A stretch of 64,000 nucleotides of DNA from Thalassospira sp. GTDB lineage: Bacteria > Pseudomonadota > Alphaproteobacteria > Rhodospirillales > Thalassospiraceae. The translations under genes were made by a program, and so were the position numbers. The DNA lies in contig NZ_JAUYHK010000005.1 of the NCBI RefSeq assembly GCF_030690045.1, positions 1 through 64,000 of the forward strand. The letters are read 5' to 3'. Under the pieces are notes generated by a model. The model was not told where the DNA came from. It saw nothing but the letters and a program-made list of their open reading frames with translations, and did no database searches. This document shows positions 1 through 64,000 of the stretch, piece by piece; within the stretch, counting starts at the first letter, position 1; each line of letters begins with the position of its first letter.

Positions 1-6
1 CTACAA

Positions 7-19
7 TGTCAAAGAACTA
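7..19 (-). promoter_or_regulatory. boxA-like rRNA antitermination element (rrn leader)
   Basis: Read on the minus strand this is TAGTTCTTTGACA, close to the boxA element (TGCTCTTTGACA type) in bacterial rRNA leaders just upstream of 16S rRNA. It lies about 75-90 bases downstream of the strong minus-strand promoter at 101-129 and reads toward the window edge, so a 16S rRNA gene is expected just left of base 1. The 16S gene itself is not visible; the call rests on motif plus promoter context. Confidence 0.55.
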
Positions 20-100
20 ATCAAAATCTTCCAAGGACCGAAGCCCCGCACCAACGTCAACACCGCAGTTCCCTGCGCCGCACCCCGTCGGTGGAGGCGG

Positions 101-129
101 GTTATAGGTCCCATACCCATAACTGTCAA
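101..129 (-). promoter_or_regulatory. strong sigma-70-type promoter, probably of an rRNA operon
   Basis: On the minus strand there is a perfect -35 TTGACA (bases 129-124), exactly 17 bases, then a -10 TATAAC (106-101), followed by a GC-rich discriminator (CCCGCC). Upstream of the -35 the minus strand is strongly A/T-rich (T-runs between about 132 and 175), resembling an UP element. A consensus promoter, UP-like tract, GC discriminator and downstream boxA together are typical of stable-RNA promoters. The remainder of 1-353 contains no convincing gene; an open frame at 138-323 looks spurious. Confidence 0.6.
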
Positions 130-196
130 ATACCTTTTTGAGGAAAAATCACAAAAAGATCACGACGCAAAAATTTTGCGCGGGAATGGTATATAG

Positions 197-204
197 GTAT
201 GCAA
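197..204. promoter_or_regulatory. candidate GntR operator (GTATGCAA) upstream of the dehydratase
   Basis: GTATGCAA recurs identically at 5631-5638 in front of the divergent hydroxyproline operon. FCD-type GntR regulators commonly bind TNGTNNNACNA/TTGTATACAA-like palindromes, so this may be a half-conserved site for the regulator encoded at 1404-2084. One octamer shared by two promoters is weak evidence. Confidence 0.3.
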
Positions 205-353
205 TTAGAACCCAGCAAGGGCCCGAAAGGCCAAAAAACAGGCCTTGCCGATTTACTGACAATCCCAAAGGTGGATTATCTTCTCGGAAACCTGATACCG
301 GATCATCGATAATATCCCTGTAAGATCGACAATTTAAAGAATCAGAGGCCTCA

Positions 354-1397
354 ATGTCAGAACGCAGCCCCGCTCATGTCGACTTTCCCGACCGCCTTCA
401 GCCGATAGAAATTATCGATATGCATACCGGCGGTGAACCCTTGCGCATTATCCGGCACGGTTACCCTGTGATCACAGGCGACAATATTCTGGCCAAGCGC
501 CGCTATGTCCGGGACCATCTGGATCATTTGCGCCGGTTTTTAATGTTTGAGCCGCGCGGGCATGCAGACATGTATGGGGCATTGTTGGTTGAACCGACTC
601 TGCCCGATGCCGACCTGGCGGTATTGTTTTTGCATAATGAAGGATATTCGACGATGTGCGGCCATGCGATCATCGCCCTTGGTCGCTATGCCGTTGATTA
701 CGAATTGGTACCGGTTATTGAGCCCGTCACACAGGTCGCCATTGAATGTCCGTGCGGACTGGTCAGGGCCGAGGTGGAGGTGATTAATGGCATAAGTGGC
801 AAAGTAACATTTCTGTCTGTACCATCTTTTGTTACGGGCTGCGATTATACCCTGACCCTGCCCGATGGTACGCCTTTTAAAACCGATATTGCTTATGGCG
901 GGGCATTTTATGCGATGCTGGACGCCGGGCAATTCGGAATGGAGATCGGTACAACAGCAGTACGTAAACTTGTCGGTCTTGCAAGTACGGTTTGTGCGGC
1001 TATAAATGCCTCGATCCCGATCCGCCATCCCGATCATGACGACCTTGGTTTTTTATATGGTGCGATCCTGACCGATGGTCGCGATGAGTTCAGCACCGAA
1101 CCGACCCGTAATATATGTATCTTTGCCGATCAACAGGTGGATCGAAGCCCCACCGGGTCCGGGGTCAGTGCACGTCTTGCTCTCCAACATGCCAAAGGGC
1201 AGATCAAAGCCGGGCAAACAAGGGATTTTGAAAGTGTGACCGGCGCGATTTTTAAGGGCAGCATTGGCGATGTAACCCGTTGCGGCCCCTTTCCCGCCAT
1301 TATTGCACGGGTTGGCGGCATGGCGCATTATTGCGGCGAAAGTCGGTTATGGCTGGATCAGGGTGATCTGGTTGGACAGGGGTTTCAAATCAGATAA
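354..1397 (+). CDS. trans-3-hydroxy-L-proline dehydratase (proline racemase family)
   Basis: A 347-residue member of the proline racemase fold. The first catalytic position is the usual Cys (MCGHA, about residue 100). The second, normally Cys in DRSPCGTG, is Thr here (DRSPTGSG, about residues 262-269). In this family the Cys/Thr pair marks trans-3-hydroxy-L-proline dehydratases, which form delta-1-pyrroline-2-carboxylate; Cys/Cys marks racemases and epimerases. It sits beside a GntR regulator and a Cys/Cys paralogue (2280-3281), supporting a collagen hydroxyproline catabolic role. The ATG is preceded by AGAGG. A cytosolic enzyme is expected. The reductase that would complete conversion to proline is not adjacent. 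Confidence 0.85.
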   Translation: MSERSPAHVDFPDRLQPIEIIDMHTGGEPLRIIRHGYPVITGDNILAKRRYVRDHLDHLRRFLMFEPRGHADMYGALLVEPTLPDADLAVLFLHNEGYSTMCGHAIIALGRYAVDYELVPVIEPVTQVAIECPCGLVRAEVEVINGISGKVTFLSVPSFVTGCDYTLTLPDGTPFKTDIAYGGAFYAMLDAGQFGMEIGTTAVRKLVGLASTVCAAINASIPIRHPDHDDLGFLYGAILTDGRDEFSTEPTRNICIFADQQVDRSPTGSGVSARLALQHAKGQIKAGQTRDFESVTGAIFKGSIGDVTRCGPFPAIIARVGGMAHYCGESRLWLDQGDLVGQGFQIR

Positions 1398-1403
1398 GGC
1401 CGG

Positions 1404-2084
1404 TCAGACACTCCCCGTCGGACGGGCCGACCGCAAACAATCAAGCAGGCTTTTACCCGAATTTTCAATATGGCTGCCCAAAAGGGCAGCAGCCTTGTCG
1501 GCATCACCCGCCCGGCAGGCATCAAGAATTTCATGATGTTCGCGTTCGGCAGTATCAATCGCCCCGGTCAACGCCAGTTGGGCGCGGATAAAACGCACGG
1601 TGTTATTGCCAATGGTCCGGACAATTTCAAGGGTCTTGGGGCGTTCCGAAGCCTGATAAAGCCGTTCATGGAATTGCCGGTTCAAATCCCCCCACCGTGC
1701 CACGTCGCCCGCCCGTAAGGCATCGTCATAGACATCCAGAATATCGGCAGCAGCGCGGATGTCGTCTTCGGTCAGTTTCGGCACGGCATGGCGCAGCAAT
1801 TCACATTCCAGCAACCGGCGTACTTCAAACAGTTCTTCGATTTCCTGAATAGACAGGGTGGCAACGATGGCCCCCTTGTGCGGCTGAAACGTTACCAGCC
1901 CTTCTGCATCAAGTCGTTGCAAGGCCTCGCGCACAGGAATGCGCGAGACATTATATTCAGTAGCAATGGCATCCTGACGCAACTGGCTGCCCGCAAGGAA
2001 ATCACCCGACAGAATGCGTTCACGAAGGTCTTCGGTTACCTGATCAGTGATGGTACGGCGTGTAAAGCGGGGTGATGCGGTCAT
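1404..2084 (-). CDS. GntR family (FCD subfamily) transcriptional regulator
   Basis: A 226-residue DNA-binding regulator. An N-terminal winged helix occupies about residues 8-75 (ITDQVTEDLRERILSGDF, then SRIPVREALQRLDAEGLV, the GntR recognition signature). An all-helical FCD effector domain fills the remainder, with FEVRRLLE near its start and the metal-site-type pattern LNRQFHERLY. The frame stays open about 49 codons further upstream, but those residues do not resemble the family, so the start was placed at MTASPRF. It converges on the dehydratase gene (6 bases between stops) and lies next to the epimerase operon. By position it probably responds to a hydroxyproline-pathway intermediate; the actual effector is unknown. 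Confidence 0.85.
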   Translation of the reverse strand: MTASPRFTRRTITDQVTEDLRERILSGDFLAGSQLRQDAIATEYNVSRIPVREALQRLDAEGLVTFQPHKGAIVATLSIQEIEELFEVRRLLECELLRHAVPKLTEDDIRAAADILDVYDDALRAGDVARWGDLNRQFHERLYQASERPKTLEIVRTIGNNTVRFIRAQLALTGAIDTAEREHHEILDACRAGDADKAAALLGSHIENSGKSLLDCLRSARPTGSV

Positions 2085-2279
2085 TATCTGTCTGTCAATC
2101 TGCCAACAATAAGGTAATCGGGGCAGAATGTCGCTGCCAGTACCCGCCATCCGAAACAGATTACCGGCAGTTAACGCCCCCTCGCCTATAGTCATAGCGA
2201 TGCGACCGGCAACGCGCAATAAAATTGCCATTCGGGCAGATCAAACTGTGTTGATCTGCCCGGTTATGCTGTCCGATGA

Positions 2280-3281
2280 TCAGGTGACGACGAAACCGTG
2301 GGCATAAGGGTCGCGGTCATCAATAAAGATTGTGTTATAGCCATGAATACGCGCCCAGCCTTCGATACCCGGCACAATCGCATCATAATCGCCCACTCTG
2401 GTATGTTCGACCACGGTGGCGCGGAATTGCGACCCGATGATGCTTTCATGCACCATATCCTGATCCGCAGGCCATTGGCCGCGCCCGACCAATTGTGCCA
2501 GCCGCGCCGAGGTGCCGGTGCCACAGGGTGAACGGTCAATTCCCTTGTCGCCATAGAACACGGCATTACGGTGTGTGCTGCCGGATTGGGTGGGGGTGCC
2601 GGTCCACTGGATATGCGACAAGCCCTTGATGTCGGGATGCAACGGATGAATAAATTCGCCGATCTGATTAAGACGGCGACGCAATTCCGGGCTGATGCGT
2701 TGAAAATCACCCACAGTGAAATCGGCCATATCGCGGAAATTTTCCTGCGGATCGACAATCGCATAGAAATTGCCGCCATAGGCAACATCAACCGTGATCA
2801 TGCCCAAATCCGGACAATCGACAGTGATCCCGGTTTTATACAAAAAGGATGGCACATTCGTCAGCTTGACCGATTCGACATATTCGCCGACCTGTTTGTA
2901 GTGCGCAATCACCAGACCGGCCGGGGTTTCCAACCGAAGGATACCGGGGGTTTTGGGTTTGACCAGCCCCTGTTCGATGGCAATTGTCACTGTGCCAATC
3001 GTGCCGTGGCCGCACATCGGCAAACAGCCCGACGTTTCGATAAACAGAATGGCGACATCACAATCATCGCGGGTCGGTTCATAAAGGATCGAACCGGACA
3101 TAATATCATGGCCGCGTGGCTCGAACATCAGGCCGGTGCGAATCCAGTCATATTCTGCCAGAAAATGCGCCCGTTTTTCGAGCATGTTATTCCCCGACAG
3201 GCGCGGGCCGCCCCCGGCAACAACCCGCACCGGATTGCCGCAAGTATGACCATCAATACAAAAAAAGCTGTGTTTTGCCAT
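2280..3281 (-). CDS. lhpA: 4-hydroxyproline 2-epimerase (proline racemase family)
   Basis: A 333-residue proline-racemase-fold enzyme with both catalytic cysteines, in CLPMCGHGTIG (about residue 90) and DRSPCGTGTSARLAQL (about residue 250). It opens with FFCIDGHTCGNPVRVV, the typical 4-hydroxyproline epimerase N-terminus. The predicted reaction is trans-4-hydroxy-L-proline to cis-4-hydroxy-D-proline. It is the third gene of a minus-strand operon, after a DapA-like deaminase (4637-5533) and a D-amino-acid dehydrogenase (3300-4547), the next enzymes of the pathway. Proline racemase activity is an alternative, but the context favours hydroxyproline. Confidence 0.85.
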   Translation of the reverse strand: MAKHSFFCIDGHTCGNPVRVVAGGGPRLSGNNMLEKRAHFLAEYDWIRTGLMFEPRGHDIMSGSILYEPTRDDCDVAILFIETSGCLPMCGHGTIGTVTIAIEQGLVKPKTPGILRLETPAGLVIAHYKQVGEYVESVKLTNVPSFLYKTGITVDCPDLGMITVDVAYGGNFYAIVDPQENFRDMADFTVGDFQRISPELRRRLNQIGEFIHPLHPDIKGLSHIQWTGTPTQSGSTHRNAVFYGDKGIDRSPCGTGTSARLAQLVGRGQWPADQDMVHESIIGSQFRATVVEHTRVGDYDAIVPGIEGWARIHGYNTIFIDDRDPYAHGFVVT

Positions 3282-3299
3282 TTTGGCAGGGCTCCGAAA

Positions 3300-4547
3300 T
3301 CAGAAACGGTCGATACGATAGGGCGTCATGTCAATCGGTGCAGGATTGCCCGAGATCAGGGCCGCAACCAGTTGCCCGGTGGTCGCCCCCATCGTCAGGC
3401 CAAGATGCCCGTGCCCAAAGGCAAAAGCGACATTGTCATGAAGCGGGCTTGTCGAAATCACCGGTTTGGAGTCGGGCATAGAGGGTCGAAATCCCATCCA
3501 GTCCGTCCCGCCCTGATCCGACAGGGCGGGCAGAACCTGCTGTCCTTTGGCAAACAGGGCACGGGCACGTTTGTAATTGGGAGCGGCGGTCAACCCGCCC
3601 AGCTCCACTGCACCGCCAACCCGAATACCCATTTCCATCGGGGTCAGGACGATGCTGTCATCCGCACTGATCACCGTACGGTTCAGCGTCGCACCGTGAT
3701 AAGGCACCGTGGTGTTGTAACCCCGTTCGGTATCCAGCGGCACCGGACTGCCCAGCTTGCCCGCCAGATTTTTCGACCAGGCCCCGCAGGCCACCACCAG
3801 CTTGTCAAAAACAATCTGGTCGCCGCCCCGGGCCACGGCGGCGCGAGGCTTACCATCGCGCCAGATAAAATCAACGATCTCGGCCTTCTGATATATGCCG
3901 CCACGTTCGCGAAACAGTTTTTCAAAGCCAAGGACGATTTTATAGGGATCCAGCACGCGCCCCCAGTCTTCCTCGACCACACCGCAGGCGAAAATCGGGG
4001 CCAGACCGGGTTCCATTTCGGCAATCTGTTCACGGGTGACATCGGTCACACGCACCCCATTACGACGGCGTAAATCAATATTGTAATCGGAAGCGCGGCG
4101 GCTTTGGGTGCTGCGATAGACCGCAAGGGCCCCTTCGCGAAACACCGCATCGGCCAGGCCCGCATCGCGAATCAACGGAGTGTAATCATCCCAGACTCTG
4201 TCCAGAATCGCAACCAGTTCACTGGCGATCTGTTCGACCCGGTGCTTGCGTCCGGCAGCGGCAAAGCGCAACAGCCATGGCACCATACGCGGCAGATAGG
4301 ACCAGCGCAGTGTGAGCGGACCATAGGGATCCATCAGCCAGCCGGGGACTTTTAACAATGTTCCGGGCATCGAGATCGGTGCGCATTCCGTTACCGCCAG
4401 CCCGCCCGCATTGCCAAAGGATGTCCCCATGCCCGGCTCATTACGATCGACAATCGTCACATCAAAGCCCTGCTGTTGCAGGACCAAACCGACATTGACA
4501 CCGACTATTCCGGCACCGATCACCAGGGCAGTTTGCGCTTCTGACAT
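3300..4547 (-). CDS. FAD-dependent D-amino acid dehydrogenase (D-hydroxyproline dehydrogenase-like)
   Basis: A 415-residue DadA-type flavoprotein. The N-terminal dinucleotide motif is VIGAGIVGVNVGLVLQQQG (about residues 8-26), followed by the EPGMGTSFGNAGG segment typical of D-amino acid dehydrogenases, and a C-terminal FAD/substrate region (WMGFRPSMPDSKPVIS, then FGHGHLGLTMGATTG). The start is at MSEAQTALV; 21 upstream in-frame codons do not fit the family. It lies 18 bases upstream of the epimerase start in the same operon. The likely role is oxidation of cis-4-hydroxy-D-proline to delta-1-pyrroline-4-hydroxy-2-carboxylate, passing electrons to the membrane chain. Substrate is inferred from context. 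Confidence 0.82.
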   Translation of the reverse strand: MSEAQTALVIGAGIVGVNVGLVLQQQGFDVTIVDRNEPGMGTSFGNAGGLAVTECAPISMPGTLLKVPGWLMDPYGPLTLRWSYLPRMVPWLLRFAAAGRKHRVEQIASELVAILDRVWDDYTPLIRDAGLADAVFREGALAVYRSTQSRRASDYNIDLRRRNGVRVTDVTREQIAEMEPGLAPIFACGVVEEDWGRVLDPYKIVLGFEKLFRERGGIYQKAEIVDFIWRDGKPRAAVARGGDQIVFDKLVVACGAWSKNLAGKLGSPVPLDTERGYNTTVPYHGATLNRTVISADDSIVLTPMEMGIRVGGAVELGGLTAAPNYKRARALFAKGQQVLPALSDQGGTDWMGFRPSMPDSKPVISTSPLHDNVAFAFGHGHLGLTMGATTGQLVAALISGNPAPIDMTPYRIDRF

Positions 4548-4636
4548 GATATTCCTTTGGATTTTGATCCCAAACGGCAGCACCATAAAGGGCAAACGGG
4601 GCGACCGCAATGGCCGCCCCGCGCATTGCCCATCTT

Positions 4637-5533
4637 CTAAAGTGACGGGCGGGTATCGATAGTTTTCTGGATGATCGCGCTGATCTGCTCGCGTTCCTTA
4701 CCGACCAGCGACAGGCGCGGTGCGCGGACATATTCCTTGCCAACACCGGTCATAGCCTGTGCCAATTTGATATATTGCACCAGCTTGGCATGGACATCCA
4801 TATGCAGAACCGGGGTGAACCAGCGATAAATCTTCAGGGCTTCGGCATATTTGCCTTCCGACAGCAATTTCCACAGCGCTACGGATTCCGCTGGAAACGC
4901 ATCGGTAAAGCCGGAAATCCAGCCGACAACGCCCAGAACCTGGGTTTCCATCACCAGATCATCCATGCCGCAGAACAGAACAAAACGGTCGCCACAGGCA
5001 TTATAAATGTCGGTCACACGGCGGGGATCACCAGAACTTTCCTTGATCGCCACCAAATTAGGCACATCGGCGAGTTGGTTGAATTCTTCGGGTTTGATAT
5101 CAACACGATAAGCACCGGGATTGTTGTAAATCATGATTGGCAGTCGCGTTTCATTGGCGACAGCGCGGAAATGCGCAATGTTTTCGCGCGGATCAGCGGT
5201 ATAAATCATGCCCGGCAGCAACATCAAGCCATCAGCCCCCAGTTCTTCGCATTTTTTGGCATAGGCAATTGCACCGCGCGTGGTGGTTTCCGCAACGCCG
5301 GACAGAACCGGAATCCGTTTATTGGTGATTTCAACAGCCAGCTTGAGAACGGCGATCTTTTCTTCAAGATCAAGGGCAGTATTTTCACCAACCGACCCCA
5401 GCATAACCAGACCGTCCACCCCGGCATCGATCAGGGCTTCGATCTGTTCTCCCGTCATCTTGTAATCGATCGAGCCATCTTCGTTCATCTGGGTAGCAAC
5501 AGCGGGAAATACGCCTGTCCAGTTTACCTGCAT
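4637..5533 (-). CDS. lhpC: 1-pyrroline-4-hydroxy-2-carboxylate deaminase (DapA/NAL superfamily)
   Basis: A 298-residue class I aldolase-fold protein of the dihydrodipicolinate synthase family. Visible motifs are GVDGLVMLGSVGEN (the GxxGE phosphate/carboxylate loop), YNNPGAYRVD (the Tyr region), and VAIKESSGD, containing the Schiff-base lysine (about residue 165). The family acts on pyruvate-like substrates; in hydroxyproline operons this clade deaminates the cyclic imine to alpha-ketoglutarate semialdehyde. The start at MQVNWTGVFPAV matches the family; an ATG six codons upstream (5551) is also possible. It is the first gene of the operon. The final semialdehyde dehydrogenase of the pathway is not adjacent. 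Confidence 0.85.
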   Translation of the reverse strand: MQVNWTGVFPAVATQMNEDGSIDYKMTGEQIEALIDAGVDGLVMLGSVGENTALDLEEKIAVLKLAVEITNKRIPVLSGVAETTTRGAIAYAKKCEELGADGLMLLPGMIYTADPRENIAHFRAVANETRLPIMIYNNPGAYRVDIKPEEFNQLADVPNLVAIKESSGDPRRVTDIYNACGDRFVLFCGMDDLVMETQVLGVVGWISGFTDAFPAESVALWKLLSEGKYAEALKIYRWFTPVLHMDVHAKLVQYIKLAQAMTGVGKEYVRAPRLSLVGKEREQISAIIQKTIDTRPSL

Positions 5534-5628
5534 TTCCGGGAACCTTTCCATATATGGCCTGCGATCCGGCCGTTCTGATTATTCAAAGCCGCCTCTGATC
5601 TTTCCGAACGCGACTCACATTATGTATA

Positions 5629-5638
5629 TTGTATGCAA
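5629..5638. promoter_or_regulatory. candidate GntR operator TTGTATGCAA upstream of the hydroxyproline operon
   Basis: This inverted TTG...CAA element lies about 95 bases upstream of the deaminase start and shares GTATGCAA with the site at 197-204. It resembles FCD-GntR palindromes of the TTGTATACAA type, so the regulator at 1404-2084 is the obvious candidate binder. Confidence 0.35.
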
Positions 5639-5687
5639 AATATCCGGGCCCGCAGCAACCGAAAAAATGACACACTCCAGCCGAAAT

Positions 5688-5710
5688 GAAAAACCCCGGA
5701 AAACCGGGGC
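5688..5710 (-). terminator. rho-independent terminator after the ligase/glycosyltransferase gene
   Basis: On the minus strand the sequence is GCCCCGG, TTTT loop, CCGGGG, then TTTTTC. The six-base G/C stem and U-run lie 17 bases beyond the stop of the gene at 5727-8111. Confidence 0.75.
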
Positions 5711-5726
5711 TTTAAAAACTCTATTC

Positions 5727-8111
5727 TTACTTCTGTCCGATCACTTCCATGGTTCGGGCAATGATCACTGCATCGCATAATTCGTCTTCGACCAGTTTTC
5801 TGGCCTGCCACCCCATTCCAGCACGCAAGATATCATTGCATAACAAGGTATCAATCGCTTCTGCCAAGCTTTGCGCATCCTTTAGCGGCACCAAAAGGCC
5901 GGTTTTGCCCGGCAGCACAATTTCGCGGCAGCCCGGCACATCGGTTGCCACCATGGCAAGTCCTGCGGCAGCGGCCTCCAACAAGGATTTAGGCAACCCC
6001 TCGCGCCAAGATGGCAAAACCGCCAAATCGCTTTGCCGCAACAAATCGGCCACGTCACGGCGGCGACCCAACCATTCAATCAGGCCTTCCTGCTGCCACG
6101 CCCTCAGTTGACCGTCATCGGCACTATCGGGATTGGCAGGATCAGCATCGCCGACCAGCCAGAAACGATAATTCCGGCCTTTGGATTTCAAAAGACGGGC
6201 AGCTTCAACCAGTTCGGCCAGCCCCTTGGACCACAACATCCGGGCGACAAAAATCACGGTTTTGAGATCATCTGACGGTTTTTGGTCCTGCCCCGGATCA
6301 TAGGCCAGAAGATCAACCCCCGATCCCCGGATCAAATGCAGTCGTTGCGTCGGGAATCCCAAACCGGCCATTACATCACGATCATCGGCATTTTGCACAA
6401 TCACCGTTACTGATGGAAACAGCGCATAAAACCGCAACAACAGCGACACAATCGACCTGACAATCCGCGCCCTGACACCGCCTGACACAAACATAAAACC
6501 AAGACCGGTAATCATATTGACCGAGCGTTTCGCCCCGACAATCAACCCCGCCATCGCCGAAAGCACAACACATTGAATAGAGACATTGACAACCACATCA
6601 GGCTGTTCGCGGCGGATCAAACAAGCCAGCGACTTGATAGTGTTAAGTGAGCTGATCGGGCTTAAACCGCCCCGAACAATCGACGCATCAATCACGCGAA
6701 AGCCTTCGTCGCGCAGTTTTTCGGCGGCTTCACCTGTTCGGCAGGCAATCACAACATCCCATCCCTGCACCAGTGCTGCCCGACCTAACCCAATCCGGTG
6801 CGACACGAAAGACCAATCTTCGCCACAGACAAACAACATCTTGCTGCGTCTGTCCGGAGAACCGGGCAGAGCTTGCATCTCCTTCCGCAAGATCAACAAT
6901 AAAAGGGAAATCAGGAAAACCGACTGCCACCATGTGGACCAAAAGGAATAATTAAACAGGCCCGAAAACCAATACCCGACCTGTACCGCCAGAATCGGCA
7001 CGGCAATTGCCATTCCCGATTGACGTAACAGGCGAAAAGAAACACCCCCGCAAACCACCAGAAATCCCAAAACCGACAGCAATCCGATAATCCCGGTTTC
7101 AAGCCATATTTCTATAAACCAGCTATGCGGATGGGCAGGCAAAACCGACTGCCCCAATGTTCCCGGCACATCATTGGCACCCGGAATCCACGGGGCCGCA
7201 TTAATTCCCCAGCCAATCAGCGGATGATCCTGCATACGTTCAAAGGCGAAATGCCATATAATCTGCCGGTGAACATCAACCAGTTGAATAGGCAAATATG
7301 GTTGGAAACCATCAAGATCACCCCACGAAGTATTCGTAACATTTCCCAGCCAGACAACCACAGCGACAATCGAAATCACCATGCCTCCCACCGCCAGAAA
7401 GGTTACACGGCGCAAATTCACGACAACCACCAAAGAAATGGCAAAAATCCCCAGCATGGCCAGAATGGCCGCTGCATTGGCACGCGCCATGCCAACATAG
7501 ATCACCACCGGCACCGCCAACACAAACAGCCATGACAACCAGCGCCGCAGACCTTTTTGATCAAGCCCATCAGCGATCAGTAAAACTGCTGCAAAAACCA
7601 GAAAACTGCCAAGAGGCTTAAGACGGCGGGTAATATCCACCGTGACATCCGGATTGCCCAACGCCCGTAGACTGAGAACATCAGGTGTCACAATAATCGC
7701 GAGCAAACAGTAAGCCAGCACAGCCCAACTTGCATAGGTCACAGCATTCCATGCCAGTCTGGCCTTGGGAGCGATCAGGCGCATGATAAACCAGCACCCC
7801 GCAACCAACGCCAAAACGGATATCCATTTGGTAAAAGATACGCCAACCTGAAGGGACCCAACCACTGAGGGTACCCATGCAACAAACACCAGCAAAAGTG
7901 CGACACCAACAGGTGACGTTATATCGCGACGAATCTCACGCCAAGCAGGCCCTGTCTTCCCTCCAACTACCGCCAGAATGAGCGACAGACTAAGCCCTGC
8001 GGCCAGCCCTCCCCTACCGAAAAAGAATAGCGGCGCTGATAATCCAAAAAAGATTGCGGCCATGCCTAGGACATAGTCGCGCCAAGTCAGTCCGACTGAA
8101 TTTTGCTGCAT
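5727..8111 (-). CDS. fusion of an O-antigen ligase/polymerase-like membrane domain and a GT4 glycosyltransferase
   Basis: A 794-residue two-part protein. Residues 1-410 are strongly hydrophobic with roughly ten or more membrane segments and a large loop ending in HPHSWFIEIWLETGIIGL (about 327-345), the pattern of the Wzy/WaaL O-antigen ligase domain. Residues 424-794 form a GT-B glycosyltransferase of family 4: a Rossmann N-half (MLFVCGEDWSFVSHRIGLGRA), then FVARMLWSKGLAELVEAA, and the EX7E motif in EGLPKSLLEAAAAGLAMVATDVPGCREIV. These are normally separate proteins of surface-polysaccharide synthesis. Met425 could be an internal start for a free glycosyltransferase, but its upstream SD is weak. 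No other polymerase, flippase or sugar-nucleotide genes adjoin it; a terminator follows. Confidence 0.8.
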   Translation of the reverse strand: MQQNSVGLTWRDYVLGMAAIFFGLSAPLFFFGRGGLAAGLSLSLILAVVGGKTGPAWREIRRDITSPVGVALLLVFVAWVPSVVGSLQVGVSFTKWISVLALVAGCWFIMRLIAPKARLAWNAVTYASWAVLAYCLLAIIVTPDVLSLRALGNPDVTVDITRRLKPLGSFLVFAAVLLIADGLDQKGLRRWLSWLFVLAVPVVIYVGMARANAAAILAMLGIFAISLVVVVNLRRVTFLAVGGMVISIVAVVVWLGNVTNTSWGDLDGFQPYLPIQLVDVHRQIIWHFAFERMQDHPLIGWGINAAPWIPGANDVPGTLGQSVLPAHPHSWFIEIWLETGIIGLLSVLGFLVVCGGVSFRLLRQSGMAIAVPILAVQVGYWFSGLFNYSFWSTWWQSVFLISLLLLILRKEMQALPGSPDRRSKMLFVCGEDWSFVSHRIGLGRAALVQGWDVVIACRTGEAAEKLRDEGFRVIDASIVRGGLSPISSLNTIKSLACLIRREQPDVVVNVSIQCVVLSAMAGLIVGAKRSVNMITGLGFMFVSGGVRARIVRSIVSLLLRFYALFPSVTVIVQNADDRDVMAGLGFPTQRLHLIRGSGVDLLAYDPGQDQKPSDDLKTVIFVARMLWSKGLAELVEAARLLKSKGRNYRFWLVGDADPANPDSADDGQLRAWQQEGLIEWLGRRRDVADLLRQSDLAVLPSWREGLPKSLLEAAAAGLAMVATDVPGCREIVLPGKTGLLVPLKDAQSLAEAIDTLLCNDILRAGMGWQARKLVEDELCDAVIIARTMEVIGQK

Positions 8112-8251
8112 TGATTGATTTCCAAACCATTACCCTGCTGTTGCTAACCACAGCGGGAGATTGCGGTCAATCTCGGATCGACGGAAAATCATATCTCTGG
8201 TTTAATCCCTTACTTGGGAAGATCAAACCGCAAACGGGGACCACCGTGCTG

Positions 8252-10333
8252 ATGAAGGCATTACTTCGATATCCAGGAGATCGTAAAATTGCAGTGACCG
8301 ATTGCCCCATGCCCGTTTTGCAGTCCGGTACGGTTCTGGTGCGCACTCAGGCCTCCGTGATCAGCACCGGCACCGAAGAGGTCCAGAACCGCGAAACCCG
8401 TCTGCCCTTGCTGATGAAAGCGTGGCAGCGCCCCGATCTGGTAGCACTTGTTTTACAAAAATGGCGGCAGGATGGTTTGCAGGCCACCCGCCATGCGGTG
8501 CGTAATCGCCTCAACCGCCCACTGCCCGCCGGATATAGCTGTGCCGGGATGATCGAGGCCGTGGCCCCCGACATCACCGATCTGCAAACCGGACAACTGG
8601 TTGCCTGTGGTGGTATTGGCCATGCCCGCCATGCGCAATGGAATGTGGTGCCGCGTCATCTGGTATGCCCTGTGCCAGACGGGGTGTCTGCCGACAATGC
8701 CGCTTTTGCCACTTTAACGGCGATTGCCCTGCATGCCCTGCAACAGGGCGAGGTGATTATTGGTTGCCAGATTGCCGTAATCGGTTGCGGCCTGATTGGA
8801 CAACTGGTTATTGAAACCGCCAACGCCGCCGGGGCGCGGGTGATGGCAATTGATCCGCAAACCTCCCGGTGCGATTTCGCCCGACAGGGCGGTGCGACGG
8901 AAACATCGGAAAATGCCGGCTCGGTCCCGGTAACGGAGCAATACGATGCTGTTCTGATTTGCGCGCCCGACCCAGATGGCTCAATGATAGATCAGGCGGT
9001 CCGGTTATGTCGGGACCGCGCCATCATTGTCTGTGTAGGTAATGTGGCGATTCGGGCGAACCGGGAGACTCTTTATCGCAAGGATATCACCATAAGGCAG
9101 GTGCGCTCCTACGGCCCCGGTCGTTATGATCCGCAATATGAACAGCACGGCATTGATTACCCGATTGGTTATGTGCGCTGGACCATCAACCGTAATATGC
9201 AAACCGCTCTTGATTTGATGGCACGCGGGCGCATCAACCCTTCCCGCCTGATCACGCAACGTCTGCCGATCCAGGACGCAGCCCGCGCCTTTGAGCTTGC
9301 AAACCCAACACCATTGGCGATCCTGATTGAATATCCCGACACACCCACACCACCGCAAACAGCATCGCCGATACCAACCCCAAAACCAGCCCAAACAAAA
9401 CGCAATTCCGGGATCATCCATATCGGCCTGATCGGGGCAGGCAATTATGCGGGTGGAGTTTTGGTTTCGCATCTGCGCCAGAACAAAAATGTCCGCATTA
9501 CCGCCATATCTTCCCCTGACGGACTGGCGGCACAGGGAATTGCGCGACAGATCGGGGACGCTGCTGCAACCAGCAACAATCAGGCGATTTTAAACGATTC
9601 GGACACTGATGCCGTGATCATCGCCTCCCGTCATAATAGCCACGCCGCCCTGACCGTTCAGGCGCTTGAGGCCGGAAAGCATGTTTGGGTCGAAAAGCCA
9701 CTTTGTCTTGATCTGGCGCAGCTTGAATCGATTCAAAATACCCATGCAAACCACCCGGGCCTGATTTTGATGGTCGGCCATAACCGTCGCCATGCACCGA
9801 TGGCACAGACCATTCTTAATTATTTGCCGAATGGCCCGAAACACTTCACATACCATGTCCGTATTCACCCTTTGCCCGCCGGGCACTGGTTACACCATCG
9901 CGGTCAGGGTGGCAGAGTATTGGGGGAAATCAGCCATTTTATTGATCTGTTGCAGTATTTTGCCAACAACCCGATCCAAAACCTGCATTGTCACTGGATC
10001 AATCGACAGGATGACATTTGCCTGTGGCGAGTGGTTTTTCAGGATGGATCGGTGGGGGATATTCATTACGGGCAGGCAGGACATCGCAGCATCGCCAAGG
10101 AACGTCTGGAAATTATTGCCACCGATACAACAATTGTCCTGACTAACTGGCAGAAATTACATATCCGTAGCCCCAAAGGAAATCTGACACGGCGCCACTG
10201 GCTCAAACCCGATAAAGGTCATACCGGCATTATCGCGGATTTTATCCGCACCCTGTCAGAAGACAGCACCACTGACCAACATGAAATCACCCTGTACCGT
10301 CATATCCTGAATGCACTGGCCAACCCGGCCTAA
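8252..10333 (+). CDS. bi-domain oxidoreductase (zinc-ADH-like plus Gfo/Idh/MocA)
   Basis: A 693-residue protein with two oxidoreductase modules. About residues 1-345 resemble medium-chain dehydrogenases, with the Rossmann segment VIGCGLIGQLVIETANAAGA, but lack the usual catalytic zinc Cys motif (SVISTGTEEV at that position). A Pro/Thr-rich hinge (around residues 365-385) leads to a Gfo/Idh/MocA domain beginning GLIGAGNYAGGV and containing the family signature WVEKPLCLD. Proteins of this architecture usually lie in exopolysaccharide loci and are thought to oxidise/reduce sugar moieties; the exact substrate is unknown. The start is placed at MKALLRYPGD; 66 upstream in-frame codons overlap the divergent gene. 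Its stop overlaps the convergent transporter gene by four bases. Confidence 0.8.
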   Translation: MKALLRYPGDRKIAVTDCPMPVLQSGTVLVRTQASVISTGTEEVQNRETRLPLLMKAWQRPDLVALVLQKWRQDGLQATRHAVRNRLNRPLPAGYSCAGMIEAVAPDITDLQTGQLVACGGIGHARHAQWNVVPRHLVCPVPDGVSADNAAFATLTAIALHALQQGEVIIGCQIAVIGCGLIGQLVIETANAAGARVMAIDPQTSRCDFARQGGATETSENAGSVPVTEQYDAVLICAPDPDGSMIDQAVRLCRDRAIIVCVGNVAIRANRETLYRKDITIRQVRSYGPGRYDPQYEQHGIDYPIGYVRWTINRNMQTALDLMARGRINPSRLITQRLPIQDAARAFELANPTPLAILIEYPDTPTPPQTASPIPTPKPAQTKRNSGIIHIGLIGAGNYAGGVLVSHLRQNKNVRITAISSPDGLAAQGIARQIGDAAATSNNQAILNDSDTDAVIIASRHNSHAALTVQALEAGKHVWVEKPLCLDLAQLESIQNTHANHPGLILMVGHNRRHAPMAQTILNYLPNGPKHFTYHVRIHPLPAGHWLHHRGQGGRVLGEISHFIDLLQYFANNPIQNLHCHWINRQDDICLWRVVFQDGSVGDIHYGQAGHRSIAKERLEIIATDTTIVLTNWQKLHIRSPKGNLTRRHWLKPDKGHTGIIADFIRTLSEDSTTDQHEITLYRHILNALANPA

Positions 10334-11271
10334 TGCGCCCCGGCATACAACACCAGCAATGGCAGCGTGATCACACTGATCAAGGTGGTGATCAGGATGG
10401 TGGTCGAGGCACGATCAATGCCGACCTGATAACTGCCAGCCAGAATGGCAACATTGGCTCCGCTGGGCAGGGCCGCGATGATCGTCACCACCGTCAGCCA
10501 TAACGGCGGCAGATCAAAGACAAAACGCGCAACCAGAAATACCAGCAAGGGCTGTATCAGCATTTTGGCGACGCTGCACAGAACCGCGGCCTGAACATTG
10601 CCGCGAATGCTTTGTCCATAAAGCCCCGCCCCGACCAGCAGCAAGGCAATCGTCGGCCCGGCAACGCGGAAACGTTCCAGCGTCCCGTCGATCATTTCCG
10701 GCATTTCGATGCCCACAAGCGACGCCAGAACGCCCAGCACGATGGCAATGATCAATGGATTCTTCAAAACGCGCCAGATGCTCCGCCCGACATTGCCCAG
10801 CCAATTGCCCGCCGATGCACGGTCGCCTTCGATGATAAAAACCGTAATACCCAAAAGGGTCAGTGGATGGATCGACAAAATGATCAAAAGCGGTACAAGA
10901 CCCGCCTCGCCGTAGACAGCCTGCACCAGCGGTATGCCAAGCAACACGATATTGGAAAAAACCCCACCGACGGCGGTAATCGCCGCCGCATCGACATTCG
11001 CCTTCAACCAATAGCGGGCGGTAAAAAATACCAACGCATAATTCACCAGAACCGCACCGTAATAACTGCCCCACAGGCGCAAATCGAACTGGGCGGCAAT
11101 ATCGGATTGCGACAGGGTCTGAAACAGCATGGCGGGGATAAAGACATTCATGGCGATCTTTGCCAGAACCGGAATGCCATCACGGTTCAGCACCTTGACC
11201 CGCATCAAAAGATAACCGCACAGGATCGTCAAAAAGACCGGTCCCACCTTACTGACGATCAGATCAAGCAT
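10330..11271 (-). CDS. AEC family transporter (auxin efflux carrier-like)
   Basis: A 313-residue integral membrane protein with about ten hydrophobic helices in a five-plus-five arrangement. The N-terminal half opens DLIVSKVGPVFLTILCGYLLMRV and the C-terminal half includes LPSGANVAILAGSYQVG, a conserved AEC-family region. Members export or import organic acids and related metabolites; MdcF and malate permeases are examples. The substrate here cannot be told. It is separated from glpK upstream by a clear terminator, so it is probably its own transcription unit. Confidence 0.85.
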   Translation of the reverse strand: MLDLIVSKVGPVFLTILCGYLLMRVKVLNRDGIPVLAKIAMNVFIPAMLFQTLSQSDIAAQFDLRLWGSYYGAVLVNYALVFFTARYWLKANVDAAAITAVGGVFSNIVLLGIPLVQAVYGEAGLVPLLIILSIHPLTLLGITVFIIEGDRASAGNWLGNVGRSIWRVLKNPLIIAIVLGVLASLVGIEMPEMIDGTLERFRVAGPTIALLLVGAGLYGQSIRGNVQAAVLCSVAKMLIQPLLVFLVARFVFDLPPLWLTVVTIIAALPSGANVAILAGSYQVGIDRASTTILITTLISVITLPLLVLYAGAH

Positions 11272-11311
11272 AAATCCCCCAGCCGGGCTGACAGAAACAG
11301 ATAATGACAGG

Positions 11312-11345
11312 ATAAAAAGAAGGGCGACACAGATATGTGCCGCCC
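11312..11345 (-). terminator. rho-independent terminator of glpK
   Basis: On the minus strand a nine-base stem, GGGCGGCAC/GTGTCGCCC (one G-U pair), with a six-base loop is followed by TTCTTTTT. It sits about 50 bases after the glpK stop. Confidence 0.8.
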
Positions 11346-11394
11346 AATGGTATCGCGCCGTATCAAATATGACCAGCCCCGTGTTTACAAAGGC

Positions 11395-12885
11395 TTAAAC
11401 CGCGTCGCTACGCACCCGTGCCACGGCTTTTTTCCACCCGGCCAATACAGCTGCACGGCGGCTCTTTTCGGCCTTGCCTGTGAATTCGGCATCCAAATGC
11501 CAGTTGGCCGTTATATGATCCAGATCGCGGTAAATCCCCGCCTGTAACCCCGCCAGATAGGCTGCCCCCAATGCCGTTGTTTCAGTCACCACCGGACGTT
11601 GCACCGGAATATCAAGAATATCGGCCAGATACTGGCACAGCCAGTCATTGGCGACCATACCGCCATCAACCCGGACCGCTTTGGGCGATACGCCATCAGC
11701 CGCCATTGCATCAAACAAATCAAATGTCTGATAACAGACACTTTCAAGCGCGGCGCGAACAAATTCACGCGGCCCGGTATCACGGGTCAGACCCAAAATG
11801 GCCCCCCGCGCATCCGGATCCCAATAAGGCGCCCCCAGCCCGGTAAAGGCAGGAACCAGATAAACCCCGTGATTATCCTCCAGCGATTTCGCCAGTCCTT
11901 CGGATTCCGCCGCCGATTTGATGATTCCCAAACCATCGCGCAACCACTGCACCGCCGCTCCGGCGACAAAAATTGCACCTTCAATCGCGTAACTTGTCTT
12001 GCCATTCAGGCGATAGCCAATCGTGGTCAGCAAACGGTGTTGCGAGGTAACGGCCTCATCCCCGGTATTGAGAATGACAAAACATCCGGTACCATAGGTG
12101 CTTTTGATATCGCCGGGATGAAAACAGCATTGGCCAAAGGCTGCGGCCTGTTGATCCCCGGCCATGCCCAGAACCGGCAAGGCACGACCAAACAACTCGG
12201 CCTCGACCATGCCAAAATCGGCTGCGCAATCCTTGACTTCGGGCAAGACGGCCTGTGGCACCCGGAAAATGTTGCACAATTCATCATCCCACTGGTTGGT
12301 GCGGATGTTGAAAAGATTGGTGCGGGCCGCATTGGTGGCATCTGTTGCATGGGATTTGCCCCCGGTCAGGCGCCACAGCAAAAAGGAATCAACTGTACCG
12401 AATGCCAGATCGCCCTGTTCGGCCCGCGCCCGTGCGCCCGATACATGATCGAGAATCCACGCCACCTTGGTCGCCGAAAAATAAGGATCAATCAACAGAC
12501 CGCTGCGCTGGTTGACACGTTCCTCAAGGCCGGTGTCTTTTTTCAGATCGTGGCACAGCCCGGCGGTGCGGCGATCCTGCCAGACAATGGCGTTGTAAAT
12601 TGCCTTACCTGTCTTGCGGTCCCAAACCAGTGTGGTTTCGCGCTGATTGGTAATGCCAATCGCCACAACATCATTGATATCGACATGGCCCAAGGCCTCA
12701 CGGCAGACTGCGACTACCGTATTCCACAAATCTTCCGGATCATGTTCGACCCAACCGCTATTGGGGAAATGTTGCGGAAATTCCTGCTGCGCAACCGCAA
12801 CCGAACGGCCATGATTGTCAAAAACAATGGCGCGTGAGCTTGTCGTACCCTGATCAATCGCCAGAATATAGCGCTTGTCCGTCAT
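11395..12885 (-). CDS. glpK: glycerol kinase
   Basis: A 496-residue FGGY kinase that phosphorylates glycerol to sn-glycerol-3-phosphate. It opens with the nucleotide-binding motif [17 protein letters not shown]. The segments [27 protein letters not shown] and [18 protein letters not shown] are characteristic of GlpK. The length equals that of typical bacterial GlpK. The ATG is preceded by GGGGAGGA at good spacing; 27 extra in-frame codons upstream were excluded. It feeds GlpD (16767-18293) and the glycerol importer encoded about 4-6 kb away on the other strand. A palindromic sequence shared with the glpD promoter lies about 125 bases upstream. Confidence 0.95.
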
Positions 12886-13009
12886 CTTGCAGTCCTCCCC
12901 GAAGCCGACAGTTCTTCTGCCGTACCATAAAGAACGCCTGAAACGTTCTGTCATCTGCCAAATCAAGTCAAGCAGGGTTTCTGTTTAGAAAAAATTCATC
13001 CGAAAAACA

Positions 13010-13030
13010 ATTCGTTTGCGAATATTTTTA
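13010..13030. promoter_or_regulatory. candidate GlpR-type operator upstream of glpK
   Basis: Bases 13010-13023 form the palindrome ATTCG-TTTG-CGAAT. The 20-mer starting at 13011 matches 17 of 20 bases with 16668-16687 in front of glpD. A DeoR/GlpR-type repressor is a natural candidate for a shared glycerol operator, but no such regulator gene is in the window. Confidence 0.45.
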
Positions 13031-13129
13031 TCAATGACTTTGCACCAGACAAGCCGGATAGTAAAAATCCTTCGCCTTTCCAAGGACTTCCTGCTTACAT
13101 GATAGGATCCGATACAGGAAAAGCCCGAC

Positions 13130-14299
13130 ATGATCGTTGATCTGGTTTATGGTACCCGCCCCAATATCATCAAGGCGGCGGCATTTTACGCCGCATGGCG
13201 CGATGCTGACTGGCCGTTTGAACTACGCCTGATTGATACCGGACAACATTGGGACCCTTTCCTTGCCGCGCAGCAATGCCATGTTCTGGGCCTACCTGCC
13301 CCAGAACATAATTTGGGAGTCGGGCAAAAATCCGCATCCGGCGATGATATGATTGCCATAACGCATCGGGCCTATGCCAATCTGATCACTCAAACCCGCC
13401 CGGCGGCAACCATTACGATTGGCGATGTCACCGGGTCGGTCGGCATTGCGCAAGCCGCAGCCATGAACAATGTTTTACTGTGCCATATCGAGGCCGGTTT
13501 GCGCGGCGGCGAAGATGCCGTTGCCGAAAATGCCAATCGTCAGAAAATTGATCGACTATCTGATCTGTTATGGGCACCCGATGATGGTGCATACGCCAAT
13601 TTAAGGCGGGAAATGCAAGAACATCGCCATATCAAAATGACCGGCAATATCATGATCGACGCCCTGATACGGTTTCCAGACGGCGGGAAAAACATCCCAA
13701 AACCGCATGATATTATCGTCACCCTGCATCGTGCAGGTAATGTCGATGATCCGGAACGGCTGGGCAAGATTGTCGGTGCATTGCGCCAGATTGCACAAAC
13801 GCGGCGCATCCTGTGGCCGATGCATCCGCGCACCCGGCATTGCCTGCAACGGTATGGCCTGTGGTCCGCCATTGACAACTGCCATGGCATCACGCTTTGC
13901 GATTCCTTGCCCTACCCCGATTTCATGGCGGCATTGCGCCAATGCCGGGCAATTATTACCGATTCCGGGGGTGTACAGGAAGAATGCGCATGGTTGGGAA
14001 AACCAGCCTTGATCCTGAGAGATCGCACAGAACGCGCCCATACCCTGAACGACGTTGCCATCAGGCTGGTATCCCCAAGTGACCTTGGCGAGGCCATAAC
14101 ACATCTGATTGCGACGAAAACAATGCCATATCGCCCCGCAGGATGGGACGGGCGGTCGGCGGAACGGATGCTGTGCCATTTGACATCGGTTCTGACCCCA
14201 AAATATCGGCAAGACCGGCATATAAATTGCACAGGCATGATCACTTGCAACCATAACCGGCAAATCTTGCCGTCGGAGGATTTCCATGTCTGTGATTGA
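13130..14299 (+). CDS. UDP-N-acetylglucosamine 2-epimerase family protein (WecB-like)
   Basis: A 389-residue GT-B-fold protein of the non-hydrolysing UDP-GlcNAc 2-epimerase family. The N-terminus is YGTRPNIIKAAAF (normally GTRPEAIK). Counterparts of the catalytic residues are visible: IGDVTGS near the Asp position, CHIEAGLRGG, VAENANRQK, TLHRAGNVDD (His) and IITDSGGVQEECAWLGKP near the C-terminus. It would interconvert UDP-GlcNAc and UDP-ManNAc or a related amino sugar for surface glycans. The Glu-to-Asn change in the first motif and an unrelated C-terminal tail of about 40 residues are odd. It overlaps the next gene by 14 bases. Confidence 0.75.
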   Translation: MIVDLVYGTRPNIIKAAAFYAAWRDADWPFELRLIDTGQHWDPFLAAQQCHVLGLPAPEHNLGVGQKSASGDDMIAITHRAYANLITQTRPAATITIGDVTGSVGIAQAAAMNNVLLCHIEAGLRGGEDAVAENANRQKIDRLSDLLWAPDDGAYANLRREMQEHRHIKMTGNIMIDALIRFPDGGKNIPKPHDIIVTLHRAGNVDDPERLGKIVGALRQIAQTRRILWPMHPRTRHCLQRYGLWSAIDNCHGITLCDSLPYPDFMAALRQCRAIITDSGGVQEECAWLGKPALILRDRTERAHTLNDVAIRLVSPSDLGEAITHLIATKTMPYRPAGWDGRSAERMLCHLTSVLTPKYRQDRHINCTGMITCNHNRQILPSEDFHVCD

Positions 14300-14789
14300 T
14301 ACCATCAATACCGGTACAGCCCTGGCCACATCGCGGCAGGCCGGTTTGTCAAACGGAACCATCCTGTCAAACAGCACCGGCACAGCCAACAAGGATGACG
14401 AGGAACAGAATAACGATCTTGCCTATATCCGCGAACACGGTTTTACCGCCTATGTCCGTGAGATTGAGGAACGCAAGATTGAAGAATTGCGCAACAAAAT
14501 CCTGGAATCGATGGGATTGGATGAAGAATCACTGGCAAAAATGGATGCCAGGCAACGCAACGATATTGAACGGGCGATTTCCGACGCCATCACGCAGCGC
14601 CTCAACAGTGCCAGCCTTACCACGACGGATGACGAGGCTGAAAATAACGGGCAAAACCCCGCCATATCGCCCGCCGCCATCACCTTTGACCCGCGCATGT
14701 TTGATGTCTTTACCGCCCTGCAATCGGAATTACCGGACGGTGATATGCAAAACTTCACGAGTGACCCCGACAAAGACAGGAATGCGTGA
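14286..14789 (+). CDS. hypothetical protein (167 aa)
   Basis: I do not recognise a named family. The protein is soluble and polar: a Ser/Thr/Asn-rich N-terminus (residues 1-40), a charged helical centre (about 45-110: AYVREIEERKIEELRNKILES, then DARQRNDIERAISDAITQRL) and a disordered acidic C-terminus. The ATG is preceded by a good SD (CGGAGG) and overlaps the end of the epimerase-like gene, so the two are probably co-transcribed. A bidirectional terminator follows 11 bases after the stop. Its clear SD, codon bias like its neighbours and the terminator support a real gene. Confidence 0.65.
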   Translation: MSVIDTINTGTALATSRQAGLSNGTILSNSTGTANKDDEEQNNDLAYIREHGFTAYVREIEERKIEELRNKILESMGLDEESLAKMDARQRNDIERAISDAITQRLNSASLTTTDDEAENNGQNPAISPAAITFDPRMFDVFTALQSELPDGDMQNFTSDPDKDRNA

Positions 14790-14800
14790 CTTTCCACCGC

Positions 14801-14843
14801 ATCAAAAATGGCACGGCACATCACGCACTGTGCCATTTTTGAT
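14801..14843. terminator. bidirectional rho-independent terminator
   Basis: A perfect 14-base inverted repeat, ATCAAAAATGGCAC (14801-14814) and GTGCCATTTTTGAT (14830-14843), with a 15-base loop. T-runs follow the stem on both strands. It lies between the convergent ends of the hypothetical gene and gabD. Confidence 0.85.
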
Positions 14844-14857
14844 CTGTTCAGACCCGA

Positions 14858-16318
14858 TTATCCATCAAGCCCGCCAAGGCAGACATATTTGGTTTCCAGA
14901 TAGTCCTCGATTCCGTATTTTGATCCTTCGCGACCAAGACCCGATTGTTTGAAACCGCCAAACGGAGCCACTTCGGTTGAAATCACCCCGGCATTGACCC
15001 CGACCAGTCCGCTTTCAAGTCCTTCGGCCATTTTCCAAATACGACCGATATCACGGGAATAGAAATAGGATGCCAGACCAAATTCACTGTCATTGGCCAT
15101 TTCCAGAACTTCGTCATCGGTTTTAAAACGAATCAGCGGTGCCATCGGGCCAAAGGTTTCCTCGCGGAAGACCTGCATGTCACGGGTGGCATCGACAATC
15201 ACGGTCGGCTCAAAAAATGTACCGCCCTTTTCATGACGCTTGCCGCCAGTCAAAACCCGCCCGCCTTTTGCCACCGCATCGGCGATATGGCTTTCGACCT
15301 TTTGAACCGCCTTTTCATTGATCAACGGGCCGATTTCAACACCCTTTTCGGTGCCCGACCCGACCGACAATCCGGCTACCCGGGCCGCAAGTTTTTTGGC
15401 AAACTCGTCATAGACCGCATCATGAACAAACAGGCGGTTGGCGCAAACGCAGGTTTGTCCTGTGTTGCGATATTTAGAGGCCAGCGCGCCTTCGACCGCC
15501 GCATCAACATCGGCATCCTCACAGACGATAAACGGCGCATTGCCGCCCAGTTCCAGACTGATTTTCTTGATGGTATCGGCGCATTGCCGCATCAATAACC
15601 GCCCGACCGGGGTTGAACCGGTAAAGGTCAGTTTCCGAACAATCGGGTTTTCCGTCATTTCCGCGCCGATTTCTTTGGCATCGCCCGTCACAATCGACAA
15701 CAACCCCTTGGGCAGACCGGCCCGTTCGGCCAGAACCGCCATCGCAAGCGCGGAAAAAGGTGTTTCCATCGCCGGTTTGACCACCATTGCACAACCCACC
15801 GCCAATGCCGGGGCTGCCTTGCGGGTGATCATCGCGGTCGGAAAATTCCACGGCGTGATCGCAGCACAAACACCCACCGGTTCTTTCAGAACCATCACCC
15901 GTTTATCGGGTGCAAAAGATGGAATGACATCGCCATAAACCCGTTTGGCTTCTTCGGCGAACCATTGCAGGAAAGACGAGCCATAGGCAATTTCACCGCG
16001 TGATTCGGCAAGAGGCTTACCTTGTTCGGCGGTCATCAATTGCGCAAGGTCTTCCTGATTTTCCATCATCAGGTCGTACCATTTCATCAAAATGGCCGAC
16101 CGTTCCTTGGCTGTGCGCTTTTTCCACGATTTTTGTGATTTTTCTGCGGTTTTAATTGCATGTGCCACCGCATCACGGCCCAGCACAGGCACGGTTCCCA
16201 ACAACGCACCGGTCGCCGGGTTGGTCACATTTTCGGTTTTGCCGTCACCGGCATCAACCCATTCGCCGCCGACATAGGCCTGCTGACGAAACAGGGATGT
16301 ATCTTTCAGGGTAATCAT
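14858..16318 (-). CDS. gabD: NAD(P)-dependent succinate-semialdehyde dehydrogenase
   Basis: A 486-residue aldehyde dehydrogenase. Signature elements are ITPWNFPTAMITRK (catalytic Asn region), FTGSTPVGR (cofactor loop), LELGGNAPFIV (general-base Glu, about residue 260) and NTGQTCVCANR (nucleophilic Cys, about residue 294). The N-terminus and the CVCANR form match GabD of the GABA shunt, oxidising succinate semialdehyde to succinate. No GABA transaminase is adjacent. It could instead serve another semialdehyde, for example alpha-ketoglutarate semialdehyde from hydroxyproline breakdown 10 kb away, but the sequence reads best as GabD. It is a single-gene unit ending in a shared terminator. Confidence 0.88.
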   Translation of the reverse strand: MITLKDTSLFRQQAYVGGEWVDAGDGKTENVTNPATGALLGTVPVLGRDAVAHAIKTAEKSQKSWKKRTAKERSAILMKWYDLMMENQEDLAQLMTAEQGKPLAESRGEIAYGSSFLQWFAEEAKRVYGDVIPSFAPDKRVMVLKEPVGVCAAITPWNFPTAMITRKAAPALAVGCAMVVKPAMETPFSALAMAVLAERAGLPKGLLSIVTGDAKEIGAEMTENPIVRKLTFTGSTPVGRLLMRQCADTIKKISLELGGNAPFIVCEDADVDAAVEGALASKYRNTGQTCVCANRLFVHDAVYDEFAKKLAARVAGLSVGSGTEKGVEIGPLINEKAVQKVESHIADAVAKGGRVLTGGKRHEKGGTFFEPTVIVDATRDMQVFREETFGPMAPLIRFKTDDEVLEMANDSEFGLASYFYSRDIGRIWKMAEGLESGLVGVNAGVISTEVAPFGGFKQSGLGREGSKYGIEDYLETKYVCLGGLDG

Positions 16319-16766
16319 GGTGGGGCCTCCTCGGAGTTTGGATCAGGCCGTTCGACGACCTTAAGGATGCACGCAGTGTTGCGCCAAAGCCCGTTATGAG
16401 GCAACCGGAATCACCATCCGGGGCAGCAAATTGCAGCATCCCGAACATAGGCGGCAAGGCGCTTTTACGATGCCCACCACGATATTATTTTTCAGTTTCC
16501 AACGATTCATCGCCTTTAACTGCCGACTCCCCATGCCTTCGAAACACCAATCCTGAATGTAAAAATATCCTGACAGCACCCCGCATGGGCAATATTACAT
16601 CGGCAAAACAATTCCTTACCGCATCGCACAAAAATTTCAATAATGAAAATTACAATATGAATTTATTTTCGCTTGCAATTATTTTTAGGCATGCGTAACG
16701 TTTTTGAAAATAAATAGCGTCAGCAAAGCCTGACGATAGAAATTCGAGCAATCAGGGAGGAAGCGG
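16319..16766. other. intergenic region between gabD and glpD
   Basis: These 448 bases hold two divergent promoters and no supported gene. The half nearest glpD is A/T-rich and contains the operator-like 20-mer at 16668-16687. A small inverted repeat, CGTCAG-caaagc-CTGACG, lies at 16718-16735 in the presumed glpD leader, and the SD GGGAGGAA is at about 16755-16762. I see no tRNA or small-RNA signature. Confidence 0.5.
16668..16687. promoter_or_regulatory. candidate GlpR-type operator upstream of glpD
   Basis: TTCGCTTGCAATTATTTTTA matches 17 of 20 bases with 13011-13030 upstream of glpK. It lies about 80-100 bases before the glpD start, a normal operator position. Sharing between two separate glycerol-gene promoters is the main evidence. 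Confidence 0.45.
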
Positions 16767-18293
16767 TTGCTCTCATCACAGATATACGACATCGCCATCA
16801 TTGGCGGTGGCATCAATGGCACCGGAATCGCCCGCGATGCTGCTGGCCGTGGCCTTAAGGTTTTTCTTTGTGAAAAGAACGATCTGGCAAGTGCGACCTC
16901 ATCTGCCAGCACCAAGTTGATCCATGGTGGTTTGCGCTATCTGGAACATTACGAATTCCGCTTGGTCCGCGAGGCACTGATTGAGCGCGAGGTGTTGATG
17001 AACGCCGCCCCGCACATCATCTGGCCATTGCGGTTTGTCCTGCCTCATGTCCGGGGATTGCGCCCGGCATGGATGATCCGGTTGGGGCTTTTTTTATATG
17101 ACCATCTGGGTGGTCGCAAAAAACTGCCCGGTTCCGAAGGTATCCGGTTGTCCGACCATCCGGCGGGCACCCCTTTGGTTGCGGGTATGGATAAGGCTTT
17201 TGTTTATTCTGATTGCTGGGTGCAGGATGCCCGCCTTGTCGTTCTCAATGCGATGGATGCGCAGGCACGCGGTGCCGATATTCAGGTTCGAACCGAATGC
17301 ATCCGGGCGCAACGCGACAATGGTCTGTGGTCCGTCACCCTGCGCGATGCATCGGGCAATGAATACATCATAAAAGCCCGCAGTATGGTCAATGCCGCCG
17401 GTCCATGGTGCGCAGAAATGCTGGATGGCAAGATTGATGCCCATAAAAAACAGGCGATCCGTCTGGTACAGGGCAGCCACATCGTCGTACCCAAGCTGTT
17501 TGATCATGAATATTGCTATATTTTTCAAAACCCTGATGGTCGCATTGTTTTTGCCATTCCCTATGAACAGGATTTTACCCTGATCGGTACCACAGATCGC
17601 GATTATCAGGGGGATCCGGGCAAGGTCGCCATTAGCACCGATGAAATCGGCTATCTGTGCGAACTCGCCAATTCCTATTTTTCACGACAAATCACCCCTG
17701 ATGATGTGGTCTGGACCTATTCCGGGGTACGCCCGCTTTATGGTGACAGTTCCGAAGATGCATCATCAGTCACCCGCGATTACGTTTTGGAAATCGACAG
17801 CCACAACAACGATGCACCGCTTTTGAATATTTATGGCGGCAAGATCACCACCTATCGCAAACTGGCTGAATCCGCCCTTGCCAAATTATCGCCCTTTCTG
17901 GGTATTGCCGACAAGAAATGGACAAGTGGTGCCTCCTTGCCCGGCGGCGATATGCCCGGTTCTGATTTCGAGGCCTTTCATGCGGCAATGCAGCAACGAT
18001 TTCCTTGGATTCCAGCGCCTCAACTCTACCGTTATCTGCGCAATTACGGCACACTCACGACGAATATCATCGGCGGCGCCAAGGACCTTGCCGGTTTGGG
18101 GCGGCATCTGGGCGATGATGTCTATGAAAACGAACTGACATATTTGGCCGGGCGCGAATGGGCCCGCACGGCGCAAGACGTCCTGTGGCGGCGCTCCAAG
18201 CTGGGCCTGCATCTTTCGACCGACACCCAGTCTGCAATTGCGGACTGGTTCGCAAACTCCGACCACCCGATCAAAGCCGTACAGACGGTCTGA
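16767..18293 (+). CDS. glpD: glycerol-3-phosphate dehydrogenase (FAD, respiratory)
   Basis: A 508-residue membrane-associated flavoenzyme that oxidises glycerol-3-phosphate to dihydroxyacetone phosphate and reduces quinone. It begins with the FAD motif YDIAIIGGGINGTGIARDAAGRG, followed by SSASTKLIHGGLRYLEHYEF, both hallmark GlpD sequences. IGTTDRDYQGDPG and YSGVRPLYGD occur further on. The start is TTG at 16767, because GGGAGGAA lies five bases upstream and the motif begins within eight residues. It is the first gene of an operon with the glycerol ABC importer genes; the next start is 14 bases after its stop. Confidence 0.95.
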   Translation: MLSSQIYDIAIIGGGINGTGIARDAAGRGLKVFLCEKNDLASATSSASTKLIHGGLRYLEHYEFRLVREALIEREVLMNAAPHIIWPLRFVLPHVRGLRPAWMIRLGLFLYDHLGGRKKLPGSEGIRLSDHPAGTPLVAGMDKAFVYSDCWVQDARLVVLNAMDAQARGADIQVRTECIRAQRDNGLWSVTLRDASGNEYIIKARSMVNAAGPWCAEMLDGKIDAHKKQAIRLVQGSHIVVPKLFDHEYCYIFQNPDGRIVFAIPYEQDFTLIGTTDRDYQGDPGKVAISTDEIGYLCELANSYFSRQITPDDVVWTYSGVRPLYGDSSEDASSVTRDYVLEIDSHNNDAPLLNIYGGKITTYRKLAESALAKLSPFLGIADKKWTSGASLPGGDMPGSDFEAFHAAMQQRFPWIPAPQLYRYLRNYGTLTTNIIGGAKDLAGLGRHLGDDVYENELTYLAGREWARTAQDVLWRRSKLGLHLSTDTQSAIADWFANSDHPIKAVQTV

Positions 18294-18307
18294 GGAATTA
18301 ACGACAG

Positions 18308-19408
18308 ATGACCCTTAAACTCGAAAATATCAGCAAAATTGTGGGGGCCGAAACCCATATCGACGATGTGTCGATCACGCTGGAACCGGGTTCGTTCAAT
18401 GTACTGCTGGGGCGGACCCAGGCGGGCAAGACCACATTGATGCGGATCATGGCAGGACTGGAACCGCCCACCAAGGGACACATTTTTGTTGATGGTACTG
18501 ATGTTACCGGCATGGCCGTGCAAAAACGCAATGTCGCCATGGTCTATCAGCAATTCATCAATTACCCGTCGATGAATGTCTATGACAATATCGCATCCCC
18601 CTTGAAATTGCAGGGCATGGCTAAGGCCGAAATCGAGCGGCGCGTCAAATCCACCGCCGAACTTATGCATATCGAACATTTACTGGATCGCCTGCCGCAG
18701 GAATTATCGGGCGGGCAACAACAACGCACCGCCATGGCACGCGCCATGGTCAAGGATTGCACCTTGCTGTTACTGGATGAACCGCTGGTCAATCTGGATT
18801 ATAAATTGCGAGAAGAACTGCGCGCCGAAATCCCCAATCTTTTGGCCGAACGCGATACCATTGTGGTTTACGCCACCACCGAACCGATGGAAGCCCTGCT
18901 TTTGGGCGGGAAATGTGCGGTGATGCATCAGGGCTGCATGACCCAGTTCGGGCCGACCACGCAGGTTTATCACAATCCGGCCTGTGTCGAGACCGGCCTG
19001 ATTTTCTCCGATCCACCGATCAATCTGGTCGATGCCGAAGTCCGCGACGGCAATCTGTTCCTTGCCAGTGGCCATCAGGTTGCCTTGCAGGGGCATCTGG
19101 CCGGGCTCGACCGTGGCAAACATACAATCGGGGTGCGAGCCAACCATTTGTCGGTCAAAAATCCGGGCTCGCATGCCATCGCCATGCAGGGACAGGTCGA
19201 ATTGGCCGAAATCACAGGATCGGAAACCTTTGTCCATGTGCATTTCAACGATGTGTCCTGGGTGATTCAGGAAGAAGGGGTCCACAACCCTCGTCTGGGC
19301 GAAGCCATCACCTTTTATGTCGATCCAAAACGTCTGTTTGCCTTTGGCGTGAACAACCAGCTGGAAGCGGCCCCACCGGTCGCCCTTCAAAACGGCAAGG
19401 CTGCCTGA
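18308..19408 (+). CDS. glpS: glycerol ABC transporter ATP-binding protein GlpS
   Basis: A 366-residue ABC ATPase of the sugar (CUT1/MalK-like) type with a C-terminal TOBE/OB region. Walker A is GRTQAGKT (residues 35-42), the signature is LSGGQQQR (133-140) and Walker B is LLLLDEP (153-159). The switch histidine of the H-loop is replaced by Thr (VVYATTEP, about residue 191). Its partner GlpT instead has a degenerate signature, so the pair likely forms a heterodimer with one canonical ATP site. It powers import of glycerol through GlpP/GlpQ with GlpV. It is second in the operon. Confidence 0.9.
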   Translation: MTLKLENISKIVGAETHIDDVSITLEPGSFNVLLGRTQAGKTTLMRIMAGLEPPTKGHIFVDGTDVTGMAVQKRNVAMVYQQFINYPSMNVYDNIASPLKLQGMAKAEIERRVKSTAELMHIEHLLDRLPQELSGGQQQRTAMARAMVKDCTLLLLDEPLVNLDYKLREELRAEIPNLLAERDTIVVYATTEPMEALLLGGKCAVMHQGCMTQFGPTTQVYHNPACVETGLIFSDPPINLVDAEVRDGNLFLASGHQVALQGHLAGLDRGKHTIGVRANHLSVKNPGSHAIAMQGQVELAEITGSETFVHVHFNDVSWVIQEEGVHNPRLGEAITFYVDPKRLFAFGVNNQLEAAPPVALQNGKAA

Positions 19409-19425
19409 GGTCGAGGAAAGAAAAA

Positions 19426-20520
19426 ATGGCACGTATTGATCTTAAAAATCTGGCGCATTCCTATTTTCCGGACCCGAAAGGGGACGATGACTATGCGCTG
19501 CGCCGTATGGAACATGTCTGGGAAGATGGCGGGGCCTATGCCCTGTTAGGTCCGTCGGGTTGCGGCAAGACCACCCTGCTTAACATCATTTCCGGCCTGC
19601 TGCCCCCATCACACGGACAGGTTCTGTTTGATGGCAAGGACGTCACCAGACTGGCCCCGGAACAGCGCAACATCGCACAGGTGTTTCAGTTCCCGGTGAT
19701 TTACGACACCATGACGGTTTATGACAATCTGGCCTTTCCATTACGCAATCGCGGGATTGCCGAAAAAACCGTCGATGCACGGGTGCGCGAAATTGCCGGG
19801 ATGCTTGATCTGAATGGCAAACTCAAACACAAGGCACGCGGCCTTGGTGCCGACGAAAAACAAACCATTTCGCTGGGTCGCGGGCTGGTACGCGATGATG
19901 TTGCCGCCATCCTCTTTGACGAACCACTGACCGTCATCGACCCGCATCTGAAATGGGTGTTGCGCCGCAAGCTCAAGGAAATTCACAACAAGTTGCGCCC
20001 GACCATGGTCTATGTCACCCATGATCAGGTCGAAGCCCTGACCTTTGCCGACAAGGTTGTCGTCATGTATGGCGGCAAGGTCGTGCAACTGGGTACGCCG
20101 CAGGATTTGTTTGAAAACCCGGCTCATACCTTTGTCGGTTATTTCATTGGCAGCCCCGGCATGAACATCGTGCCCTGCAATCTGGAGGGCGGGGCGGCAT
20201 GGATTGATGGGCATCGCATTGCCCTGACTGACCGGCATATGAATGCCGCATCCGGGGCATCCGGGGCGGTTGAACTGGGTATCCGCCCGGAATTCCTGAC
20301 CCTTGACACCGATGCTTCCGCCAGCAATGAAGGCGGCATTCCCGTCAATATCGTCAAGGTCGAAGACCTGGGCCAATACAAGATCGCCACCACCCGGTTT
20401 GGCAATGCCGAAATGAAGGTGAAGATCGGCGAGGATCAGATGATTTCGGCACATAGCGGCGTTCTGCGGTTCCCGACAGAATGGACCAAGCTGTATGCCG
20501 ACAGTCATCTGGTCGCATAA
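19426..20520 (+). CDS. glpT: glycerol ABC transporter ATP-binding protein GlpT
   Basis: A 364-residue ABC ATPase partnering GlpS. Walker A is GPSGCGKTT (residues 42-50), Walker B is AAILFDEP (160-167) and the H-loop is intact (MVYVTHDQVEAL, His199). The signature LSGGQ is replaced by GLGADEKQ (about 139-146), a strong departure also typical of this glycerol clade. The ATG at 19426 follows GAGGAAAG; the longer open frame overlaps GlpS and was not used. Despite the symbol it is unrelated to the E. coli GlpT antiporter. Confidence 0.9.
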   Translation: MARIDLKNLAHSYFPDPKGDDDYALRRMEHVWEDGGAYALLGPSGCGKTTLLNIISGLLPPSHGQVLFDGKDVTRLAPEQRNIAQVFQFPVIYDTMTVYDNLAFPLRNRGIAEKTVDARVREIAGMLDLNGKLKHKARGLGADEKQTISLGRGLVRDDVAAILFDEPLTVIDPHLKWVLRRKLKEIHNKLRPTMVYVTHDQVEALTFADKVVVMYGGKVVQLGTPQDLFENPAHTFVGYFIGSPGMNIVPCNLEGGAAWIDGHRIALTDRHMNAASGASGAVELGIRPEFLTLDTDASASNEGGIPVNIVKVEDLGQYKIATTRFGNAEMKVKIGEDQMISAHSGVLRFPTEWTKLYADSHLVA

Positions 20521-20534
20521 GGGGGAATGGCGAA

Positions 20535-21407
20535 ATGAACAAGATTACCAATAACAAGGCCTGGTTCCTCGTCCTGCCGGTCTTTCTGATTGTCGCCATC
20601 AGCGCAATCATCCCGTTGATGACCGTCGTCAATTATTCAGTGCAGGATATTTTCGATCCGCAAACGCGGTTCTTTGTCGGCACCGAATGGTTCAAGCAGG
20701 TTCTTGAAGATACCCGCCTACATGATGCGCTGGTCCGTCAGATCATCTATACTGGCAGTATCCTTGCCATTGAAATTCCGCTGGGCATTGCGATTGCCCT
20801 GACCTTGCCGCGCAAGGGATGGGGTGTTTCGGCCTGTATGGTATTGTTGGCCCTGCCGCTTTTGATCCCGTGGAATGTTGTTGGCACCATCTGGCAGATT
20901 TTCGGTCGCGCTGATATCGGCCTTGGCGGTTATGTCATCCGGTCGCTTGGCATCAGTTACAATTACAGCCAGAACCCGATGGATGCTTGGATTACCGTTG
21001 TGGTCATGGATGTCTGGCACTGGACCAGCCTTGTCGTACTGCTGTGTTATGCCGGGTTGCGGTCAATTCCCGATGCCTATTATCAGGCGGCCAAGATTGA
21101 CGGGGCCTCGAACTGGGCGGTGTTCCGGTTCATCCAGTTACCCAAAATGCAGTCGGTTCTGGTGATTGGTGTGCTGTTGCGCTTTATGGACAGCTTTATG
21201 ATTTACACTGAACCCTTCGTCCTGACCGGCGGCGGACCGGGTAACTCCACCACCTTCCTCAGCCAATATCTGACACGAATGGCGGTCGGGCAGTTCGATC
21301 TGGGTCCGGCGGCGGCCTTCTCCATCATCTATTTCCTGATCATCCTGCTGGTTTGCTGGGTTTTCTATACCGTCGTCATGAACGCCGGAAAGCGGGAGGA
21401 ACAATAA
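20535..21407 (+). CDS. glpP: glycerol ABC transporter permease GlpP
   Basis: A 290-residue inner-membrane permease with about six transmembrane helices. The EAA loop that contacts the ATPases is visible as YYQAAKIDGASNWAVFRFIQLP (about residues 180-200). It begins MNKITNNKAWFLVLPVFLIV, with an SD (GGGGGAATGG) upstream. Fifteen bases separate it from glpT, and glpQ follows immediately. It is the MalF-like partner of GlpQ. Confidence 0.92.
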   Translation: MNKITNNKAWFLVLPVFLIVAISAIIPLMTVVNYSVQDIFDPQTRFFVGTEWFKQVLEDTRLHDALVRQIIYTGSILAIEIPLGIAIALTLPRKGWGVSACMVLLALPLLIPWNVVGTIWQIFGRADIGLGGYVIRSLGISYNYSQNPMDAWITVVVMDVWHWTSLVVLLCYAGLRSIPDAYYQAAKIDGASNWAVFRFIQLPKMQSVLVIGVLLRFMDSFMIYTEPFVLTGGGPGNSTTFLSQYLTRMAVGQFDLGPAAAFSIIYFLIILLVCWVFYTVVMNAGKREEQ

Positions 21408-21408
21408 A

Positions 21409-22212
21409 ATGCGGTTCCAGAAACGTCACATCGCACTGCTTGTTTATATTATCTTTCTGTTGCTGCCGATTTACTGGCTGTTCAACATGTCGATCAAGAC
21501 CAACACGGAAATTCTGGGCGCAATGACCCTGTTTCCTGATGCGCCGACCCTTAATAATTACCGCACGATCCTGACCGATCCGGCATGGTATTCGGGCTAT
21601 ATCAATTCGATGATCTATGTGGCGATCAATGTGGTGATCTCGCTTTGCGTCGCCCTGCCCGCCGCCTATGCCTTTTCGCGGTATAACTTTACAGGCGACA
21701 AGCATCTGTTCTTCTGGCTGCTGACCAATCGCATGGCACCACCTGCTGTTTTTCTGTTGCCGTTCTTTCAGCTGTATTCCAGCGTCAATCTGTTTGACAC
21801 CCATATTGCGGTCGCCCTGGCGCATTGCCTGTTTAATGTACCGCTGGCGGTGTGGATCCTCGAAGGGTTCATGTCCGGGATTCCCAAGGAAATCGATGAA
21901 ACCGCCTACATCGACGGTTATTCGTTCCCGCGCTTTTTCACTACAATTTTCATTCCACTGATCCGGTCCGGCATCGGGGTGACGGCGTTCTTCTGCTTTA
22001 TGTTCAGTTGGGTTGAATTGTTGCTGGCGCGTACCCTGACCTCTGTCGAGGCCAAACCGATTGCCGCCACCATGACCCGAACGGTGTCTGCATCGGGTAT
22101 GGATTGGGGTGTTCTGGCCGCAGCAGGTGTCCTGACCATCGTGCCGGGTGCACTCGTGATCTGGTTTGTACGCAATTACATCGCCAAAGGTTTCGCGATG
22201 GGTCGTGTGTAA
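21409..22212 (+). CDS. glpQ: glycerol ABC transporter permease GlpQ
   Basis: A 267-residue inner-membrane permease with about six transmembrane helices and the EAA loop EIDETAYIDGYSFPRFFTTIF (about residues 162-182). It starts one base after the glpP stop, indicating translational coupling. It is the MalG-like half of the channel. It is unrelated to E. coli GlpQ phosphodiesterase despite the symbol. Confidence 0.92.
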   Translation: MRFQKRHIALLVYIIFLLLPIYWLFNMSIKTNTEILGAMTLFPDAPTLNNYRTILTDPAWYSGYINSMIYVAINVVISLCVALPAAYAFSRYNFTGDKHLFFWLLTNRMAPPAVFLLPFFQLYSSVNLFDTHIAVALAHCLFNVPLAVWILEGFMSGIPKEIDETAYIDGYSFPRFFTTIFIPLIRSGIGVTAFFCFMFSWVELLLARTLTSVEAKPIAATMTRTVSASGMDWGVLAAAGVLTIVPGALVIWFVRNYIAKGFAMGRV

Positions 22213-22236
22213 TCGGAAAACAGGAGGATTGAAATT

Positions 22237-22509
22237 ATGACATGGATGGCCTGGACCCCGATTACGGCAGTGTTTTTCACCTGCATCATTCTGATGCTGA
22301 TTGGTATGGGCATTTGGCAGACCGTTTCGCCAACTGTGCCACGCCGGGGCTTTCTGCCTCTGATCACAACTCGCGGCGACCGGCTGTTTATCAGCCTGCT
22401 GGGGGCGGCTTATATCCATCTTGGCTGGCTGGCCGTTACCGATGCCGCCTTGTGGATAGCCTCGATCATCGCCCTGCTGTGGCTGGTTTGCATCATGCGT
22501 TGGGGATAA
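22237..22509 (+). CDS. small membrane protein, DUF2160 family
   Basis: A 90-residue protein with two or three hydrophobic segments (about residues 6-28, 48-64 and 66-86) and a short basic loop (TVPRRGFLPLITTRGDR). Proteins of this kind are regularly found between glpQ and glpV in alphaproteobacterial glycerol operons; the function is unknown, possibly a transporter accessory subunit. The ATG is preceded by AGGAGG. A stem-loop follows before glpV. Confidence 0.85.
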   Translation: MTWMAWTPITAVFFTCIILMLIGMGIWQTVSPTVPRRGFLPLITTRGDRLFISLLGAAYIHLGWLAVTDAALWIASIIALLWLVCIMRWG

Positions 22510-22518
22510 TGCCATTGC

Positions 22519-22554
22519 AAAGGGGCTGTGTTTCCTGCGGCATCAGCCCCTTTT
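22519..22554 (+). terminator. intra-operon stem-loop/attenuator before glpV
   Basis: A perfect ten-base stem, AAAGGGGCTG (22519-22528) and CAGCCCCTTT (22544-22553), with a 15-base loop, is followed by only one further T. It has the form of an intrinsic terminator but lies inside the glycerol operon, ahead of the binding-protein gene. It may allow partial read-through, or stabilise or process the mRNA. Confidence 0.6.
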
Positions 22555-22650
22555 ATCGGAATTTGCCATCACGGGTATCCGTCTTCCCCCGTTCTGGCAA
22601 ACCGGAATTCAATCCGGAAGTCAAAAGGAAGACGACCAGGGAGAAACGAT

Positions 22651-24405
22651 ATGATCGTTAAAGCCAAAGGCTCTTCTGCCGTAATCAAAGGCAGTGCTGT
22701 GGCGATTGCACTGGGGCTGGCCATTCTGGCTAACCCGGCGCAGGCCGACCAGTACACCGATGCGGCGAAGAAATGGATTGATGGCGAGTTTCAGCCATCA
22801 AGTCTCGAAAAAGATGCCCAGATGAGCGAACTTGAATGGTTCATCAAAGCGGCCGAGCCATTCCGGGGTATGGAAATCAATGTGGTGTCGGAAACCATCA
22901 CCACCCATGAATATGAATCCAAGGTTCTGGCCCAGGCATTCAGTGAAATCACGGGCATCAAGATCACCCATGATCTGATCGGCGAAGGCGACGTCATCGA
23001 AAAATTGCAGACGCAAATGCAGTCGAACCGTAATATCTATGACGCCTATATCAATGACTCGGACCTGATCGGCACCCATTCGCGTTATGATGCGGTGGTT
23101 CCGCTCAGCGATTTCATGGCCGACGAAGGCAAGGCTGTCACCTCGCCAACGCTGGACCTTGACGATTTCATTGGCCTGTCTTTCACCACTGGCCCGGATG
23201 GCAAGCTTTATCAACTTCCGGACCAGCAATTCGCCAACCTTTACTGGTTCCGCTATGACTGGTTCCAGCGCGCCGACCTTCAGGAACAGTTCAAGGCCAA
23301 ATACGGCTACGATCTGGGTGTTCCGGTCAACTGGTCGGCCTATGAAGACATCGCCGAATTCTTTACCAACGATGTCAAGGAAATCGACGGTAAAAAAGTC
23401 TATGGCCACATGGATTACGGCAAGAAAGACCCGTCGCTGGGCTGGCGCTTTACCGATGCGTGGCTGTCAATGGCCGGTGCCGGTGACAAGGGGATCCCGA
23501 ACGGCCTGCCGGTGGACGAATGGGGTATTCGCGTTGAAGGCTGTGCACCTGCCGGTTCCAGTGTTACCCGTGGTGGTGATGCCAACGGCCCGGCTGCGGT
23601 CTATTCCCTGACCAAATATATCGACTGGCTGAAAGCCTATGCCCCGCCAGAAGCCGCCGGTATGACCTTCGGCGAAGCAGGTCCGGTTCCGGCACAGGGC
23701 CAGATCGCACAGCAGATTTTCTGGTACACCGCCTTTACTGCGGACATGAACAAGGAAGGCCTGCCGGTGGTAAACGAGGATGGTACGCCGAAATGGCGTA
23801 TGGCCCCCTCGCCGCATGGCCCGTATTGGGAAGAAGGCATGAAACTGGGGTATCAGGATGTGGGTTCCTGGACCCTGATGAAATCGACCCCGCCCGAGCG
23901 CCGTCAGGCTGCGTGGCTTTATGCGCAGTTCGTCACCTCGAAATCGGTGTCGCTGAAAAAGACCCTGGTTGGCCTGACCCCGATCCGTCAGTCTGACCTT
24001 GATACGCCGGAAATGCTGGAAGCCGCCCCGAAACTGGGTGGTCTGGTTGAATTTTATCGCAGCCCGGCCCGTATTTCGTGGTCGCCAACTGGCACCAACG
24101 TTCCAGATTATCCGAAACTGGCACAATTGTGGTGGCAGAACGTTGCCGAAGCTGTGACCGGCGAACGGACCCCGCAAGAAGCCATGGATAACCTTGCCAA
24201 TTCCATGGACCGGGTAATGGAACGTCTGGAACGGGCAGGCATCGGTGGCGATTGCGCCCCGAAACTGAACGAGGAACGCGATGCGCAATACTGGTTCGAC
24301 CAGCCCGGCGCACCGAAACCGAAACTCGACAACGAAAAACCGCAGGGTGAAACCGTCAAATATGACGATCTGATCGCTGCGTGGCGTGAAGGCCGCGTCA
24401 AGTAA
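22651..24405 (+). CDS. glpV: glycerol ABC transporter substrate-binding protein GlpV
   Basis: A 584-residue periplasmic binding protein. A signal peptide covers about residues 1-28 (hydrophobic VAIALGLAILANPAQA, cleavage before DQYTDAAKKW). The long family-1-type body (ETITTHEYESKVLAQAFSEITG near the N-terminus) matches GlpV of glycerol importers, which are larger than the usual 400-residue sugar-binding proteins. The ATG at 22651 has AGGGAGAAA upstream; 41 upstream codons were excluded. It delivers glycerol to GlpP/GlpQ. It is last in the operon and followed by a strong terminator. Confidence 0.93.
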   Translation: MIVKAKGSSAVIKGSAVAIALGLAILANPAQADQYTDAAKKWIDGEFQPSSLEKDAQMSELEWFIKAAEPFRGMEINVVSETITTHEYESKVLAQAFSEITGIKITHDLIGEGDVIEKLQTQMQSNRNIYDAYINDSDLIGTHSRYDAVVPLSDFMADEGKAVTSPTLDLDDFIGLSFTTGPDGKLYQLPDQQFANLYWFRYDWFQRADLQEQFKAKYGYDLGVPVNWSAYEDIAEFFTNDVKEIDGKKVYGHMDYGKKDPSLGWRFTDAWLSMAGAGDKGIPNGLPVDEWGIRVEGCAPAGSSVTRGGDANGPAAVYSLTKYIDWLKAYAPPEAAGMTFGEAGPVPAQGQIAQQIFWYTAFTADMNKEGLPVVNEDGTPKWRMAPSPHGPYWEEGMKLGYQDVGSWTLMKSTPPERRQAAWLYAQFVTSKSVSLKKTLVGLTPIRQSDLDTPEMLEAAPKLGGLVEFYRSPARISWSPTGTNVPDYPKLAQLWWQNVAEAVTGERTPQEAMDNLANSMDRVMERLERAGIGGDCAPKLNEERDAQYWFDQPGAPKPKLDNEKPQGETVKYDDLIAAWREGRVK

Positions 24406-24421
24406 CGACCCGACTGGGGGT

Positions 24422-24453
24422 GCCGGAGGCGATTTGTCGCCTCCGGCCATTTT
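24422..24453 (+). terminator. rho-independent terminator of the glycerol operon
   Basis: An 11-base perfect stem, GCCGGAGGCGA/TCGCCTCCGGC, with a TTTG loop is followed by CATTTTCC. It begins 17 bases after the glpV stop. Confidence 0.8.
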
Positions 24454-24598
24454 CCTGATTTTCAAACGCAATATTTTCTTTTCACCATTTTAGCGGGCCT
24501 GAAACACATAATCCCGACGCCCGGCCCACCGGGCGCAACGAACCTGTATGTCTGGAATGGACTGTTGCGGCCTGCCCGCAGCAGCACGGGAGGAAAAA

Positions 24599-26755
24599 AT
24601 GACCAACGTCGTTTCAATACGACGCACAGGCTTTGGCATTCAGGGCCGCCTGATGGCGTCTTTCGCCGTTATTCTGGTGCTGGCGGGGATATCGTCGGTG
24701 GTATCGTGGTTGTCATTTGGCAATACCCGCGATCTGGTTGCCGATATCAGCACCAACAGCCTACCCTCGATCATCCGTCAGATGGAACTGGCGATGGATG
24801 GTGTTGGCATTGCCGCACAGGCCCCGGTTCTGGCCGCATCACGCAATGACGCCGAACTGGAAACCATTAAGGCCGGTCTGGTCGCCCTGATCGACGCGGC
24901 GAGCATCCGCCTTGAAGAAGTCGCTACCGCAGGGAGCGATGAAGACACCACCAATAACCTAAAAACCTTGCTGGATGATCTTGTCACCCGGCAGGATACC
25001 CTTGAAACCCTGACCCATGACCGGATTGTATTGGAGAAACGGCGCGGTGACCTGACCCTTGATATGGTTTATGCCTATGCTGATCTATCGGAATATATCA
25101 ATCCTCTGGTCGAGGTGGTGGATATCGATGTTTCACGCGGCATTGGCCGGGTTGCGGGCGGCAATATGGACGCTGCCGACAGCCTGAAAGACATCACTGC
25201 ATTTTCACAATTACTGTCCGAAATCCGCGCCAATATCAATCTGGCCTTTGGTATGCTGACCGCTGCGATTGCTGTACCCGAAGGCGAAGCGATGGACGAA
25301 GTGCGCAGCAAATGGAGCTGGGCCGAACTGCGAATTACCGACGCCCTTGAAAAACTGCCCGATAATGATGACGGTACCCGTATCCGGGATTTATCAAGCG
25401 CTATGTTGGCCTTTGGCGCTGGCGAAAACAGTGTTTTTGCGCTGCGCGAAACCGAATGGCGCAATCAGGATCAAACCGAACAAACCCTGAATGCCACCCT
25501 GATCAGTGCCGAAACGCTGGGCAGCAACATCTCCGATCTGGTGGCGGCCAAGCGGACCGAAGTGGAAACCAGTGCGGCAGACGCAAGGCATCAGGTCGCC
25601 CGGGATCAACAACTGATCGCGATGATCGGTATCGCGGTTCTGGTAGTCTCCTTGCTGGTTCTGATTTTTTATGTCCGGGGCAATCTGATTGCCCGATTGT
25701 TGCGGGTGATTGACGGCATGCGTCAGGTCGCGGGTGGCGATTTATCCACCGAAGTGCGCGATAATGGCCGCGATGAAATCGGCGCGATGGCCGAAATCCT
25801 GCGGCAATTCCGGGCCACATCCCTAGCTGCAACCGAGGCTGAACACCGCGTTACCCGCGAACGTAAAGCCGCCGAAACAGAACGCCGTAAGACCATGTTG
25901 CAACTGGCCGATGCGTTCGAGGCATCGGTATCGAAAGTCGTAGCCGAAGTCTCGACCGAGGCCGAGGCGATTCACGCCACTTCCAACCATGTGCGCGAAC
26001 GCGCTGAAATCGCCTCGGGCAACGCCACTGGTGTTGCAGGCGCATCCGAGGAAATATCAATCAATATGGCGTCGGTTTCGACGGCGACACAGGCCCTGTC
26101 AGACCGGGTGCGCGATACCGGTGACCGGGCTCGGCAATCGGTTTTGGCGGCGGAAAATGCGGTGAATGAAGCCCGCAAAACCAACGACACCATGCGCGAA
26201 CTGGAAACCGGGGCACAGGAAATCGGCGAGATTTTAAGCCTGATACAAGACATTGCTGCCCAGACCAATCTTTTGGCACTCAATGCCACCATAGAGGCCG
26301 CACGGGCCGGTGATGCGGGAAAGGGTTTTGCCGTCGTCGCCAGCGAGGTCAAAAACCTTGCTAATCAGACCGGTACCGCCACTGATCGCATCGCCCGACG
26401 CATCAGCGGCATTCAAACCACCACCAACGTTGCCGTACAGGCAATTTCCGGGATCAGCGAAAGCATTTCCGGCATTCACCAAACCGTCGATCACATGTCG
26501 CAGGCGGTTGGCGAACAACAGAATTTTGTCTCCGAAATCGCAAATAATGTTGAACAATCCGCCATCGCCGCCCGCAACATGAATGACACCATTACGCAGG
26601 TCAGCATGGCGGCGGATGACAATCTTCAGGCGGTGGATGGTTTGCGTCAGGCCACCGAACGTTTGCGCGGACAATCGGACGCCCTATCGGAACGGGTGCG
26701 CGAATTTCTGAATGGCATCCGCACCGAACACGTCGCGACACTGGATCGCACATGA
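24599..26755 (+). CDS. methyl-accepting chemotaxis protein
   Basis: A 718-residue transmembrane chemoreceptor. It has a first membrane segment (about residues 17-40), a long periplasmic alpha-helical sensor region of about 300 residues (size suggests a helical-bundle domain of HBM type), and a second membrane segment (about 348-370). A HAMP domain follows (RLLRVIDGMRQVAGGDLSTEVRDNGRDEIG), then a methyl-accepting coiled coil. The signalling hairpin tip is IQDIAAQTNLLALNATIEAA with AGDAGKGFAVVASEVKNLA. The start at MTNVVSIRR follows GGGAGGAAAAA. It lies just after the glycerol operon but behind a terminator, so any link to glycerol sensing is speculative. Confidence 0.92.
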   Translation: MTNVVSIRRTGFGIQGRLMASFAVILVLAGISSVVSWLSFGNTRDLVADISTNSLPSIIRQMELAMDGVGIAAQAPVLAASRNDAELETIKAGLVALIDAASIRLEEVATAGSDEDTTNNLKTLLDDLVTRQDTLETLTHDRIVLEKRRGDLTLDMVYAYADLSEYINPLVEVVDIDVSRGIGRVAGGNMDAADSLKDITAFSQLLSEIRANINLAFGMLTAAIAVPEGEAMDEVRSKWSWAELRITDALEKLPDNDDGTRIRDLSSAMLAFGAGENSVFALRETEWRNQDQTEQTLNATLISAETLGSNISDLVAAKRTEVETSAADARHQVARDQQLIAMIGIAVLVVSLLVLIFYVRGNLIARLLRVIDGMRQVAGGDLSTEVRDNGRDEIGAMAEILRQFRATSLAATEAEHRVTRERKAAETERRKTMLQLADAFEASVSKVVAEVSTEAEAIHATSNHVRERAEIASGNATGVAGASEEISINMASVSTATQALSDRVRDTGDRARQSVLAAENAVNEARKTNDTMRELETGAQEIGEILSLIQDIAAQTNLLALNATIEAARAGDAGKGFAVVASEVKNLANQTGTATDRIARRISGIQTTTNVAVQAISGISESISGIHQTVDHMSQAVGEQQNFVSEIANNVEQSAIAARNMNDTITQVSMAADDNLQAVDGLRQATERLRGQSDALSERVREFLNGIRTEHVATLDRT

Positions 26756-26860
26756 ATTTTCCTCTTGCGTGAACGGCAACTGGTCCGGGGCTTTCGGGCT
26801 CCGACCCGTTTTTTTTACCGTGATGATCGCGGGGAAGACACCAAAACAACGGAACGCCTT

Positions 26861-27709
26861 ATGAACACATCACTGTTGAAAACTCTTGGTTCTCTAACCT
26901 TTACCGCCCTGATCCTTGCCTGCCTGCCGGGCAGTGCCGGGGCAGCCTCCGCCCTTGATGACGGTATTGCGTCCTATCGCCGCGGGAATTTCGCGGCATC
27001 GGCCCAAACCCTGCAACCACTGGCGCAACAGGGTAATGCCACGGCGAAATATTTGCTGTCCTGTCAAATGATCAATGGCATTGGTATTGAGGCCGATCAG
27101 AAAGCAGGCTGGACCATGCTTGAATCTGCGGCCAATAGTGGCAATGCCGATGCGCAAATCCTTTTGGCTCGCCGGATGGAAGCCCTGAACGCCCCACACG
27201 ATGATATTCGTGCACTGTATGAACAGGCCGCCACCCAAAACCACAGTCAGGCATTGTTGTGGCTGGCCCTTGATGAGATCGCGCAGGATGATCGCCCGGC
27301 AGCAAAGGCCCATCTGCAAACTGCATGGCACGGCGGTGATCCACGTGCGGCCACCCTGCTGGCCACCCAGTTTGCCGCCGAAATCGATAACCCGGATAAA
27401 TTGCTGCAAGCCGCCGCGCAAAAGGGCGAAATGCGCGCTGCCGCCCATCTGGCCGACCGCGCCCAACAGGCTGAAAACTACGTGAAATCAGTTGGATGGT
27501 GCGCCATTGCATCGGGCCTGCCCGGTCATGCTGCCAATGTTAACTGGGCCGATATCGGGGTGGCGATTGAAAAAACCTGTGCGCGATATGACGAAGATTT
27601 GCAACCGGCAGCCCGCGCGCAAAACCGCAATAATGTCGATGAATTTCTGGCCGGATTCTTCCGGGAATATGAACCGTGGACGCCCTGGCGTCCCTGTACG
27701 GTACGATAA
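26861..27709 (+). CDS. exported Sel1/TPR-like repeat protein
   Basis: A 282-residue protein with an N-terminal signal peptide (TLGSLTFTALILACLPGSAGA, cleavage at about residue 28) and several Sel1-like helical repeats (AQQGNATAKYLLSCQMINGIG, ANSGNADAQILLARRMEAL, ATQNHSQALLWLALDEIAQD). Such repeats are protein-interaction scaffolds, usually periplasmic. No enzymatic motif is visible. The start is taken at the Met preceding the signal peptide. It converges with mobA, 8 bases between stops. Confidence 0.75.
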   Translation: MNTSLLKTLGSLTFTALILACLPGSAGAASALDDGIASYRRGNFAASAQTLQPLAQQGNATAKYLLSCQMINGIGIEADQKAGWTMLESAANSGNADAQILLARRMEALNAPHDDIRALYEQAATQNHSQALLWLALDEIAQDDRPAAKAHLQTAWHGGDPRAATLLATQFAAEIDNPDKLLQAAAQKGEMRAAAHLADRAQQAENYVKSVGWCAIASGLPGHAANVNWADIGVAIEKTCARYDEDLQPAARAQNRNNVDEFLAGFFREYEPWTPWRPCTVR

Positions 27710-27717
27710 GGCTGCAA

Positions 27718-28353
27718 CTATTTCAGAACAGCCAGATCACCCGGCGTATTGATATTGGCAAACAGGGCGGGTTGATCGGGCCGGGTCGGGATCGTCACCC
27801 GCACGGCCTCCACCGACCGTAACGCCCCACCCACACGCCGGTCGTCATTGGCAAGTTGGGTTTCAATCGTCTCTGCCCCGTTACGATGCCAGACAGCGGC
27901 AAGGAAATGATCGCGGGTGTCATATTGCGCAAAGGCGGCCAAACGGCCCGCCCCTTGCGCGGCAGCTGCCAATTTCCGCACCAGATCATCAGGCAGAACC
28001 GGGCAATCAACCGGGAAGATCGCCAGCCAGTCGATATCATCGGGCAAAGCCCGCAACCCGCCCAGAATACCGCCCAGCGGCCCCTGACCGGCTACCGGAT
28101 AATCGGCAATCACCGGGCAATCAAATGCCGCAAAACGGGCCGGGTCTTCGTTGCTGGAAATCATCACGATGTCGCATTGCTGCCGCGCCATTGCGATCAC
28201 ATGGGCGATCAGCGGTTTGCCTGCCAGTTCGCGAAACGGTTTGTCGCCGCCCATACGTTTCCCCTCACCCCCGGCAAGGACAAGGGCAGCAGTTTTGGGC
28301 ATCTTCCCGGCGGGCGTAATATCGGGCACCGTTTCAGTCCTGTTGCGCAGCAT
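27718..28353 (-). CDS. mobA: molybdenum cofactor guanylyltransferase
   Basis: A protein of up to 211 residues with the nucleotidyltransferase motif LVLAGGEGKRMGGDKPF, the MobA signature LAGGxGxRMGxDK. Further MobA-like segments are GPLGGILGGLRALP, FPVDCPVLPDDLV and VGGALRSVEAVRV. It transfers GMP from GTP to molybdopterin to make the MGD cofactor. The start is uncertain: the frame opens at 28353, but an internal Met at 28302 places the motif at residue 6, as in typical MobA, giving 194 residues. It follows hydA, but a terminator separates them. No molybdoenzyme is encoded nearby. Confidence 0.85.
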   Translation of the reverse strand: MLRNRTETVPDITPAGKMPKTAALVLAGGEGKRMGGDKPFRELAGKPLIAHVIAMARQQCDIVMISSNEDPARFAAFDCPVIADYPVAGQGPLGGILGGLRALPDDIDWLAIFPVDCPVLPDDLVRKLAAAAQGAGRLAAFAQYDTRDHFLAAVWHRNGAETIETQLANDDRRVGGALRSVEAVRVTIPTRPDQPALFANINTPGDLAVLK

Positions 28354-28370
28354 TTGATCATCTGTAACCG

Positions 28371-28401
28371 AAAACGGGGCAGCCCGAAAGCCACCCCGTT
28401 T
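28371..28401 (-). terminator. terminator after the pyrimidine-degradation operon
   Basis: On the minus strand AACGGGG and CCCCGTTTTC flank a 14-base interior that can partly pair (GGC/GCC). The T-run is short. It lies 26 bases past the hydA stop and before mobA. Confidence 0.55.
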
Positions 28402-28426
28402 GTTTTGATATACCCGAAAGGATGGT

Positions 28427-29884
28427 TCATACGCCCGCAGGCATATTTTCCGCCTTGCGTTCCACCTTGCGCGGAGCGGTCAATTCTTTCCATTTTGACA
28501 GCGCCTTGTTGACCGCCGGAAAGGCGTCCCGCCTTACAAACTGGCCATCGCCGCATTTCGCCAGCACCTTGCCTTCCTGTGCTGCAATGCGACCACCACT
28601 GATGGTAAAGCGCGGCAGTCCGGTGACTTCAAAGCCTTCAAACACATTGTAATCAATCGCCGAAAGTTGCGTTTTGGCGGCAATGGTTTTGCTGGCCTTC
28701 GGGTCCCAGACGATCAGATCCGCATCGGCCCCCACCATAATCGCCCCCTTGCGCGGATAGATATTAAGGATCTTGGCGATATTGGTCGATGTGACGGCGA
28801 CAAATTCATTCATCGTCAACCGGCCGGTATTGACCCCGGCGCTCCACAGAACCGGCAGGCGGTCTTCAAGGCCACCGGTGCCATTGGGAATTTTGGTAAA
28901 ATCGCCAAGGCCAAAACGTTTTTGTTTGGTGGTAAAGGCGCAATGATCGGTCGCCACTACCTGCAAACTACCCGATGCCAGACCGTTCCACAGACCATCC
29001 TGATGCAATTTGCTGCGGAACGGTGGCGACATGACGCGCCGTGCCGCATGATCCCAATCGGGATGGGTATATTCGGACTCATCGAGAACCAGATGCTGCA
29101 CCAACGGTTCACCGAATACCCGTTTGCCATTCTGGCGGGCGCGGCGGATGGCTTCGTGTGCCGGCTCGCAGGATACATGCACAATATACAGTGGCACATT
29201 GGCCATATCGGCAATCATGATGGCGCGGTTGCAGGCCTCGCCCTCGACATCGACCGGGCGGGAATAGGCATGGGCTTCGGGTCCGTTATTGCCTTCGGCC
29301 AGCAGCTTTTGCTGCAACGCGGCCACCACATCACCGTTTTCGGCATGAACCAGCGGCATTGCGCCCAGTTCAGAACAGCGTTGAAAGGATGCGAACATTT
29401 CATCGTCATCCACCATCAACGCGCCCTTATAGGCCATGAAATGCTTGAAAGTGTTGATACCTTTTTCCTGCACCACGGTTTTCATTTCATTGAAAACCTG
29501 TTCGCCCCACCACGTAATAGCCATGTGGAAGGAATAATCGCACACAGCCTTGGTCGATTTATTGTCCCACGCCTGAAGTGCCTCAAGCAACGACTGGTTG
29601 GGCGATGGCAAACAGAAATCTACCACCATCGTCGTACCGCCGGAAACGGCGGCCTTGGTGCCGGATTCAAAATCATCCTCGGAATAGGTCCCCATAAAGG
29701 GCATTTCCAGATGGGTATGCGGGTCGATCCCGCCCGGCATCACATAACATCCCGTCGCATCGACGGTCTGATCGCCAACCAGATTGGGGCCGATGTCGGC
29801 GATTTTGCCATTCTCAACGAGGATATCCGACGTAAAGGTCAGATCGGCGGTTACAATCGTTCCGCCGCGAATTACCATAGACAT
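28427..29884 (-). CDS. hydA: dihydropyrimidinase
   Basis: A 485-residue amidohydrolase-fold enzyme that opens dihydrouracil or dihydrothymine to the N-carbamoyl-beta-amino acid. Metal ligands are visible: GGIDPHTHLEMPF (HxH), FKHFMAYKGAL (the carbamylated Lys), LVHAENGDVV and YIVHVSCEPAHEA (His ligands). The length and the MVIRGGTIVTAD start match D-hydantoinase/dihydropyrimidinase. The start is at 29884 with AGGAG upstream. It is the last gene of a long minus-strand operon with the pyrimidine importer and beta-alanine genes. A perfect stem-loop precedes it. Confidence 0.93.
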   Translation of the reverse strand: MSMVIRGGTIVTADLTFTSDILVENGKIADIGPNLVGDQTVDATGCYVMPGGIDPHTHLEMPFMGTYSEDDFESGTKAAVSGGTTMVVDFCLPSPNQSLLEALQAWDNKSTKAVCDYSFHMAITWWGEQVFNEMKTVVQEKGINTFKHFMAYKGALMVDDDEMFASFQRCSELGAMPLVHAENGDVVAALQQKLLAEGNNGPEAHAYSRPVDVEGEACNRAIMIADMANVPLYIVHVSCEPAHEAIRRARQNGKRVFGEPLVQHLVLDESEYTHPDWDHAARRVMSPPFRSKLHQDGLWNGLASGSLQVVATDHCAFTTKQKRFGLGDFTKIPNGTGGLEDRLPVLWSAGVNTGRLTMNEFVAVTSTNIAKILNIYPRKGAIMVGADADLIVWDPKASKTIAAKTQLSAIDYNVFEGFEVTGLPRFTISGGRIAAQEGKVLAKCGDGQFVRRDAFPAVNKALSKWKELTAPRKVERKAENMPAGV

Positions 29885-29958
29885 GGGTGGCTCCTTGTCT
29901 GCCGTAGGGGTGTCAGACGTTTTTCCGCCCTTCACACCCGTTTATTCTGAAGGAATGC

Positions 29959-29988
29959 CCGTCTGGCAGGATACATCCTGCCAGACGG
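29959..29988 (-). repeat. intercistronic perfect stem-loop between binding-protein gene and hydA
   Basis: Arms CCGTCTGGCAGGAT and ATCCTGCCAGACGG (14 of 14 paired) are separated by two bases. No T-run follows on the minus strand, so this is more likely an mRNA-stabilising or processing hairpin than a terminator. It protects the 3' end of the upstream binding-protein message, as often seen in ABC operons. Confidence 0.65.
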
Positions 29989-30009
29989 TAAAGTCCGGAT
30001 CGCCCGCAA

Positions 30010-30990
30010 TTACATCTTGTCGGTAACAGCGTGGGTCCATGCGCCTTCCGGTGCTTTGGTAATCACCGGGTCCGAACCACCCGACAGCAGGCTGTCAACG
30101 GTCTGCTGATAGGCATCGACATCCAGCACCCCGTCATCATCCAGCAATTTGGCGATTTCGGTCATCATGCGGACCTGATGCTTTTCAGTCTGGGCACCGG
30201 TGGCATCGTTATCCAGAACGATCATCGCGGCATCTTCGGGATTTTCAGCCGCCCATTTCCAGCCCTTCATGCTGGCCGCAACAAAACGGGCCATTTTATC
30301 GACAAAGGCCGGGTCTTTCAGATTGTCTTCCAAAACATAAAGACCATCTTCAAGGGTTGCCACACCCTGATCCTGATATTTAAAGACATTGAGCTGGTCT
30401 TCGGAAATACCGGCATCAATCACCTGCCAATATTCGTTATAGGTCATGGTCGAAATGCAATCGGCTTGTTTCTGCAACAATGGATCAACGTTAAATCCCT
30501 GTTTCAGAACAGTCACACCACCAGCACTGCCATCGGTCGGAATGCCAAGTTTCGACATCCAGCTTAAAAATGGATATTCATTGCCAAAGAACCAGACGCC
30601 CAGCGTCCGACCCGGAAAATCTTCTGGCCCGGCAACGCCGGTTTCCTTCAGACAGGTCAGCATCATGCCCGATTCTGCAAAAGGCTGGGCGATATTGACC
30701 AAAGCCACACCCTTCTCGCGCGAGGCAAGGGCGGACGGCATCCAGTCAACCACCACATCGGCACCACCACCGGCAATCACCTGCGGCGGGGCTACGTCAG
30801 GGCCGCCCGGATTGATGGTAACGTCCAGATCGGCTTCTTCGTAAAACCCCTTGTCCAGCGCAACGTAATAGCCTGCAAACTGGGCCTGTGTGACCCATTT
30901 AAGCTGCAACGTCACCGCATCGGCAGCCATGGCTGACAGTGACGTCATTCCCACTACAATCCCGGCCGCAGTCGCAAAAACTTTTCTCAT
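30010..30990 (-). CDS. ABC transporter substrate-binding protein (NMT1/THI5-like), probably pyrimidine uptake
   Basis: A 326-residue periplasmic binding protein. The signal peptide is MRKVFATAAGIVVGMTSLSAMAA (cleavage at about residue 23). The mature part opens VTLQLKWVTQAQFAGYYVALDKGFYEEADLDV, the characteristic NMT1/THI5 start. Members bind pyrimidine-like or thiamine-precursor compounds, and the adjacent pyrimidine-catabolic enzymes point to a pyrimidine or dihydropyrimidine ligand. A GGAG lies upstream of the ATG; 62 upstream in-frame codons overlapping the permease were excluded. Confidence 0.87.
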   Translation of the reverse strand: MRKVFATAAGIVVGMTSLSAMAADAVTLQLKWVTQAQFAGYYVALDKGFYEEADLDVTINPGGPDVAPPQVIAGGGADVVVDWMPSALASREKGVALVNIAQPFAESGMMLTCLKETGVAGPEDFPGRTLGVWFFGNEYPFLSWMSKLGIPTDGSAGGVTVLKQGFNVDPLLQKQADCISTMTYNEYWQVIDAGISEDQLNVFKYQDQGVATLEDGLYVLEDNLKDPAFVDKMARFVAASMKGWKWAAENPEDAAMIVLDNDATGAQTEKHQVRMMTEIAKLLDDDGVLDVDAYQQTVDSLLSGGSDPVITKAPEGAWTHAVTDKM

Positions 30991-31051
30991 TCGTTGAAGT
31001 CTCCTCAGGTTGAAGTGAAGTCCTCCCGACGGGTCGCCTTTTTGTGCTTTT

Positions 31052-32203
31052 TTAGCGACGTACCCGAAATGACGGATGCCATGATGTAACCTTGCGTTCG
31101 GCAAGGGCCACGGCTCCGTAAAAGGCAGTTCCCGCAAGGGCCGCCAATGCAATTTCCGCCCAGACCATATCGACATTCATCCGCCCGACCTCGGTCGAAA
31201 TGCGAAATCCCATGCCGACAATCGGGGTTCCGAAAAATTCGGCAACGATGGCCCCGATCAGCGCCAGAGTTGAATTGATTTTGAGAGCATTAAAGATAAA
31301 TGGCAATGCCGCAGGCAATCGAAGCCGCAAAAGTGTGGACCAATACCCCGACGCATAGGTCGCCATCAGGTCCTTTTCCAACCGCCCCGCAGCATTAAGG
31401 CCGGTCACCGTATTCACCAACATCGGGAAAAAGGTCATGATGACAATAACAGCAGCCTTTGATTGCCAGTCAAAACCGAACCACATCACCATGATCGGCG
31501 CAACACCAATGATCGGCAGCGCCGACACCATGTTGCCCAACGGCAATAATCCGCGTTTGAGAAACGGCACCCGGTCCACCGCAATCGCCACGATAAAGGC
31601 ACTGCCACATCCCATCACATAGCCCGACAACACCGCCTTGATAAAGGTCTGGTGAAAATCGGCCCACAGGATCGGAATCGATCCAGTAAACCGTTCGGCA
31701 ATCATGGAAGGTGGCGGCAACAAAACCTGTGGCACACCAAATCCCACCGTCACCACCTGCCAGACAAATAGCAACCAGACACCAAAGGCGACCGGCACCA
31801 GAAGATGGGCGGCTTGCTGCTTGCCGGTTTCAAGGGTGCGGTATTTGGCCAGAACGTCAATCGCCCGCCACACCAGCGCCCAGAGTGACAGGATAAACAG
31901 CCAGAACCCGACACGGGCATGGCCGCCAATCCCGTAATCGTCCAGACTGACAATTGCCTGCCAGCCACCAAAAATCACCACCAGCAACAACATGGATGCC
32001 AGCGCGACATTGCCTACCCCGTACCAGGTAAACACCGCCCCGGCGATCACACAGAGTGCCATCGCAACGGCCAACCCCGGAATATCGCCGACAAAAGCGA
32101 CCATCTTGCCGGTATCGGGATCGGCCCCGGTCAACGGAAAAATCAGCGCCAGCAAGGCGGCAATCGCCCCGACCAGACAGAATTTATCAATTTTTCCGGT
32201 CAT
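31052..32203 (-). CDS. ABC transporter permease (SsuC/ThiX-like), pyrimidine uptake
   Basis: A 383-residue membrane protein. The N-terminal 130 residues contribute about four extra hydrophobic helices absent from standard permeases. The C-terminal about 250 residues form the usual BPD permease domain, with the cytoplasmic loop DLMATYASGYWSTLLRLRLPAALPFI. The start ATG at 32203 overlaps the upstream permease stop by four bases, indicating coupling. It is one of two non-identical permeases of the importer. Confidence 0.87.
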   Translation of the reverse strand: MTGKIDKFCLVGAIAALLALIFPLTGADPDTGKMVAFVGDIPGLAVAMALCVIAGAVFTWYGVGNVALASMLLLVVIFGGWQAIVSLDDYGIGGHARVGFWLFILSLWALVWRAIDVLAKYRTLETGKQQAAHLLVPVAFGVWLLFVWQVVTVGFGVPQVLLPPPSMIAERFTGSIPILWADFHQTFIKAVLSGYVMGCGSAFIVAIAVDRVPFLKRGLLPLGNMVSALPIIGVAPIMVMWFGFDWQSKAAVIVIMTFFPMLVNTVTGLNAAGRLEKDLMATYASGYWSTLLRLRLPAALPFIFNALKINSTLALIGAIVAEFFGTPIVGMGFRISTEVGRMNVDMVWAEIALAALAGTAFYGAVALAERKVTSWHPSFRVRR

Positions 32204-33129
32204 GGCCGCGCCCCCATACGTTCCAGAACCCGGCGCTCCATCCGTCCAACACCATACACCATCATCCCGGCGATAAAGGCGGCGGTAAACAATGCCGACC
32301 AGATTTGAATGGTTTGCCCATAATAGGATCCGGCCAGCAAACGGGCACCCAGTCCGGCCTGTGCCCCGGTTGGCAATTCGCCAACAATTGCACCCACCAG
32401 ACTGATGGCAATCGCCACCTTGAGGCTGGCAAACAGAAACGGCATGGCGGATGGCCAGCGCAGCGCCCAGAATGTCTGCCATTTCGAGGCATTATAGGTC
32501 CGCATCAGGTCAAGCTGAATATGATCGGGAGATCGCAACCCCTTGACCATACCAATCGTCACCGGAAAAAAGCACAGATAGGTTGATATGATGGCCTTGG
32601 GCACCAGACCTTTAAGGCCAATCGCCCCCAGAACCACCACAATCATCGGCGCAATCGCCAGAATTGGAATGGTTTGCGATGAAATTACCCACGGCATCAG
32701 GCTTTTCTCAAGCGTGATGACATGAACAATCCCAACCGCCAGCAAAATCCCCAGAAACGTCCCCATCCCAAAGCCCAGCAAGGTCGAGGATAATGTCACC
32801 CAGCTATGATAAACCAGTGAGCGTTTCGAGGTGATTCCGACTGTAAAGATCGTTTTGTACATTTCCTGTGCCACCTGATGCGGGGCGGGCAAAATCGGCC
32901 GTTCCTGCATCATGGTATCGGAAATCAGTTGCGCGGCGGTCCAGTCCTGACCGGCGCGGTTATAACGGTCAATCTGGGTCGGCGCATTCAGATAAATCAC
33001 CGCGACATGCCAGATCACCACAAAGGCCAGTAAAACCACAATCACCGGCCCGGTGGTGCCCGCCATCATGCGGATCCATAATGACGGCCCGGCATAGGTC
33101 ACTGAAAGACTTGCGCTATCACTCGTCAT
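32200..33129 (-). CDS. ABC transporter permease (SsuC/ThiX-like), pyrimidine uptake
   Basis: A 309-residue inner-membrane permease of the nitrate/sulfonate/taurine type, with about six helices and the coupling loop DLMRTYNASKWQTFWALRWPSAMPF. The start at 33129 lies inside the end of the ATPase gene (11-base overlap), so the three transporter genes are translationally coupled. It pairs with the longer permease at 31052-32203. Confidence 0.87.
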   Translation of the reverse strand: MTSDSASLSVTYAGPSLWIRMMAGTTGPVIVVLLAFVVIWHVAVIYLNAPTQIDRYNRAGQDWTAAQLISDTMMQERPILPAPHQVAQEMYKTIFTVGITSKRSLVYHSWVTLSSTLLGFGMGTFLGILLAVGIVHVITLEKSLMPWVISSQTIPILAIAPMIVVVLGAIGLKGLVPKAIISTYLCFFPVTIGMVKGLRSPDHIQLDLMRTYNASKWQTFWALRWPSAMPFLFASLKVAIAISLVGAIVGELPTGAQAGLGARLLAGSYYGQTIQIWSALFTAAFIAGMMVYGVGRMERRVLERMGARP

Positions 33130-33946
33130 AACTGTGCCCCGCCCGCAACCCTTCACGCACACGATGGGCGATTTCCAAAAATTCCGGGCTTTCCCGGATA
33201 TCAAGGGTACGATCCTTGGGAAATCTGGTTTCGATCACATCAATGATCCGGCCCGGACGCGGCGACATCACCACGATCTTGCTCGACAGATATACTGCCT
33301 CGGGGATCGAATGAGTGACAAAGGCCACGGTTTTGTTGGTTCGCGCCCACAGTTTCAGCAATTGTTCGTTCAAATGATCGCGGACAATTTCATCCAGTGC
33401 ACCAAACGGTTCATCCATCAACAGCAAATCGGCATCGAAACTCAGCGCCCGGGCAATAGAGGCACGCTGCTGCATGCCACCCGATAACTGCCACGGGAAT
33501 TTCTTTTCAAACCCGTTCAGTTCCACCAGTTTCAGGGCATCATGGGCGCGTTTGACCCGTTCGGCCTTTGTCATTTCCATGATTTCAAGCGGCAGGGTGA
33601 CATTGCGTTCAATCGTCCGCCACGGCAACAAGGCCGGGGCCTGAAACACATAGCCATAGGCGCGGTTCTGTCGGGCTTCGCTGGCGGAAACGCCATTGAT
33701 CGACACATCGCCCGACGTCGCCTTTTCCAGATCGGCAATCACACGCAACAGGGTGGTTTTGCCACAGCCCGATGGACCGATAAACGACACGAATTCGCCC
33801 CGGTTGATCGTCAGATCGACATCAGACAAGGCATAAACCGGCCCGTCTGCGGTCTGAAAGGTCAGTGTCAGTTTTTGAATATCAACAACGGCATCTTTCG
33901 ATACCGGCATTTGCGCCACATTATTGACGACGGCTTTTAACGTCAT
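33119..33946 (-). CDS. ABC transporter ATP-binding protein (SsuB/ThiZ-like), pyrimidine uptake
   Basis: A 275-residue ATPase. Walker A is GPSGCGKTTLLRV (about residues 62-74), the signature is LSGGMQQRASIARAL (about 158-172), Walker B is DLLLMDEPFGALDE and the H-loop is VAFVTHSIPEAVYL. It belongs to the nitrate/sulfonate/taurine type. The start is at MTLKAVVNNV; 29 upstream codons are possible but lack family resemblance. It is the first of the transporter genes in the operon, following pydC after a gap with a stem-loop. Confidence 0.9.
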   Translation of the reverse strand: MTLKAVVNNVAQMPVSKDAVVDIQKLTLTFQTADGPVYALSDVDLTINRGEFVSFIGPSGCGKTTLLRVIADLEKATSGDVSINGVSASEARQNRAYGYVFQAPALLPWRTIERNVTLPLEIMEMTKAERVKRAHDALKLVELNGFEKKFPWQLSGGMQQRASIARALSFDADLLLMDEPFGALDEIVRDHLNEQLLKLWARTNKTVAFVTHSIPEAVYLSSKIVVMSPRPGRIIDVIETRFPKDRTLDIRESPEFLEIAHRVREGLRAGHSYDE

Positions 33947-34040
33947 GGGGTGTTTCCCTGATCGAATGTCTCTCAAAACCTCCCTCAGGGACATTGCCCT
34001 GAACCTTGCCGACTTTTTATATGTGTCGGTCAAGGCAGAC

Positions 34041-34066
34041 GGCGAACAGGCTGTTGCCCGTTCGCC
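34041..34066 (-). repeat. intercistronic stem-loop between pydC and the ABC ATPase gene
   Basis: Arms GGCGAAC (34041-34047) and GTTCGCC (34060-34066) enclose a 12-base interior that can partly pair further. There is no T-run. It is one of three hairpins placed in gene junctions of this operon. Confidence 0.5.
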
Positions 34067-34075
34067 GCCCTATTG

Positions 34076-34942
34076 TCAGTTCCCGTCCGTCAGACGGGTA
34101 TAGGTCGATGGCCTGCGGTCGCGGAAAAACTGCCAAGTATTACGCACTTCGCGGACCATCGACATATCCATGTCATGGACAATCAGTTCATCCTGATCAC
34201 GCGATGCTTCTTTTTCAATCTGGCCACGCGGATTGACAAAATAGCTTTGCCCGTAAAATTCGCCGATATCCCACGGCATTTCACGGCCAACCCGGTTAAT
34301 CGCCCCAATATAACAGCCATTGGCGACCGCAGATGCCGGTTGTTCCAGTTTCCACAGATATTCCGACAACCCGGCCACCGTGGCCGACGGATTGACAATA
34401 TATTCCGCCCCGTTCAACGCCAGTGCACGCCAACCTTCCGGAAAATGTCGGTCGTAACAGATGTAAACACCCAACTTGCAATATTGCGTTTCAAATACCG
34501 GCCAGTTGGATGCACCGGGTTTGAAGAAAAACTTTTCCCAAAAACCGGCAACCTGCGGAATATGGGTTTTGCGGTATTTACCAAGATAACTGCCATCGGC
34601 GTCAATCACGGCGGCGGTATTGTAATAAACCCCGGTGATATCCTGTTCATAGATCGGAACGACAATGACCATTTTGTGCTTTTTGGCGAGTTCGCACATC
34701 AGTTGCGTGGTTGGGCCATCGGGAATGGCTTCGGCCGCGTCGTACCATTTTTTGTCCTGGCTCGGACAAAAATAAGGTTGCGTGAACACTTCCTGAAAAC
34801 ACAGAACCTGAACACCCTGTTTACCCGCCGCCTCGATATAGGGCAGATGGGCATCAATCATGGCCTTGCGAATTTCATCGGGTGACTGATCCGTGGTGCC
34901 TTTCAGGCCCATCTGAATCAGTCCGCCTCTCAACATCGACAT
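34076..34942 (-). CDS. pydC: beta-ureidopropionase, nitrilase (carbon-nitrogen hydrolase) family
   Basis: A 288-residue nitrilase-superfamily enzyme. The Glu-Lys-Cys triad is visible in LCFQEVFTQPYF, GKYRKTHIPQ and VYICYDRHFPEG. The segment FFKPGASNWPVF and the overall length match beta-ureidopropionase or N-carbamoylputrescine amidase. In this operon it would hydrolyse N-carbamoyl-beta-alanine to beta-alanine, CO2 and ammonia. The start at MSMLRGG has AGGAGG at ideal spacing. A second, unrelated hydrolase for the same step is encoded at 39033-40310. Confidence 0.87.
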   Translation of the reverse strand: MSMLRGGLIQMGLKGTTDQSPDEIRKAMIDAHLPYIEAAGKQGVQVLCFQEVFTQPYFCPSQDKKWYDAAEAIPDGPTTQLMCELAKKHKMVIVVPIYEQDITGVYYNTAAVIDADGSYLGKYRKTHIPQVAGFWEKFFFKPGASNWPVFETQYCKLGVYICYDRHFPEGWRALALNGAEYIVNPSATVAGLSEYLWKLEQPASAVANGCYIGAINRVGREMPWDIGEFYGQSYFVNPRGQIEKEASRDQDELIVHDMDMSMVREVRNTWQFFRDRRPSTYTRLTDGN

Positions 34943-35006
34943 GCGGAATACCTCCTGATATTTTTCGTGCCCTTGCCGTCTTGTGCCGGTCTGTGCGGGC
35001 TTGTGT

Positions 35007-35036
35007 GGCCTTTGCCCCGATCCGGGGGCAAAGGCC
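35007..35036 (-). repeat. intercistronic stem-loop between mmsA and pydC
   Basis: A perfect 12-base stem, GGCCTTTGCCCC and GGGGCAAAGGCC, with a six-base loop and no following T-run on the minus strand. A processing/stability hairpin or a weak attenuator is likely. Confidence 0.6.
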
Positions 35037-35056
35037 GAAATCGTCAAACCGTCCGG

Positions 35057-36550
35057 TCAGTTGGACGGGAAATTAAACTGCGCCCCGGCGCGAATGCCGG
35101 TCGGCCAGCGCGTGGTCACGGTTTTCAACCTGGTATAGAAATGCACGGCTTCGGGCCCGTAAATACCATGCGCCCCGAAAATCGAGCGTTTCCAGCCGCC
35201 AAAGCTGTGATAGCCAACCGGAACCGGGATCGGCACATTCACGCCGACCATCCCGACCTGAATACGATCAATGAAATTGCGAGCCGCATCACCATCGCGG
35301 GTGAAAATTGCGGTACCATTGCCATATTCATGACGGTTGATCAGATCAACCGCCGTATCGTAGCTATCCGCCCGCACAACCGACAGAACCGGACCAAAAA
35401 TTTCCTCGCGGTAAATCGTCATGTCGGGCGTCACCCGGTCAAACAGGGTCCCGCCGACGAAATAACCGTTTTCATACCCCTGAAGGCTGAACCCACGGCC
35501 ATCGACCACCAGTTCAGCCCCTTCTTTCACACCCGCATCAATATAACCCAGCACCTTTTGCTTGTGTGCGGCGGTAATCACCGGCCCCATATCGGCATCC
35601 GTATCAGTAGCCGGTCCGATTTTAAGGGCGGCAACCTTTGGGGCCAGTGCAGAAACCAGACGATTGGCAGTTTCCTCGCCAACCGGGACGGCCACGGAAA
35701 TCGCCATGCAGCGTTCGCCCGCCGATCCATAACCCGCCCCCATCAGGGCATCAACCGCCTGATCAATATCGGCATCGGGCATGATGATCATATGGTTTTT
35801 CGCCCCGCCCAGCGCCTGAACCCGCTTGCCATTGGCGGTGCCGGTTTTATAGACATATTCGGCAATCGGGGTTGACCCGACAAAGCTGATAGCCTGCACA
35901 TCAGGATGATGTAACAGACCATCCACCGCAACCTTGTCGCCATGCAACACATTGCAAACACCGTCTGGCAAACCGGCCTCTTTCAGAAGTTCCACCACCA
36001 GATTGGCCGCCGACGGATCGCGTTCGGACGGTTTGAGGATAAAGGCATTGCCACAGGCAATCGCCATCGGGATCATCCATAACGGCACCATTGCCGGAAA
36101 ATTAAACGGTGTAATCCCGGCGACAACGCCCAAAGCATGACGGTCCGAGGCGGTATCAATCGCCGGGCCGACATTGCGGCTGAAATCACCTTTCAGCAAA
36201 TGCGGAATACCACAGGCAAATTCCACAACTTCCAGGGCACGGGCCACTTCACCCAGTGCATCGGGGTGGGTTTTGCCATGTTCGGCCGAAATCGCACTGG
36301 CGATGTCATCGGCACGTAGTTCCAACAGGGCCTTATAGGCAAACATCACCCGTGCACGTTTGGCCGGGGGTACTTGCGACCAGCTTTCAAACGCGGCTTT
36401 GGCAGTTGCCACTACCGTATTGACGTCGGCCTCACAGGCCAGAACGACTTCGCCGGTTTGTTCACCGGTCGCCGGGTTATAAACGGCGGCGGTACGGGTG
36501 CTGTCGGCACTTGTATACTGGCCGCCAATGATGTGTTCAATGCGTTTCAT
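35057..36550 (-). CDS. mmsA: methylmalonate-semialdehyde/malonate-semialdehyde dehydrogenase (CoA-acylating)
   Basis: A 497-residue aldehyde dehydrogenase of the MMSDH clade. Signatures are ITPFNFPAMVPLWMIPMA, SFVGSTPIAEYVY, VQALGGAKNHMIIMPDAD (GAKNH replaces the general-base LELGG motif) and YGSAGERCMAISVAV with the catalytic Cys. It converts malonate semialdehyde to acetyl-CoA and methylmalonate semialdehyde to propionyl-CoA, the last step after beta-alanine or beta-aminoisobutyrate transamination. It starts 13 bases after the transaminase stop. Confidence 0.92.
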   Translation of the reverse strand: MKRIEHIIGGQYTSADSTRTAAVYNPATGEQTGEVVLACEADVNTVVATAKAAFESWSQVPPAKRARVMFAYKALLELRADDIASAISAEHGKTHPDALGEVARALEVVEFACGIPHLLKGDFSRNVGPAIDTASDRHALGVVAGITPFNFPAMVPLWMIPMAIACGNAFILKPSERDPSAANLVVELLKEAGLPDGVCNVLHGDKVAVDGLLHHPDVQAISFVGSTPIAEYVYKTGTANGKRVQALGGAKNHMIIMPDADIDQAVDALMGAGYGSAGERCMAISVAVPVGEETANRLVSALAPKVAALKIGPATDTDADMGPVITAAHKQKVLGYIDAGVKEGAELVVDGRGFSLQGYENGYFVGGTLFDRVTPDMTIYREEIFGPVLSVVRADSYDTAVDLINRHEYGNGTAIFTRDGDAARNFIDRIQVGMVGVNVPIPVPVGYHSFGGWKRSIFGAHGIYGPEAVHFYTRLKTVTTRWPTGIRAGAQFNFPSN

Positions 36551-36563
36551 AAATCATGTCGCC

Positions 36564-37895
36564 TTAGTCAAGATGGGTCAGAACATCGCGCAGCGTGCCA
36601 AACAACTGGTCGATATGGGATTTTTCAATGATCAGCGGCGGCGACAACGCAATGATATCGCCGGTGGTGCGGATCAGAACGCCTTTTTCAAAGGCCTTCA
36701 AAAAGGCGCTAAAGGCGCGTTTGGTCGGCTGCCCTTCAATGCCTTCCAGTTCAATAGCGCCGATCAGGCCCAGATTGCGGATATCCTTGACATGCGGCAC
36801 GTCTTTCAGGCTGTGCACCGCGTCTTCCCAATACTGGCCCAGTTCCTGCCCCTTGGTATAAAGACCTTCTTCCTCGTAGGTCTCCAGCGTCGCCAGACCG
36901 GCCGCACAGGCCACCGGATTGCCTGAATAGGTATAGCCGTGAAACAGCTCTATCATGTTTTCCGGGCCGGTCATAAAGGCATCATGAATGGCATCGGTGG
37001 CAAACACCGCCCCCATCGGAATCGTCCCATTGGTCAGCCCCTTGGCCGTTGTGACCAGATCGGGCTGGACGCCGAAATAATCAACGGCAAACGGCATGCC
37101 AAGGCGGCCAAAGCCGGTAATAACCTCATCAAAAATCAGCAAGATGCCATGTTTGGTACAGATATCGCGCAGGCGCTGCAAATAACCCTGCGGCGGGATC
37201 AGAACCCCGGTCGATCCGGCAACCGGTTCAACAATGACCGCCGCGATGGTTGATGGATCATGCAGTACGCAGACTTTTTCCAGATCATCGGCAAATTCGG
37301 CACCGTGCGCCGGAATGCCACGGGTGAAACTGTTGCGGTCCGGATCGTGGGTATGACGGATATGATCCACCCCGCCCAGCATCTGACCATACATTTTGCG
37401 GTTGCCCGAAATGCCACCAACCGAGATACCACCAAAATTAACCCCGTGATAACCGCGTTCGCGACCAATCAGGCGGGTCCGTTGCCCCTCGCCGCGCACC
37501 CGATGATAGGCCAGCGCGATTTTCAGCGCGGTTTCAACCGATTCCGATCCACTATTGGTATAGAAAACATGGTTCAGATCGCCCGGCATCAATTGTGCCA
37601 GACGGCTAGCCAGTTCAAACGCTTTGGGATGGCCCATCTGGAATGCCGGGGCATAATCCAGTTCGTCCATCTGTTCCTTGACCGCTTCGACAATTTTCGG
37701 GCGCTTGTGGCCGGCATTGCAGCACCACAAACCGGCGGTACCGTCCAAAATGTCGCGGCCATCGTCGGTTTTGTAATACATGCCTTCGGCCGAAACCAGC
37801 ATGCGTGGGGCCTGTTTGAATTGCCGGTTGGCAGTAAACGGCATCCAGAAGGCAGACAAATCATTGGGGCGGCGGTTTTTGGTGGTGGCGGTCAT
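36564..37895 (-). CDS. beta-alanine--pyruvate transaminase (class III aminotransferase)
   Basis: A 443-residue PLP enzyme. The opening DLSAFWMPFTANRQFK is typical of omega-amino acid:pyruvate aminotransferases. FYTNSGSESVETALKIA, LIFDEVITGFGRLG and the PLP lysine in VTTAKGLTNGTIPMGAV are visible. It would convert beta-alanine plus pyruvate to malonate semialdehyde plus alanine. It is the first gene of the catabolic/transport operon that runs down to hydA. Confidence 0.9.
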   Translation of the reverse strand: MTATTKNRRPNDLSAFWMPFTANRQFKQAPRMLVSAEGMYYKTDDGRDILDGTAGLWCCNAGHKRPKIVEAVKEQMDELDYAPAFQMGHPKAFELASRLAQLMPGDLNHVFYTNSGSESVETALKIALAYHRVRGEGQRTRLIGRERGYHGVNFGGISVGGISGNRKMYGQMLGGVDHIRHTHDPDRNSFTRGIPAHGAEFADDLEKVCVLHDPSTIAAVIVEPVAGSTGVLIPPQGYLQRLRDICTKHGILLIFDEVITGFGRLGMPFAVDYFGVQPDLVTTAKGLTNGTIPMGAVFATDAIHDAFMTGPENMIELFHGYTYSGNPVACAAGLATLETYEEEGLYTKGQELGQYWEDAVHSLKDVPHVKDIRNLGLIGAIELEGIEGQPTKRAFSAFLKAFEKGVLIRTTGDIIALSPPLIIEKSHIDQLFGTLRDVLTHLD

Positions 37896-38327
37896 TTTCT
37901 TTCAGGTCTCCCGAACCTTTTTGACATCCCGGGCATCAATCCATACCCATCTTCTTTTCCACGCCATCATCCGGGACCCGACAGGCGCAGGCAAGGCCAA
38001 TCGCCATGCCACGCCGCAAACAGGTCCACGCCCTAATGATGGCGCACAAAAAATCGTTAGCACGGGCCACAGCCCCTGCACTAGCGGTTTGATGCTAAAC
38101 GGATTCCCGTTGCACTCTCTGATTAGAACTTCCCATTCAGGCGATCCCTGTTTTTTGTTTACCATGCTGCGATTCTGGTTATGTTTTGCCCGGCGAACAC
38201 CGTTGGGGTGTTCTTTCGGGTGCGCAGTCACGATTATTTTAAACTTGCTTTTTAGCACTTAAAGTAGAGATTATTTTAACCTGACCAAACGGTCAAGATA
38301 AATGACTCCCAACATCAGGGCGAGGCA
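37896..38327. other. divergent intergenic region between transaminase and rutR-like gene
   Basis: These 432 bases contain the promoters of the pyrimidine operon (minus) and the TetR-type regulator (plus). The only element I can name is the RutR-like palindrome at 38281-38296, close to the regulator start. No gene is supported; short open frames here are antisense noise. Confidence 0.5.
38281..38296. promoter_or_regulatory. RutR-like operator upstream of the regulator gene
   Basis: CTGACCAAACGGTCAA matches the E. coli RutR consensus TTGACCA-NN-TGGTCAA at 12 of 14 defined positions. It lies 31 bases before the regulator ATG, consistent with autoregulation. A second copy sits at 43230-43245 in front of preT. 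Confidence 0.65.
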
Positions 38328-38969
38328 ATGACAGCAACACACCGACAGGCCAATGGCGCACACAAGGCCGCGATCCGGCAGGAAAACGAACATCTGATTC
38401 TTGCCGCTGCCGAACGGGTTTTCGCCGATTACGGTTTCAAGGGAGCGACCACCGCCCGCATCGCCGAAATCGCCGATGTGCCCAAGGCCAATGTCCATTA
38501 TTATTTCAGCACCAAGGAAATGCTGTATCGCCGGATTATGGAGGATGTCTGTTCACACTGGCTGGATGCGGCCATGACCTTTGACAACAGCGCCAATCCC
38601 GCCGAGGTCTTGCGCGGTTATATCGAGGCCAAAATGGATTTATCGCGCGCCCGCCCGCATGGCTCGCGCATCTGGGCTCATGAAATCATTCGTGGCGCAA
38701 AATTTTCATCCGATTACATCTCGACCACAGTCAAAAGCTGGCTCGACAGCCGGGTAGTTGTCCTTAATCGCTGGATCTCCGAAGGCAAGATGGATGCAGT
38801 TGAACCCTACAGCCTGATGTATATGATTTTCGCCACCACCCAGCATTACGCCGACTTTGCCCGCCAGATCGAAATCTTCAACAATGACGCCCCGCTGTCT
38901 GACGCACAATTTGCCGAGGCAAAGGAAAATGTCGTGCGGATTATCCTCAAAGGTGTTGGACTTTCCTGA
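38328..38969 (+). CDS. rutR: TetR family regulator of pyrimidine catabolism (RutR-like)
   Basis: A 213-residue regulator. An N-terminal helix-turn-helix (about residues 22-70: ILAAAERVFADYGFKGATTARIA, then KANVHYYFSTKEMLYRRI) is followed by a ligand domain resembling the YcdC/RutR C-terminal family (GSRIWAHEIIRGA, about residues 105-117). RutR of E. coli senses uracil/thymine and represses pyrimidine genes. Here it sits between the two halves of the reductive pyrimidine pathway, and RutR-like palindromes lie in front of it and of preT. Assignment to RutR rather than another TetR protein rests on this combination. Confidence 0.8.
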   Translation: MTATHRQANGAHKAAIRQENEHLILAAAERVFADYGFKGATTARIAEIADVPKANVHYYFSTKEMLYRRIMEDVCSHWLDAAMTFDNSANPAEVLRGYIEAKMDLSRARPHGSRIWAHEIIRGAKFSSDYISTTVKSWLDSRVVVLNRWISEGKMDAVEPYSLMYMIFATTQHYADFARQIEIFNNDAPLSDAQFAEAKENVVRIILKGVGLS

Positions 38970-38979
38970 TCACCTTGGA

Positions 38980-39006
38980 CAAAAAACGGGCCGGTTGCCC
39001 GGCCCG
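38980..39006 (-). terminator. rho-independent terminator of the preT-preA operon
   Basis: On the minus strand CGGGCCGG-GCAA-CCGGCCCG is followed by TTTTTTG. It lies about 25 bases after the stop of the M20-family hydrolase gene. Confidence 0.85.
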
Positions 39007-39032
39007 AAGTCTTGAGGTGTTGTGGAGGAAGA

Positions 39033-40310
39033 TTACCCGGCGGATTTTTGCAGCACGGTTTCATCGGCCTTGGCCAGAACCGCATGCAGTAACACCTGCC
39101 CGCCTGCATCCGACCAGTGTTTGTGGACTTCTTCGATTTCATTATGGCTGATGCCATCAACACAGGGGATAAAGATCATTGCGGTCGGGCAGACCTGTGC
39201 CAGATAGCAGGCATCATGACCAGCACCCGATACAATGTCGCGGGCCGAAAACCCGCCGATTTCCACACCACACCGCACCGCTTCAACACAGGAAGCATCA
39301 AACGGCACCGGCGCATAATAAAAAATCTGATCCAACGTGCATTCAAGGCCGATTTCCGATGTCACACGTTCCACCTCGCGGCGTAATTCCGCATCCATAT
39401 CGGCCAGAACGGCATCATCGGGATGACGGAAATCAACGGTGAAAAACACCCGGCCGGGAATGACATTCCGCGAATTGGGATGGATTTGCATCATGCCGAC
39501 CGTCGCACAGGCCAGCGGCCGTTTCAGGCCGATCTTATTGACGATATCAATAATCCGCGCCGCCCCCAAAAGCGCATCCTTGCGCGATTGCATCGGGGTC
39601 GGTCCGGCATGGGCTTCGACCCCGATCAGGGTGATTTCATACCAGCGTTGACCTTGGGCATCGGTGACAATGCCGATATCCTTGCCTTCATCTTCAAGAA
39701 TCGGCCCCTGTTCGATATGAGCTTCGAAATAGGCCGCCATCGGATGGGCGTTTATCGTCGGTTCGTCATCCCCCAGATAGCCGATCCGCGCCAGTTCCTG
39801 CCCCATGGTCTTGCCATCGATATCGGCACGGGAATGACCGTATTCCAGGTCAAACACCTTGGCAAACACGCCCGATGCCACCATCGCCGGGGCAAAGCGC
39901 GATCCTTCCTCGTTGGTCCAGCACACGACCTCAAGCGGAGCTTCAGTTTCGTATTTGGCTTCATTAAGGGTGCGGATCACTTCCAGCCCAGCCAGAACAC
40001 CATAAACCCCATCATATTTGCCCCCGGTGGGCTGGCTATCAAGGTGGCTTCCCATCACAACCGGCGGCAGATCGGCTTTTTTGCCTTCGCGCCGGGCAAA
40101 GATATTGCCCATTTTGTCGATGCGGATCGAACAACCTTCTGCCTTGCACCATGCAATAAACAAATCGCGGCTTTCGCGATCCAGATCGGTCAGGGCCAAC
40201 CGGCACACACCGTCCTTGGCGGTTTTACCGATTTTTGCCATTTCCATCAGGCTATCCCATAACCGGTCGCCATTGATCGACAGATTGCGGACGTGCGACT
40301 GAACAGTCAT
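39033..40310 (-). CDS. Zn-dependent N-carbamoyl-beta-alanine/N-carbamoyl-amino-acid amidohydrolase (M20 family)
   Basis: A 425-residue dinuclear-zinc hydrolase of the allantoate amidohydrolase/hydantoin-utilisation group. Metal and catalytic residues are visible in MGSHLDSQPTGGKYDGVYG, WTNEEGSRFAPAM, EAHIEQGPILED and GISHNEIEEV, with GVEAHAGPTPM in the dimerisation lid. It would hydrolyse N-carbamoyl-beta-alanine or N-carbamoyl-beta-aminoisobutyrate. It is third in the operon preT-preA-hydrolase. The same chemical step could be done by the nitrilase-type enzyme at 34076-34942; the two may divide uracil and thymine products. Confidence 0.88.
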   Translation of the reverse strand: MTVQSHVRNLSINGDRLWDSLMEMAKIGKTAKDGVCRLALTDLDRESRDLFIAWCKAEGCSIRIDKMGNIFARREGKKADLPPVVMGSHLDSQPTGGKYDGVYGVLAGLEVIRTLNEAKYETEAPLEVVCWTNEEGSRFAPAMVASGVFAKVFDLEYGHSRADIDGKTMGQELARIGYLGDDEPTINAHPMAAYFEAHIEQGPILEDEGKDIGIVTDAQGQRWYEITLIGVEAHAGPTPMQSRKDALLGAARIIDIVNKIGLKRPLACATVGMMQIHPNSRNVIPGRVFFTVDFRHPDDAVLADMDAELRREVERVTSEIGLECTLDQIFYYAPVPFDASCVEAVRCGVEIGGFSARDIVSGAGHDACYLAQVCPTAMIFIPCVDGISHNEIEEVHKHWSDAGGQVLLHAVLAKADETVLQKSAG

Positions 40311-40331
40311 TTAAATCTTCCTTTCAACGGA

Positions 40332-41609
40332 TTACTCAGCGGCATGGCGCATCGGGTTCAACGGATGTTCCGGCCAGGTCATATAGGGTTTGTCCGTCTT
40401 GACCGGTTCCATCGTGATACAATCGGGCACCGGACAAATGTGGTAACACAAGTTGCACCCCACACATTCCTCGTCGATCACCACAAATTCACGATGGCCG
40501 TCTTCCTTGACATTCATCGCAATCGCCTGATGCGAGGTATCCTCGCACGCAATATGGCATCGACCGCACTCGATACAATTATCGGGATTGATCACCGCCT
40601 TGGTATCGAAATTCATGTTCAGTTCGTTCCAGTTCGCCACCTGCGGTACCGCTGCCCGGGTGAATTGTTCGACACTGGTGTAACCCTTGTCGTCCATCCA
40701 CTGGCTCATACCGTCGATCAAATCATCGACCACGCGGAACCCGTAAATCATTGCCGCCGTACAAACCTGCACCGCGTTCGATCCCAGCGCCATGAATTCA
40801 ACCGCATCTTTCCAGGTGGTGATGCCGCCAATACCGGAAATTTCAAGCGCCTGCGTTTCCGGCGTGCGGGCGATTTCGGCCACCATATTCAGCGCAATCG
40901 GCTTGACCGCCGACCCGCAATAACCGCCATGCGTACCCTTGCCATCAACCATCGGCTCGGGCGTCATGCTGTCCAGATCAACCGAAATGATCGAATTGAC
41001 GGTATTGATCAGCGACACGGCATCCGCCCCGCCCTTAAGCGCGGCCTCGGCCGACCACAGGATATTGGTGATGTTGGGTGTCAGTTTGGTAAAGACCGGA
41101 ATATCGACCGCATCCTTGACCCAGCGGGTAACCTGTTCGACCATTTCCGGCACCTGACCAATCGCCGATCCCATGCCGCGTTCGCACATGCCATGCGGGC
41201 AGCCTAGGTTCAGTTCAAGGCCATGCACACCACTTTCGGCGATTTGCTGGGCCAAATCTTTCCATGCCCGTTCTTCAATCGGTGCCATCATCGACCCGAT
41301 AATGACATGATCGGGCCATTCCTTGCGGCATTCGCGAATTTCGGCAAGATTGACCGACAATGGCCGGTCTGAAATCAGTTCGATATTGTTTATGCCCAGC
41401 AATCGGCGGTTCTGATCGTGATGCGCGCCATAGCGCGACGAGACATTGACCACCGGTGGATCAATGCCCAGCGTCTTCCACACCACGCCCCCCCATCCTG
41501 CCTGAAAGGCGCGGACAACATTGTATTTCTTGTCCGTTGGCGGCGCAGATGCCAGCCAGAATGGGTTTAATGAATGGATACCGGCAATTTTACAGCTCAG
41601 ATCAGCCAT
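40332..41609 (-). CDS. preA: NAD-dependent dihydropyrimidine dehydrogenase subunit PreA
   Basis: A 425-residue FMN/iron-sulfur protein. The FMN barrel carries NLGCPHGMCERGMG with the active-site Cys. The C-terminus has two 4Fe-4S clusters: DNCIECGRCHIACEDT and EECVGCNLCYHICPVPDC. With PreT it reduces uracil or thymine to the 5,6-dihydro compound using NADH. It lies 18 bases after preT in the same operon and 21 bases before the M20-family hydrolase. Confidence 0.93.
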   Translation of the reverse strand: MADLSCKIAGIHSLNPFWLASAPPTDKKYNVVRAFQAGWGGVVWKTLGIDPPVVNVSSRYGAHHDQNRRLLGINNIELISDRPLSVNLAEIRECRKEWPDHVIIGSMMAPIEERAWKDLAQQIAESGVHGLELNLGCPHGMCERGMGSAIGQVPEMVEQVTRWVKDAVDIPVFTKLTPNITNILWSAEAALKGGADAVSLINTVNSIISVDLDSMTPEPMVDGKGTHGGYCGSAVKPIALNMVAEIARTPETQALEISGIGGITTWKDAVEFMALGSNAVQVCTAAMIYGFRVVDDLIDGMSQWMDDKGYTSVEQFTRAAVPQVANWNELNMNFDTKAVINPDNCIECGRCHIACEDTSHQAIAMNVKEDGHREFVVIDEECVGCNLCYHICPVPDCITMEPVKTDKPYMTWPEHPLNPMRHAAE

Positions 41610-41627
41610 GGTCTCTCTCCCTCTGGC

Positions 41628-42974
41628 TCAGGCGTTTTTCAAAAAGGCATCAATGGCGTGGGCGGCACATTTTCCATCCTCAACCGCCTGAACGGTCAAA
41701 TCCTCGCCGCTTTTGATGCAATCGCCCCCGGCAAAAATCCCCGGTGCTGTCGTCTGGTAATTTTCATCAACCACGATCTTGCCCCCGGCAATTTCCATAC
41801 CGGCCAGATCGTCTGTTTTGATTTTCTGGCCGATGGCTTTCAGGATTTGATCCGCCCGGATTTCAAATGTCTCGCCGGTGCCGGTCAATTTGCCATCGCG
41901 CAATTCGGTTTTTTCAAACGCCATACCGATCAGTTTGCCATTAGCCTTGATCGCCACGGGCATCGCCCAGTAACGGACAATCACCCCGTTGATTTTTGCC
42001 AGTTCCTGCTCAAACTCGGTCGCCGACATATGTTCGGGCCCCCGGCGATAAACCAGGGTGACTTCTTCGGCACCAAGGCGTTTGGCCTGCACAGCGGCAT
42101 CAATCGCGGTATTGCCACCGCCGATCACAATCACATTATTCCCCACCGGCATGTTGGATTTCGGCTCGGTCTGACGCAATTGTTCGATAAAGCGGATCGC
42201 ATCATCGATACCATCAAAACTTTCACCCGGCAGGCCAAGATCATTGCTGGCGCCAAGACCCACCCCGACAAAGACCGCGTCATAGCTATCACGCAGCGAT
42301 TGCAGGTTCAGATCACGGCCCAGTGCCTTGCCATGTTCGATACGAATGCCGCCAATGCCCAGCAGGAATTCCACTTCGCGCTGCGCAAAATCATCGGTCA
42401 TTTTATAGGCAGCAAGACCATATTCATTCAGCCCGCCCGCTTTGGGTCTGGATTCAAAAATCGTCACATCATGGCCCAGCATGGCCGCCCGGTGCGCACA
42501 GGACAACCCGGCAGGACCGGCTCCGACCACGGCAATCTGTTTGCCGCTCAGCGCCGCACGTTTGAACGGATGGGGCAAATCGGTGCGTGCCATACGATGA
42601 TCAACGGCATAGCGTTGCAAACTGCCGATTTCAACGGCGGTATCTTCGGCCACATTGCGCACACAGGCCTGTTCGCACAACACCTCGGTCGGACAGGCAC
42701 GCGCACAGGTGCCACCCAGAATATTGGCCGACAAAATGGTTTTGGCGGCCCCATCGGGGTTGCCGGTGCTGATTTTGCGGATGAAAGACGGAATATCGAT
42801 GGATGTCGGGCATGCCGTAACGCAGGGCGCATCATAGCAATACAGGCACCGGTTGCTTTCGGCCATGGCCTGAAGGGTGGAATAAGGCGGATGCAGATCA
42901 GAAAAATTGTTTCCGACCTCAACCGGTGTCATCGAACCGGCACTTGATGCGGGCTTGGCCTGCAAAATCGTCAT
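41628..42974 (-). CDS. preT: NAD-dependent dihydropyrimidine dehydrogenase subunit PreT
   Basis: A 448-residue flavoprotein of the glutamate-synthase small-subunit type. N-terminal Cys motifs CLYCYDAPCVTACPTSIDI and GGTCARACPTEVLCEQACVR bind iron-sulfur clusters. They are followed by an FAD motif (VVGAGPAGLSCAHRAAMLGH) and an NAD(P) motif (VIGGGNTAIDAAVQAKRLGA). It passes electrons from NADH to PreA. The start is at MTILQAKP with AGGGAGA upstream; 19 further codons were excluded. A RutR-like operator lies about 255 bases upstream, in the divergent intergenic region. Confidence 0.92.
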   Translation of the reverse strand: MTILQAKPASSAGSMTPVEVGNNFSDLHPPYSTLQAMAESNRCLYCYDAPCVTACPTSIDIPSFIRKISTGNPDGAAKTILSANILGGTCARACPTEVLCEQACVRNVAEDTAVEIGSLQRYAVDHRMARTDLPHPFKRAALSGKQIAVVGAGPAGLSCAHRAAMLGHDVTIFESRPKAGGLNEYGLAAYKMTDDFAQREVEFLLGIGGIRIEHGKALGRDLNLQSLRDSYDAVFVGVGLGASNDLGLPGESFDGIDDAIRFIEQLRQTEPKSNMPVGNNVIVIGGGNTAIDAAVQAKRLGAEEVTLVYRRGPEHMSATEFEQELAKINGVIVRYWAMPVAIKANGKLIGMAFEKTELRDGKLTGTGETFEIRADQILKAIGQKIKTDDLAGMEIAGGKIVVDENYQTTAPGIFAGGDCIKSGEDLTVQAVEDGKCAAHAIDAFLKNA

Positions 42975-43407
42975 GGTGTGTCTCCCTGCCGTTAAGGCGT
43001 CCTCTCCTGCGTCAGCGAGAGACACGGGCAAATCATGAACAGATTGGCGGCGTTCGCAGGCGGGAAAGCCCGTCCGACCCGATCCATTACATCATCTGCA
43101 TTCCTGGCGTTTCACGATGTCGCCTTGCGGTCGTCCATCGCTTCCCTTTTTTGACTGCCGCGCCTTTGTATCGTTAAGGTTGATTGCGCGTACAGCAGCC
43201 TCTCTCTGACCGTTACAGGATGATCATTCCTGATCATTTGGTCAAGATTAATTTTATGGCCTTTGGATACAGGCAAAGCTGCCCTGCAAGGCCCGATCTT
43301 TGCAAGACCGGCAAAATATGCGATTTTATCGTCATGGTTTGCGCATTTATGATATGAGGCGCACCAAAGAGATTTCCCGTAGCACGCCAGATAAAAGACC
43401 CAAAGTG
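42975..43407. other. divergent intergenic region between preT and the U32 gene
   Basis: These 433 bases hold two divergent promoters. The clearest element is the RutR-like palindrome at 43230-43245. I see no RNA gene or supported open frame. Confidence 0.5.
43230..43245. promoter_or_regulatory. RutR-like operator upstream of preT
   Basis: CTGATCATTTGGTCAA matches TTGACCA-NN-TGGTCAA at 12 of 14 defined positions. It shares the 3' flank GGTCAAGAT with the site before the regulator gene. It probably controls the preT-preA-hydrolase operon. Confidence 0.6.
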
Positions 43408-45054
43408 ATGAACATCCCGTCGCGCCGTTCCGAATTGCTGATGCCTGCCGGTTCGCTGGAAAAGCTGAAAATCGCCGTTCTGTATGGCGCGGATGCCGTT
43501 TATATGGGCACGCCGGATCTGTCGCTGCGGGTCAAAAGCCAGATGTCGCTGGAAGACGTGATCGAAGGCATTGAATTCGCCCATGCCCATCATGTGCGGG
43601 TCTATCTGACGCTGAATTTGTTTTCGCATAACAAGGACATCGACAAGCTGCCGGAATATGTCGAGGCAGTGCGCAAGGTCATGCCCGATGGGTTGATTGT
43701 CGCCGATCCGGGTGTTTTCATGTTTGTGCGCGAACATGCACCGGAACTGGAACTGCATGTTTCGACCCAAGCCAATGTCTGTTCATGGCAATCGGTGAAA
43801 TTCTGGCAAAGCCTTGGCGCGAAGCTGTGCGTTCTGGGGCGCGAGGTTTCCTATGCCGAACTGACCGAAATTCGTGAAAAATGCCAGGATATCAAGCTGG
43901 AAGCCTTTGTGCATGGCTCGATGTGCATGACCTATTCCGGGCGGTGTTTGCTGTCAAACTTCATGGCCGAACGCGGGGCCAATCAGGGAGCCTGCGCCAA
44001 TTCCTGCCGCTGGAAATACAAGGTCCATATGAAGCTTAAGGACGGCACGGTCAAGGAACTGAACCTGACCGAAGAAAATATGGAACTGTTTGATTTCTTC
44101 CTTGAAGAAGAAATGCGCCCCGGCGAATTGATGGAAATTCACGAAGACGAACGCGGTTCCTATATCCTTAATTCCCGCGATCTCTGCATCATGCCAAAAC
44201 TTGAGGACTACCTGAAAATCGGCGTGGACAGCCTCAAGGTCGAGGGACGCGGCAAAAGCCCCTATTACGCCGGGCTGGTCGCACGCGCCTATCGCATGGC
44301 GATTGACGACTGGTACAAGGACCCAATAGGCTGGTCGCCCGAACCCTATATGAAGGAACTCGCCACCATCCCCAACCGGGGTTATACGCTGGCGTTTCAT
44401 GAAGGCCGTCTGACCAATTATGCACATGGCTATGACAGTTCGGGCAATGTGTCGGACTGGGAATTTGCCGGCATGATCGAGGCGGTCGAAGACGACGCCT
44501 TTGTCGTGGCCGTCAAAAATCGCCTGATTGCCGGGGATGTTCTGGAATTTGTGCCGCCCAAATCGCGCAAGACATTACTTTTGCGTATTTACGAATTCAT
44601 CGATGCCGCCACCGGCAAGGTGGCCGAAGCCGTCAATGCCGGGCAAAAACCAATGATTCGCATTCCCTTTGCCCTGTTTGATCAGGAAGACCTTTCCTAT
44701 CTGCGCACCGCCTTCCCGCCCCTGACCCTGATCCGCAAGGAAAAGGCCCTGACCGAGGATGAATGGCAGCGCATGAAGCTGGACATGGAAGGTCAGAAAA
44801 TTGAACTGGGCGGCGGAAATGAAGACCGTTACGACGCCAAACGCAACGCCCTGCAAACCGCCCTTGATGAACGCCAAAAAGAACGCAGCTTTAAAACGCC
44901 GCGTGTTGGTACGCAAGGATGCTGCGGACGTGGCTGCAATGGCTGCCTGATTTTCTGGCACGATGACAGCTATGCCAAGGCTCGCGATATCCTCGCCAAA
45001 CGCAAACAGGGCGAGATGCTGGAATATGACGGCAGGACGGTGGCGGCGGAATAA
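43408..45054 (+). CDS. U32 family (TrhP/RlhA-like) protein
   Basis: A 548-residue protein of the so-called peptidase U32 family, whose characterised bacterial members (TrhP, RlhA) act in RNA hydroxylation with prephenate. The N-terminus is ELLMPAGSLEKLKIAVLYGADAVY. The family Cys cluster is GSMCMTYSGRCLLSNFMAE with ANQGACANSCRW, then VDSLKVEGRGKSPYYAG. The C-terminus adds a Cys-rich GCCGRGCNGC segment (about residues 507-516), possibly a metal or iron-sulfur site. The start at MNIPSRR is chosen; 36 upstream codons do not fit. Its length lies between TrhP and RlhA, so the exact RNA target is uncertain. Confidence 0.82.
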   Translation: MNIPSRRSELLMPAGSLEKLKIAVLYGADAVYMGTPDLSLRVKSQMSLEDVIEGIEFAHAHHVRVYLTLNLFSHNKDIDKLPEYVEAVRKVMPDGLIVADPGVFMFVREHAPELELHVSTQANVCSWQSVKFWQSLGAKLCVLGREVSYAELTEIREKCQDIKLEAFVHGSMCMTYSGRCLLSNFMAERGANQGACANSCRWKYKVHMKLKDGTVKELNLTEENMELFDFFLEEEMRPGELMEIHEDERGSYILNSRDLCIMPKLEDYLKIGVDSLKVEGRGKSPYYAGLVARAYRMAIDDWYKDPIGWSPEPYMKELATIPNRGYTLAFHEGRLTNYAHGYDSSGNVSDWEFAGMIEAVEDDAFVVAVKNRLIAGDVLEFVPPKSRKTLLLRIYEFIDAATGKVAEAVNAGQKPMIRIPFALFDQEDLSYLRTAFPPLTLIRKEKALTEDEWQRMKLDMEGQKIELGGGNEDRYDAKRNALQTALDERQKERSFKTPRVGTQGCCGRGCNGCLIFWHDDSYAKARDILAKRKQGEMLEYDGRTVAAE

Positions 45055-45091
45055 CTCCACCGCCTGTCATCCTTTGCGGCTCTTTGCTTGT

Positions 45092-46327
45092 TCACATCGC
45101 CAGCGCAACCCATCCCCATGCCAACACCAAGCTGATCAGTGTCACCGGAATACCGATACGGGCATAATCGCCAAAGGTAATGATCACGCCCAATGCCCTG
45201 GCGCGTTCCACTGCAATGATGTTGGCAACACTGCCGACAATCAGAAAATTTCCTGACAGCGTGCTGAAAATCGCCAACCCATACAGCATGTTTTCCGACC
45301 ATTCCGGTCCCAGCGGCAACAGCAGCATCACCAGCGGCACATTGCCAATCGTATTGCTACCGATCAGTGATAACGCTGCCAAAACGCCCGAAGCATCAAT
45401 TTGCAACCCGGCCAGAATGCCGCGAAACAGCCCGGAGATATCGGGGTTTTGCGCCATTGCACCGGTCACAATAAACAGGCAGGAAAACAGGGCGAGCAAA
45501 TGCCAGTCCACCATGCCCAACACCCGGTCGGTTCCCAGTTTACGGCTGAGCAATAACATCGCGACAATCAAAAGCGACCATGTGGCGCGGTCTTCGACAA
45601 AGACAAAAATCATCAGAAGGGCCATGGTCGCCAGCACTGCCTTCAGCAACACCGGCCGGTCCAGCACAACCTGATCTGCATCCGGCAGGCTTGCCGGTGC
45701 GATAACGGCGTGGTTGCCGTCCATCAGACGGCTTTTGGCAATCACACCATACACCATCGCCATCGCCATCACGGCAGGAATGCCACAGGCAAGGATAAAA
45801 TCCCCGAAATCCAGATTGCCAAAATGCGCAATCAACAGGTTTTGCGGATTCCCGATCAGGGTCGCCGCCGACCCGGCATTGGCGGCACAGGCCACCGCAA
45901 TAATATAGGCACGCGGGTCCAGTCCCCGATTCATCAGCCCTTTGATCAGGATCGGTGTCATCGCCCACACCACCACATCATTGGTCATCAGGGCGGATAA
46001 TGTGCCCGAAACCACAATCACCCCGGCCAAAAGACCATTGGACGACAATTTCATATGGGTAATGCGATTGCCGATCCAGTCGAAAAAGCCGCTGGCGGCA
46101 TATTGCGCCGAAACCACCATCAGGGTCAGCAATACAGACAGGGTATGAAAATCAATACTGCCCAGCGCATCGGGGCCGGATACCGCCCCGGCGACAAACA
46201 AAATCACCGCGCCAATCATCGCAACCCCGGTGCGATTGATCGCAAGCCCCGGCCACCTTCCCAGTGCCATACCGGTATAAACCGCCGCAAACACCGCAAT
46301 GATCAGCCAGTCCATCCCCGTCCCCAT
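45092..46327 (-). CDS. ArsB/NhaD superfamily anion permease
   Basis: A 411-residue integral membrane protein with about eleven hydrophobic helices. The two hairpin-associated motifs of the superfamily are visible: SALMTNDVVVWAMTPI with NAGSAATLIGNPQNLL (about 115-175), and LIGSNTIGNVPLVMLLLP with SGNFLIVGSVANIIAVE (about 325-385). The substrate could be an anion such as arsenite, a dicarboxylate or Na+/H+, and cannot be told. It follows the U32 gene tail-to-tail and precedes a RiPP locus on the same strand with an 87-base gap. A role in that locus is possible but unproven. Confidence 0.8.
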   Translation of the reverse strand: MGTGMDWLIIAVFAAVYTGMALGRWPGLAINRTGVAMIGAVILFVAGAVSGPDALGSIDFHTLSVLLTLMVVSAQYAASGFFDWIGNRITHMKLSSNGLLAGVIVVSGTLSALMTNDVVVWAMTPILIKGLMNRGLDPRAYIIAVACAANAGSAATLIGNPQNLLIAHFGNLDFGDFILACGIPAVMAMAMVYGVIAKSRLMDGNHAVIAPASLPDADQVVLDRPVLLKAVLATMALLMIFVFVEDRATWSLLIVAMLLLSRKLGTDRVLGMVDWHLLALFSCLFIVTGAMAQNPDISGLFRGILAGLQIDASGVLAALSLIGSNTIGNVPLVMLLLPLGPEWSENMLYGLAIFSTLSGNFLIVGSVANIIAVERARALGVIITFGDYARIGIPVTLISLVLAWGWVALAM

Positions 46328-46414
46328 TCAGACATCCATCCCCTGTGCGCCACAAAAGAAAACCCAAATCATCCAATCTGCGCCGCGTCAATCTGGATGT
46401 GACAGCATGTTGTT

Positions 46415-46933
46415 TCAGGACGGGGTTTTGCAGGCACGATCCTGCGCACCATAGGTCAACCAGCCCAGTTGCCAGCCGGTGGTATCGACCACCGGAAAAT
46501 GCAGATAGCAACCCGGTGCAACCGGTGATTTGGGCGGGGCATAGGGATTGGCGGTAAAGAACGGGCCTATCCGTTCCGGCGGGGCAGCAAGGGGGACCAT
46601 GACCGGTTCCCGGTGCCCGGCAAGGTCAATGCTGCAACGGATAAAACTGTTATTTTGACCGACCATATCAATGATCAGGGCGACATCCCCATCCCGCACC
46701 ACAGAGGCAGCATGGGCAGGCGGGGCCGGATGGGCGTTCAGACAGGCCACCACCGGACCATAAAGCACGGGCAGCGCATCGGACCAGTCCCCGATCAGAC
46801 GGGGCCGGTCCGGCAATACCAGTTCGGGGGATTTCCGGTCTGGTGACATTTTGGCCGCCTCGTCCATCGCACAGGCCGATACCGCCAGCAACGAAACACA
46901 AACCAACCCCTGCACCCATTTGCCAATACGCAT
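46415..46933 (-). CDS. predicted lipoprotein of unknown function
   Basis: A 172-residue protein starting MRIGKWVQGLVCVSLLAVSACAMDE, a lipoprotein signal peptide with lipobox AVSAC (Cys about residue 20). The mature part is Pro-rich, with two Cys around CSIDLAGHREPV and CYLHFPVVD and a final Cys near the C-terminus. I recognise no family. It lies 51 bases downstream of the SagB-like dehydrogenase stop on the same strand, so it may be co-transcribed with the RiPP genes. It could be immunity, trafficking or unrelated. The start follows AGGAAATACC. Confidence 0.65.
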   Translation of the reverse strand: MRIGKWVQGLVCVSLLAVSACAMDEAAKMSPDRKSPELVLPDRPRLIGDWSDALPVLYGPVVACLNAHPAPPAHAASVVRDGDVALIIDMVGQNNSFIRCSIDLAGHREPVMVPLAAPPERIGPFFTANPYAPPKSPVAPGCYLHFPVVDTTGWQLGWLTYGAQDRACKTPS

Positions 46934-46984
46934 CGGTATTTCCTGCCTGATCAAACTGTCGCCAAAGCCCCCGATATTAGCGGG

Positions 46985-48415
46985 TTATTGCAACGGCCCG
47001 CTATCGCCGCCCGCCATCACCGGCACCTGACGGCCATTCAGAACAAATTCGCCAATTGCGGCTTCTTCGTCTTCGGGCAGGCCGGTGGCAATCGCAAACA
47101 GGGCAGAATCCCCACCTCCAACCGCACAGGGCGACAGTCCCATATCCTCGGCCACCAGATAGAATGTTTCCATCGCCACCCCGACATGCAGCATCGACAG
47201 GCGATAGGCCACCCCCTGATATTTCCACGCCAACCTTAATAACCGGGACGCCATGATAATCACACAATCGGGCAAGTCACCGGCCTGCCCCATGCCACCT
47301 GCCGCCCCGGCGAGCATGGCCCGTACATAAGGCGGGTTCGCAGGCAGGGCATAAAGCGCATGATCACCGCCATGATATTGATACAGTCCCGGTTCCAGCC
47401 CGTCACAGCGATGGACCGCAATATAGAATTCCAGTTCATGGATCGACCCGCCCGAAGGCATCGGTCGTTTCAGCAATTCCTGCTCGCCCCCCATCATCTG
47501 GCCTCGGACCGAGACCGTCCGCCACAAAAACACCCCCAGATCGGCAAGTGTCAGGGGGAAATCGCCAGGTAAACGAATGGAACGCCGGGTTTCCATCACG
47601 CTGTTAAGCGGGCGGGATCGCGGGGTATCTTCGCTGTCGCGCAGGCGGGGCAAGGTAATCTTGCGGTCTGACATTGCCGGTTTTTGGGCGGGCGGCGACG
47701 CAAGGTTGTCTTTCAACCGGTAATTCATCCCAAGACGCGCCGATCCCAGAAAAGATCGCGATCCGGCGTGAAACACCCGATCATGAAATTCCCATGCCTG
47801 CCGGGATGGCGTATCGGTTGCCTCATGTTCCAGAAACCCGGCACACCACAGGAAATGCCAAAAAGCGGATGACGTGCCGGATGCAGAACGGGCAAACGCT
47901 ATCGGCAGTAAATCCTGCCCTGCCCCGGTAAAGCGTAATGCCGCATGATATTCGGGGTTTTCCAAAAGAACGGCATCCCCATCGCGCCGCATAAAGGCAA
48001 AGCGCGATAAAACCGCCCCGTCGGGCACCGGATCCGGTTTGAATTTGGGATAAAACAACCGGGATCGGGGATCAAGGAAACATAGCGGCTGTTGTGTCGT
48101 GCCAAACCACCAGCGCACCATGTCATTCTGCGTCAGGCGACGCAGCAAAACGTCGGTAGTTTTGGCAACATCCCCGTCAGAAAGCCCAGGATCAAGATCG
48201 GTCACCGCCCGCCGCAAATCAGGCACAGACATGCCCGCCGTTTCCGGCATCCGCCCGACCAGTTCCGCCAAACCAGCATCGGACCACGGTAATTCATTGC
48301 TGGTCCCGCCCTGAAAATGCACCGTCAGCACCGCCCGTTCACCATCATACGAAATGCCGGTAATCAGCGGCGACAGCATCATCCCGAAAAACGGTTCGGA
48401 CGTCTGGAATGTCAT
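46985..48415 (-). CDS. SagB-type FMN-dependent dehydrogenase (azoline oxidase)
   Basis: A 476-residue protein of the SagB/ThcOx nitroreductase family. A poorly conserved N-terminal half (about 1-265) precedes the flavin domain, which starts at ETRRSIRLPGDFPLTLADLGVFLWRT and includes RPMPSGGSIHELEFYIAV, GLYQYHGGDHAL and AVGGGDSALFAIATGLPEDEEAAIG. Such enzymes oxidise thiazolines/oxazolines made by YcaO enzymes to aromatic azoles. It starts 12 bases after the YcaO-fusion stop (GTG at 48418 is an alternative start), so the two are one operon. The large N-terminal region is longer than in minimal SagB proteins. Confidence 0.88.
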   Translation of the reverse strand: MTFQTSEPFFGMMLSPLITGISYDGERAVLTVHFQGGTSNELPWSDAGLAELVGRMPETAGMSVPDLRRAVTDLDPGLSDGDVAKTTDVLLRRLTQNDMVRWWFGTTQQPLCFLDPRSRLFYPKFKPDPVPDGAVLSRFAFMRRDGDAVLLENPEYHAALRFTGAGQDLLPIAFARSASGTSSAFWHFLWCAGFLEHEATDTPSRQAWEFHDRVFHAGSRSFLGSARLGMNYRLKDNLASPPAQKPAMSDRKITLPRLRDSEDTPRSRPLNSVMETRRSIRLPGDFPLTLADLGVFLWRTVSVRGQMMGGEQELLKRPMPSGGSIHELEFYIAVHRCDGLEPGLYQYHGGDHALYALPANPPYVRAMLAGAAGGMGQAGDLPDCVIIMASRLLRLAWKYQGVAYRLSMLHVGVAMETFYLVAEDMGLSPCAVGGGDSALFAIATGLPEDEEAAIGEFVLNGRQVPVMAGGDSGPLQ

Positions 48416-48427
48416 CACAAAAAGACC

Positions 48428-50701
48428 CTAAAGGAAAAAGTTAACAGGGTTAAGATCGTGTTCGTCCAATGGCCGATCCAGAACCCCCATGCGCACCGGG
48501 GCCTCGGTCAGGCGGCCAGGCGCGCGCCGGTTCCAGAAATGCCGCAATCCGGGCACAACAACCCGCACGCAATTAAGGGGCAAATCCTTGCGGCTGTAAT
48601 CCACTACGATAAAATCGTGACCTGCCTGTGCCACACGATCAACGCCATGTTGCACCGCCTGATCGATGCTGTCGAAATTATGGGCAGGCATATCGGCCAC
48701 CGTGATCATGCCATCGGGTTTCAGATAGGGATGTTCGTCCAGGCTGGCCTGATCAATCCAGTGCCAAAGCGCATCATCGACCAGATTATTGGCTGTGCGT
48801 TGTGTATCGGGGGTCAAATCAAACAGGATAATCTGGTGAATTTCGGTCAGGGCGCGCAAGGCAGCGATACGACCATCGATATGCGCGCCAAATCCGGTCA
48901 GGATACGACGGCCATCAAACGTTGACGATACCGCCACCACCACCGGAATCCCCAGATCGGTGGTGATATCAAGCAACCAGATATCGCGCCCCAGACTGCG
49001 ATAATAATCGCACACCCGCGTCACATAAGCATCATCCAGCCCCTCGAACGAGATTTGCCGGACACGCAGCCGGTTATACCACCAGATCGCCACCGCATCG
49101 CGCTCCACCACTTCAAGAAAGCCCTGCAAAATAGCTTCTTCGATGCTGCCGCCTGTTGCACAGCCATTGGAATCGGCCCAGCAGAATTTATGATCACCCG
49201 GCACAATATCGTTGGGATATTGAAAAAAACAAAACCGGCTGGGTAGCCAGCGTGCGGCATCATCACGCAGCGACCATGCCGGACTCCAGTCAATCAGTGC
49301 AGCTTCATCAAACGGATCGGGGATGCGGCCCATCGCGCTGATTGTCCTGTTCAATTCAGCCCTGTTTTCATATTGAAAATCGCTAAATTGCAAAAATTCC
49401 TGCGGATGTGGGGCCCACTCGGCCATATCCTGCCAGCTTGCCTGTCGGCGCGACTCACTGCCAACCCATTGTGCGCCATACCGCTCCACCGCCTCGGCCA
49501 GACAGCTTATTTTTGCCTGTACCGCACTTAACCCCTTGCCCGCCGCCCCGCCGGGGCGGCCAAGGGTGCGGTTCTGACGCGGGTCAATCGCCGCCCGATT
49601 GCCTTGAGATGCGCTATAGACATGCAACCCTTCGGCCAAGACGACCGGTTGTATATGGGAAACGATCCCGGTAATCGGACTGACGATGGGTTCCAGCCGC
49701 GAAAGCGCCTGTTCCGGCGAAAGGGTGCGCCACCCGCCATCGGCTCCGTCATGGTTTTTAACCGGTGACAACCGGATCGGTTTGGCTTCGACCGTTGCCT
49801 CTGCCCCGCCCTGTACGCTGTCCTGTACCGGGCAATCGTCAAATAACGGCACGCCGTGCAAATCACGCTGCCCATCGGCAACTGCCCAGGTCATCAGGCG
49901 CTGTTCGACCAATTTCGATTGGCCAAGGGCAAAGCGGGTCAGTTCCAGCGTCGCCTGACCGTGTGCAATCGCCAATGTTGCCGGAATCCATGCCTTTGCC
50001 GACCGGGCACCGGTCATGGTCGGTGCCACCACATGTTCGCTCGGTCGATGTTCGGCCAAACGCCGCGCCAGACAAAAATAACAATTATGGTCGCCATCAT
50101 GGGTGCCCATCAACGGCCCGAACCATGCCGACATGCCACCCGGCTTGAACGGAATCCACACTTGCTTGCGCCGTGCTGCCGACCGGGCAAAATCATTCAG
50201 ACCCGGTTGCAAATAATCCTCGACCAGCACAATCGACACATGGGCGTTTTTATGATCGCTGATGCAAAAACCCGCCGCCATCAGCATGGCACTCAAGTGC
50301 GATGCCTGTACCGATCCGGCCGGGCCATCCTTGCCCAGCGGCACCACCGCCACCCGGTATTGCGCCAAATGATTTTCGCAATCGACCGGCGGCAGGTTCT
50401 GCGCACTCCAGAATGCCGAACGCGCACTGTCGGCCCACGGTTCCACCGGCACGACATACCGTTTCGCCAGCATGGTATCAATCAGGCCATTGATGTCCTC
50501 GACGGTCGCACTCCCGGCCAACTGTTCAATAATTTGCGCCCGGTTATACCGGCCATCCAGCAAGGGCATGATCATCACATACCCCGCCCCGGACAACCGG
50601 AAACTCTGATCCTCGGACAACAGCATGAACTGGTCATCACCCATGCGATGCACGTTGAAATGCGGTGCGACCGCCAGATAATGATTGGTATTCTGTCCCA
50701 T
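48428..50701 (-). CDS. fused RRE/E1-like leader-binding and YcaO azoline synthase (TOMM cyclodehydratase)
   Basis: A 757-residue RiPP enzyme. Residues about 10-90 look like the PqqD-like precursor-recognition domain (FNVHRMGDDQFMLLSE to TMLAKRYVV). Residues about 110-330 are an E1-like partner region with a zinc-type CYFC (207-210). Residues about 360-757 are the YcaO domain, with ATP-binding motifs GKGLSAVQAKISCLAEAVER and TGGSIEEAILQGFLEVVERD. It would use ATP to cyclise Cys/Ser/Thr of a precursor. The C-terminus ends LNPVNFFL instead of the usual Pro-rich PxPxP tail. It is divergent from the repeat protein at 51015-52532, its likely substrate. A GC-rich hairpin in its 5' leader may affect expression. 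Confidence 0.9.
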   Translation of the reverse strand: MGQNTNHYLAVAPHFNVHRMGDDQFMLLSEDQSFRLSGAGYVMIMPLLDGRYNRAQIIEQLAGSATVEDINGLIDTMLAKRYVVPVEPWADSARSAFWSAQNLPPVDCENHLAQYRVAVVPLGKDGPAGSVQASHLSAMLMAAGFCISDHKNAHVSIVLVEDYLQPGLNDFARSAARRKQVWIPFKPGGMSAWFGPLMGTHDGDHNCYFCLARRLAEHRPSEHVVAPTMTGARSAKAWIPATLAIAHGQATLELTRFALGQSKLVEQRLMTWAVADGQRDLHGVPLFDDCPVQDSVQGGAEATVEAKPIRLSPVKNHDGADGGWRTLSPEQALSRLEPIVSPITGIVSHIQPVVLAEGLHVYSASQGNRAAIDPRQNRTLGRPGGAAGKGLSAVQAKISCLAEAVERYGAQWVGSESRRQASWQDMAEWAPHPQEFLQFSDFQYENRAELNRTISAMGRIPDPFDEAALIDWSPAWSLRDDAARWLPSRFCFFQYPNDIVPGDHKFCWADSNGCATGGSIEEAILQGFLEVVERDAVAIWWYNRLRVRQISFEGLDDAYVTRVCDYYRSLGRDIWLLDITTDLGIPVVVAVSSTFDGRRILTGFGAHIDGRIAALRALTEIHQIILFDLTPDTQRTANNLVDDALWHWIDQASLDEHPYLKPDGMITVADMPAHNFDSIDQAVQHGVDRVAQAGHDFIVVDYSRKDLPLNCVRVVVPGLRHFWNRRAPGRLTEAPVRMGVLDRPLDEHDLNPVNFFL

Positions 50702-51014
50702 GAACCGGTCTTTGCCGGTTTTGATACCGGCCCCTCTTTTGGGCGGGAGCAGCCCCGCCTTGTGTTGTTTGTTTTATACGGGCCTGATGCCCGCTAATTT
50801 ACCGGCATCTCAATCATCCGGCAGTTGCATCATTTTCAATCATGGCGTAGACTAGTGCAACAAAAAGTCTTGGGGGTTCAACAAGATAAATTAAAATTAC
50901 GTCAGATGCCACGATGCCCGGATATCCCCTTTCAGGATTTCCGGTTTGTATTTGTGATTCCGTCGGGGGAACAGTCCGGTCGACGTGAACAATTGTTCAG
51001 GAGTAGCAGGGATT
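50702..51014. other. divergent intergenic region between YcaO fusion and repeat precursor
   Basis: These 313 bases must hold both promoters of the RiPP locus. A GC-rich inverted repeat (GGCGGG-agcag-CCCGCC type, around 50741-50760) lies in the YcaO-side leader. A perfect 14-base palindrome lies at 50986-50999 on the precursor side. No gene is visible. Confidence 0.5.
50986..50999. promoter_or_regulatory. perfect palindrome next to the precursor Shine-Dalgarno
   Basis: TGAACAATTGTTCA is a perfect 14-base palindrome ending 15 bases before the precursor ATG. It adjoins CAGGAGTAGCAGGG, which contains the SD. It could be a repressor operator, or a small hairpin controlling ribosome access. Confidence 0.45.
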
Positions 51015-52532
51015 ATGACAAACAACAATTCCACACGAGCCGGTCATGTACCGCCCCCGATTTTCTGTCATTTTAGCGAAGATGAAGAACTCGCTGCGGG
51101 TGCTTATCCGCCACCCTGCGGCTTTCCGTGCCGTATCAGCGATGACGAAAATCTCGCGGCACAATCCGGGTCTGCACCGAATCCGCACTCCATGTGCCTA
51201 GTTCCTCCTTGCACGATCAAAGACGAAGAACTGGCTGCGGGTTCTTATCCGCCGCCCTGCGGCATTCCGTGCCGCATCAGCGATGACGAAAATCTTGCTG
51301 CACAGTCAGCACCGATGCCCTGCACTTTTTCGCGCATCAGCGATGATGACAATCTGAATGTTTCGGGTTCCCCCCGTCCCTGCGCGCCCTGCTTTGTCGG
51401 CTCGGACGAAGAACTCGCTGCGGGCGCCGTCCCGCCGCCCTGCGGCATTCCGTGCCGCATCAGCGAAGATAACAATCTTTCCCCGCGGCCCCCGTTGCCC
51501 TGCTTTCCATGCCGCATCAGTGATGATGAGAATCTCATGGCACAGCCAACACCGATGCACTGGACCTTTTCGCGCATCAGCGATGATGACAATCTGAGTG
51601 CCTTGGCTTCCCCCCGCCCCTGCGCACCCTGTTTTGTCGGCTCGGATGAAGAACTTGCTGCGGGTGCTGTTCCGCCACCCTGCATGTTGCCGTGCCGCAT
51701 CACCGAAGACAACAATCTTTCCCCATACCCCCCCACACCTTTGCCCTGCTTCCCGTGCCGCATCAATGATGATGCGACAGATACCTTGGCCGCTTCGGGC
51801 ATAGACAATGTTCCGGCTCCGGCTCTCGGGCGCTTTAGCTATGACGAACAGATTGAGGCCGTAAAGGCTATCCTGCCCTGCTGCTTGCCCTGCCGCATCA
51901 GTGATGATGAAAATCTGAACCTTTCGGGCTCCCCGCGTCCCTGCGCTCCTTGCTTTGTCGGTTCGGACGAAGAACTCGCTGCGGGCGCTGTTCCGCCGCC
52001 CTGCGGTTTTCCTTGCCGCATCAGCGATGATGAAAATCTTGCTGCACAGTCAGCACCGATGCCTCCTTGCATGTTTTCGCGCATCAGCGATGATGACCTG
52101 AACGCATCAGGCCCCTATCCGGGCAGATGCGGGCCTTGCGTTATCGGGGGGGAAACTCTGTCCGCTTCGGGCGCAACACATGCACCGGTTCCGATATACT
52201 CGCATATGCGCAACGATGACGATCTGAGTGTTGCGGCAGCATCAACTGTGCGTCCACCTGTCGGCTATTGCTTCATCAGCAACGATCAGGACCTTGATCT
52301 GGGCGCAGTCCGTCCGGATCAAAACTGGTGCCGTTCTTCTTATGATGAAGTCCTTGATGTAACCGCATCCGATTCACCTTTTTGCGGATTTCAATGCAGG
52401 ATCGACAGCGACAACCTGTCGCTGAACGGCGTGGCCCGTCCGCAGTGCGGACCGTGCCAACCATGTTTTGCCACCACAGACGAAAAAGTGTCATCCACCT
52501 TGTTTCCGCGTCCGGGCTCGTTCTGTTCCTGA
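51015..52532 (+). CDS. giant repetitive Cys-rich RiPP precursor-like protein
   Basis: A 505-residue protein with no known enzyme domain, built of about 23 units of 19-26 (mostly 20-21) residues. Each unit has a Pro/Cys-rich segment (PPPCGFPCRIS, PRPCAPCFVGS, PLPCFPCRIS, PMPCTFSRIS) followed by an acidic segment with a conserved Leu (DEELAAG, DDENLAAQ, EDNNLSP). The acidic-Leu positions are about 26, 47, 73, 94, 114, 134, 155, 174, 194, 214, 235 and so on to about 491. There are 38 Cys and many Ser/Thr. Only about 11 residues precede the first unit, so there is no normal leader; the acidic segments may be repeated recognition sequences. There is no signal peptide. The start ATG 51015 follows AGGAG; a GTG at 50985 is possible. 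Divergent YcaO and SagB genes imply azol(in)e formation. The last units are more diverged. A terminator follows. Confidence 0.85.
   Translation: MTNNNSTRAGHVPPPIFCHFSEDEELAAGAYPPPCGFPCRISDDENLAAQSGSAPNPHSMCLVPPCTIKDEELAAGSYPPPCGIPCRISDDENLAAQSAPMPCTFSRISDDDNLNVSGSPRPCAPCFVGSDEELAAGAVPPPCGIPCRISEDNNLSPRPPLPCFPCRISDDENLMAQPTPMHWTFSRISDDDNLSALASPRPCAPCFVGSDEELAAGAVPPPCMLPCRITEDNNLSPYPPTPLPCFPCRINDDATDTLAASGIDNVPAPALGRFSYDEQIEAVKAILPCCLPCRISDDENLNLSGSPRPCAPCFVGSDEELAAGAVPPPCGFPCRISDDENLAAQSAPMPPCMFSRISDDDLNASGPYPGRCGPCVIGGETLSASGATHAPVPIYSHMRNDDDLSVAAASTVRPPVGYCFISNDQDLDLGAVRPDQNWCRSSYDEVLDVTASDSPFCGFQCRIDSDNLSLNGVARPQCGPCQPCFATTDEKVSSTLFPRPGSFCS
51315..51794 (+). repeat. 80-residue (240-base) tandem duplication inside the precursor gene
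   Basis: Residues 101-180 and 181-260 align with almost no gap. Both run TFSRISDDDNL, SPRPCAPCFVGSDEELAAGA, then VPPPC..PCRI, EDNNLSP and LPCFPCRI; residues 121-140 and 201-220 are identical. A two-residue insertion (TP) occurs near 241. A third, partial copy is at 51924-52097 (residues about 304-361). This shows growth by block duplication of four units. Confidence 0.85.
51924..52097 (+). repeat. third partial copy of the precursor repeat block
   Basis: Residues about 304-361 repeat SGSPRPCAPCFVGSDEELA followed by the PPPCGFPCRIS and DDENLAAQSAPM units. The latter stretch also matches residues about 78-101. The shared blocks appear in different orders, pointing to recombination among units. 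Confidence 0.75.
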
Positions 52533-52583
52533 TTTCGGGCAGAATATGTCCTGACCCGTCAGGAATCAGGAAGATTTGACAGG

Positions 52584-52621
52584 GCGCGATTGCCGATTTG
52601 TTTTGGCAATCGCGCTTTTTT
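52584..52621 (+). terminator. rho-independent terminator of the precursor gene
   Basis: An 11-base perfect stem, GCGCGATTGCC/GGCAATCGCGC, with a ten-base loop, followed by TTTTTT. It lies about 50 bases after the precursor stop and isolates it from the GNAT gene. Confidence 0.92.
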
Positions 52622-52678
52622 ATCCTTGGGGGACGGCCCTGGATGTGACCGCAATGTCATTCAGAAAAGAGACACTAC

Positions 52679-53599
52679 ATGACCACTATTCTGCCCCTGC
52701 CCTGTCAGATTGTTGAATATGATCCGTCCTGCATGAAAGACATGCTGCGCGAACTGGTGGCGGAATGGGGCGGGAATGATCCGGCCTCGCATTTTTATAA
52801 TTTCTGGCAATCGCTGATCACCGAACCGCACAAAAGCATGGAAGTCGTTTTATTGGCCGTCAATGATGATCAGGCCGTTGGCATGGCCTTTGCCAACTGG
52901 CGTCCCTATCGGGATGAAAATTCGCGATCAGTTGTATTTCTTGTCGCCAATGATTGTCAGAAAAAAGGGGTCGGTACTGCCCTTAAGAACGGCATGGATT
53001 CCGCCTTTCGCAAACGCGGCCTGATCAGTCAGGTCGCCATGCTCAGTGAAACATCACTCGATACCGCCGGTTTTTTCGAGAAAACCGGCTTTGTCCCCGA
53101 AGAAGACGTGGTGCGGCTGGAATGGAAAGGTGATGCCTATTCCTATAAAGAAGTCCCCGGCCTGACCCTGCATCTCTATGACAGCACCTGTCTTGATGAC
53201 AGGATCAATGCCGAACTGGCCGAATTTTACAATCGCGCCTATGCCAATGAAGGATTATGCCCCCGGTTTACCGGCGAGCATATCCGCCGTCTGATCTCCG
53301 ACGATAACGCATGGATGATCTATGCCCGCGATGACGCCACCAGCCAGATTGCCGCCTATACCGAATGCACCAATACGCCCCTGTTTTCCGGCATTGCGGT
53401 TCTACGTCCGTGGTGGGGAACCGGGCTTGCCGAATGGATTGGCGGCTATACGGTCGATCTGTATCGTGAACGGGGTTTTGACTCGTTATGGTGCATTGCC
53501 CGGCGCAGCAACGCCGCCTCGATCCGGTTGCAAAAACGCATGGGTTGGCATGTTACTGGTGCCTGTCCGCATTACATCGCCACGGTTCCAACAACCTGA
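52679..53599 (+). CDS. tandem GNAT-domain N-acetyltransferase
   Basis: A 306-residue protein with two GNAT-like halves. The first (about 1-160) contains VFLVANDCQKKGVGTALKNGM, an acetyl-CoA loop (Q/RxxGxG/A type), then ETSLDTAGFFEKTGFVPEED. The second (about 165-300) contains VLRPWWGTGLAEWIGGYTVDLY and RRSNAASIRLQKRMGWHVTG. The second loop is degenerate. It follows the repeat precursor on the same strand but behind a terminator. It could be a tailoring or self-protection enzyme for the RiPP, or unrelated. The substrate is unknown. Confidence 0.75.
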   Translation: MTTILPLPCQIVEYDPSCMKDMLRELVAEWGGNDPASHFYNFWQSLITEPHKSMEVVLLAVNDDQAVGMAFANWRPYRDENSRSVVFLVANDCQKKGVGTALKNGMDSAFRKRGLISQVAMLSETSLDTAGFFEKTGFVPEEDVVRLEWKGDAYSYKEVPGLTLHLYDSTCLDDRINAELAEFYNRAYANEGLCPRFTGEHIRRLISDDNAWMIYARDDATSQIAAYTECTNTPLFSGIAVLRPWWGTGLAEWIGGYTVDLYRERGFDSLWCIARRSNAASIRLQKRMGWHVTGACPHYIATVPTT

Positions 53600-54077
53600 C
53601 AAAACATCCCGAAACAGGATCATCCACCCCGGAAAACGGCCCTGTGGGCCGCGTCGGGTTTTACCCTGCTGCCTCATAGCTTTACCCCCCGATAAAAAAC
53701 TTTTCCAAACCCGCAAAAACCGCTTGCGTCCCCCAAAAAACAGGCGTAGAGACCGACTTGCCCAAAGTCGCACGTGCCTGTGGTGGTCCTGCTTCAAGAA
53801 CCCTGTAGGACTTACTTAAAGCAACGACGGTGTAGGGCTTTTTTGGTCTCAGGTGGTTGTCCAAATCCACCGACACTGAAGAGGCACACCATCATTGCCC
53901 GCCGTGCGGAATGGCAGATTTCCCCATTCTTATATCGAGGCAACTTTCGCGAGCCCGGACGCATCCGGGTTCACGCCTGGCATACCGATAGTCCGCGATC
54001 TTGCGCCTCCACCGCGTTTGGTCGCATCAGGTGTCGGCCTGCTGTCATACATATAAGTGGAATGGGAGAACGCCCCC
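53600..54077 (+). other. long leader region of the ornithine decarboxylase gene
   Basis: These 478 bases without a supported gene precede odc. The left part contains a weak GC-rich hairpin (CGGCCC-TGT-GGGCCG, 53637-53651) just after the GNAT gene, possibly its terminator. The right part is rich in inverted repeats (see 53774-53887). Many alphaproteobacterial odc genes carry a large conserved leader RNA, the speF motif. Confidence 0.45.
53774..53887 (+). ncRNA. candidate structured odc leader RNA (speF-motif-like)
   Basis: An outer pairing GTGCCT (53774-53779) with AGGCAC (53882-53887) encloses two hairpins: GTCCT (53786-53790)/AGGAC (53807-53811) and GGTGG (53852-53856)/CCACC (53867-53871). 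This suggests a multi-branched leader 190-300 bases before the ornithine decarboxylase start. The speF RNA motif is known upstream of this gene in alphaproteobacteria. I cannot align to its covariance model, so identity is tentative. A polyamine-responsive role is conceivable. Confidence 0.4.
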
Positions 54078-55211
54078 ATGGCAACGCAGCGTATACTCGA
54101 CTTCATCGCACAGCAGCGTCCGGAAGGCCCTTGCCTTGTTGTCGATCTTGACGTGGTTCAGCGCAACTACGAAACCTTTACCCGCGCCCTGCCGGATTCC
54201 CGCATTTTTTATGCGGTCAAATCCAACCCGGCCCCCGAAGTTCTGAGCCTGCTGGCCGATCTTGGCAGTTGCTTTGACACTGCATCGGTGCCGGAAATCG
54301 AAATGGCAATGGCCGCCGGTGCGACACCGGACCGTATTTCGTTTGGCAATACCATCAAAAAAGAACGCGACATTGCGCGTGCTTATGAAATGGGCGTGCG
54401 CCTTTACGCCGTTGATTGCGTCGAAGAAGTCGAAAAGATCGCCCGCGTTGCCCCGGCATCGCGTGTATTCTGCCGCATTCTGACCGACGGTGCCGGTGCC
54501 GAATGGCCCCTGTCGCGCAAATTCGGTTGCGCACCGACAATGGCGCTGGATGTTTTGCAGCATGCCCATCACATGGGTCTGGATGCTTATGGTGTGTCAT
54601 TCCATGTCGGGTCGCAGCAATGCAATCTGGGCGCATGGGATACTGCCCTTGCCGAAGCTGCGATGATTTTCCGCACCCTGGCCGAAAAAGGCATCAATCT
54701 GCACATGGTCAATATGGGCGGCGGCTTTCCGACCCGTTATCTGCGCGATGTTCCGTCCACCGAAACCTATGGTGCTGCCATCGTCGATGCCCTGCACACC
54801 CATTTTGGCAATCACATGCCCGAAACCATTATCGAACCGGGCCGTGGCATGGTTGGGGATGCGGGCGTGATCAAGGCCGAAGTCGTGCTGATTTCGCGCA
54901 AACATGCCGATGATCCGGTGCGCTGGGTTTATCTGGATATTGGCAAATTCGGTGGCCTTGCCGAAACCATGGACGAAGCCATCCGTTACCCGATCACCAC
55001 CCTTCGGGATGGCGATGATGTTTCGCCCTGCGTCATTGCCGGTCCGACCTGTGATTCAGCGGACGTTTTGTATGAAAAAAATCCATATAATCTGCCGGTT
55101 TCCTTGACGATTGGCGACGAAGTGCTGATTGAGGCAACCGGTGCCTATACCACCACCTATGCATCGGTGGCGTTTAACGGTTTCTCGCCGTTGACCGCCT
55201 ATGTGATCTAG
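54078..55211 (+). CDS. ornithine/lysine decarboxylase (alanine-racemase fold)
   Basis: A 377-residue PLP decarboxylase of the eukaryote-like odc type. The PLP lysine is in RIFYAVKSNPAPEVL (about residue 45). Other motifs are GVSFHVGSQQCN (His stacking on PLP), MGGGFPTRY (Gly-rich loop), IIEPGRGMVGDAG and AGPTCDSADVLYE (catalytic Cys of the partner subunit, about residue 330). It makes putrescine from ornithine, possibly cadaverine from lysine. The ATG at 54078 follows GGGAGAA. A GNAT gene follows ten bases later, an arrangement common in alphaproteobacteria. Confidence 0.92.
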   Translation: MATQRILDFIAQQRPEGPCLVVDLDVVQRNYETFTRALPDSRIFYAVKSNPAPEVLSLLADLGSCFDTASVPEIEMAMAAGATPDRISFGNTIKKERDIARAYEMGVRLYAVDCVEEVEKIARVAPASRVFCRILTDGAGAEWPLSRKFGCAPTMALDVLQHAHHMGLDAYGVSFHVGSQQCNLGAWDTALAEAAMIFRTLAEKGINLHMVNMGGGFPTRYLRDVPSTETYGAAIVDALHTHFGNHMPETIIEPGRGMVGDAGVIKAEVVLISRKHADDPVRWVYLDIGKFGGLAETMDEAIRYPITTLRDGDDVSPCVIAGPTCDSADVLYEKNPYNLPVSLTIGDEVLIEATGAYTTTYASVAFNGFSPLTAYVI

Positions 55212-55221
55212 GCCCGGTCAC

Positions 55222-55725
55222 ATGATCGTCTTTGATCGCGAACAGGCTTCTCACCATACCCCGCGCGAGCAATTGCTGGATCGGGTTATGGGGGCGGAAC
55301 GGTTTAAAAAATCGTCCGAATTGCTACGTGCGGGCCGTCTGCCCGCCGATGGCATGGCCTTTGTCGCCCATGACGGACGTCATCTGATCGGCACGGTGCG
55401 GCTGTGGCATGTCGTTGCAGGGACTGCCGGTCCGGCGCTGTTGCTGGGGCCGTTGGCCGTTGAAAAGGCCTATAACGGATCGGGTGTCGGGGCGGGATTG
55501 ATGTATGCCGCCCTGAATGCCGCCCAGATCGCCGGACATCGTGCGGTATTGCTGGTCGGTGATCCGGATTATTATGCGCGGTTCGGCTTTACAGCCGATC
55601 CGGCCAGTGGATTGTTAATGCCCGGCCATTTTGACCGACACCGGTTTCTGGGCATCAATTTGCGCGATGACATTCTGGGCGGAACCAGCGGTATCTTGCA
55701 GGCCACCGGCCAGAAATCGCACTGA
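55222..55725 (+). CDS. GNAT family N-acetyltransferase
   Basis: A 167-residue acetyltransferase with LLLGPLAVEKAYNGSGVGAGLMYAAL (beta-strand plus acetyl-CoA loop NGSGVGAG) and AVLLVGDPDYYARFGFTAD, the typical GNAT C-terminal motif. It lies ten bases after odc, likely in the same transcript, so a polyamine or amino-acid substrate is possible. A shared terminator follows. The substrate is not deducible. Confidence 0.88.
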   Translation: MIVFDREQASHHTPREQLLDRVMGAERFKKSSELLRAGRLPADGMAFVAHDGRHLIGTVRLWHVVAGTAGPALLLGPLAVEKAYNGSGVGAGLMYAALNAAQIAGHRAVLLVGDPDYYARFGFTADPASGLLMPGHFDRHRFLGINLRDDILGGTSGILQATGQKSH

Positions 55726-55745
55726 ACACATTCTTGCAGATAACA

Positions 55746-55784
55746 AAATGGCGTCGAAGAAATTCCTTCGACGCCATTTGTTTT
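55746..55784. terminator. bidirectional rho-independent terminator
   Basis: A perfect 14-base stem, AAATGGCGTCGAAG and CTTCGACGCCATTT, with a six-base loop is followed on the plus strand by GTTTT, with a matching T-rich flank on the minus strand. It serves the convergent odc-GNAT and lipoprotein genes. Confidence 0.85.
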
Positions 55785-55798
55785 ACCCGACAGACTAC

Positions 55799-57367
55799 TC
55801 AGTTCGGATCGCAATTATTGCGTGATAACCAGCCGATAAAAACGCCGTTTTGTTCCAGACGTTCATGAGTGAAACATTTGCCACCGGGATAGGCCCCACG
55901 GGCCGGGGTAAAGCGCACCGAATCTTCGCCCGGCAGGATGTTGGCACTGCCATCAACCTGTTCGATATGGATGTCGCCTGCCCCGTTCGATGAAACAAGG
56001 CAGTCATGGCGCCCGCCATTGATATTGATGGTGCGAACCCCTGTCATGCCATGATTCATCGGCCATGCCGTCAACACCGATGGCAATTCGCCCACCGGCT
56101 GTTTCAGACAAGAATTGATTGCCGAATGCACATCCACAAAACGACGAGTCCATTCCGGATTGTCGGAACGCTGCAACCAGTCAACATCAACCACCGGATA
56201 ATCCCCTGGTGCCAGCAACAGGGTTGATATCCCGTCAGTTGCCTCGCAGGCAGTATCCTTGCCATCGTTCCCGGCCCAGACGGCATTCTGCGCCGATCCG
56301 CGCAAGGTTCGGGTTTCATCGCCAAAGGCAAAACCGGAATCCGCCTTTTTGCGTTCCAGAATCATCGGCTCCCTGCCCAGAAATTCAACCACGACCCGTT
56401 TGCCATCGGCATCGAAACTGGCATAAAAGCGGCTTTGATCGGCACAGGCATAGGTGACCGTCGCCGTTGGCAACGTCACCTTGACAGATGTCATCCTGTC
56501 CGCCACCCGTGATTGGGCGACACGGGCCTGCGCCTGTGCGCCGCTGATTTCATGTTCATCCGGTTCGCTGGCAACCCCGTCAATCGTTTTTGATCCAAGG
56601 GCAAACCGCCCCATCGCAAAATCAAGTTTCAGGGTATAATTCAGGTTCTGATCACCATTTTCCGCCCCAAAATTTCGGCGACTGGCCTGTTCCGCAAAAC
56701 GCAGCAAATCACCATTGCGAAAATAAAACGCAACCTTTGACTGTCCATAATCACCAAGATCGCGTTCTTCGCGCACCAGAACCGGCTTACGATCCCGATC
56801 AACAAACGCCTCGAACCGGGCCTTGCTGTCTCCTGCGCTATAACGGCCTTCGATCCGGCGGTAATCGCCCAGCCGGGCTTCAATGGTGGCAATATCATTG
56901 TCAAGCTTGCCAGCAAGATCGGCCGGGTCGCGTGATGCCCCGGCGGCGGCACGCTGAACGATGATTGTCGCATGGCTGCCCTTGCCCCGGGTTAACACCG
57001 GATAGGATTCGGTGTTGCGGAAAACTTCATTGTCATGCGGTCCGGTAATCACCGCCTCGACAAGGTATGTGTGGCGAGCATCAATTTGCGCGCGATTATA
57101 AGGAAGACGGAATTCCATCGGCGGCTGGGTAGCCTCAAGGGTGATTTTCGATATTTCAACCGACGACGCATCGGCCTTTGACGTATCGACCAACCGCACG
57201 ATCAGGGTATTTTCACCCGGAATCAAGGCGATACGCTCACGATACGTCACTGTACCGGTTATCGTATCGCCATCCGGCGACACCATGCTGCAAGCCGCCG
57301 CCATGGTCACTGCGACCATGGCAATACACATCCGTGCCCGTACCAGCAGGAAGGGGGAAAAGTTCAT
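55799..57367 (-). CDS. lipoprotein with YbaY-like and MliC-like (lysozyme inhibitor) domains
   Basis: A 522-residue protein with a lipoprotein signal peptide (RMCIAMVAVTMAAACSM, Cys about residue 26). About residues 33-150 (GTVTYRERIALIPGENTLIVRLVD) resemble the YbaY/YscW-like lipoprotein domain. A middle region of about 130 residues is unassigned. About 315-380 (VTYACADQSRFYASFDADGKRV) resemble the MliC/C-type lysozyme inhibitor domain. The C-terminus is unknown and Cys-containing. The combination suggests an envelope protein with a protective role; activity is not established. The start MNFSPFL is preceded by AGAGG; 14 upstream codons were dropped. It follows the SMP-30 gene, 105 bases away. 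Confidence 0.72.
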   Translation of the reverse strand: MNFSPFLLVRARMCIAMVAVTMAAACSMVSPDGDTITGTVTYRERIALIPGENTLIVRLVDTSKADASSVEISKITLEATQPPMEFRLPYNRAQIDARHTYLVEAVITGPHDNEVFRNTESYPVLTRGKGSHATIIVQRAAAGASRDPADLAGKLDNDIATIEARLGDYRRIEGRYSAGDSKARFEAFVDRDRKPVLVREERDLGDYGQSKVAFYFRNGDLLRFAEQASRRNFGAENGDQNLNYTLKLDFAMGRFALGSKTIDGVASEPDEHEISGAQAQARVAQSRVADRMTSVKVTLPTATVTYACADQSRFYASFDADGKRVVVEFLGREPMILERKKADSGFAFGDETRTLRGSAQNAVWAGNDGKDTACEATDGISTLLLAPGDYPVVDVDWLQRSDNPEWTRRFVDVHSAINSCLKQPVGELPSVLTAWPMNHGMTGVRTININGGRHDCLVSSNGAGDIHIEQVDGSANILPGEDSVRFTPARGAYPGGKCFTHERLEQNGVFIGWLSRNNCDPN

Positions 57368-57472
57368 ATTTGCCTCTGGGTTTGCTCGTTTTTTTAAGAC
57401 CCGTTCCAATGGTGAACGGAAAGAACCGGAAAACCAAGGTTAAAAAACGACCTGACACCAGATTATAAAAAT

Positions 57473-58360
57473 CTATCCTGCAAACGCAAAGCAAGGCATG
57501 CCACGCACACCGGTTTCCAACGATAATAACGCCCCGTCTTGCGGGTTGTTCCCCGACAGGCCGACCGTTGCCGATGTGATGTAAAGCGTGGTCATCTCCG
57601 GCCCACCAAGAACACAGCTGGTCGGATTGGTCACCGGCAGATCAATGATACGGTCAATCCCGCCATCCGGGTTATATCGGATCAGGCAAGACCCGCCCCA
57701 ACGGGCATTCCAGATATATCCCTCCGCATCGATGGCCGATCCATCCATCGAACCATGATCGTCTGTTTTGGCAAAAAACCGACGGTTCGATGCCACCCCA
57801 CTTTCCATATCAAAATCATAGACATCCAGTTGATTGGTGATGGTATCCCCAAAATACATTTTACGGCCATCGGGCGACCATAACAGGGTGTTTGAAATAC
57901 CGATCTGTTCGACAAACCGGGTGATGGTGCCATCCGCATCAACCCGGTTCAGGGTACCGGTGGAAACCGTCACCGGCAAGTCTTCGCCATACGGGCCGAT
58001 ATTGTTTTGCATGGTGCCTTGCCAGAACCGCCCCATCGGATCGACCCGCGCCTCATTAGAACGATTGCCCTCATGATCGGCATCCGGGGCAACAAAGGAT
58101 GTTGTTTTGCCTGTTTCGGGATCCATAAAGGCCAGATGATCGGCAAGCGCCACCAGAAACCCGCCCTGTCTGCGCGGTACTATTGCCGATACCGGACGAT
58201 CAAACGACCAGGATCGCAAATCGCCGGTTGCCGGTTTCAGGGCATAGGCGGTTTTGCCAACGATATCGACAAAACACAATTCCCCCTGTTCTGCATCCCA
58301 ATGCGGCCCCTCACCCAAAATACAGCGCAGATCGGACAAAACGGTTTTGATTTCGGTCAT
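57473..58360 (-). CDS. SMP-30/gluconolactonase family sugar lactonase
   Basis: A 295-residue six-bladed beta-propeller of the SMP-30/regucalcin family. Metal and substrate residues appear in ILGEGPHWDAEQGEL (Glu), RSNEARVDPMGRFWQGTM (Asn/Asp), SNTLLWSPDGRKMYFGDT (Asn/Asp) and DHGSMDGSAIDAEGYIWNARWGG. Members hydrolyse sugar lactones such as arabinono-, galactono- or gluconolactone. No sugar dehydrogenase is next to it, so the pathway is unknown. It is intact and of usual length. Confidence 0.88.
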   Translation of the reverse strand: MTEIKTVLSDLRCILGEGPHWDAEQGELCFVDIVGKTAYALKPATGDLRSWSFDRPVSAIVPRRQGGFLVALADHLAFMDPETGKTTSFVAPDADHEGNRSNEARVDPMGRFWQGTMQNNIGPYGEDLPVTVSTGTLNRVDADGTITRFVEQIGISNTLLWSPDGRKMYFGDTITNQLDVYDFDMESGVASNRRFFAKTDDHGSMDGSAIDAEGYIWNARWGGSCLIRYNPDGGIDRIIDLPVTNPTSCVLGGPEMTTLYITSATVGLSGNNPQDGALLSLETGVRGMPCFAFAG

Positions 58361-58521
58361 CGCAGATTTCCCTGATTGAATTTTCCGGCCCGGTCAAAGG
58401 CTGGTCGGCTGATTATCCAACAGTGCTAACGCGAAACCGGAGGCAAAAAAAGTCCTTTTGTACTACCAATAGCCATCAAATCATCTGCAAGCGATACGCG
58501 GTTGCAATATTAGTCGCGAAT

Positions 58522-58536
58522 TGATAAGCATTCTCA
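58522..58536. promoter_or_regulatory. Fur box upstream of the siderophore importer
   Basis: TGATAAGCATTCTCA matches the 7-1-7 Fur consensus TGATAATCATTATCA at 13 of 15 bases. It lies about 40 bases before the ATPase start of an iron-siderophore-type ABC operon, the expected position for iron repression. Confidence 0.7.
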
Positions 58537-58576
58537 GCAATGCATCCCGCTTTGCCCCTTCAGAGATTCCGACACC

Positions 58577-59353
58577 ATGTTCGATCTGACCAATGTCGGT
58601 TTTCAAACCGATGGTAAAAATCCCCAAACCCTGCTTTCGGACATTTCCGTGACATTTCCGGCCCAAAAATTCACGGCGATTGTCGGCCATAACGGATCGG
58701 GCAAAAGCACCTTGCTAAAACTTCTGGCGCGCAAAACCACGCCGCAGGAAGGGCGCATCCTACTGGACGGCCATGATCTGGCCACGCGCAGAATACGGGA
58801 ATTTTCGCGCAAGGTCGCCTATTTGCCGCAAAACCCGGTGGTGCCGCCGCATATTACGGTGCGCGAACTGGTGGGATTTGGCCGTTATCCGTGGCGGGGT
58901 GCGTTCGGGCGATATCGCCCCGAAGATTATGATAAAATCGACTCTGCCCTCGCCATGACCCATGTCGCCGAATTTTCCGACCGCCTGGTCGTCAGCTTGT
59001 CCGGCGGAGAACGGCAACGGGTTTGGCTGGCGATGTTGCTGGCACAGGATGCGCCGGTATTGTTGCTGGACGAACCGACATCCGCCCTTGATGTCGGTCA
59101 TCAGAAAGACATCCTGCACCTGATTTCCGATTTAAAAGACCGCATCGGCCTGACCGTAATCGCCGTGCTGCACGATATTGATATGGTCGGGCGGTATTCA
59201 GATCATATTGTCGCCTTGCGCAATGGCCGTATCTGCTGGCAGGGAACCGGGCAAAACTTCATGCAGGAACCAACCCTGCGGGACATTTTCCAGACAGAGA
59301 TCGGCGTTATCCATCTTCCCGAAAGCAATCGTTTTGTCAGTTATATTGCATAG
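58577..59353 (+). CDS. iron-siderophore ABC transporter ATP-binding protein (FhuC/FecE-like)
   Basis: A 258-residue ATPase. Walker A is GHNGSGKSTLLKLL (residues about 36-49), the signature is LSGGERQRVWLAMLLAQ (about 139), Walker B is VLLLDEPTSALD and the H-loop is VIAVLHDIDMVGRYSDHI. The YLPQNPVVPPHITVRELVGFGRYPW segment is typical of FecE/FhuC. It energises uptake through the fused permease at 61220-63208. A Fur box lies directly upstream, so iron repression is likely. It is the first gene of a four-gene operon. Confidence 0.92.
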   Translation: MFDLTNVGFQTDGKNPQTLLSDISVTFPAQKFTAIVGHNGSGKSTLLKLLARKTTPQEGRILLDGHDLATRRIREFSRKVAYLPQNPVVPPHITVRELVGFGRYPWRGAFGRYRPEDYDKIDSALAMTHVAEFSDRLVVSLSGGERQRVWLAMLLAQDAPVLLLDEPTSALDVGHQKDILHLISDLKDRIGLTVIAVLHDIDMVGRYSDHIVALRNGRICWQGTGQNFMQEPTLRDIFQTEIGVIHLPESNRFVSYIA

Positions 59354-59363
59354 GAAAAAGACC

Positions 59364-60293
59364 ATGCAAAAACATTGGATTGGCCGAATTACGCTGGTTT
59401 GCACAATAGCGTTCGGCAGTCTTTTCGCCCTGCCCGCCGGGGCGGAAACATTTGACCATGAATTGGGTCAGGCCGAATTTCAAACCACCCCCACCCGTTT
59501 TGCCGTCACAAACTGGTCGCTGGTCGAAAGTCTGCTGGCGCTTGGCGTTGCACCGGTCGCCATCCCCGAGGCGGACGGTTATCGCATCTGGGTGGTGGAA
59601 CCGTCATTGCCCGAACAATTTACCGATCTGGGAACCCGTCGCGAACCGAATTTTGAAGCCCTGCGAGAAAGCCGACCCGACGCCATCCTGATCAGTTCGG
59701 AAATTTCGATGGCCTATGACAAACTCTCTGCCTTCGCACCGACGCTGGCTTATTCGATCTACAACACCGACGAACCGGCAATCGACCGGGCCGAAGCCCT
59801 GATGCGCTATCTGGGCAAGCTGACCGGCAAGGAGCATGAAGCTGAAACCGTAATAAAATCGGCCAATGACCGTATTGCCGTCGCGGCTGAACGCATTCGT
59901 CAGACCGTTGGCGATGACAAGAAATTTGCCATTGTTCGCATCCTTGATGAATCCCATTTCCGTATTCACGGGGAAAAATCCCTTTTCGGATCGACGCTGA
60001 TCCGCATGGGTTTTGAAAACACCTGGCAGGGCGAGGTGAACAGCTGGGCGTTTTATAATGGCGAGGTGTCCGATCTTGCCAAAATGGGCGACGTCCAATT
60101 CGCCTATATCGAGCCGATCGCCCCCACCACAAAGGTCAAACTGCTTGATACCGCTCTTTGGAAAACCATGCCGTTTGTCCGCAACAATCAGGTCTATGCC
60201 GTCCCTTCAAGCTGGACCTTTGGCGGTCTTATGTCGGCTGTCCGCTTTGCCGAACAGCTTGCCGATACGATTACCGCAGTCCACGGGTCCTGA
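59364..60293 (+). CDS. iron-siderophore ABC transporter substrate-binding protein (FhuD-like), copy 1
   Basis: A 309-residue periplasmic protein with a signal peptide (LVCTIAFGSLFALPAGAE, cleavage at about residue 28) and a helical-backbone binding fold. RFAVTNWSLVESLLALGVAPVA, FTDLGTRREPNFEALRESRPDAIL and AFAPTLAYSIYN are the FhuD/BtuF-type pattern. It is 10 bases downstream of the ATPase gene. It is about the same size and layout as the next gene, evidently a tandem paralogue. No outer-membrane TonB receptor is nearby. Confidence 0.88.
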   Translation: MQKHWIGRITLVCTIAFGSLFALPAGAETFDHELGQAEFQTTPTRFAVTNWSLVESLLALGVAPVAIPEADGYRIWVVEPSLPEQFTDLGTRREPNFEALRESRPDAILISSEISMAYDKLSAFAPTLAYSIYNTDEPAIDRAEALMRYLGKLTGKEHEAETVIKSANDRIAVAAERIRQTVGDDKKFAIVRILDESHFRIHGEKSLFGSTLIRMGFENTWQGEVNSWAFYNGEVSDLAKMGDVQFAYIEPIAPTTKVKLLDTALWKTMPFVRNNQVYAVPSSWTFGGLMSAVRFAEQLADTITAVHGS

Positions 60294-60296
60294 TCG

Positions 60297-61223
60297 ATGA
60301 AATTGTTTTTTGCCTGCCTTGCCGTCTTTACCACGCTAACCCTGAATGGTCAGATCGCAGCACAGGCCGAACCGATCGCCATCGAACATGAACGGGGTAC
60401 ACTGACCCTTGATCAACCGGCCCGGCGGGTGGCTGTAACCAACTGGGCATTTACGGAAACCCTGATCGAACTGGGTCTTGATCCGGTGGCAATTGCCGAT
60501 CCCGAAGATTATCGGGACTGGGTTGAAAAACCCGACCTGCCTGAAAGTTTCGTCGATATCGGGCAGCGCGGATCGCCCAATATGGAGGCGCTACGCACAG
60601 CAAAACCGGATCTGATCCTGATCAGTCAGGAACTGGACATGGCTTATGAAAGCCTGTCCAAAATCGCACCGGTCATGGTGCTGTCGGTTTATGACGATCA
60701 TAAATCTGCCTTCGATGCCGCAGCAGACATGTTGCGCAAGGTCGCAAGGGCAACCGGACGCGAAACCGAAGGCGAAGCATATCTGGCCCATGTCGATGAA
60801 AAACTGGCCGAATATGGTATCCGCATCCGTAACGCCCTTGGGCCCGGTCAAGAAATCACAGTCGCAAGTTTCTATTCGGAATCAAATATCGGCGTTTTTG
60901 GTTCCCCGTCCCTGCCCGGTTCGGTTTTGAAACGCATGGGTGTGCCGATGGCCTATGACGGGCCAGTATCGAAATGGGGTTTTGCACAGGGCGGACTGGA
61001 AATTCTCGCCCCGCTTGCCAAAAGCACGCTGGTCTATACCAACCCGGTTCCCGATGTCATCCATCAGAAAGTCTGGTCCTCACCAATCTGGAATGTTATG
61101 GATTTCGTTCGCAACAAACGGGTCTATGAACTGCCGGTCGTCTGGGCCTATGGCGGCGTTCCGTCGGGCCTGCGCTTTGCTTTGCTTCTGACCGAAAGCC
61201 TTGAAGCCGGTCCGGTCAAATGA
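60297..61223 (+). CDS. iron-siderophore ABC transporter substrate-binding protein (FhuD-like), copy 2
   Basis: A 308-residue paralogue of the preceding protein. It has a signal peptide (LFFACLAVFTTLTLNGQIAAQAE, about residues 3-25), then RVAVTNWAFTETLIELGLDPVA, FVDIGQRGSPNMEALRTAKPDLIL and KIAPVMVLSVYDD, matching copy 1 motif by motif though well diverged. It starts three bases after copy 1 and overlaps the permease gene by four bases (ATGA). Two binding proteins for one permease suggest two related siderophores. Confidence 0.88.
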   Translation: MKLFFACLAVFTTLTLNGQIAAQAEPIAIEHERGTLTLDQPARRVAVTNWAFTETLIELGLDPVAIADPEDYRDWVEKPDLPESFVDIGQRGSPNMEALRTAKPDLILISQELDMAYESLSKIAPVMVLSVYDDHKSAFDAAADMLRKVARATGRETEGEAYLAHVDEKLAEYGIRIRNALGPGQEITVASFYSESNIGVFGSPSLPGSVLKRMGVPMAYDGPVSKWGFAQGGLEILAPLAKSTLVYTNPVPDVIHQKVWSSPIWNVMDFVRNKRVYELPVVWAYGGVPSGLRFALLLTESLEAGPVK

Positions 61224-63208
61224 TCAGCAAATCCCCACGAACACCCACAATCCTCGTCTGCATTCTCGGGATTTTGACTCTGGCTGTCCTGATCCGTGAT
61301 TTCTGGCCATTCCTGCAAAACGGCACATTGGTTCAGGCCGCATTCACCCCCGATGAAACTGATTTTACGCAAATCCTGTTTCATTACAGTACCCTGCCGC
61401 GTCTTTCGATGGCGTTTCTGTGTGGGGCGGGGCTGGCCCTTGCCGGGGCGGCAATCCAGACTGTGTTGCGCAACCCGCTGGCATCCCCAACGACGTTGGG
61501 CGTCGGGGCCGGGGTTGAATTTGCCCTGACTGCCTTTTTACTAATGGCCCCGGCCTCGATGGCCCTGTTTCAGGAAGCCTTCGCCCTTGCCGGGGGGCTG
61601 GTCGCGATTGGCGCGGTCTATCTGATTGCTGCCAAACGGGGCAACGCAACGCTTTGGCTGATCCTTGCGGGGATGATTGTCAATCTGCTGCTTCAGGCCG
61701 GGTCACAGATATTGCTATTGTTTAACGAACAATATCTGCAATCGGTCTTTATGTGGGGGGCCGGTGATCTCGCCCAGAATGGCTGGGAATCTGCCCAATT
61801 CGTCCTGCCCCGCGTCCTGATCGGCATGGCCGCCATCCTTTTGCTGTCACGTCCGCTTGATCTGCTGGCGCTTGGCGATGAAACAGCCAGTTCACTGGGG
61901 GCCAGGGTCACCGCCCTTCGTCTTCTGATCCTGGGTTTTGCCGTTTTCATCACGGCGTCGGTGATTTCGGCGGCGGGTATGATCGGCTTTGTCGGACTTG
62001 CCGTCCCGGCCGCCCTGCGCATTGCCGGGCTGACACGATCCCGCGATCTCATGATCTGTTCGGTCTTTACCGGCGGTTTTGCCTTGCTGGTTATTGATTT
62101 TATCGTCCGGCAATTTAACGGGCTGGGCGGTGACACGCTGCCGACCGGGGCGGCAACCGCACTGTTTGGTGCGCCGTTTATCATTCTGATCCTGCGCAAG
62201 GCCCGTATCATGCCCGGCAGCCAAAGCGAGGAACATCACAGCGACCAGCAAATTATTTCCAAAACACGGCTCAGCATCATTTTGTGTGCCACGCTGACCA
62301 TCGGTCTCGTGTTTTCGCTGTTTGTCTCGTTTGACGGCAACGACCTTGTCTTGCTCGGCCCGTCCGATGCCCGACTGGACATTCTGCTTGGCCGGGCGGA
62401 ACGCACCTTTGCCGCCATGATCTGTGGTGCGGCCCTGGCAGTTTCAGGAACATTGATCCAGCGTGTCGGGCGCAACCCGCTCGCCAGCCCCGAAATCACC
62501 GGAGTCAGTTCGGCCACCGCCCTTGCAATGATCGTTGCCCTTGCCATTTTCGGATTTGGCCAGCGTGCTGAACTGATGATGATCGGGGCCGCCGGCGGCA
62601 TTGCGTCCCTTTTTCTCTTGTTGTTCCTGTGCCGAAAATTTACCCATGCACCGCATTACATGCTGCTGAATGGTCTGGCGCTTACCGCGATCCTTGGCGC
62701 AATTGTCCGAATCGTGCTGACGCGCAGTGGCACGCAAACAACCATGTTGATGTCATGGCTAGCCGGAACGACCTATTTCACCAATATGGACGAAGTCATG
62801 ATCGTCGCCGGTGTGACTGGTGTGTTGCTGACTGTTGCAATTGCGCTGCGCCGTCCGCTGGAACTGGCATCGCTGGGAACCGATCAATCTGTGTCACTGG
62901 GTCTTGGCATTTCGGCTTTTCAGTTCTTTATGATGTTGCTGGCCGCCGTGCTCGCCGCCAGCGCCACCCTGCTTGTCGGACCGCTCAGCTTTGTCGGATT
63001 GATGGCACCACATCTGGCGCGTGTCGCCGGATACCGCCTTGCAGGCGAGCATTTATTGGGCGCATTGCTGATTGGCGTCAATGTGATGATGGTCGCCGAA
63101 TGGCTGGCACGCAATCTGCTCTATCCCCAGCAACTGCCGACCGGCCTGATTGCGGCTGTCATCGGCACCAGTTATTTCCTGATTCTGTCGATCCGGCGAC
63201 CGCGTTAA
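61220..63208 (+). CDS. fused iron-siderophore ABC transporter permease (FhuB-like)
   Basis: A 662-residue membrane protein consisting of two FecCD-type permease halves (about 1-330 and 345-662), about 20 helices in all, like FhuB. Each half has the family motifs: RLSMAFLCGAGLALAGAAIQ with RNPLASPTTLGVGAG in the first, and RTFAAMICGAALAVSGTLIQ with RNPLASPEITGVSS in the second. The C-terminal coupling regions are VGLAVPAALRIAGL and VGLMAPHLARVAGY. It overlaps the copy-2 binding-protein gene by four bases and ends the operon. Confidence 0.93.
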   Translation: MISKSPRTPTILVCILGILTLAVLIRDFWPFLQNGTLVQAAFTPDETDFTQILFHYSTLPRLSMAFLCGAGLALAGAAIQTVLRNPLASPTTLGVGAGVEFALTAFLLMAPASMALFQEAFALAGGLVAIGAVYLIAAKRGNATLWLILAGMIVNLLLQAGSQILLLFNEQYLQSVFMWGAGDLAQNGWESAQFVLPRVLIGMAAILLLSRPLDLLALGDETASSLGARVTALRLLILGFAVFITASVISAAGMIGFVGLAVPAALRIAGLTRSRDLMICSVFTGGFALLVIDFIVRQFNGLGGDTLPTGAATALFGAPFIILILRKARIMPGSQSEEHHSDQQIISKTRLSIILCATLTIGLVFSLFVSFDGNDLVLLGPSDARLDILLGRAERTFAAMICGAALAVSGTLIQRVGRNPLASPEITGVSSATALAMIVALAIFGFGQRAELMMIGAAGGIASLFLLLFLCRKFTHAPHYMLLNGLALTAILGAIVRIVLTRSGTQTTMLMSWLAGTTYFTNMDEVMIVAGVTGVLLTVAIALRRPLELASLGTDQSVSLGLGISAFQFFMMLLAAVLAASATLLVGPLSFVGLMAPHLARVAGYRLAGEHLLGALLIGVNVMMVAEWLARNLLYPQQLPTGLIAAVIGTSYFLILSIRRPR

Positions 63209-63212
63209 ACCC

Positions 63213-64000
63213 TCATCCCCGCCGGGCGCGGCGATCTTCGCGGATCATCGCACTGGCCTTTTCGGCGATCATGATGGTCGGCGAATTGGTATTGCCCGAT
63301 GTGATGGTCGGCATGATCGAGGCATCGGCAACCCGCAAACCGTCGATCCCCCGGACCCTTAATCGGTCATCGACCACCGCCCGGTCATCATCGCCCATTT
63401 TGGCGGTGCCGACCGGGTGAAAGATGGTGGTGGCAATGTCGCCTGCCGCCCGCGCCAGATCGGTTTCACCAAAAATATGCGGCCCGGGTTTGAATTCATC
63501 GGGCCGGTATTTTGCCAGGGCTGGCTGGGCCGCGATCTTGCGGGTCAGTTCAATCGACCGCGCCGCCACCAGCCGGTCGCCATCGGTCGCCAGATAATTG
63601 GGCCGGATCGCCGGATGGCTGTGCGGATCGGGCGATTTCAAATGAATGCTGCCCCGGCTTTGTGGGCGCAGATTGCATACACTGGCAGTAAAGGCCGGAA
63701 AAGGATGCAAATCATCACCAAATTTATCCAGCGACAAAGGCTGCACATGATATTCCAGATCAGGCGTTTCCAGCGACGGGTCAGATTTGGCAAACACGCC
63801 CAACTGGCTGGGGGCCATCGACATCGGACCGGACCGTTTCAACAGATATTCCAGCCCGATGGCCGCCTTGCCCCACAGGCTGTTGGCCTGTTCATTCAGG
63901 GTTTTCACCCCTTGCACCTTAAACACACAGCGAATTTGCAAATGATCCTGCAAATTTTCGCCAACACCGGGCAAATCATGGATCACCTCAATACCGTGAT
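63213..64000 (-). CDS. GMC family oxidoreductase (choline dehydrogenase-like), partial
   Basis: The C-terminal about 262 residues of an FAD-dependent glucose-methanol-choline oxidoreductase; the coding frame is open through the right edge, so the start lies outside. The edge reads EVIHDLPGVGENLQDHLQ, the second GMC signature. Further on are HPVGTAKMGDDDRAVVD with the catalytic His (about 60 residues before the end), LRVRGIDGLRVADASIMP and SGNTNSPTIMIAEKAS. The substrate may be choline, another alcohol or a polyol. It converges with the permease gene (4 bases between stops). Confidence 0.9.
   Translation of the reverse strand, partial: HGIEVIHDLPGVGENLQDHLQIRCVFKVQGVKTLNEQANSLWGKAAIGLEYLLKRSGPMSMAPSQLGVFAKSDPSLETPDLEYHVQPLSLDKFGDDLHPFPAFTASVCNLRPQSRGSIHLKSPDPHSHPAIRPNYLATDGDRLVAARSIELTRKIAAQPALAKYRPDEFKPGPHIFGETDLARAAGDIATTIFHPVGTAKMGDDDRAVVDDRLRVRGIDGLRVADASIMPTITSGNTNSPTIMIAEKASAMIREDRRARRG

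What the first reader, a model, noticed from the sequence alone, without database searches (positions are those of the whole stretch)
46985..52532. RiPP locus with a 505-residue, roughly 23-unit Cys-rich precursor divergent from YcaO-fusion and SagB genes
Seen: a repetitive protein with 38 Cys, alternating Pro/Cys-rich and acidic segments at about 20-residue period, encoded 313 bases from a fused RRE/E1/YcaO gene and a SagB-like gene. Known: YcaO plus SagB enzymes make thiazol(in)e/oxazol(in)e RiPPs from precursors usually under about 100 residues with a leader and one core. Inference: this is a multi-core or polyazole precursor in which each acidic DEELAAG/DDENLAAQ segment acts as a recognition site. 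I know of no characterised product of this architecture.
Basis: partly seen in the sequence, partly recalled or inferred. Interest (0 to 1): 0.95.

Follow-up and report, generated by a model that had tools for sequence, protein, structure and literature searches.

The report
Bacterial protein carrying 23 peptide cores
A marine bacterium of the genus Thalassospira encodes a 505-residue protein made of 23 repeated units, most of them bearing cysteines, next to two enzymes of the kind that put rings into peptides; it is likely one long precursor from which many small ring-bearing peptides would be cut, far more per chain than in the closest studied bacterial systems.

Summary
The YcaO protein is LynD/TruD-like over its full length (cyanobactin heterocyclase) and the SagB CyaGox-like, but no PatA/PatG protease passes its cut-off in 9 genomes checked. 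The repeat protein belongs to an alphaproteobacterial family of 64 to 633 aa with about 2 to 25 units. In 7 of 7 SDEDL-type loci read it lies with SagB and a two-domain GNAT acetyltransferase, in 6 of 7 also with YcaO; the one SDEALD-type locus showed neither SagB nor GNAT. In 29 genomes of the genus, precursor and GNAT occur in the same four, all with the YcaO fusion. Each unit pairs an acidic motif with a Pro/Cys core. In two groups of relatives the motif fits the L(X)4L signature that docks leaders on the YcaO RRE (32 of 34, 32 of 46 sites); in this window most copies have one residue more. Cys and Ser interchange at a fixed core position (49 of 58). Best reading: leader and core multiplied together, giving many short azol(in)e peptides. 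Chemistry, cleavage and function are untested.

The parts
51015..52532 (+). Multi-core precursor, 505 aa: N-terminal segment plus 23 units of about 21 aa
   Evidence: no Pfam, NCBIfam or PADLOC family; AlphaFold2 mean pLDDT 40.1 and no secondary structure
51015..51074 (+). N-terminal segment ending in the first core (VPPPIFCHF); an AGxxPxPxFxR-like pattern recurs at the N termini of the Thalassospira homologues
51262..51733 (+). Higher-order direct repeat (240-bp period, 83% identical copies, third copy of 70% identity at 51823-52054): units multiplied as blocks
48428..50701 (-). LynD/TruD-type cyclodehydratase: RRE (winged helix) + E1-like + YcaO, 757 aa
46985..48418 (-). SagB/ThcOx-type dehydrogenase, 477 aa
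   Evidence: CyaGox and 8pz5, E 1.1e-46
52679..53599 (+). Two-domain GNAT acetyltransferase, 306 aa, likely tailoring or immunity enzyme of the system
   Evidence: same 4 of 29 genomes as the precursor; one beside each precursor in G002 and G015
50702..51014 (.). Divergent intergenic region of 313 bases between YcaO and precursor genes
52581..52618 (+). Terminator-like hairpin (16 pairs, T-rich tail) after the precursor gene
   Evidence: consensus match

Best explanation
The 505-residue repeat protein is likely a multi-core RiPP precursor in which each of 23 units joins an acidic motif, predicted to dock on the RRE domain of the neighbouring LynD-type YcaO enzyme, to a short Pro/Cys core that this enzyme would turn into a thiazoline/oxazoline and the SagB enzyme would oxidise to a thiazole/oxazole. 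Steps: (1) an unfolded chain is made (predicted: no fold). (2) The cyclodehydratase binds the (I/V)S(D)DE-x-L motif upstream of each core as it would bind a cyanobactin leader, and cyclises the Cys, and probably the Ser, that precedes Arg at the core end (inferred from enzyme homology, motif fit and Cys/Ser interchange). (3) SagB oxidises some rings (inferred). (4) The chain is cut between units by a protease encoded elsewhere, or by the YcaO enzyme itself, as the PDB title of the relative MusD suggests (speculative). (5) The GNAT acetylates the freed N termini, as GodH does in goadsporin, or gives self-protection (inferred). Shown directly: the genes, the repeats, their homologues, the co-occurrence and the unit-number variation between related genomes.
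For: A YcaO profile aligns almost end to end with LynD (E 2.3e-161) and TruD (3.3e-161), and MusD matches too; the model (pLDDT 79.1) matches LynD with TM 0.75/0.76. SagB's best PDB matches are 8pz5 and CyaGox, both E 1.1e-46. In 29 genomes of the genus: precursor in 4, GNAT in the same 4, YcaO in those 4 plus one distant form. Class: precursor 4 of 385, all among the 15 of 385 with the YcaO fusion. SDEDL-type loci read (window, G020, G002, G015, G281, G550, G631): precursor, SagB and GNAT together in 7 of 7, YcaO in 6 of 7. Unit number varies at the same syntenic place: 505 aa here, 135 aa in G020 (YcaO 82% identical), and between near-identical homologues (P0002/P0006). Motif: hydrophobic(X)4L in 32 of 34 sites of the SDEALD group and 32 of 46 of the SDEDL group; the two Leu of L(X)4L matter for PatE/LynD binding, and in MprE7/MprC Ala abolished and Val or Phe rescued product (PMC12455567 passages). 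C or S directly before Arg in 49 of 58 distinct contexts, against 2-24 of 58 at the five positions before it and 17.6% background.
Against: No chemistry is shown. In this window 10 of 13 scored motif sites are hydrophobic(X)5L and only 3 are (X)4L; in G631 20 and 1 of 22; in the small Thalassospira precursors 8 and 3 of 19, so the RRE match is weak in the window's own kin; my hydrophobic set (I, L, V, M, F) is wider than what the paper tested. The co-occurrence is one-way: 11 of the 15 class genomes with a YcaO fusion and 6 of the 11 in the order gave no precursor hit. The SDEALD-type locus of G688 showed no SagB or GNAT. No protease or transporter that looks part of the system was found among the window's 8 scanned genes (a citrate-type transporter lies at 45092-46327) or recognised by eye in the SDEDL-type loci, whose neighbours were not all scanned. 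Extra precursors lie unlinked to YcaO in G281 (contig 123) and G688 (contig 2), and G631's YcaO is on another contig. Three of 23 units here have no Cys. G227 (74% complete) has precursor and GNAT but no YcaO found. Profiles A2 and A5 contain sequences from several of these genomes, so detection there is in-sample. The window protein alone found only 1 database protein at E <= 0.01.
Confidence: 0.7

Rival explanations
1. The modified chain is not cut: it stays whole as a poly-azole or Cys-rich protein, for example a metal-binding, redox or storage polymer, and the acidic segments are spacers or ligands.
For: No protease or peptide exporter among the window's 8 scanned genes, none recognised by eye in the other SDEDL-type loci; chains with up to 58 Cys; acidic residues could bind metal (inference).
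Against: Unit number swings from about 2 to 25 and homologues as short as 64 aa exist; cores are discrete and re-used in other genomes in different order; a GNAT, which could act on free N termini, accompanies the precursors.
Confidence: 0.15
2. Cyanobactin-like logic: only the N-terminal part is the leader, and the repeated acidic segments are cleavage or spacing signals, like RSII/RSIII.
For: Cyanobactin cores are each flanked by short repeated cleavage signals, and RSI directs heterocyclisation (PMC4663559 passages); the N-terminal segment is conserved among Thalassospira homologues; the L(X)4L fit is poor in the window and its Thalassospira kin.
Against: In two groups of relatives the segment fitting L(X)4L is the repeated one, and in P0023, P0030 and P0031 the first copy starts at residue 7-8, which leaves no room for a separate leader. 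No PatA/PatG-family protease over cut-off in 9 of 9 genomes.
Confidence: 0.2
3. The repeat protein is an unrelated Pro/Cys-rich repeat protein (surface or secreted) that merely lies beside a TOMM cluster whose true precursor was missed.
For: TOMM precursors can be missed or lie away from their enzymes (PMC4603692 passages); no family model recognises it; I did not search systematically for another small ORF shared by the loci.
Against: All genus-level (4 of 4) and class-level (4 of 4) precursor hits lie in genomes with the YcaO fusion; predicted disorder; GNAT and SagB also track it.
Confidence: 0.04

Closest known systems
Cyanobactin pathways (PatD/TruD/LynD heterocyclase + ThcOx-type oxidase)
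   Same: Full-length LynD/TruD-type RRE-E1-YcaO enzyme and CyaGox-like SagB; several cores per precursor; leader signature L(X)4L.
   Different: No PatA/PatG-family protease over cut-off; 23 units here and 25 scored sites in G631 instead of 1-4 cores; recognition-like motif repeated with each core; GNAT added; alphaproteobacteria.
NHLP/Nif11 TOMMs with fused cyclodehydratase (e.g. MprC)
   Same: LynD-like cyclodehydratase without PatA/G; L(X)4L motif (PMC12455567, PMC4603692 passages).
   Different: MprE leaders of the NHLP family are long and folded; here no fold is predicted.
Thiovarsolins (VarA)
   Same: YcaO pathway with a repeating precursor (no repeat to five repeats across the family) and no specific protease in the cluster (PMC6511847 passages).
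   Different: Thioamides via YcaO-TfuA in Actinobacteria; fewer repeats; partner here is SagB, plus GNAT.
Multi-core microviridin AMdnA and other graspetides
   Same: Several cores in one precursor; N-acetyltransferase MdnD in microviridin pathways (PMC5934393 abstract and part of the main text).
   Different: ATP-grasp macrolactones, three cores.
Fungal dikaritins / KEX2-processed repeat proteins
   Same: Precursors of repeated short cores separated by repeated signals (PMC9769878 passages).
   Different: Eukaryotic, secretory, signals are dibasic protease sites.
Goadsporin
   Same: Azole RiPP whose freed N terminus is acetylated by the GNAT enzyme GodH (PMC5303826 passages).
   Different: From Streptomyces; also carries dehydroalanines; its precursor is not of this repeat kind as far as I recall.

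Membership tests
Azol(in)e RiPP / TOMM | YcaO cyclodehydratase with leader-binding (RRE) domain | tested here: met
   PF02624, PF21084, TIGR03882 over cut-offs; TIGR03604 0.35 bits under its cut-off; LynD full-length match
Azol(in)e RiPP / TOMM | Co-encoded precursor with heterocyclisable residues | tested here: met
   38 Cys in 505 aa; Cys/Ser before Arg 49 of 58; co-occurrence
Azol(in)e RiPP / TOMM | Azoline/azole in the product | not testable with these tools
   needs co-expression and mass spectrometry
Cyanobactin | PatA/PatG-family protease and macrocyclase | tested here: not met
   TIGR03895: 0 of 9 genomes over cut-off; one weak match (63.7 bits, cut-off 421.05) in G281 on another contig
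Cyanobactin | LynD/TruD-type heterocyclase and ThcOx-type oxidase | tested here: met
Cyanobactin | RSI-bearing leader with 1-4 cores | tested here: not met
   recognition-like motif repeated with the units; 23 units here, 25 motif sites in G631
NHLP/Nif11 TOMM | Nitrile-hydratase-like or Nif11 leader | tested here: not met
   no Pfam or NCBIfam family in the window's precursor; no NCBIfam family of that kind in the 14 sequences of A4
Thiovarsolin-type | TfuA partner of YcaO | tested here: not met
   no TfuA among the window's 8 scanned genes; the whole genome was not searched for it

The most novel reading that the evidence does not exclude
A bacterial RiPP system in which the leader itself has been multiplied: every unit of about 21 residues carries its own RRE docking site plus a core, so one LynD-type enzyme turns a single open reading frame into a combinatorial set of 20 or so short N-acetylated azole peptides, and the set evolves by gain, loss and shuffling of whole leader-core cassettes. 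The same enzyme may also cut the units apart.
Probability: 0.45. Interest if true: 0.88.

Novelty: new variant of a known kind. Interest (0 to 1): 0.76.

Why it matters
The bacterial multi-core RiPP precursors that I could read about carry a few cores (1-4 in cyanobactins, 3 in AMdnA, up to 5 repeats in VarA). A family reaching 23-25 units, each with its own predicted docking site, would show how leader dependence can be repeated along one chain, make processivity of YcaO enzymes directly testable on natural substrates with 2 to 25 units, and give ready-made cassettes for making many azole peptides at once. None of the models searched recognises the family, so mining tools tuned to short single-core precursors probably miss it.

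Tried and rejected
Unrelated repeat protein: rejected on co-occurrence and disorder. Folded repeat protein: AlphaFold2 with 14 sequences gave mean pLDDT 40.1, a weak negative because the alignment of repeats is poor. Plasmid homologues of the precursor: none; the 20 plasmid records with a YcaO relative at E <= 1e-60 are all under 60% identity. Defence system: no PADLOC match in 4 proteins. RNA: only ar45 and speF, upstream of the decarboxylase gene. Solved structures resembling two short homologues: none useful. Higher taxa: 5 of 398 phylum genomes, the own one included, have a YcaO fusion at 1e-100; the other 4 were not examined for precursors. Distant YcaO fusions with other or no visible precursors (G010, G139, G140, G298-G300 in the order; 11 of 15 in the class) were set aside. 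In one search the pattern missed most SDEALD-type sites; recounted with another pattern on 16 proteins. Motif counts depend on such patterns: window sites came out as 17, 18 or 20 in different scripts.

No print record of this architecture was seen in the held library: searches. Lists were capped (for example: 15 of 400 shown, none with Thalassospira; 20 of 95; 20 of 84; 12 of 150), Thalassospira with azoline, gave 0 papers. Subscription papers are mostly not held. No paper was read whole: passages, the abstract and first part of one, otherwise listings.
Full report
What is there. The window lies in a Thalassospira genome: the related locus found by name is Thalassospira sp. MCCC 1A01428, whose contig (94,148 bases) is that of the same-genus genome G020. 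At 51015-52532 (+) a gene encodes 505 aa with 38 Cys and 72 Pro. It is an N-terminal segment plus 23 units, 20 of the 23 with Cys; acidic residues, Cys and Pro repeat with a period of 21.0 residues, reached by 0 of 2000 shuffles each. Blocks of units were multiplied at DNA level (240-bp period, 83-84% identity), and differences among copies lie mostly at third codon positions, so the protein sequence of the units seems to be under constraint. A terminator-like hairpin follows the gene.

The enzymes. The divergent gene 313 bases away encodes a 757-aa RRE-E1-YcaO fusion. A five-sequence profile matches LynD and TruD over almost the whole length (E 2.3e-161, 3.3e-161) and MusD (2e-153, best stretch from position 234), and the predicted model (pLDDT 79.1) matches LynD best (Foldseek E 5.7e-70, TM 0.75/0.76). 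The next gene is a SagB dehydrogenase whose best solved relatives are 8pz5 and CyaGox. So these are cyanobactin-type enzymes, a more precise name than 'YcaO plus SagB'. Cyanobactin proteases are missing: TIGR03895 passes its cut-off in 0 of 9 genomes, with one weak match in G281 on another contig. A fourth gene, a two-domain GNAT at 52679-53599, belongs to the set.

The family. Sequence and genome searches turned the single protein into a family. Loci were read in G020 (precursor 135 aa), G002 (142 aa plus a second of 125 aa from its inner ATG), G015 (246 plus 124 aa), G281 (86, 72 and, on another contig, 78 aa), G550 (202 aa) and G631 (633 aa, 58 Cys, 25 scored motif sites). In these six plus the window, precursor, SagB and GNAT are together in 7 of 7 and YcaO in 6 of 7 (in two frames in G550); in G631 it is on another contig. 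In G002 and G015 two precursor genes each have a GNAT of their own beside a single YcaO match in the genome and the one SagB seen in the locus, which suggests that the GNAT acts on, or protects against, the product of its neighbour. A related group with the motif SDEALD, seen in G688 and in database proteins, has an ABC transporter nearby and no SagB or GNAT detected within the 16 kb read. The database search with the window protein itself found 1 relative at E <= 0.01; the profile searches found 14 and 29 at E <= 0.1; in all three only the best-sharing candidates, about 8000, were scored.

Co-occurrence. In 29 genomes of the genus the precursor profile hits 4, the GNAT the same 4 and the YcaO fusion those 4 plus the distant form of G010, which is the Thalassospira marina replicon NZ_CP024200.1 by identical coordinates and length. 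In the class the precursor hits 4 of 385, all among the 15 of 385 with the YcaO fusion. In the order it hits 6 of 314: five carry the YcaO fusion (11 of 317); G227, 74% complete, has a precursor fragment and a GNAT 49% identical to the window's on a 1.7-kb stretch but no YcaO was found. The relation is one-way: 11 of the 15 class genomes and 6 of the 11 order genomes with a YcaO fusion gave no precursor hit; these are mostly the more distant fusions, and at least two of them (G139, G140) have what look like precursors of another kind beside YcaO (by eye). The profiles include sequences from several of the hit genomes, so those hits are not independent; G631 and G227 are. Unlinked extra precursors exist in G281 and G688.

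Anatomy of a unit. Anchored on the motif, the motif columns are the more conserved ones (G631: entropy 0-1.3 bits from -5 to 0 against 1.4-3.1 from +5 to +12; window: 0-1.9 against 1.6-2.7); this is partly by construction, since the pattern that anchors them asks for acidic residues and Leu. In the SDEALD group 32 of 34 distinct sites fit hydrophobic(X)4L, in the shorter SDEDL group 32 of 46. This is the L(X)4L signature of leaders that bind the RRE of LynD and MprC; for MprE7 Val and Phe were tolerated (PMC12455567, passages). In this window 3 of 13 scored sites fit it and 10 of 13 have one more residue; in G631 1 and 20 of 22; in the small Thalassospira precursors 3 and 8 of 19. So the repeated docking site is well supported in those two groups and only plausible in the window and its Thalassospira kin. 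Three relatives (P0023, P0030, P0031) start with a motif at residue 7-8 and have no room for another leader. Two Cys per unit is commonest (81 of 170 units scored). The residue directly before Arg is Cys or Ser in 49 of 58 distinct contexts (46 of 56 with a partly different set), the swap expected of a cyclised position. Cores such as PPPCGFPCR and PMPCTFSR are shared between the window, G631 and database proteins in different orders.

Mechanism. Shown: genes, repeats, homology, co-occurrence, unit-number variation. Inferred: RRE docking of each motif, ring formation at Cys/Ser, oxidation by SagB, cutting by an unlinked protease, N-acetylation by the GNAT as for GodH (PMC5303826 passages). A speculative alternative for cutting is the enzyme itself: the PDB title of entry 7u58 (MusD) is 'YcaO-mediated ATP-dependent peptidase activity in ribosomal peptide biosynthesis' (title only). 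The product's activity is unknown; nothing here says whether it is an antibiotic, a metal binder or a signal.

Comparison. Cyanobactin precursors carry 1-4 cores, with heterocyclisation directed by RSI (PMC4663559 passages); VarA has up to five repeats (PMC6511847 passages); AMdnA three cores (PMC5934393 abstract and first part). The enzymes look like cyanobactin enzymes, but the system fails two defining features of cyanobactins (proteases, precursor plan), so I do not file it as one. It meets the genetic definition of an azole RiPP cluster; the chemical one is untested. I place it as a new variant of a known kind.

Noticed in passing
window 53760-53983 (+): Rfam matches to sRNA ar45 (53760-53842) and the speF leader (53851-53983), upstream of a PLP-dependent decarboxylase gene at 54057-55211.
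   Followed up: no
L011 (G010, Thalassospira marina replicon NZ_CP024200.1): A hybrid cluster: distant YcaO fusion, a ThcOx/nitroreductase-cytochrome P450 fusion (919 aa), a LanM-like protein (DUF4135 + LANC_like, 1060 aa) and a pro-kumamolisin/S8 peptidase.
   Followed up: partly
L044 9157-12312 (G688): SDEALD-type precursor ORFs among small proteins that look alike; the one scanned resembles DUF697 below its cut-off, perhaps immunity. YcaO reads in several frames here.
   Followed up: partly
L042 5622-7930 (G550): The YcaO gene is split into two reading frames near residue 640, by a frameshift or an assembly error, although precursor and SagB frames are open and GNAT matches lie in one frame.
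   Followed up: no
L043 3240-3371 (G695): A 43-aa ORF with one GDEALD motif followed by a Cys-rich tail, a candidate single-core relative of the multi-core precursors.
   Followed up: no
L009 10306-10842 (G002): 178-aa protein with about a dozen GG-L/M-ST repeats (GGLSTLKY-type), close to the RiPP locus, unrelated in look.
   Followed up: no
L041 6426-7064 (G631): A short ORF that looks like a single-domain GNAT (by eye, not scanned) next to the unlinked YcaO gene.
   Followed up: no
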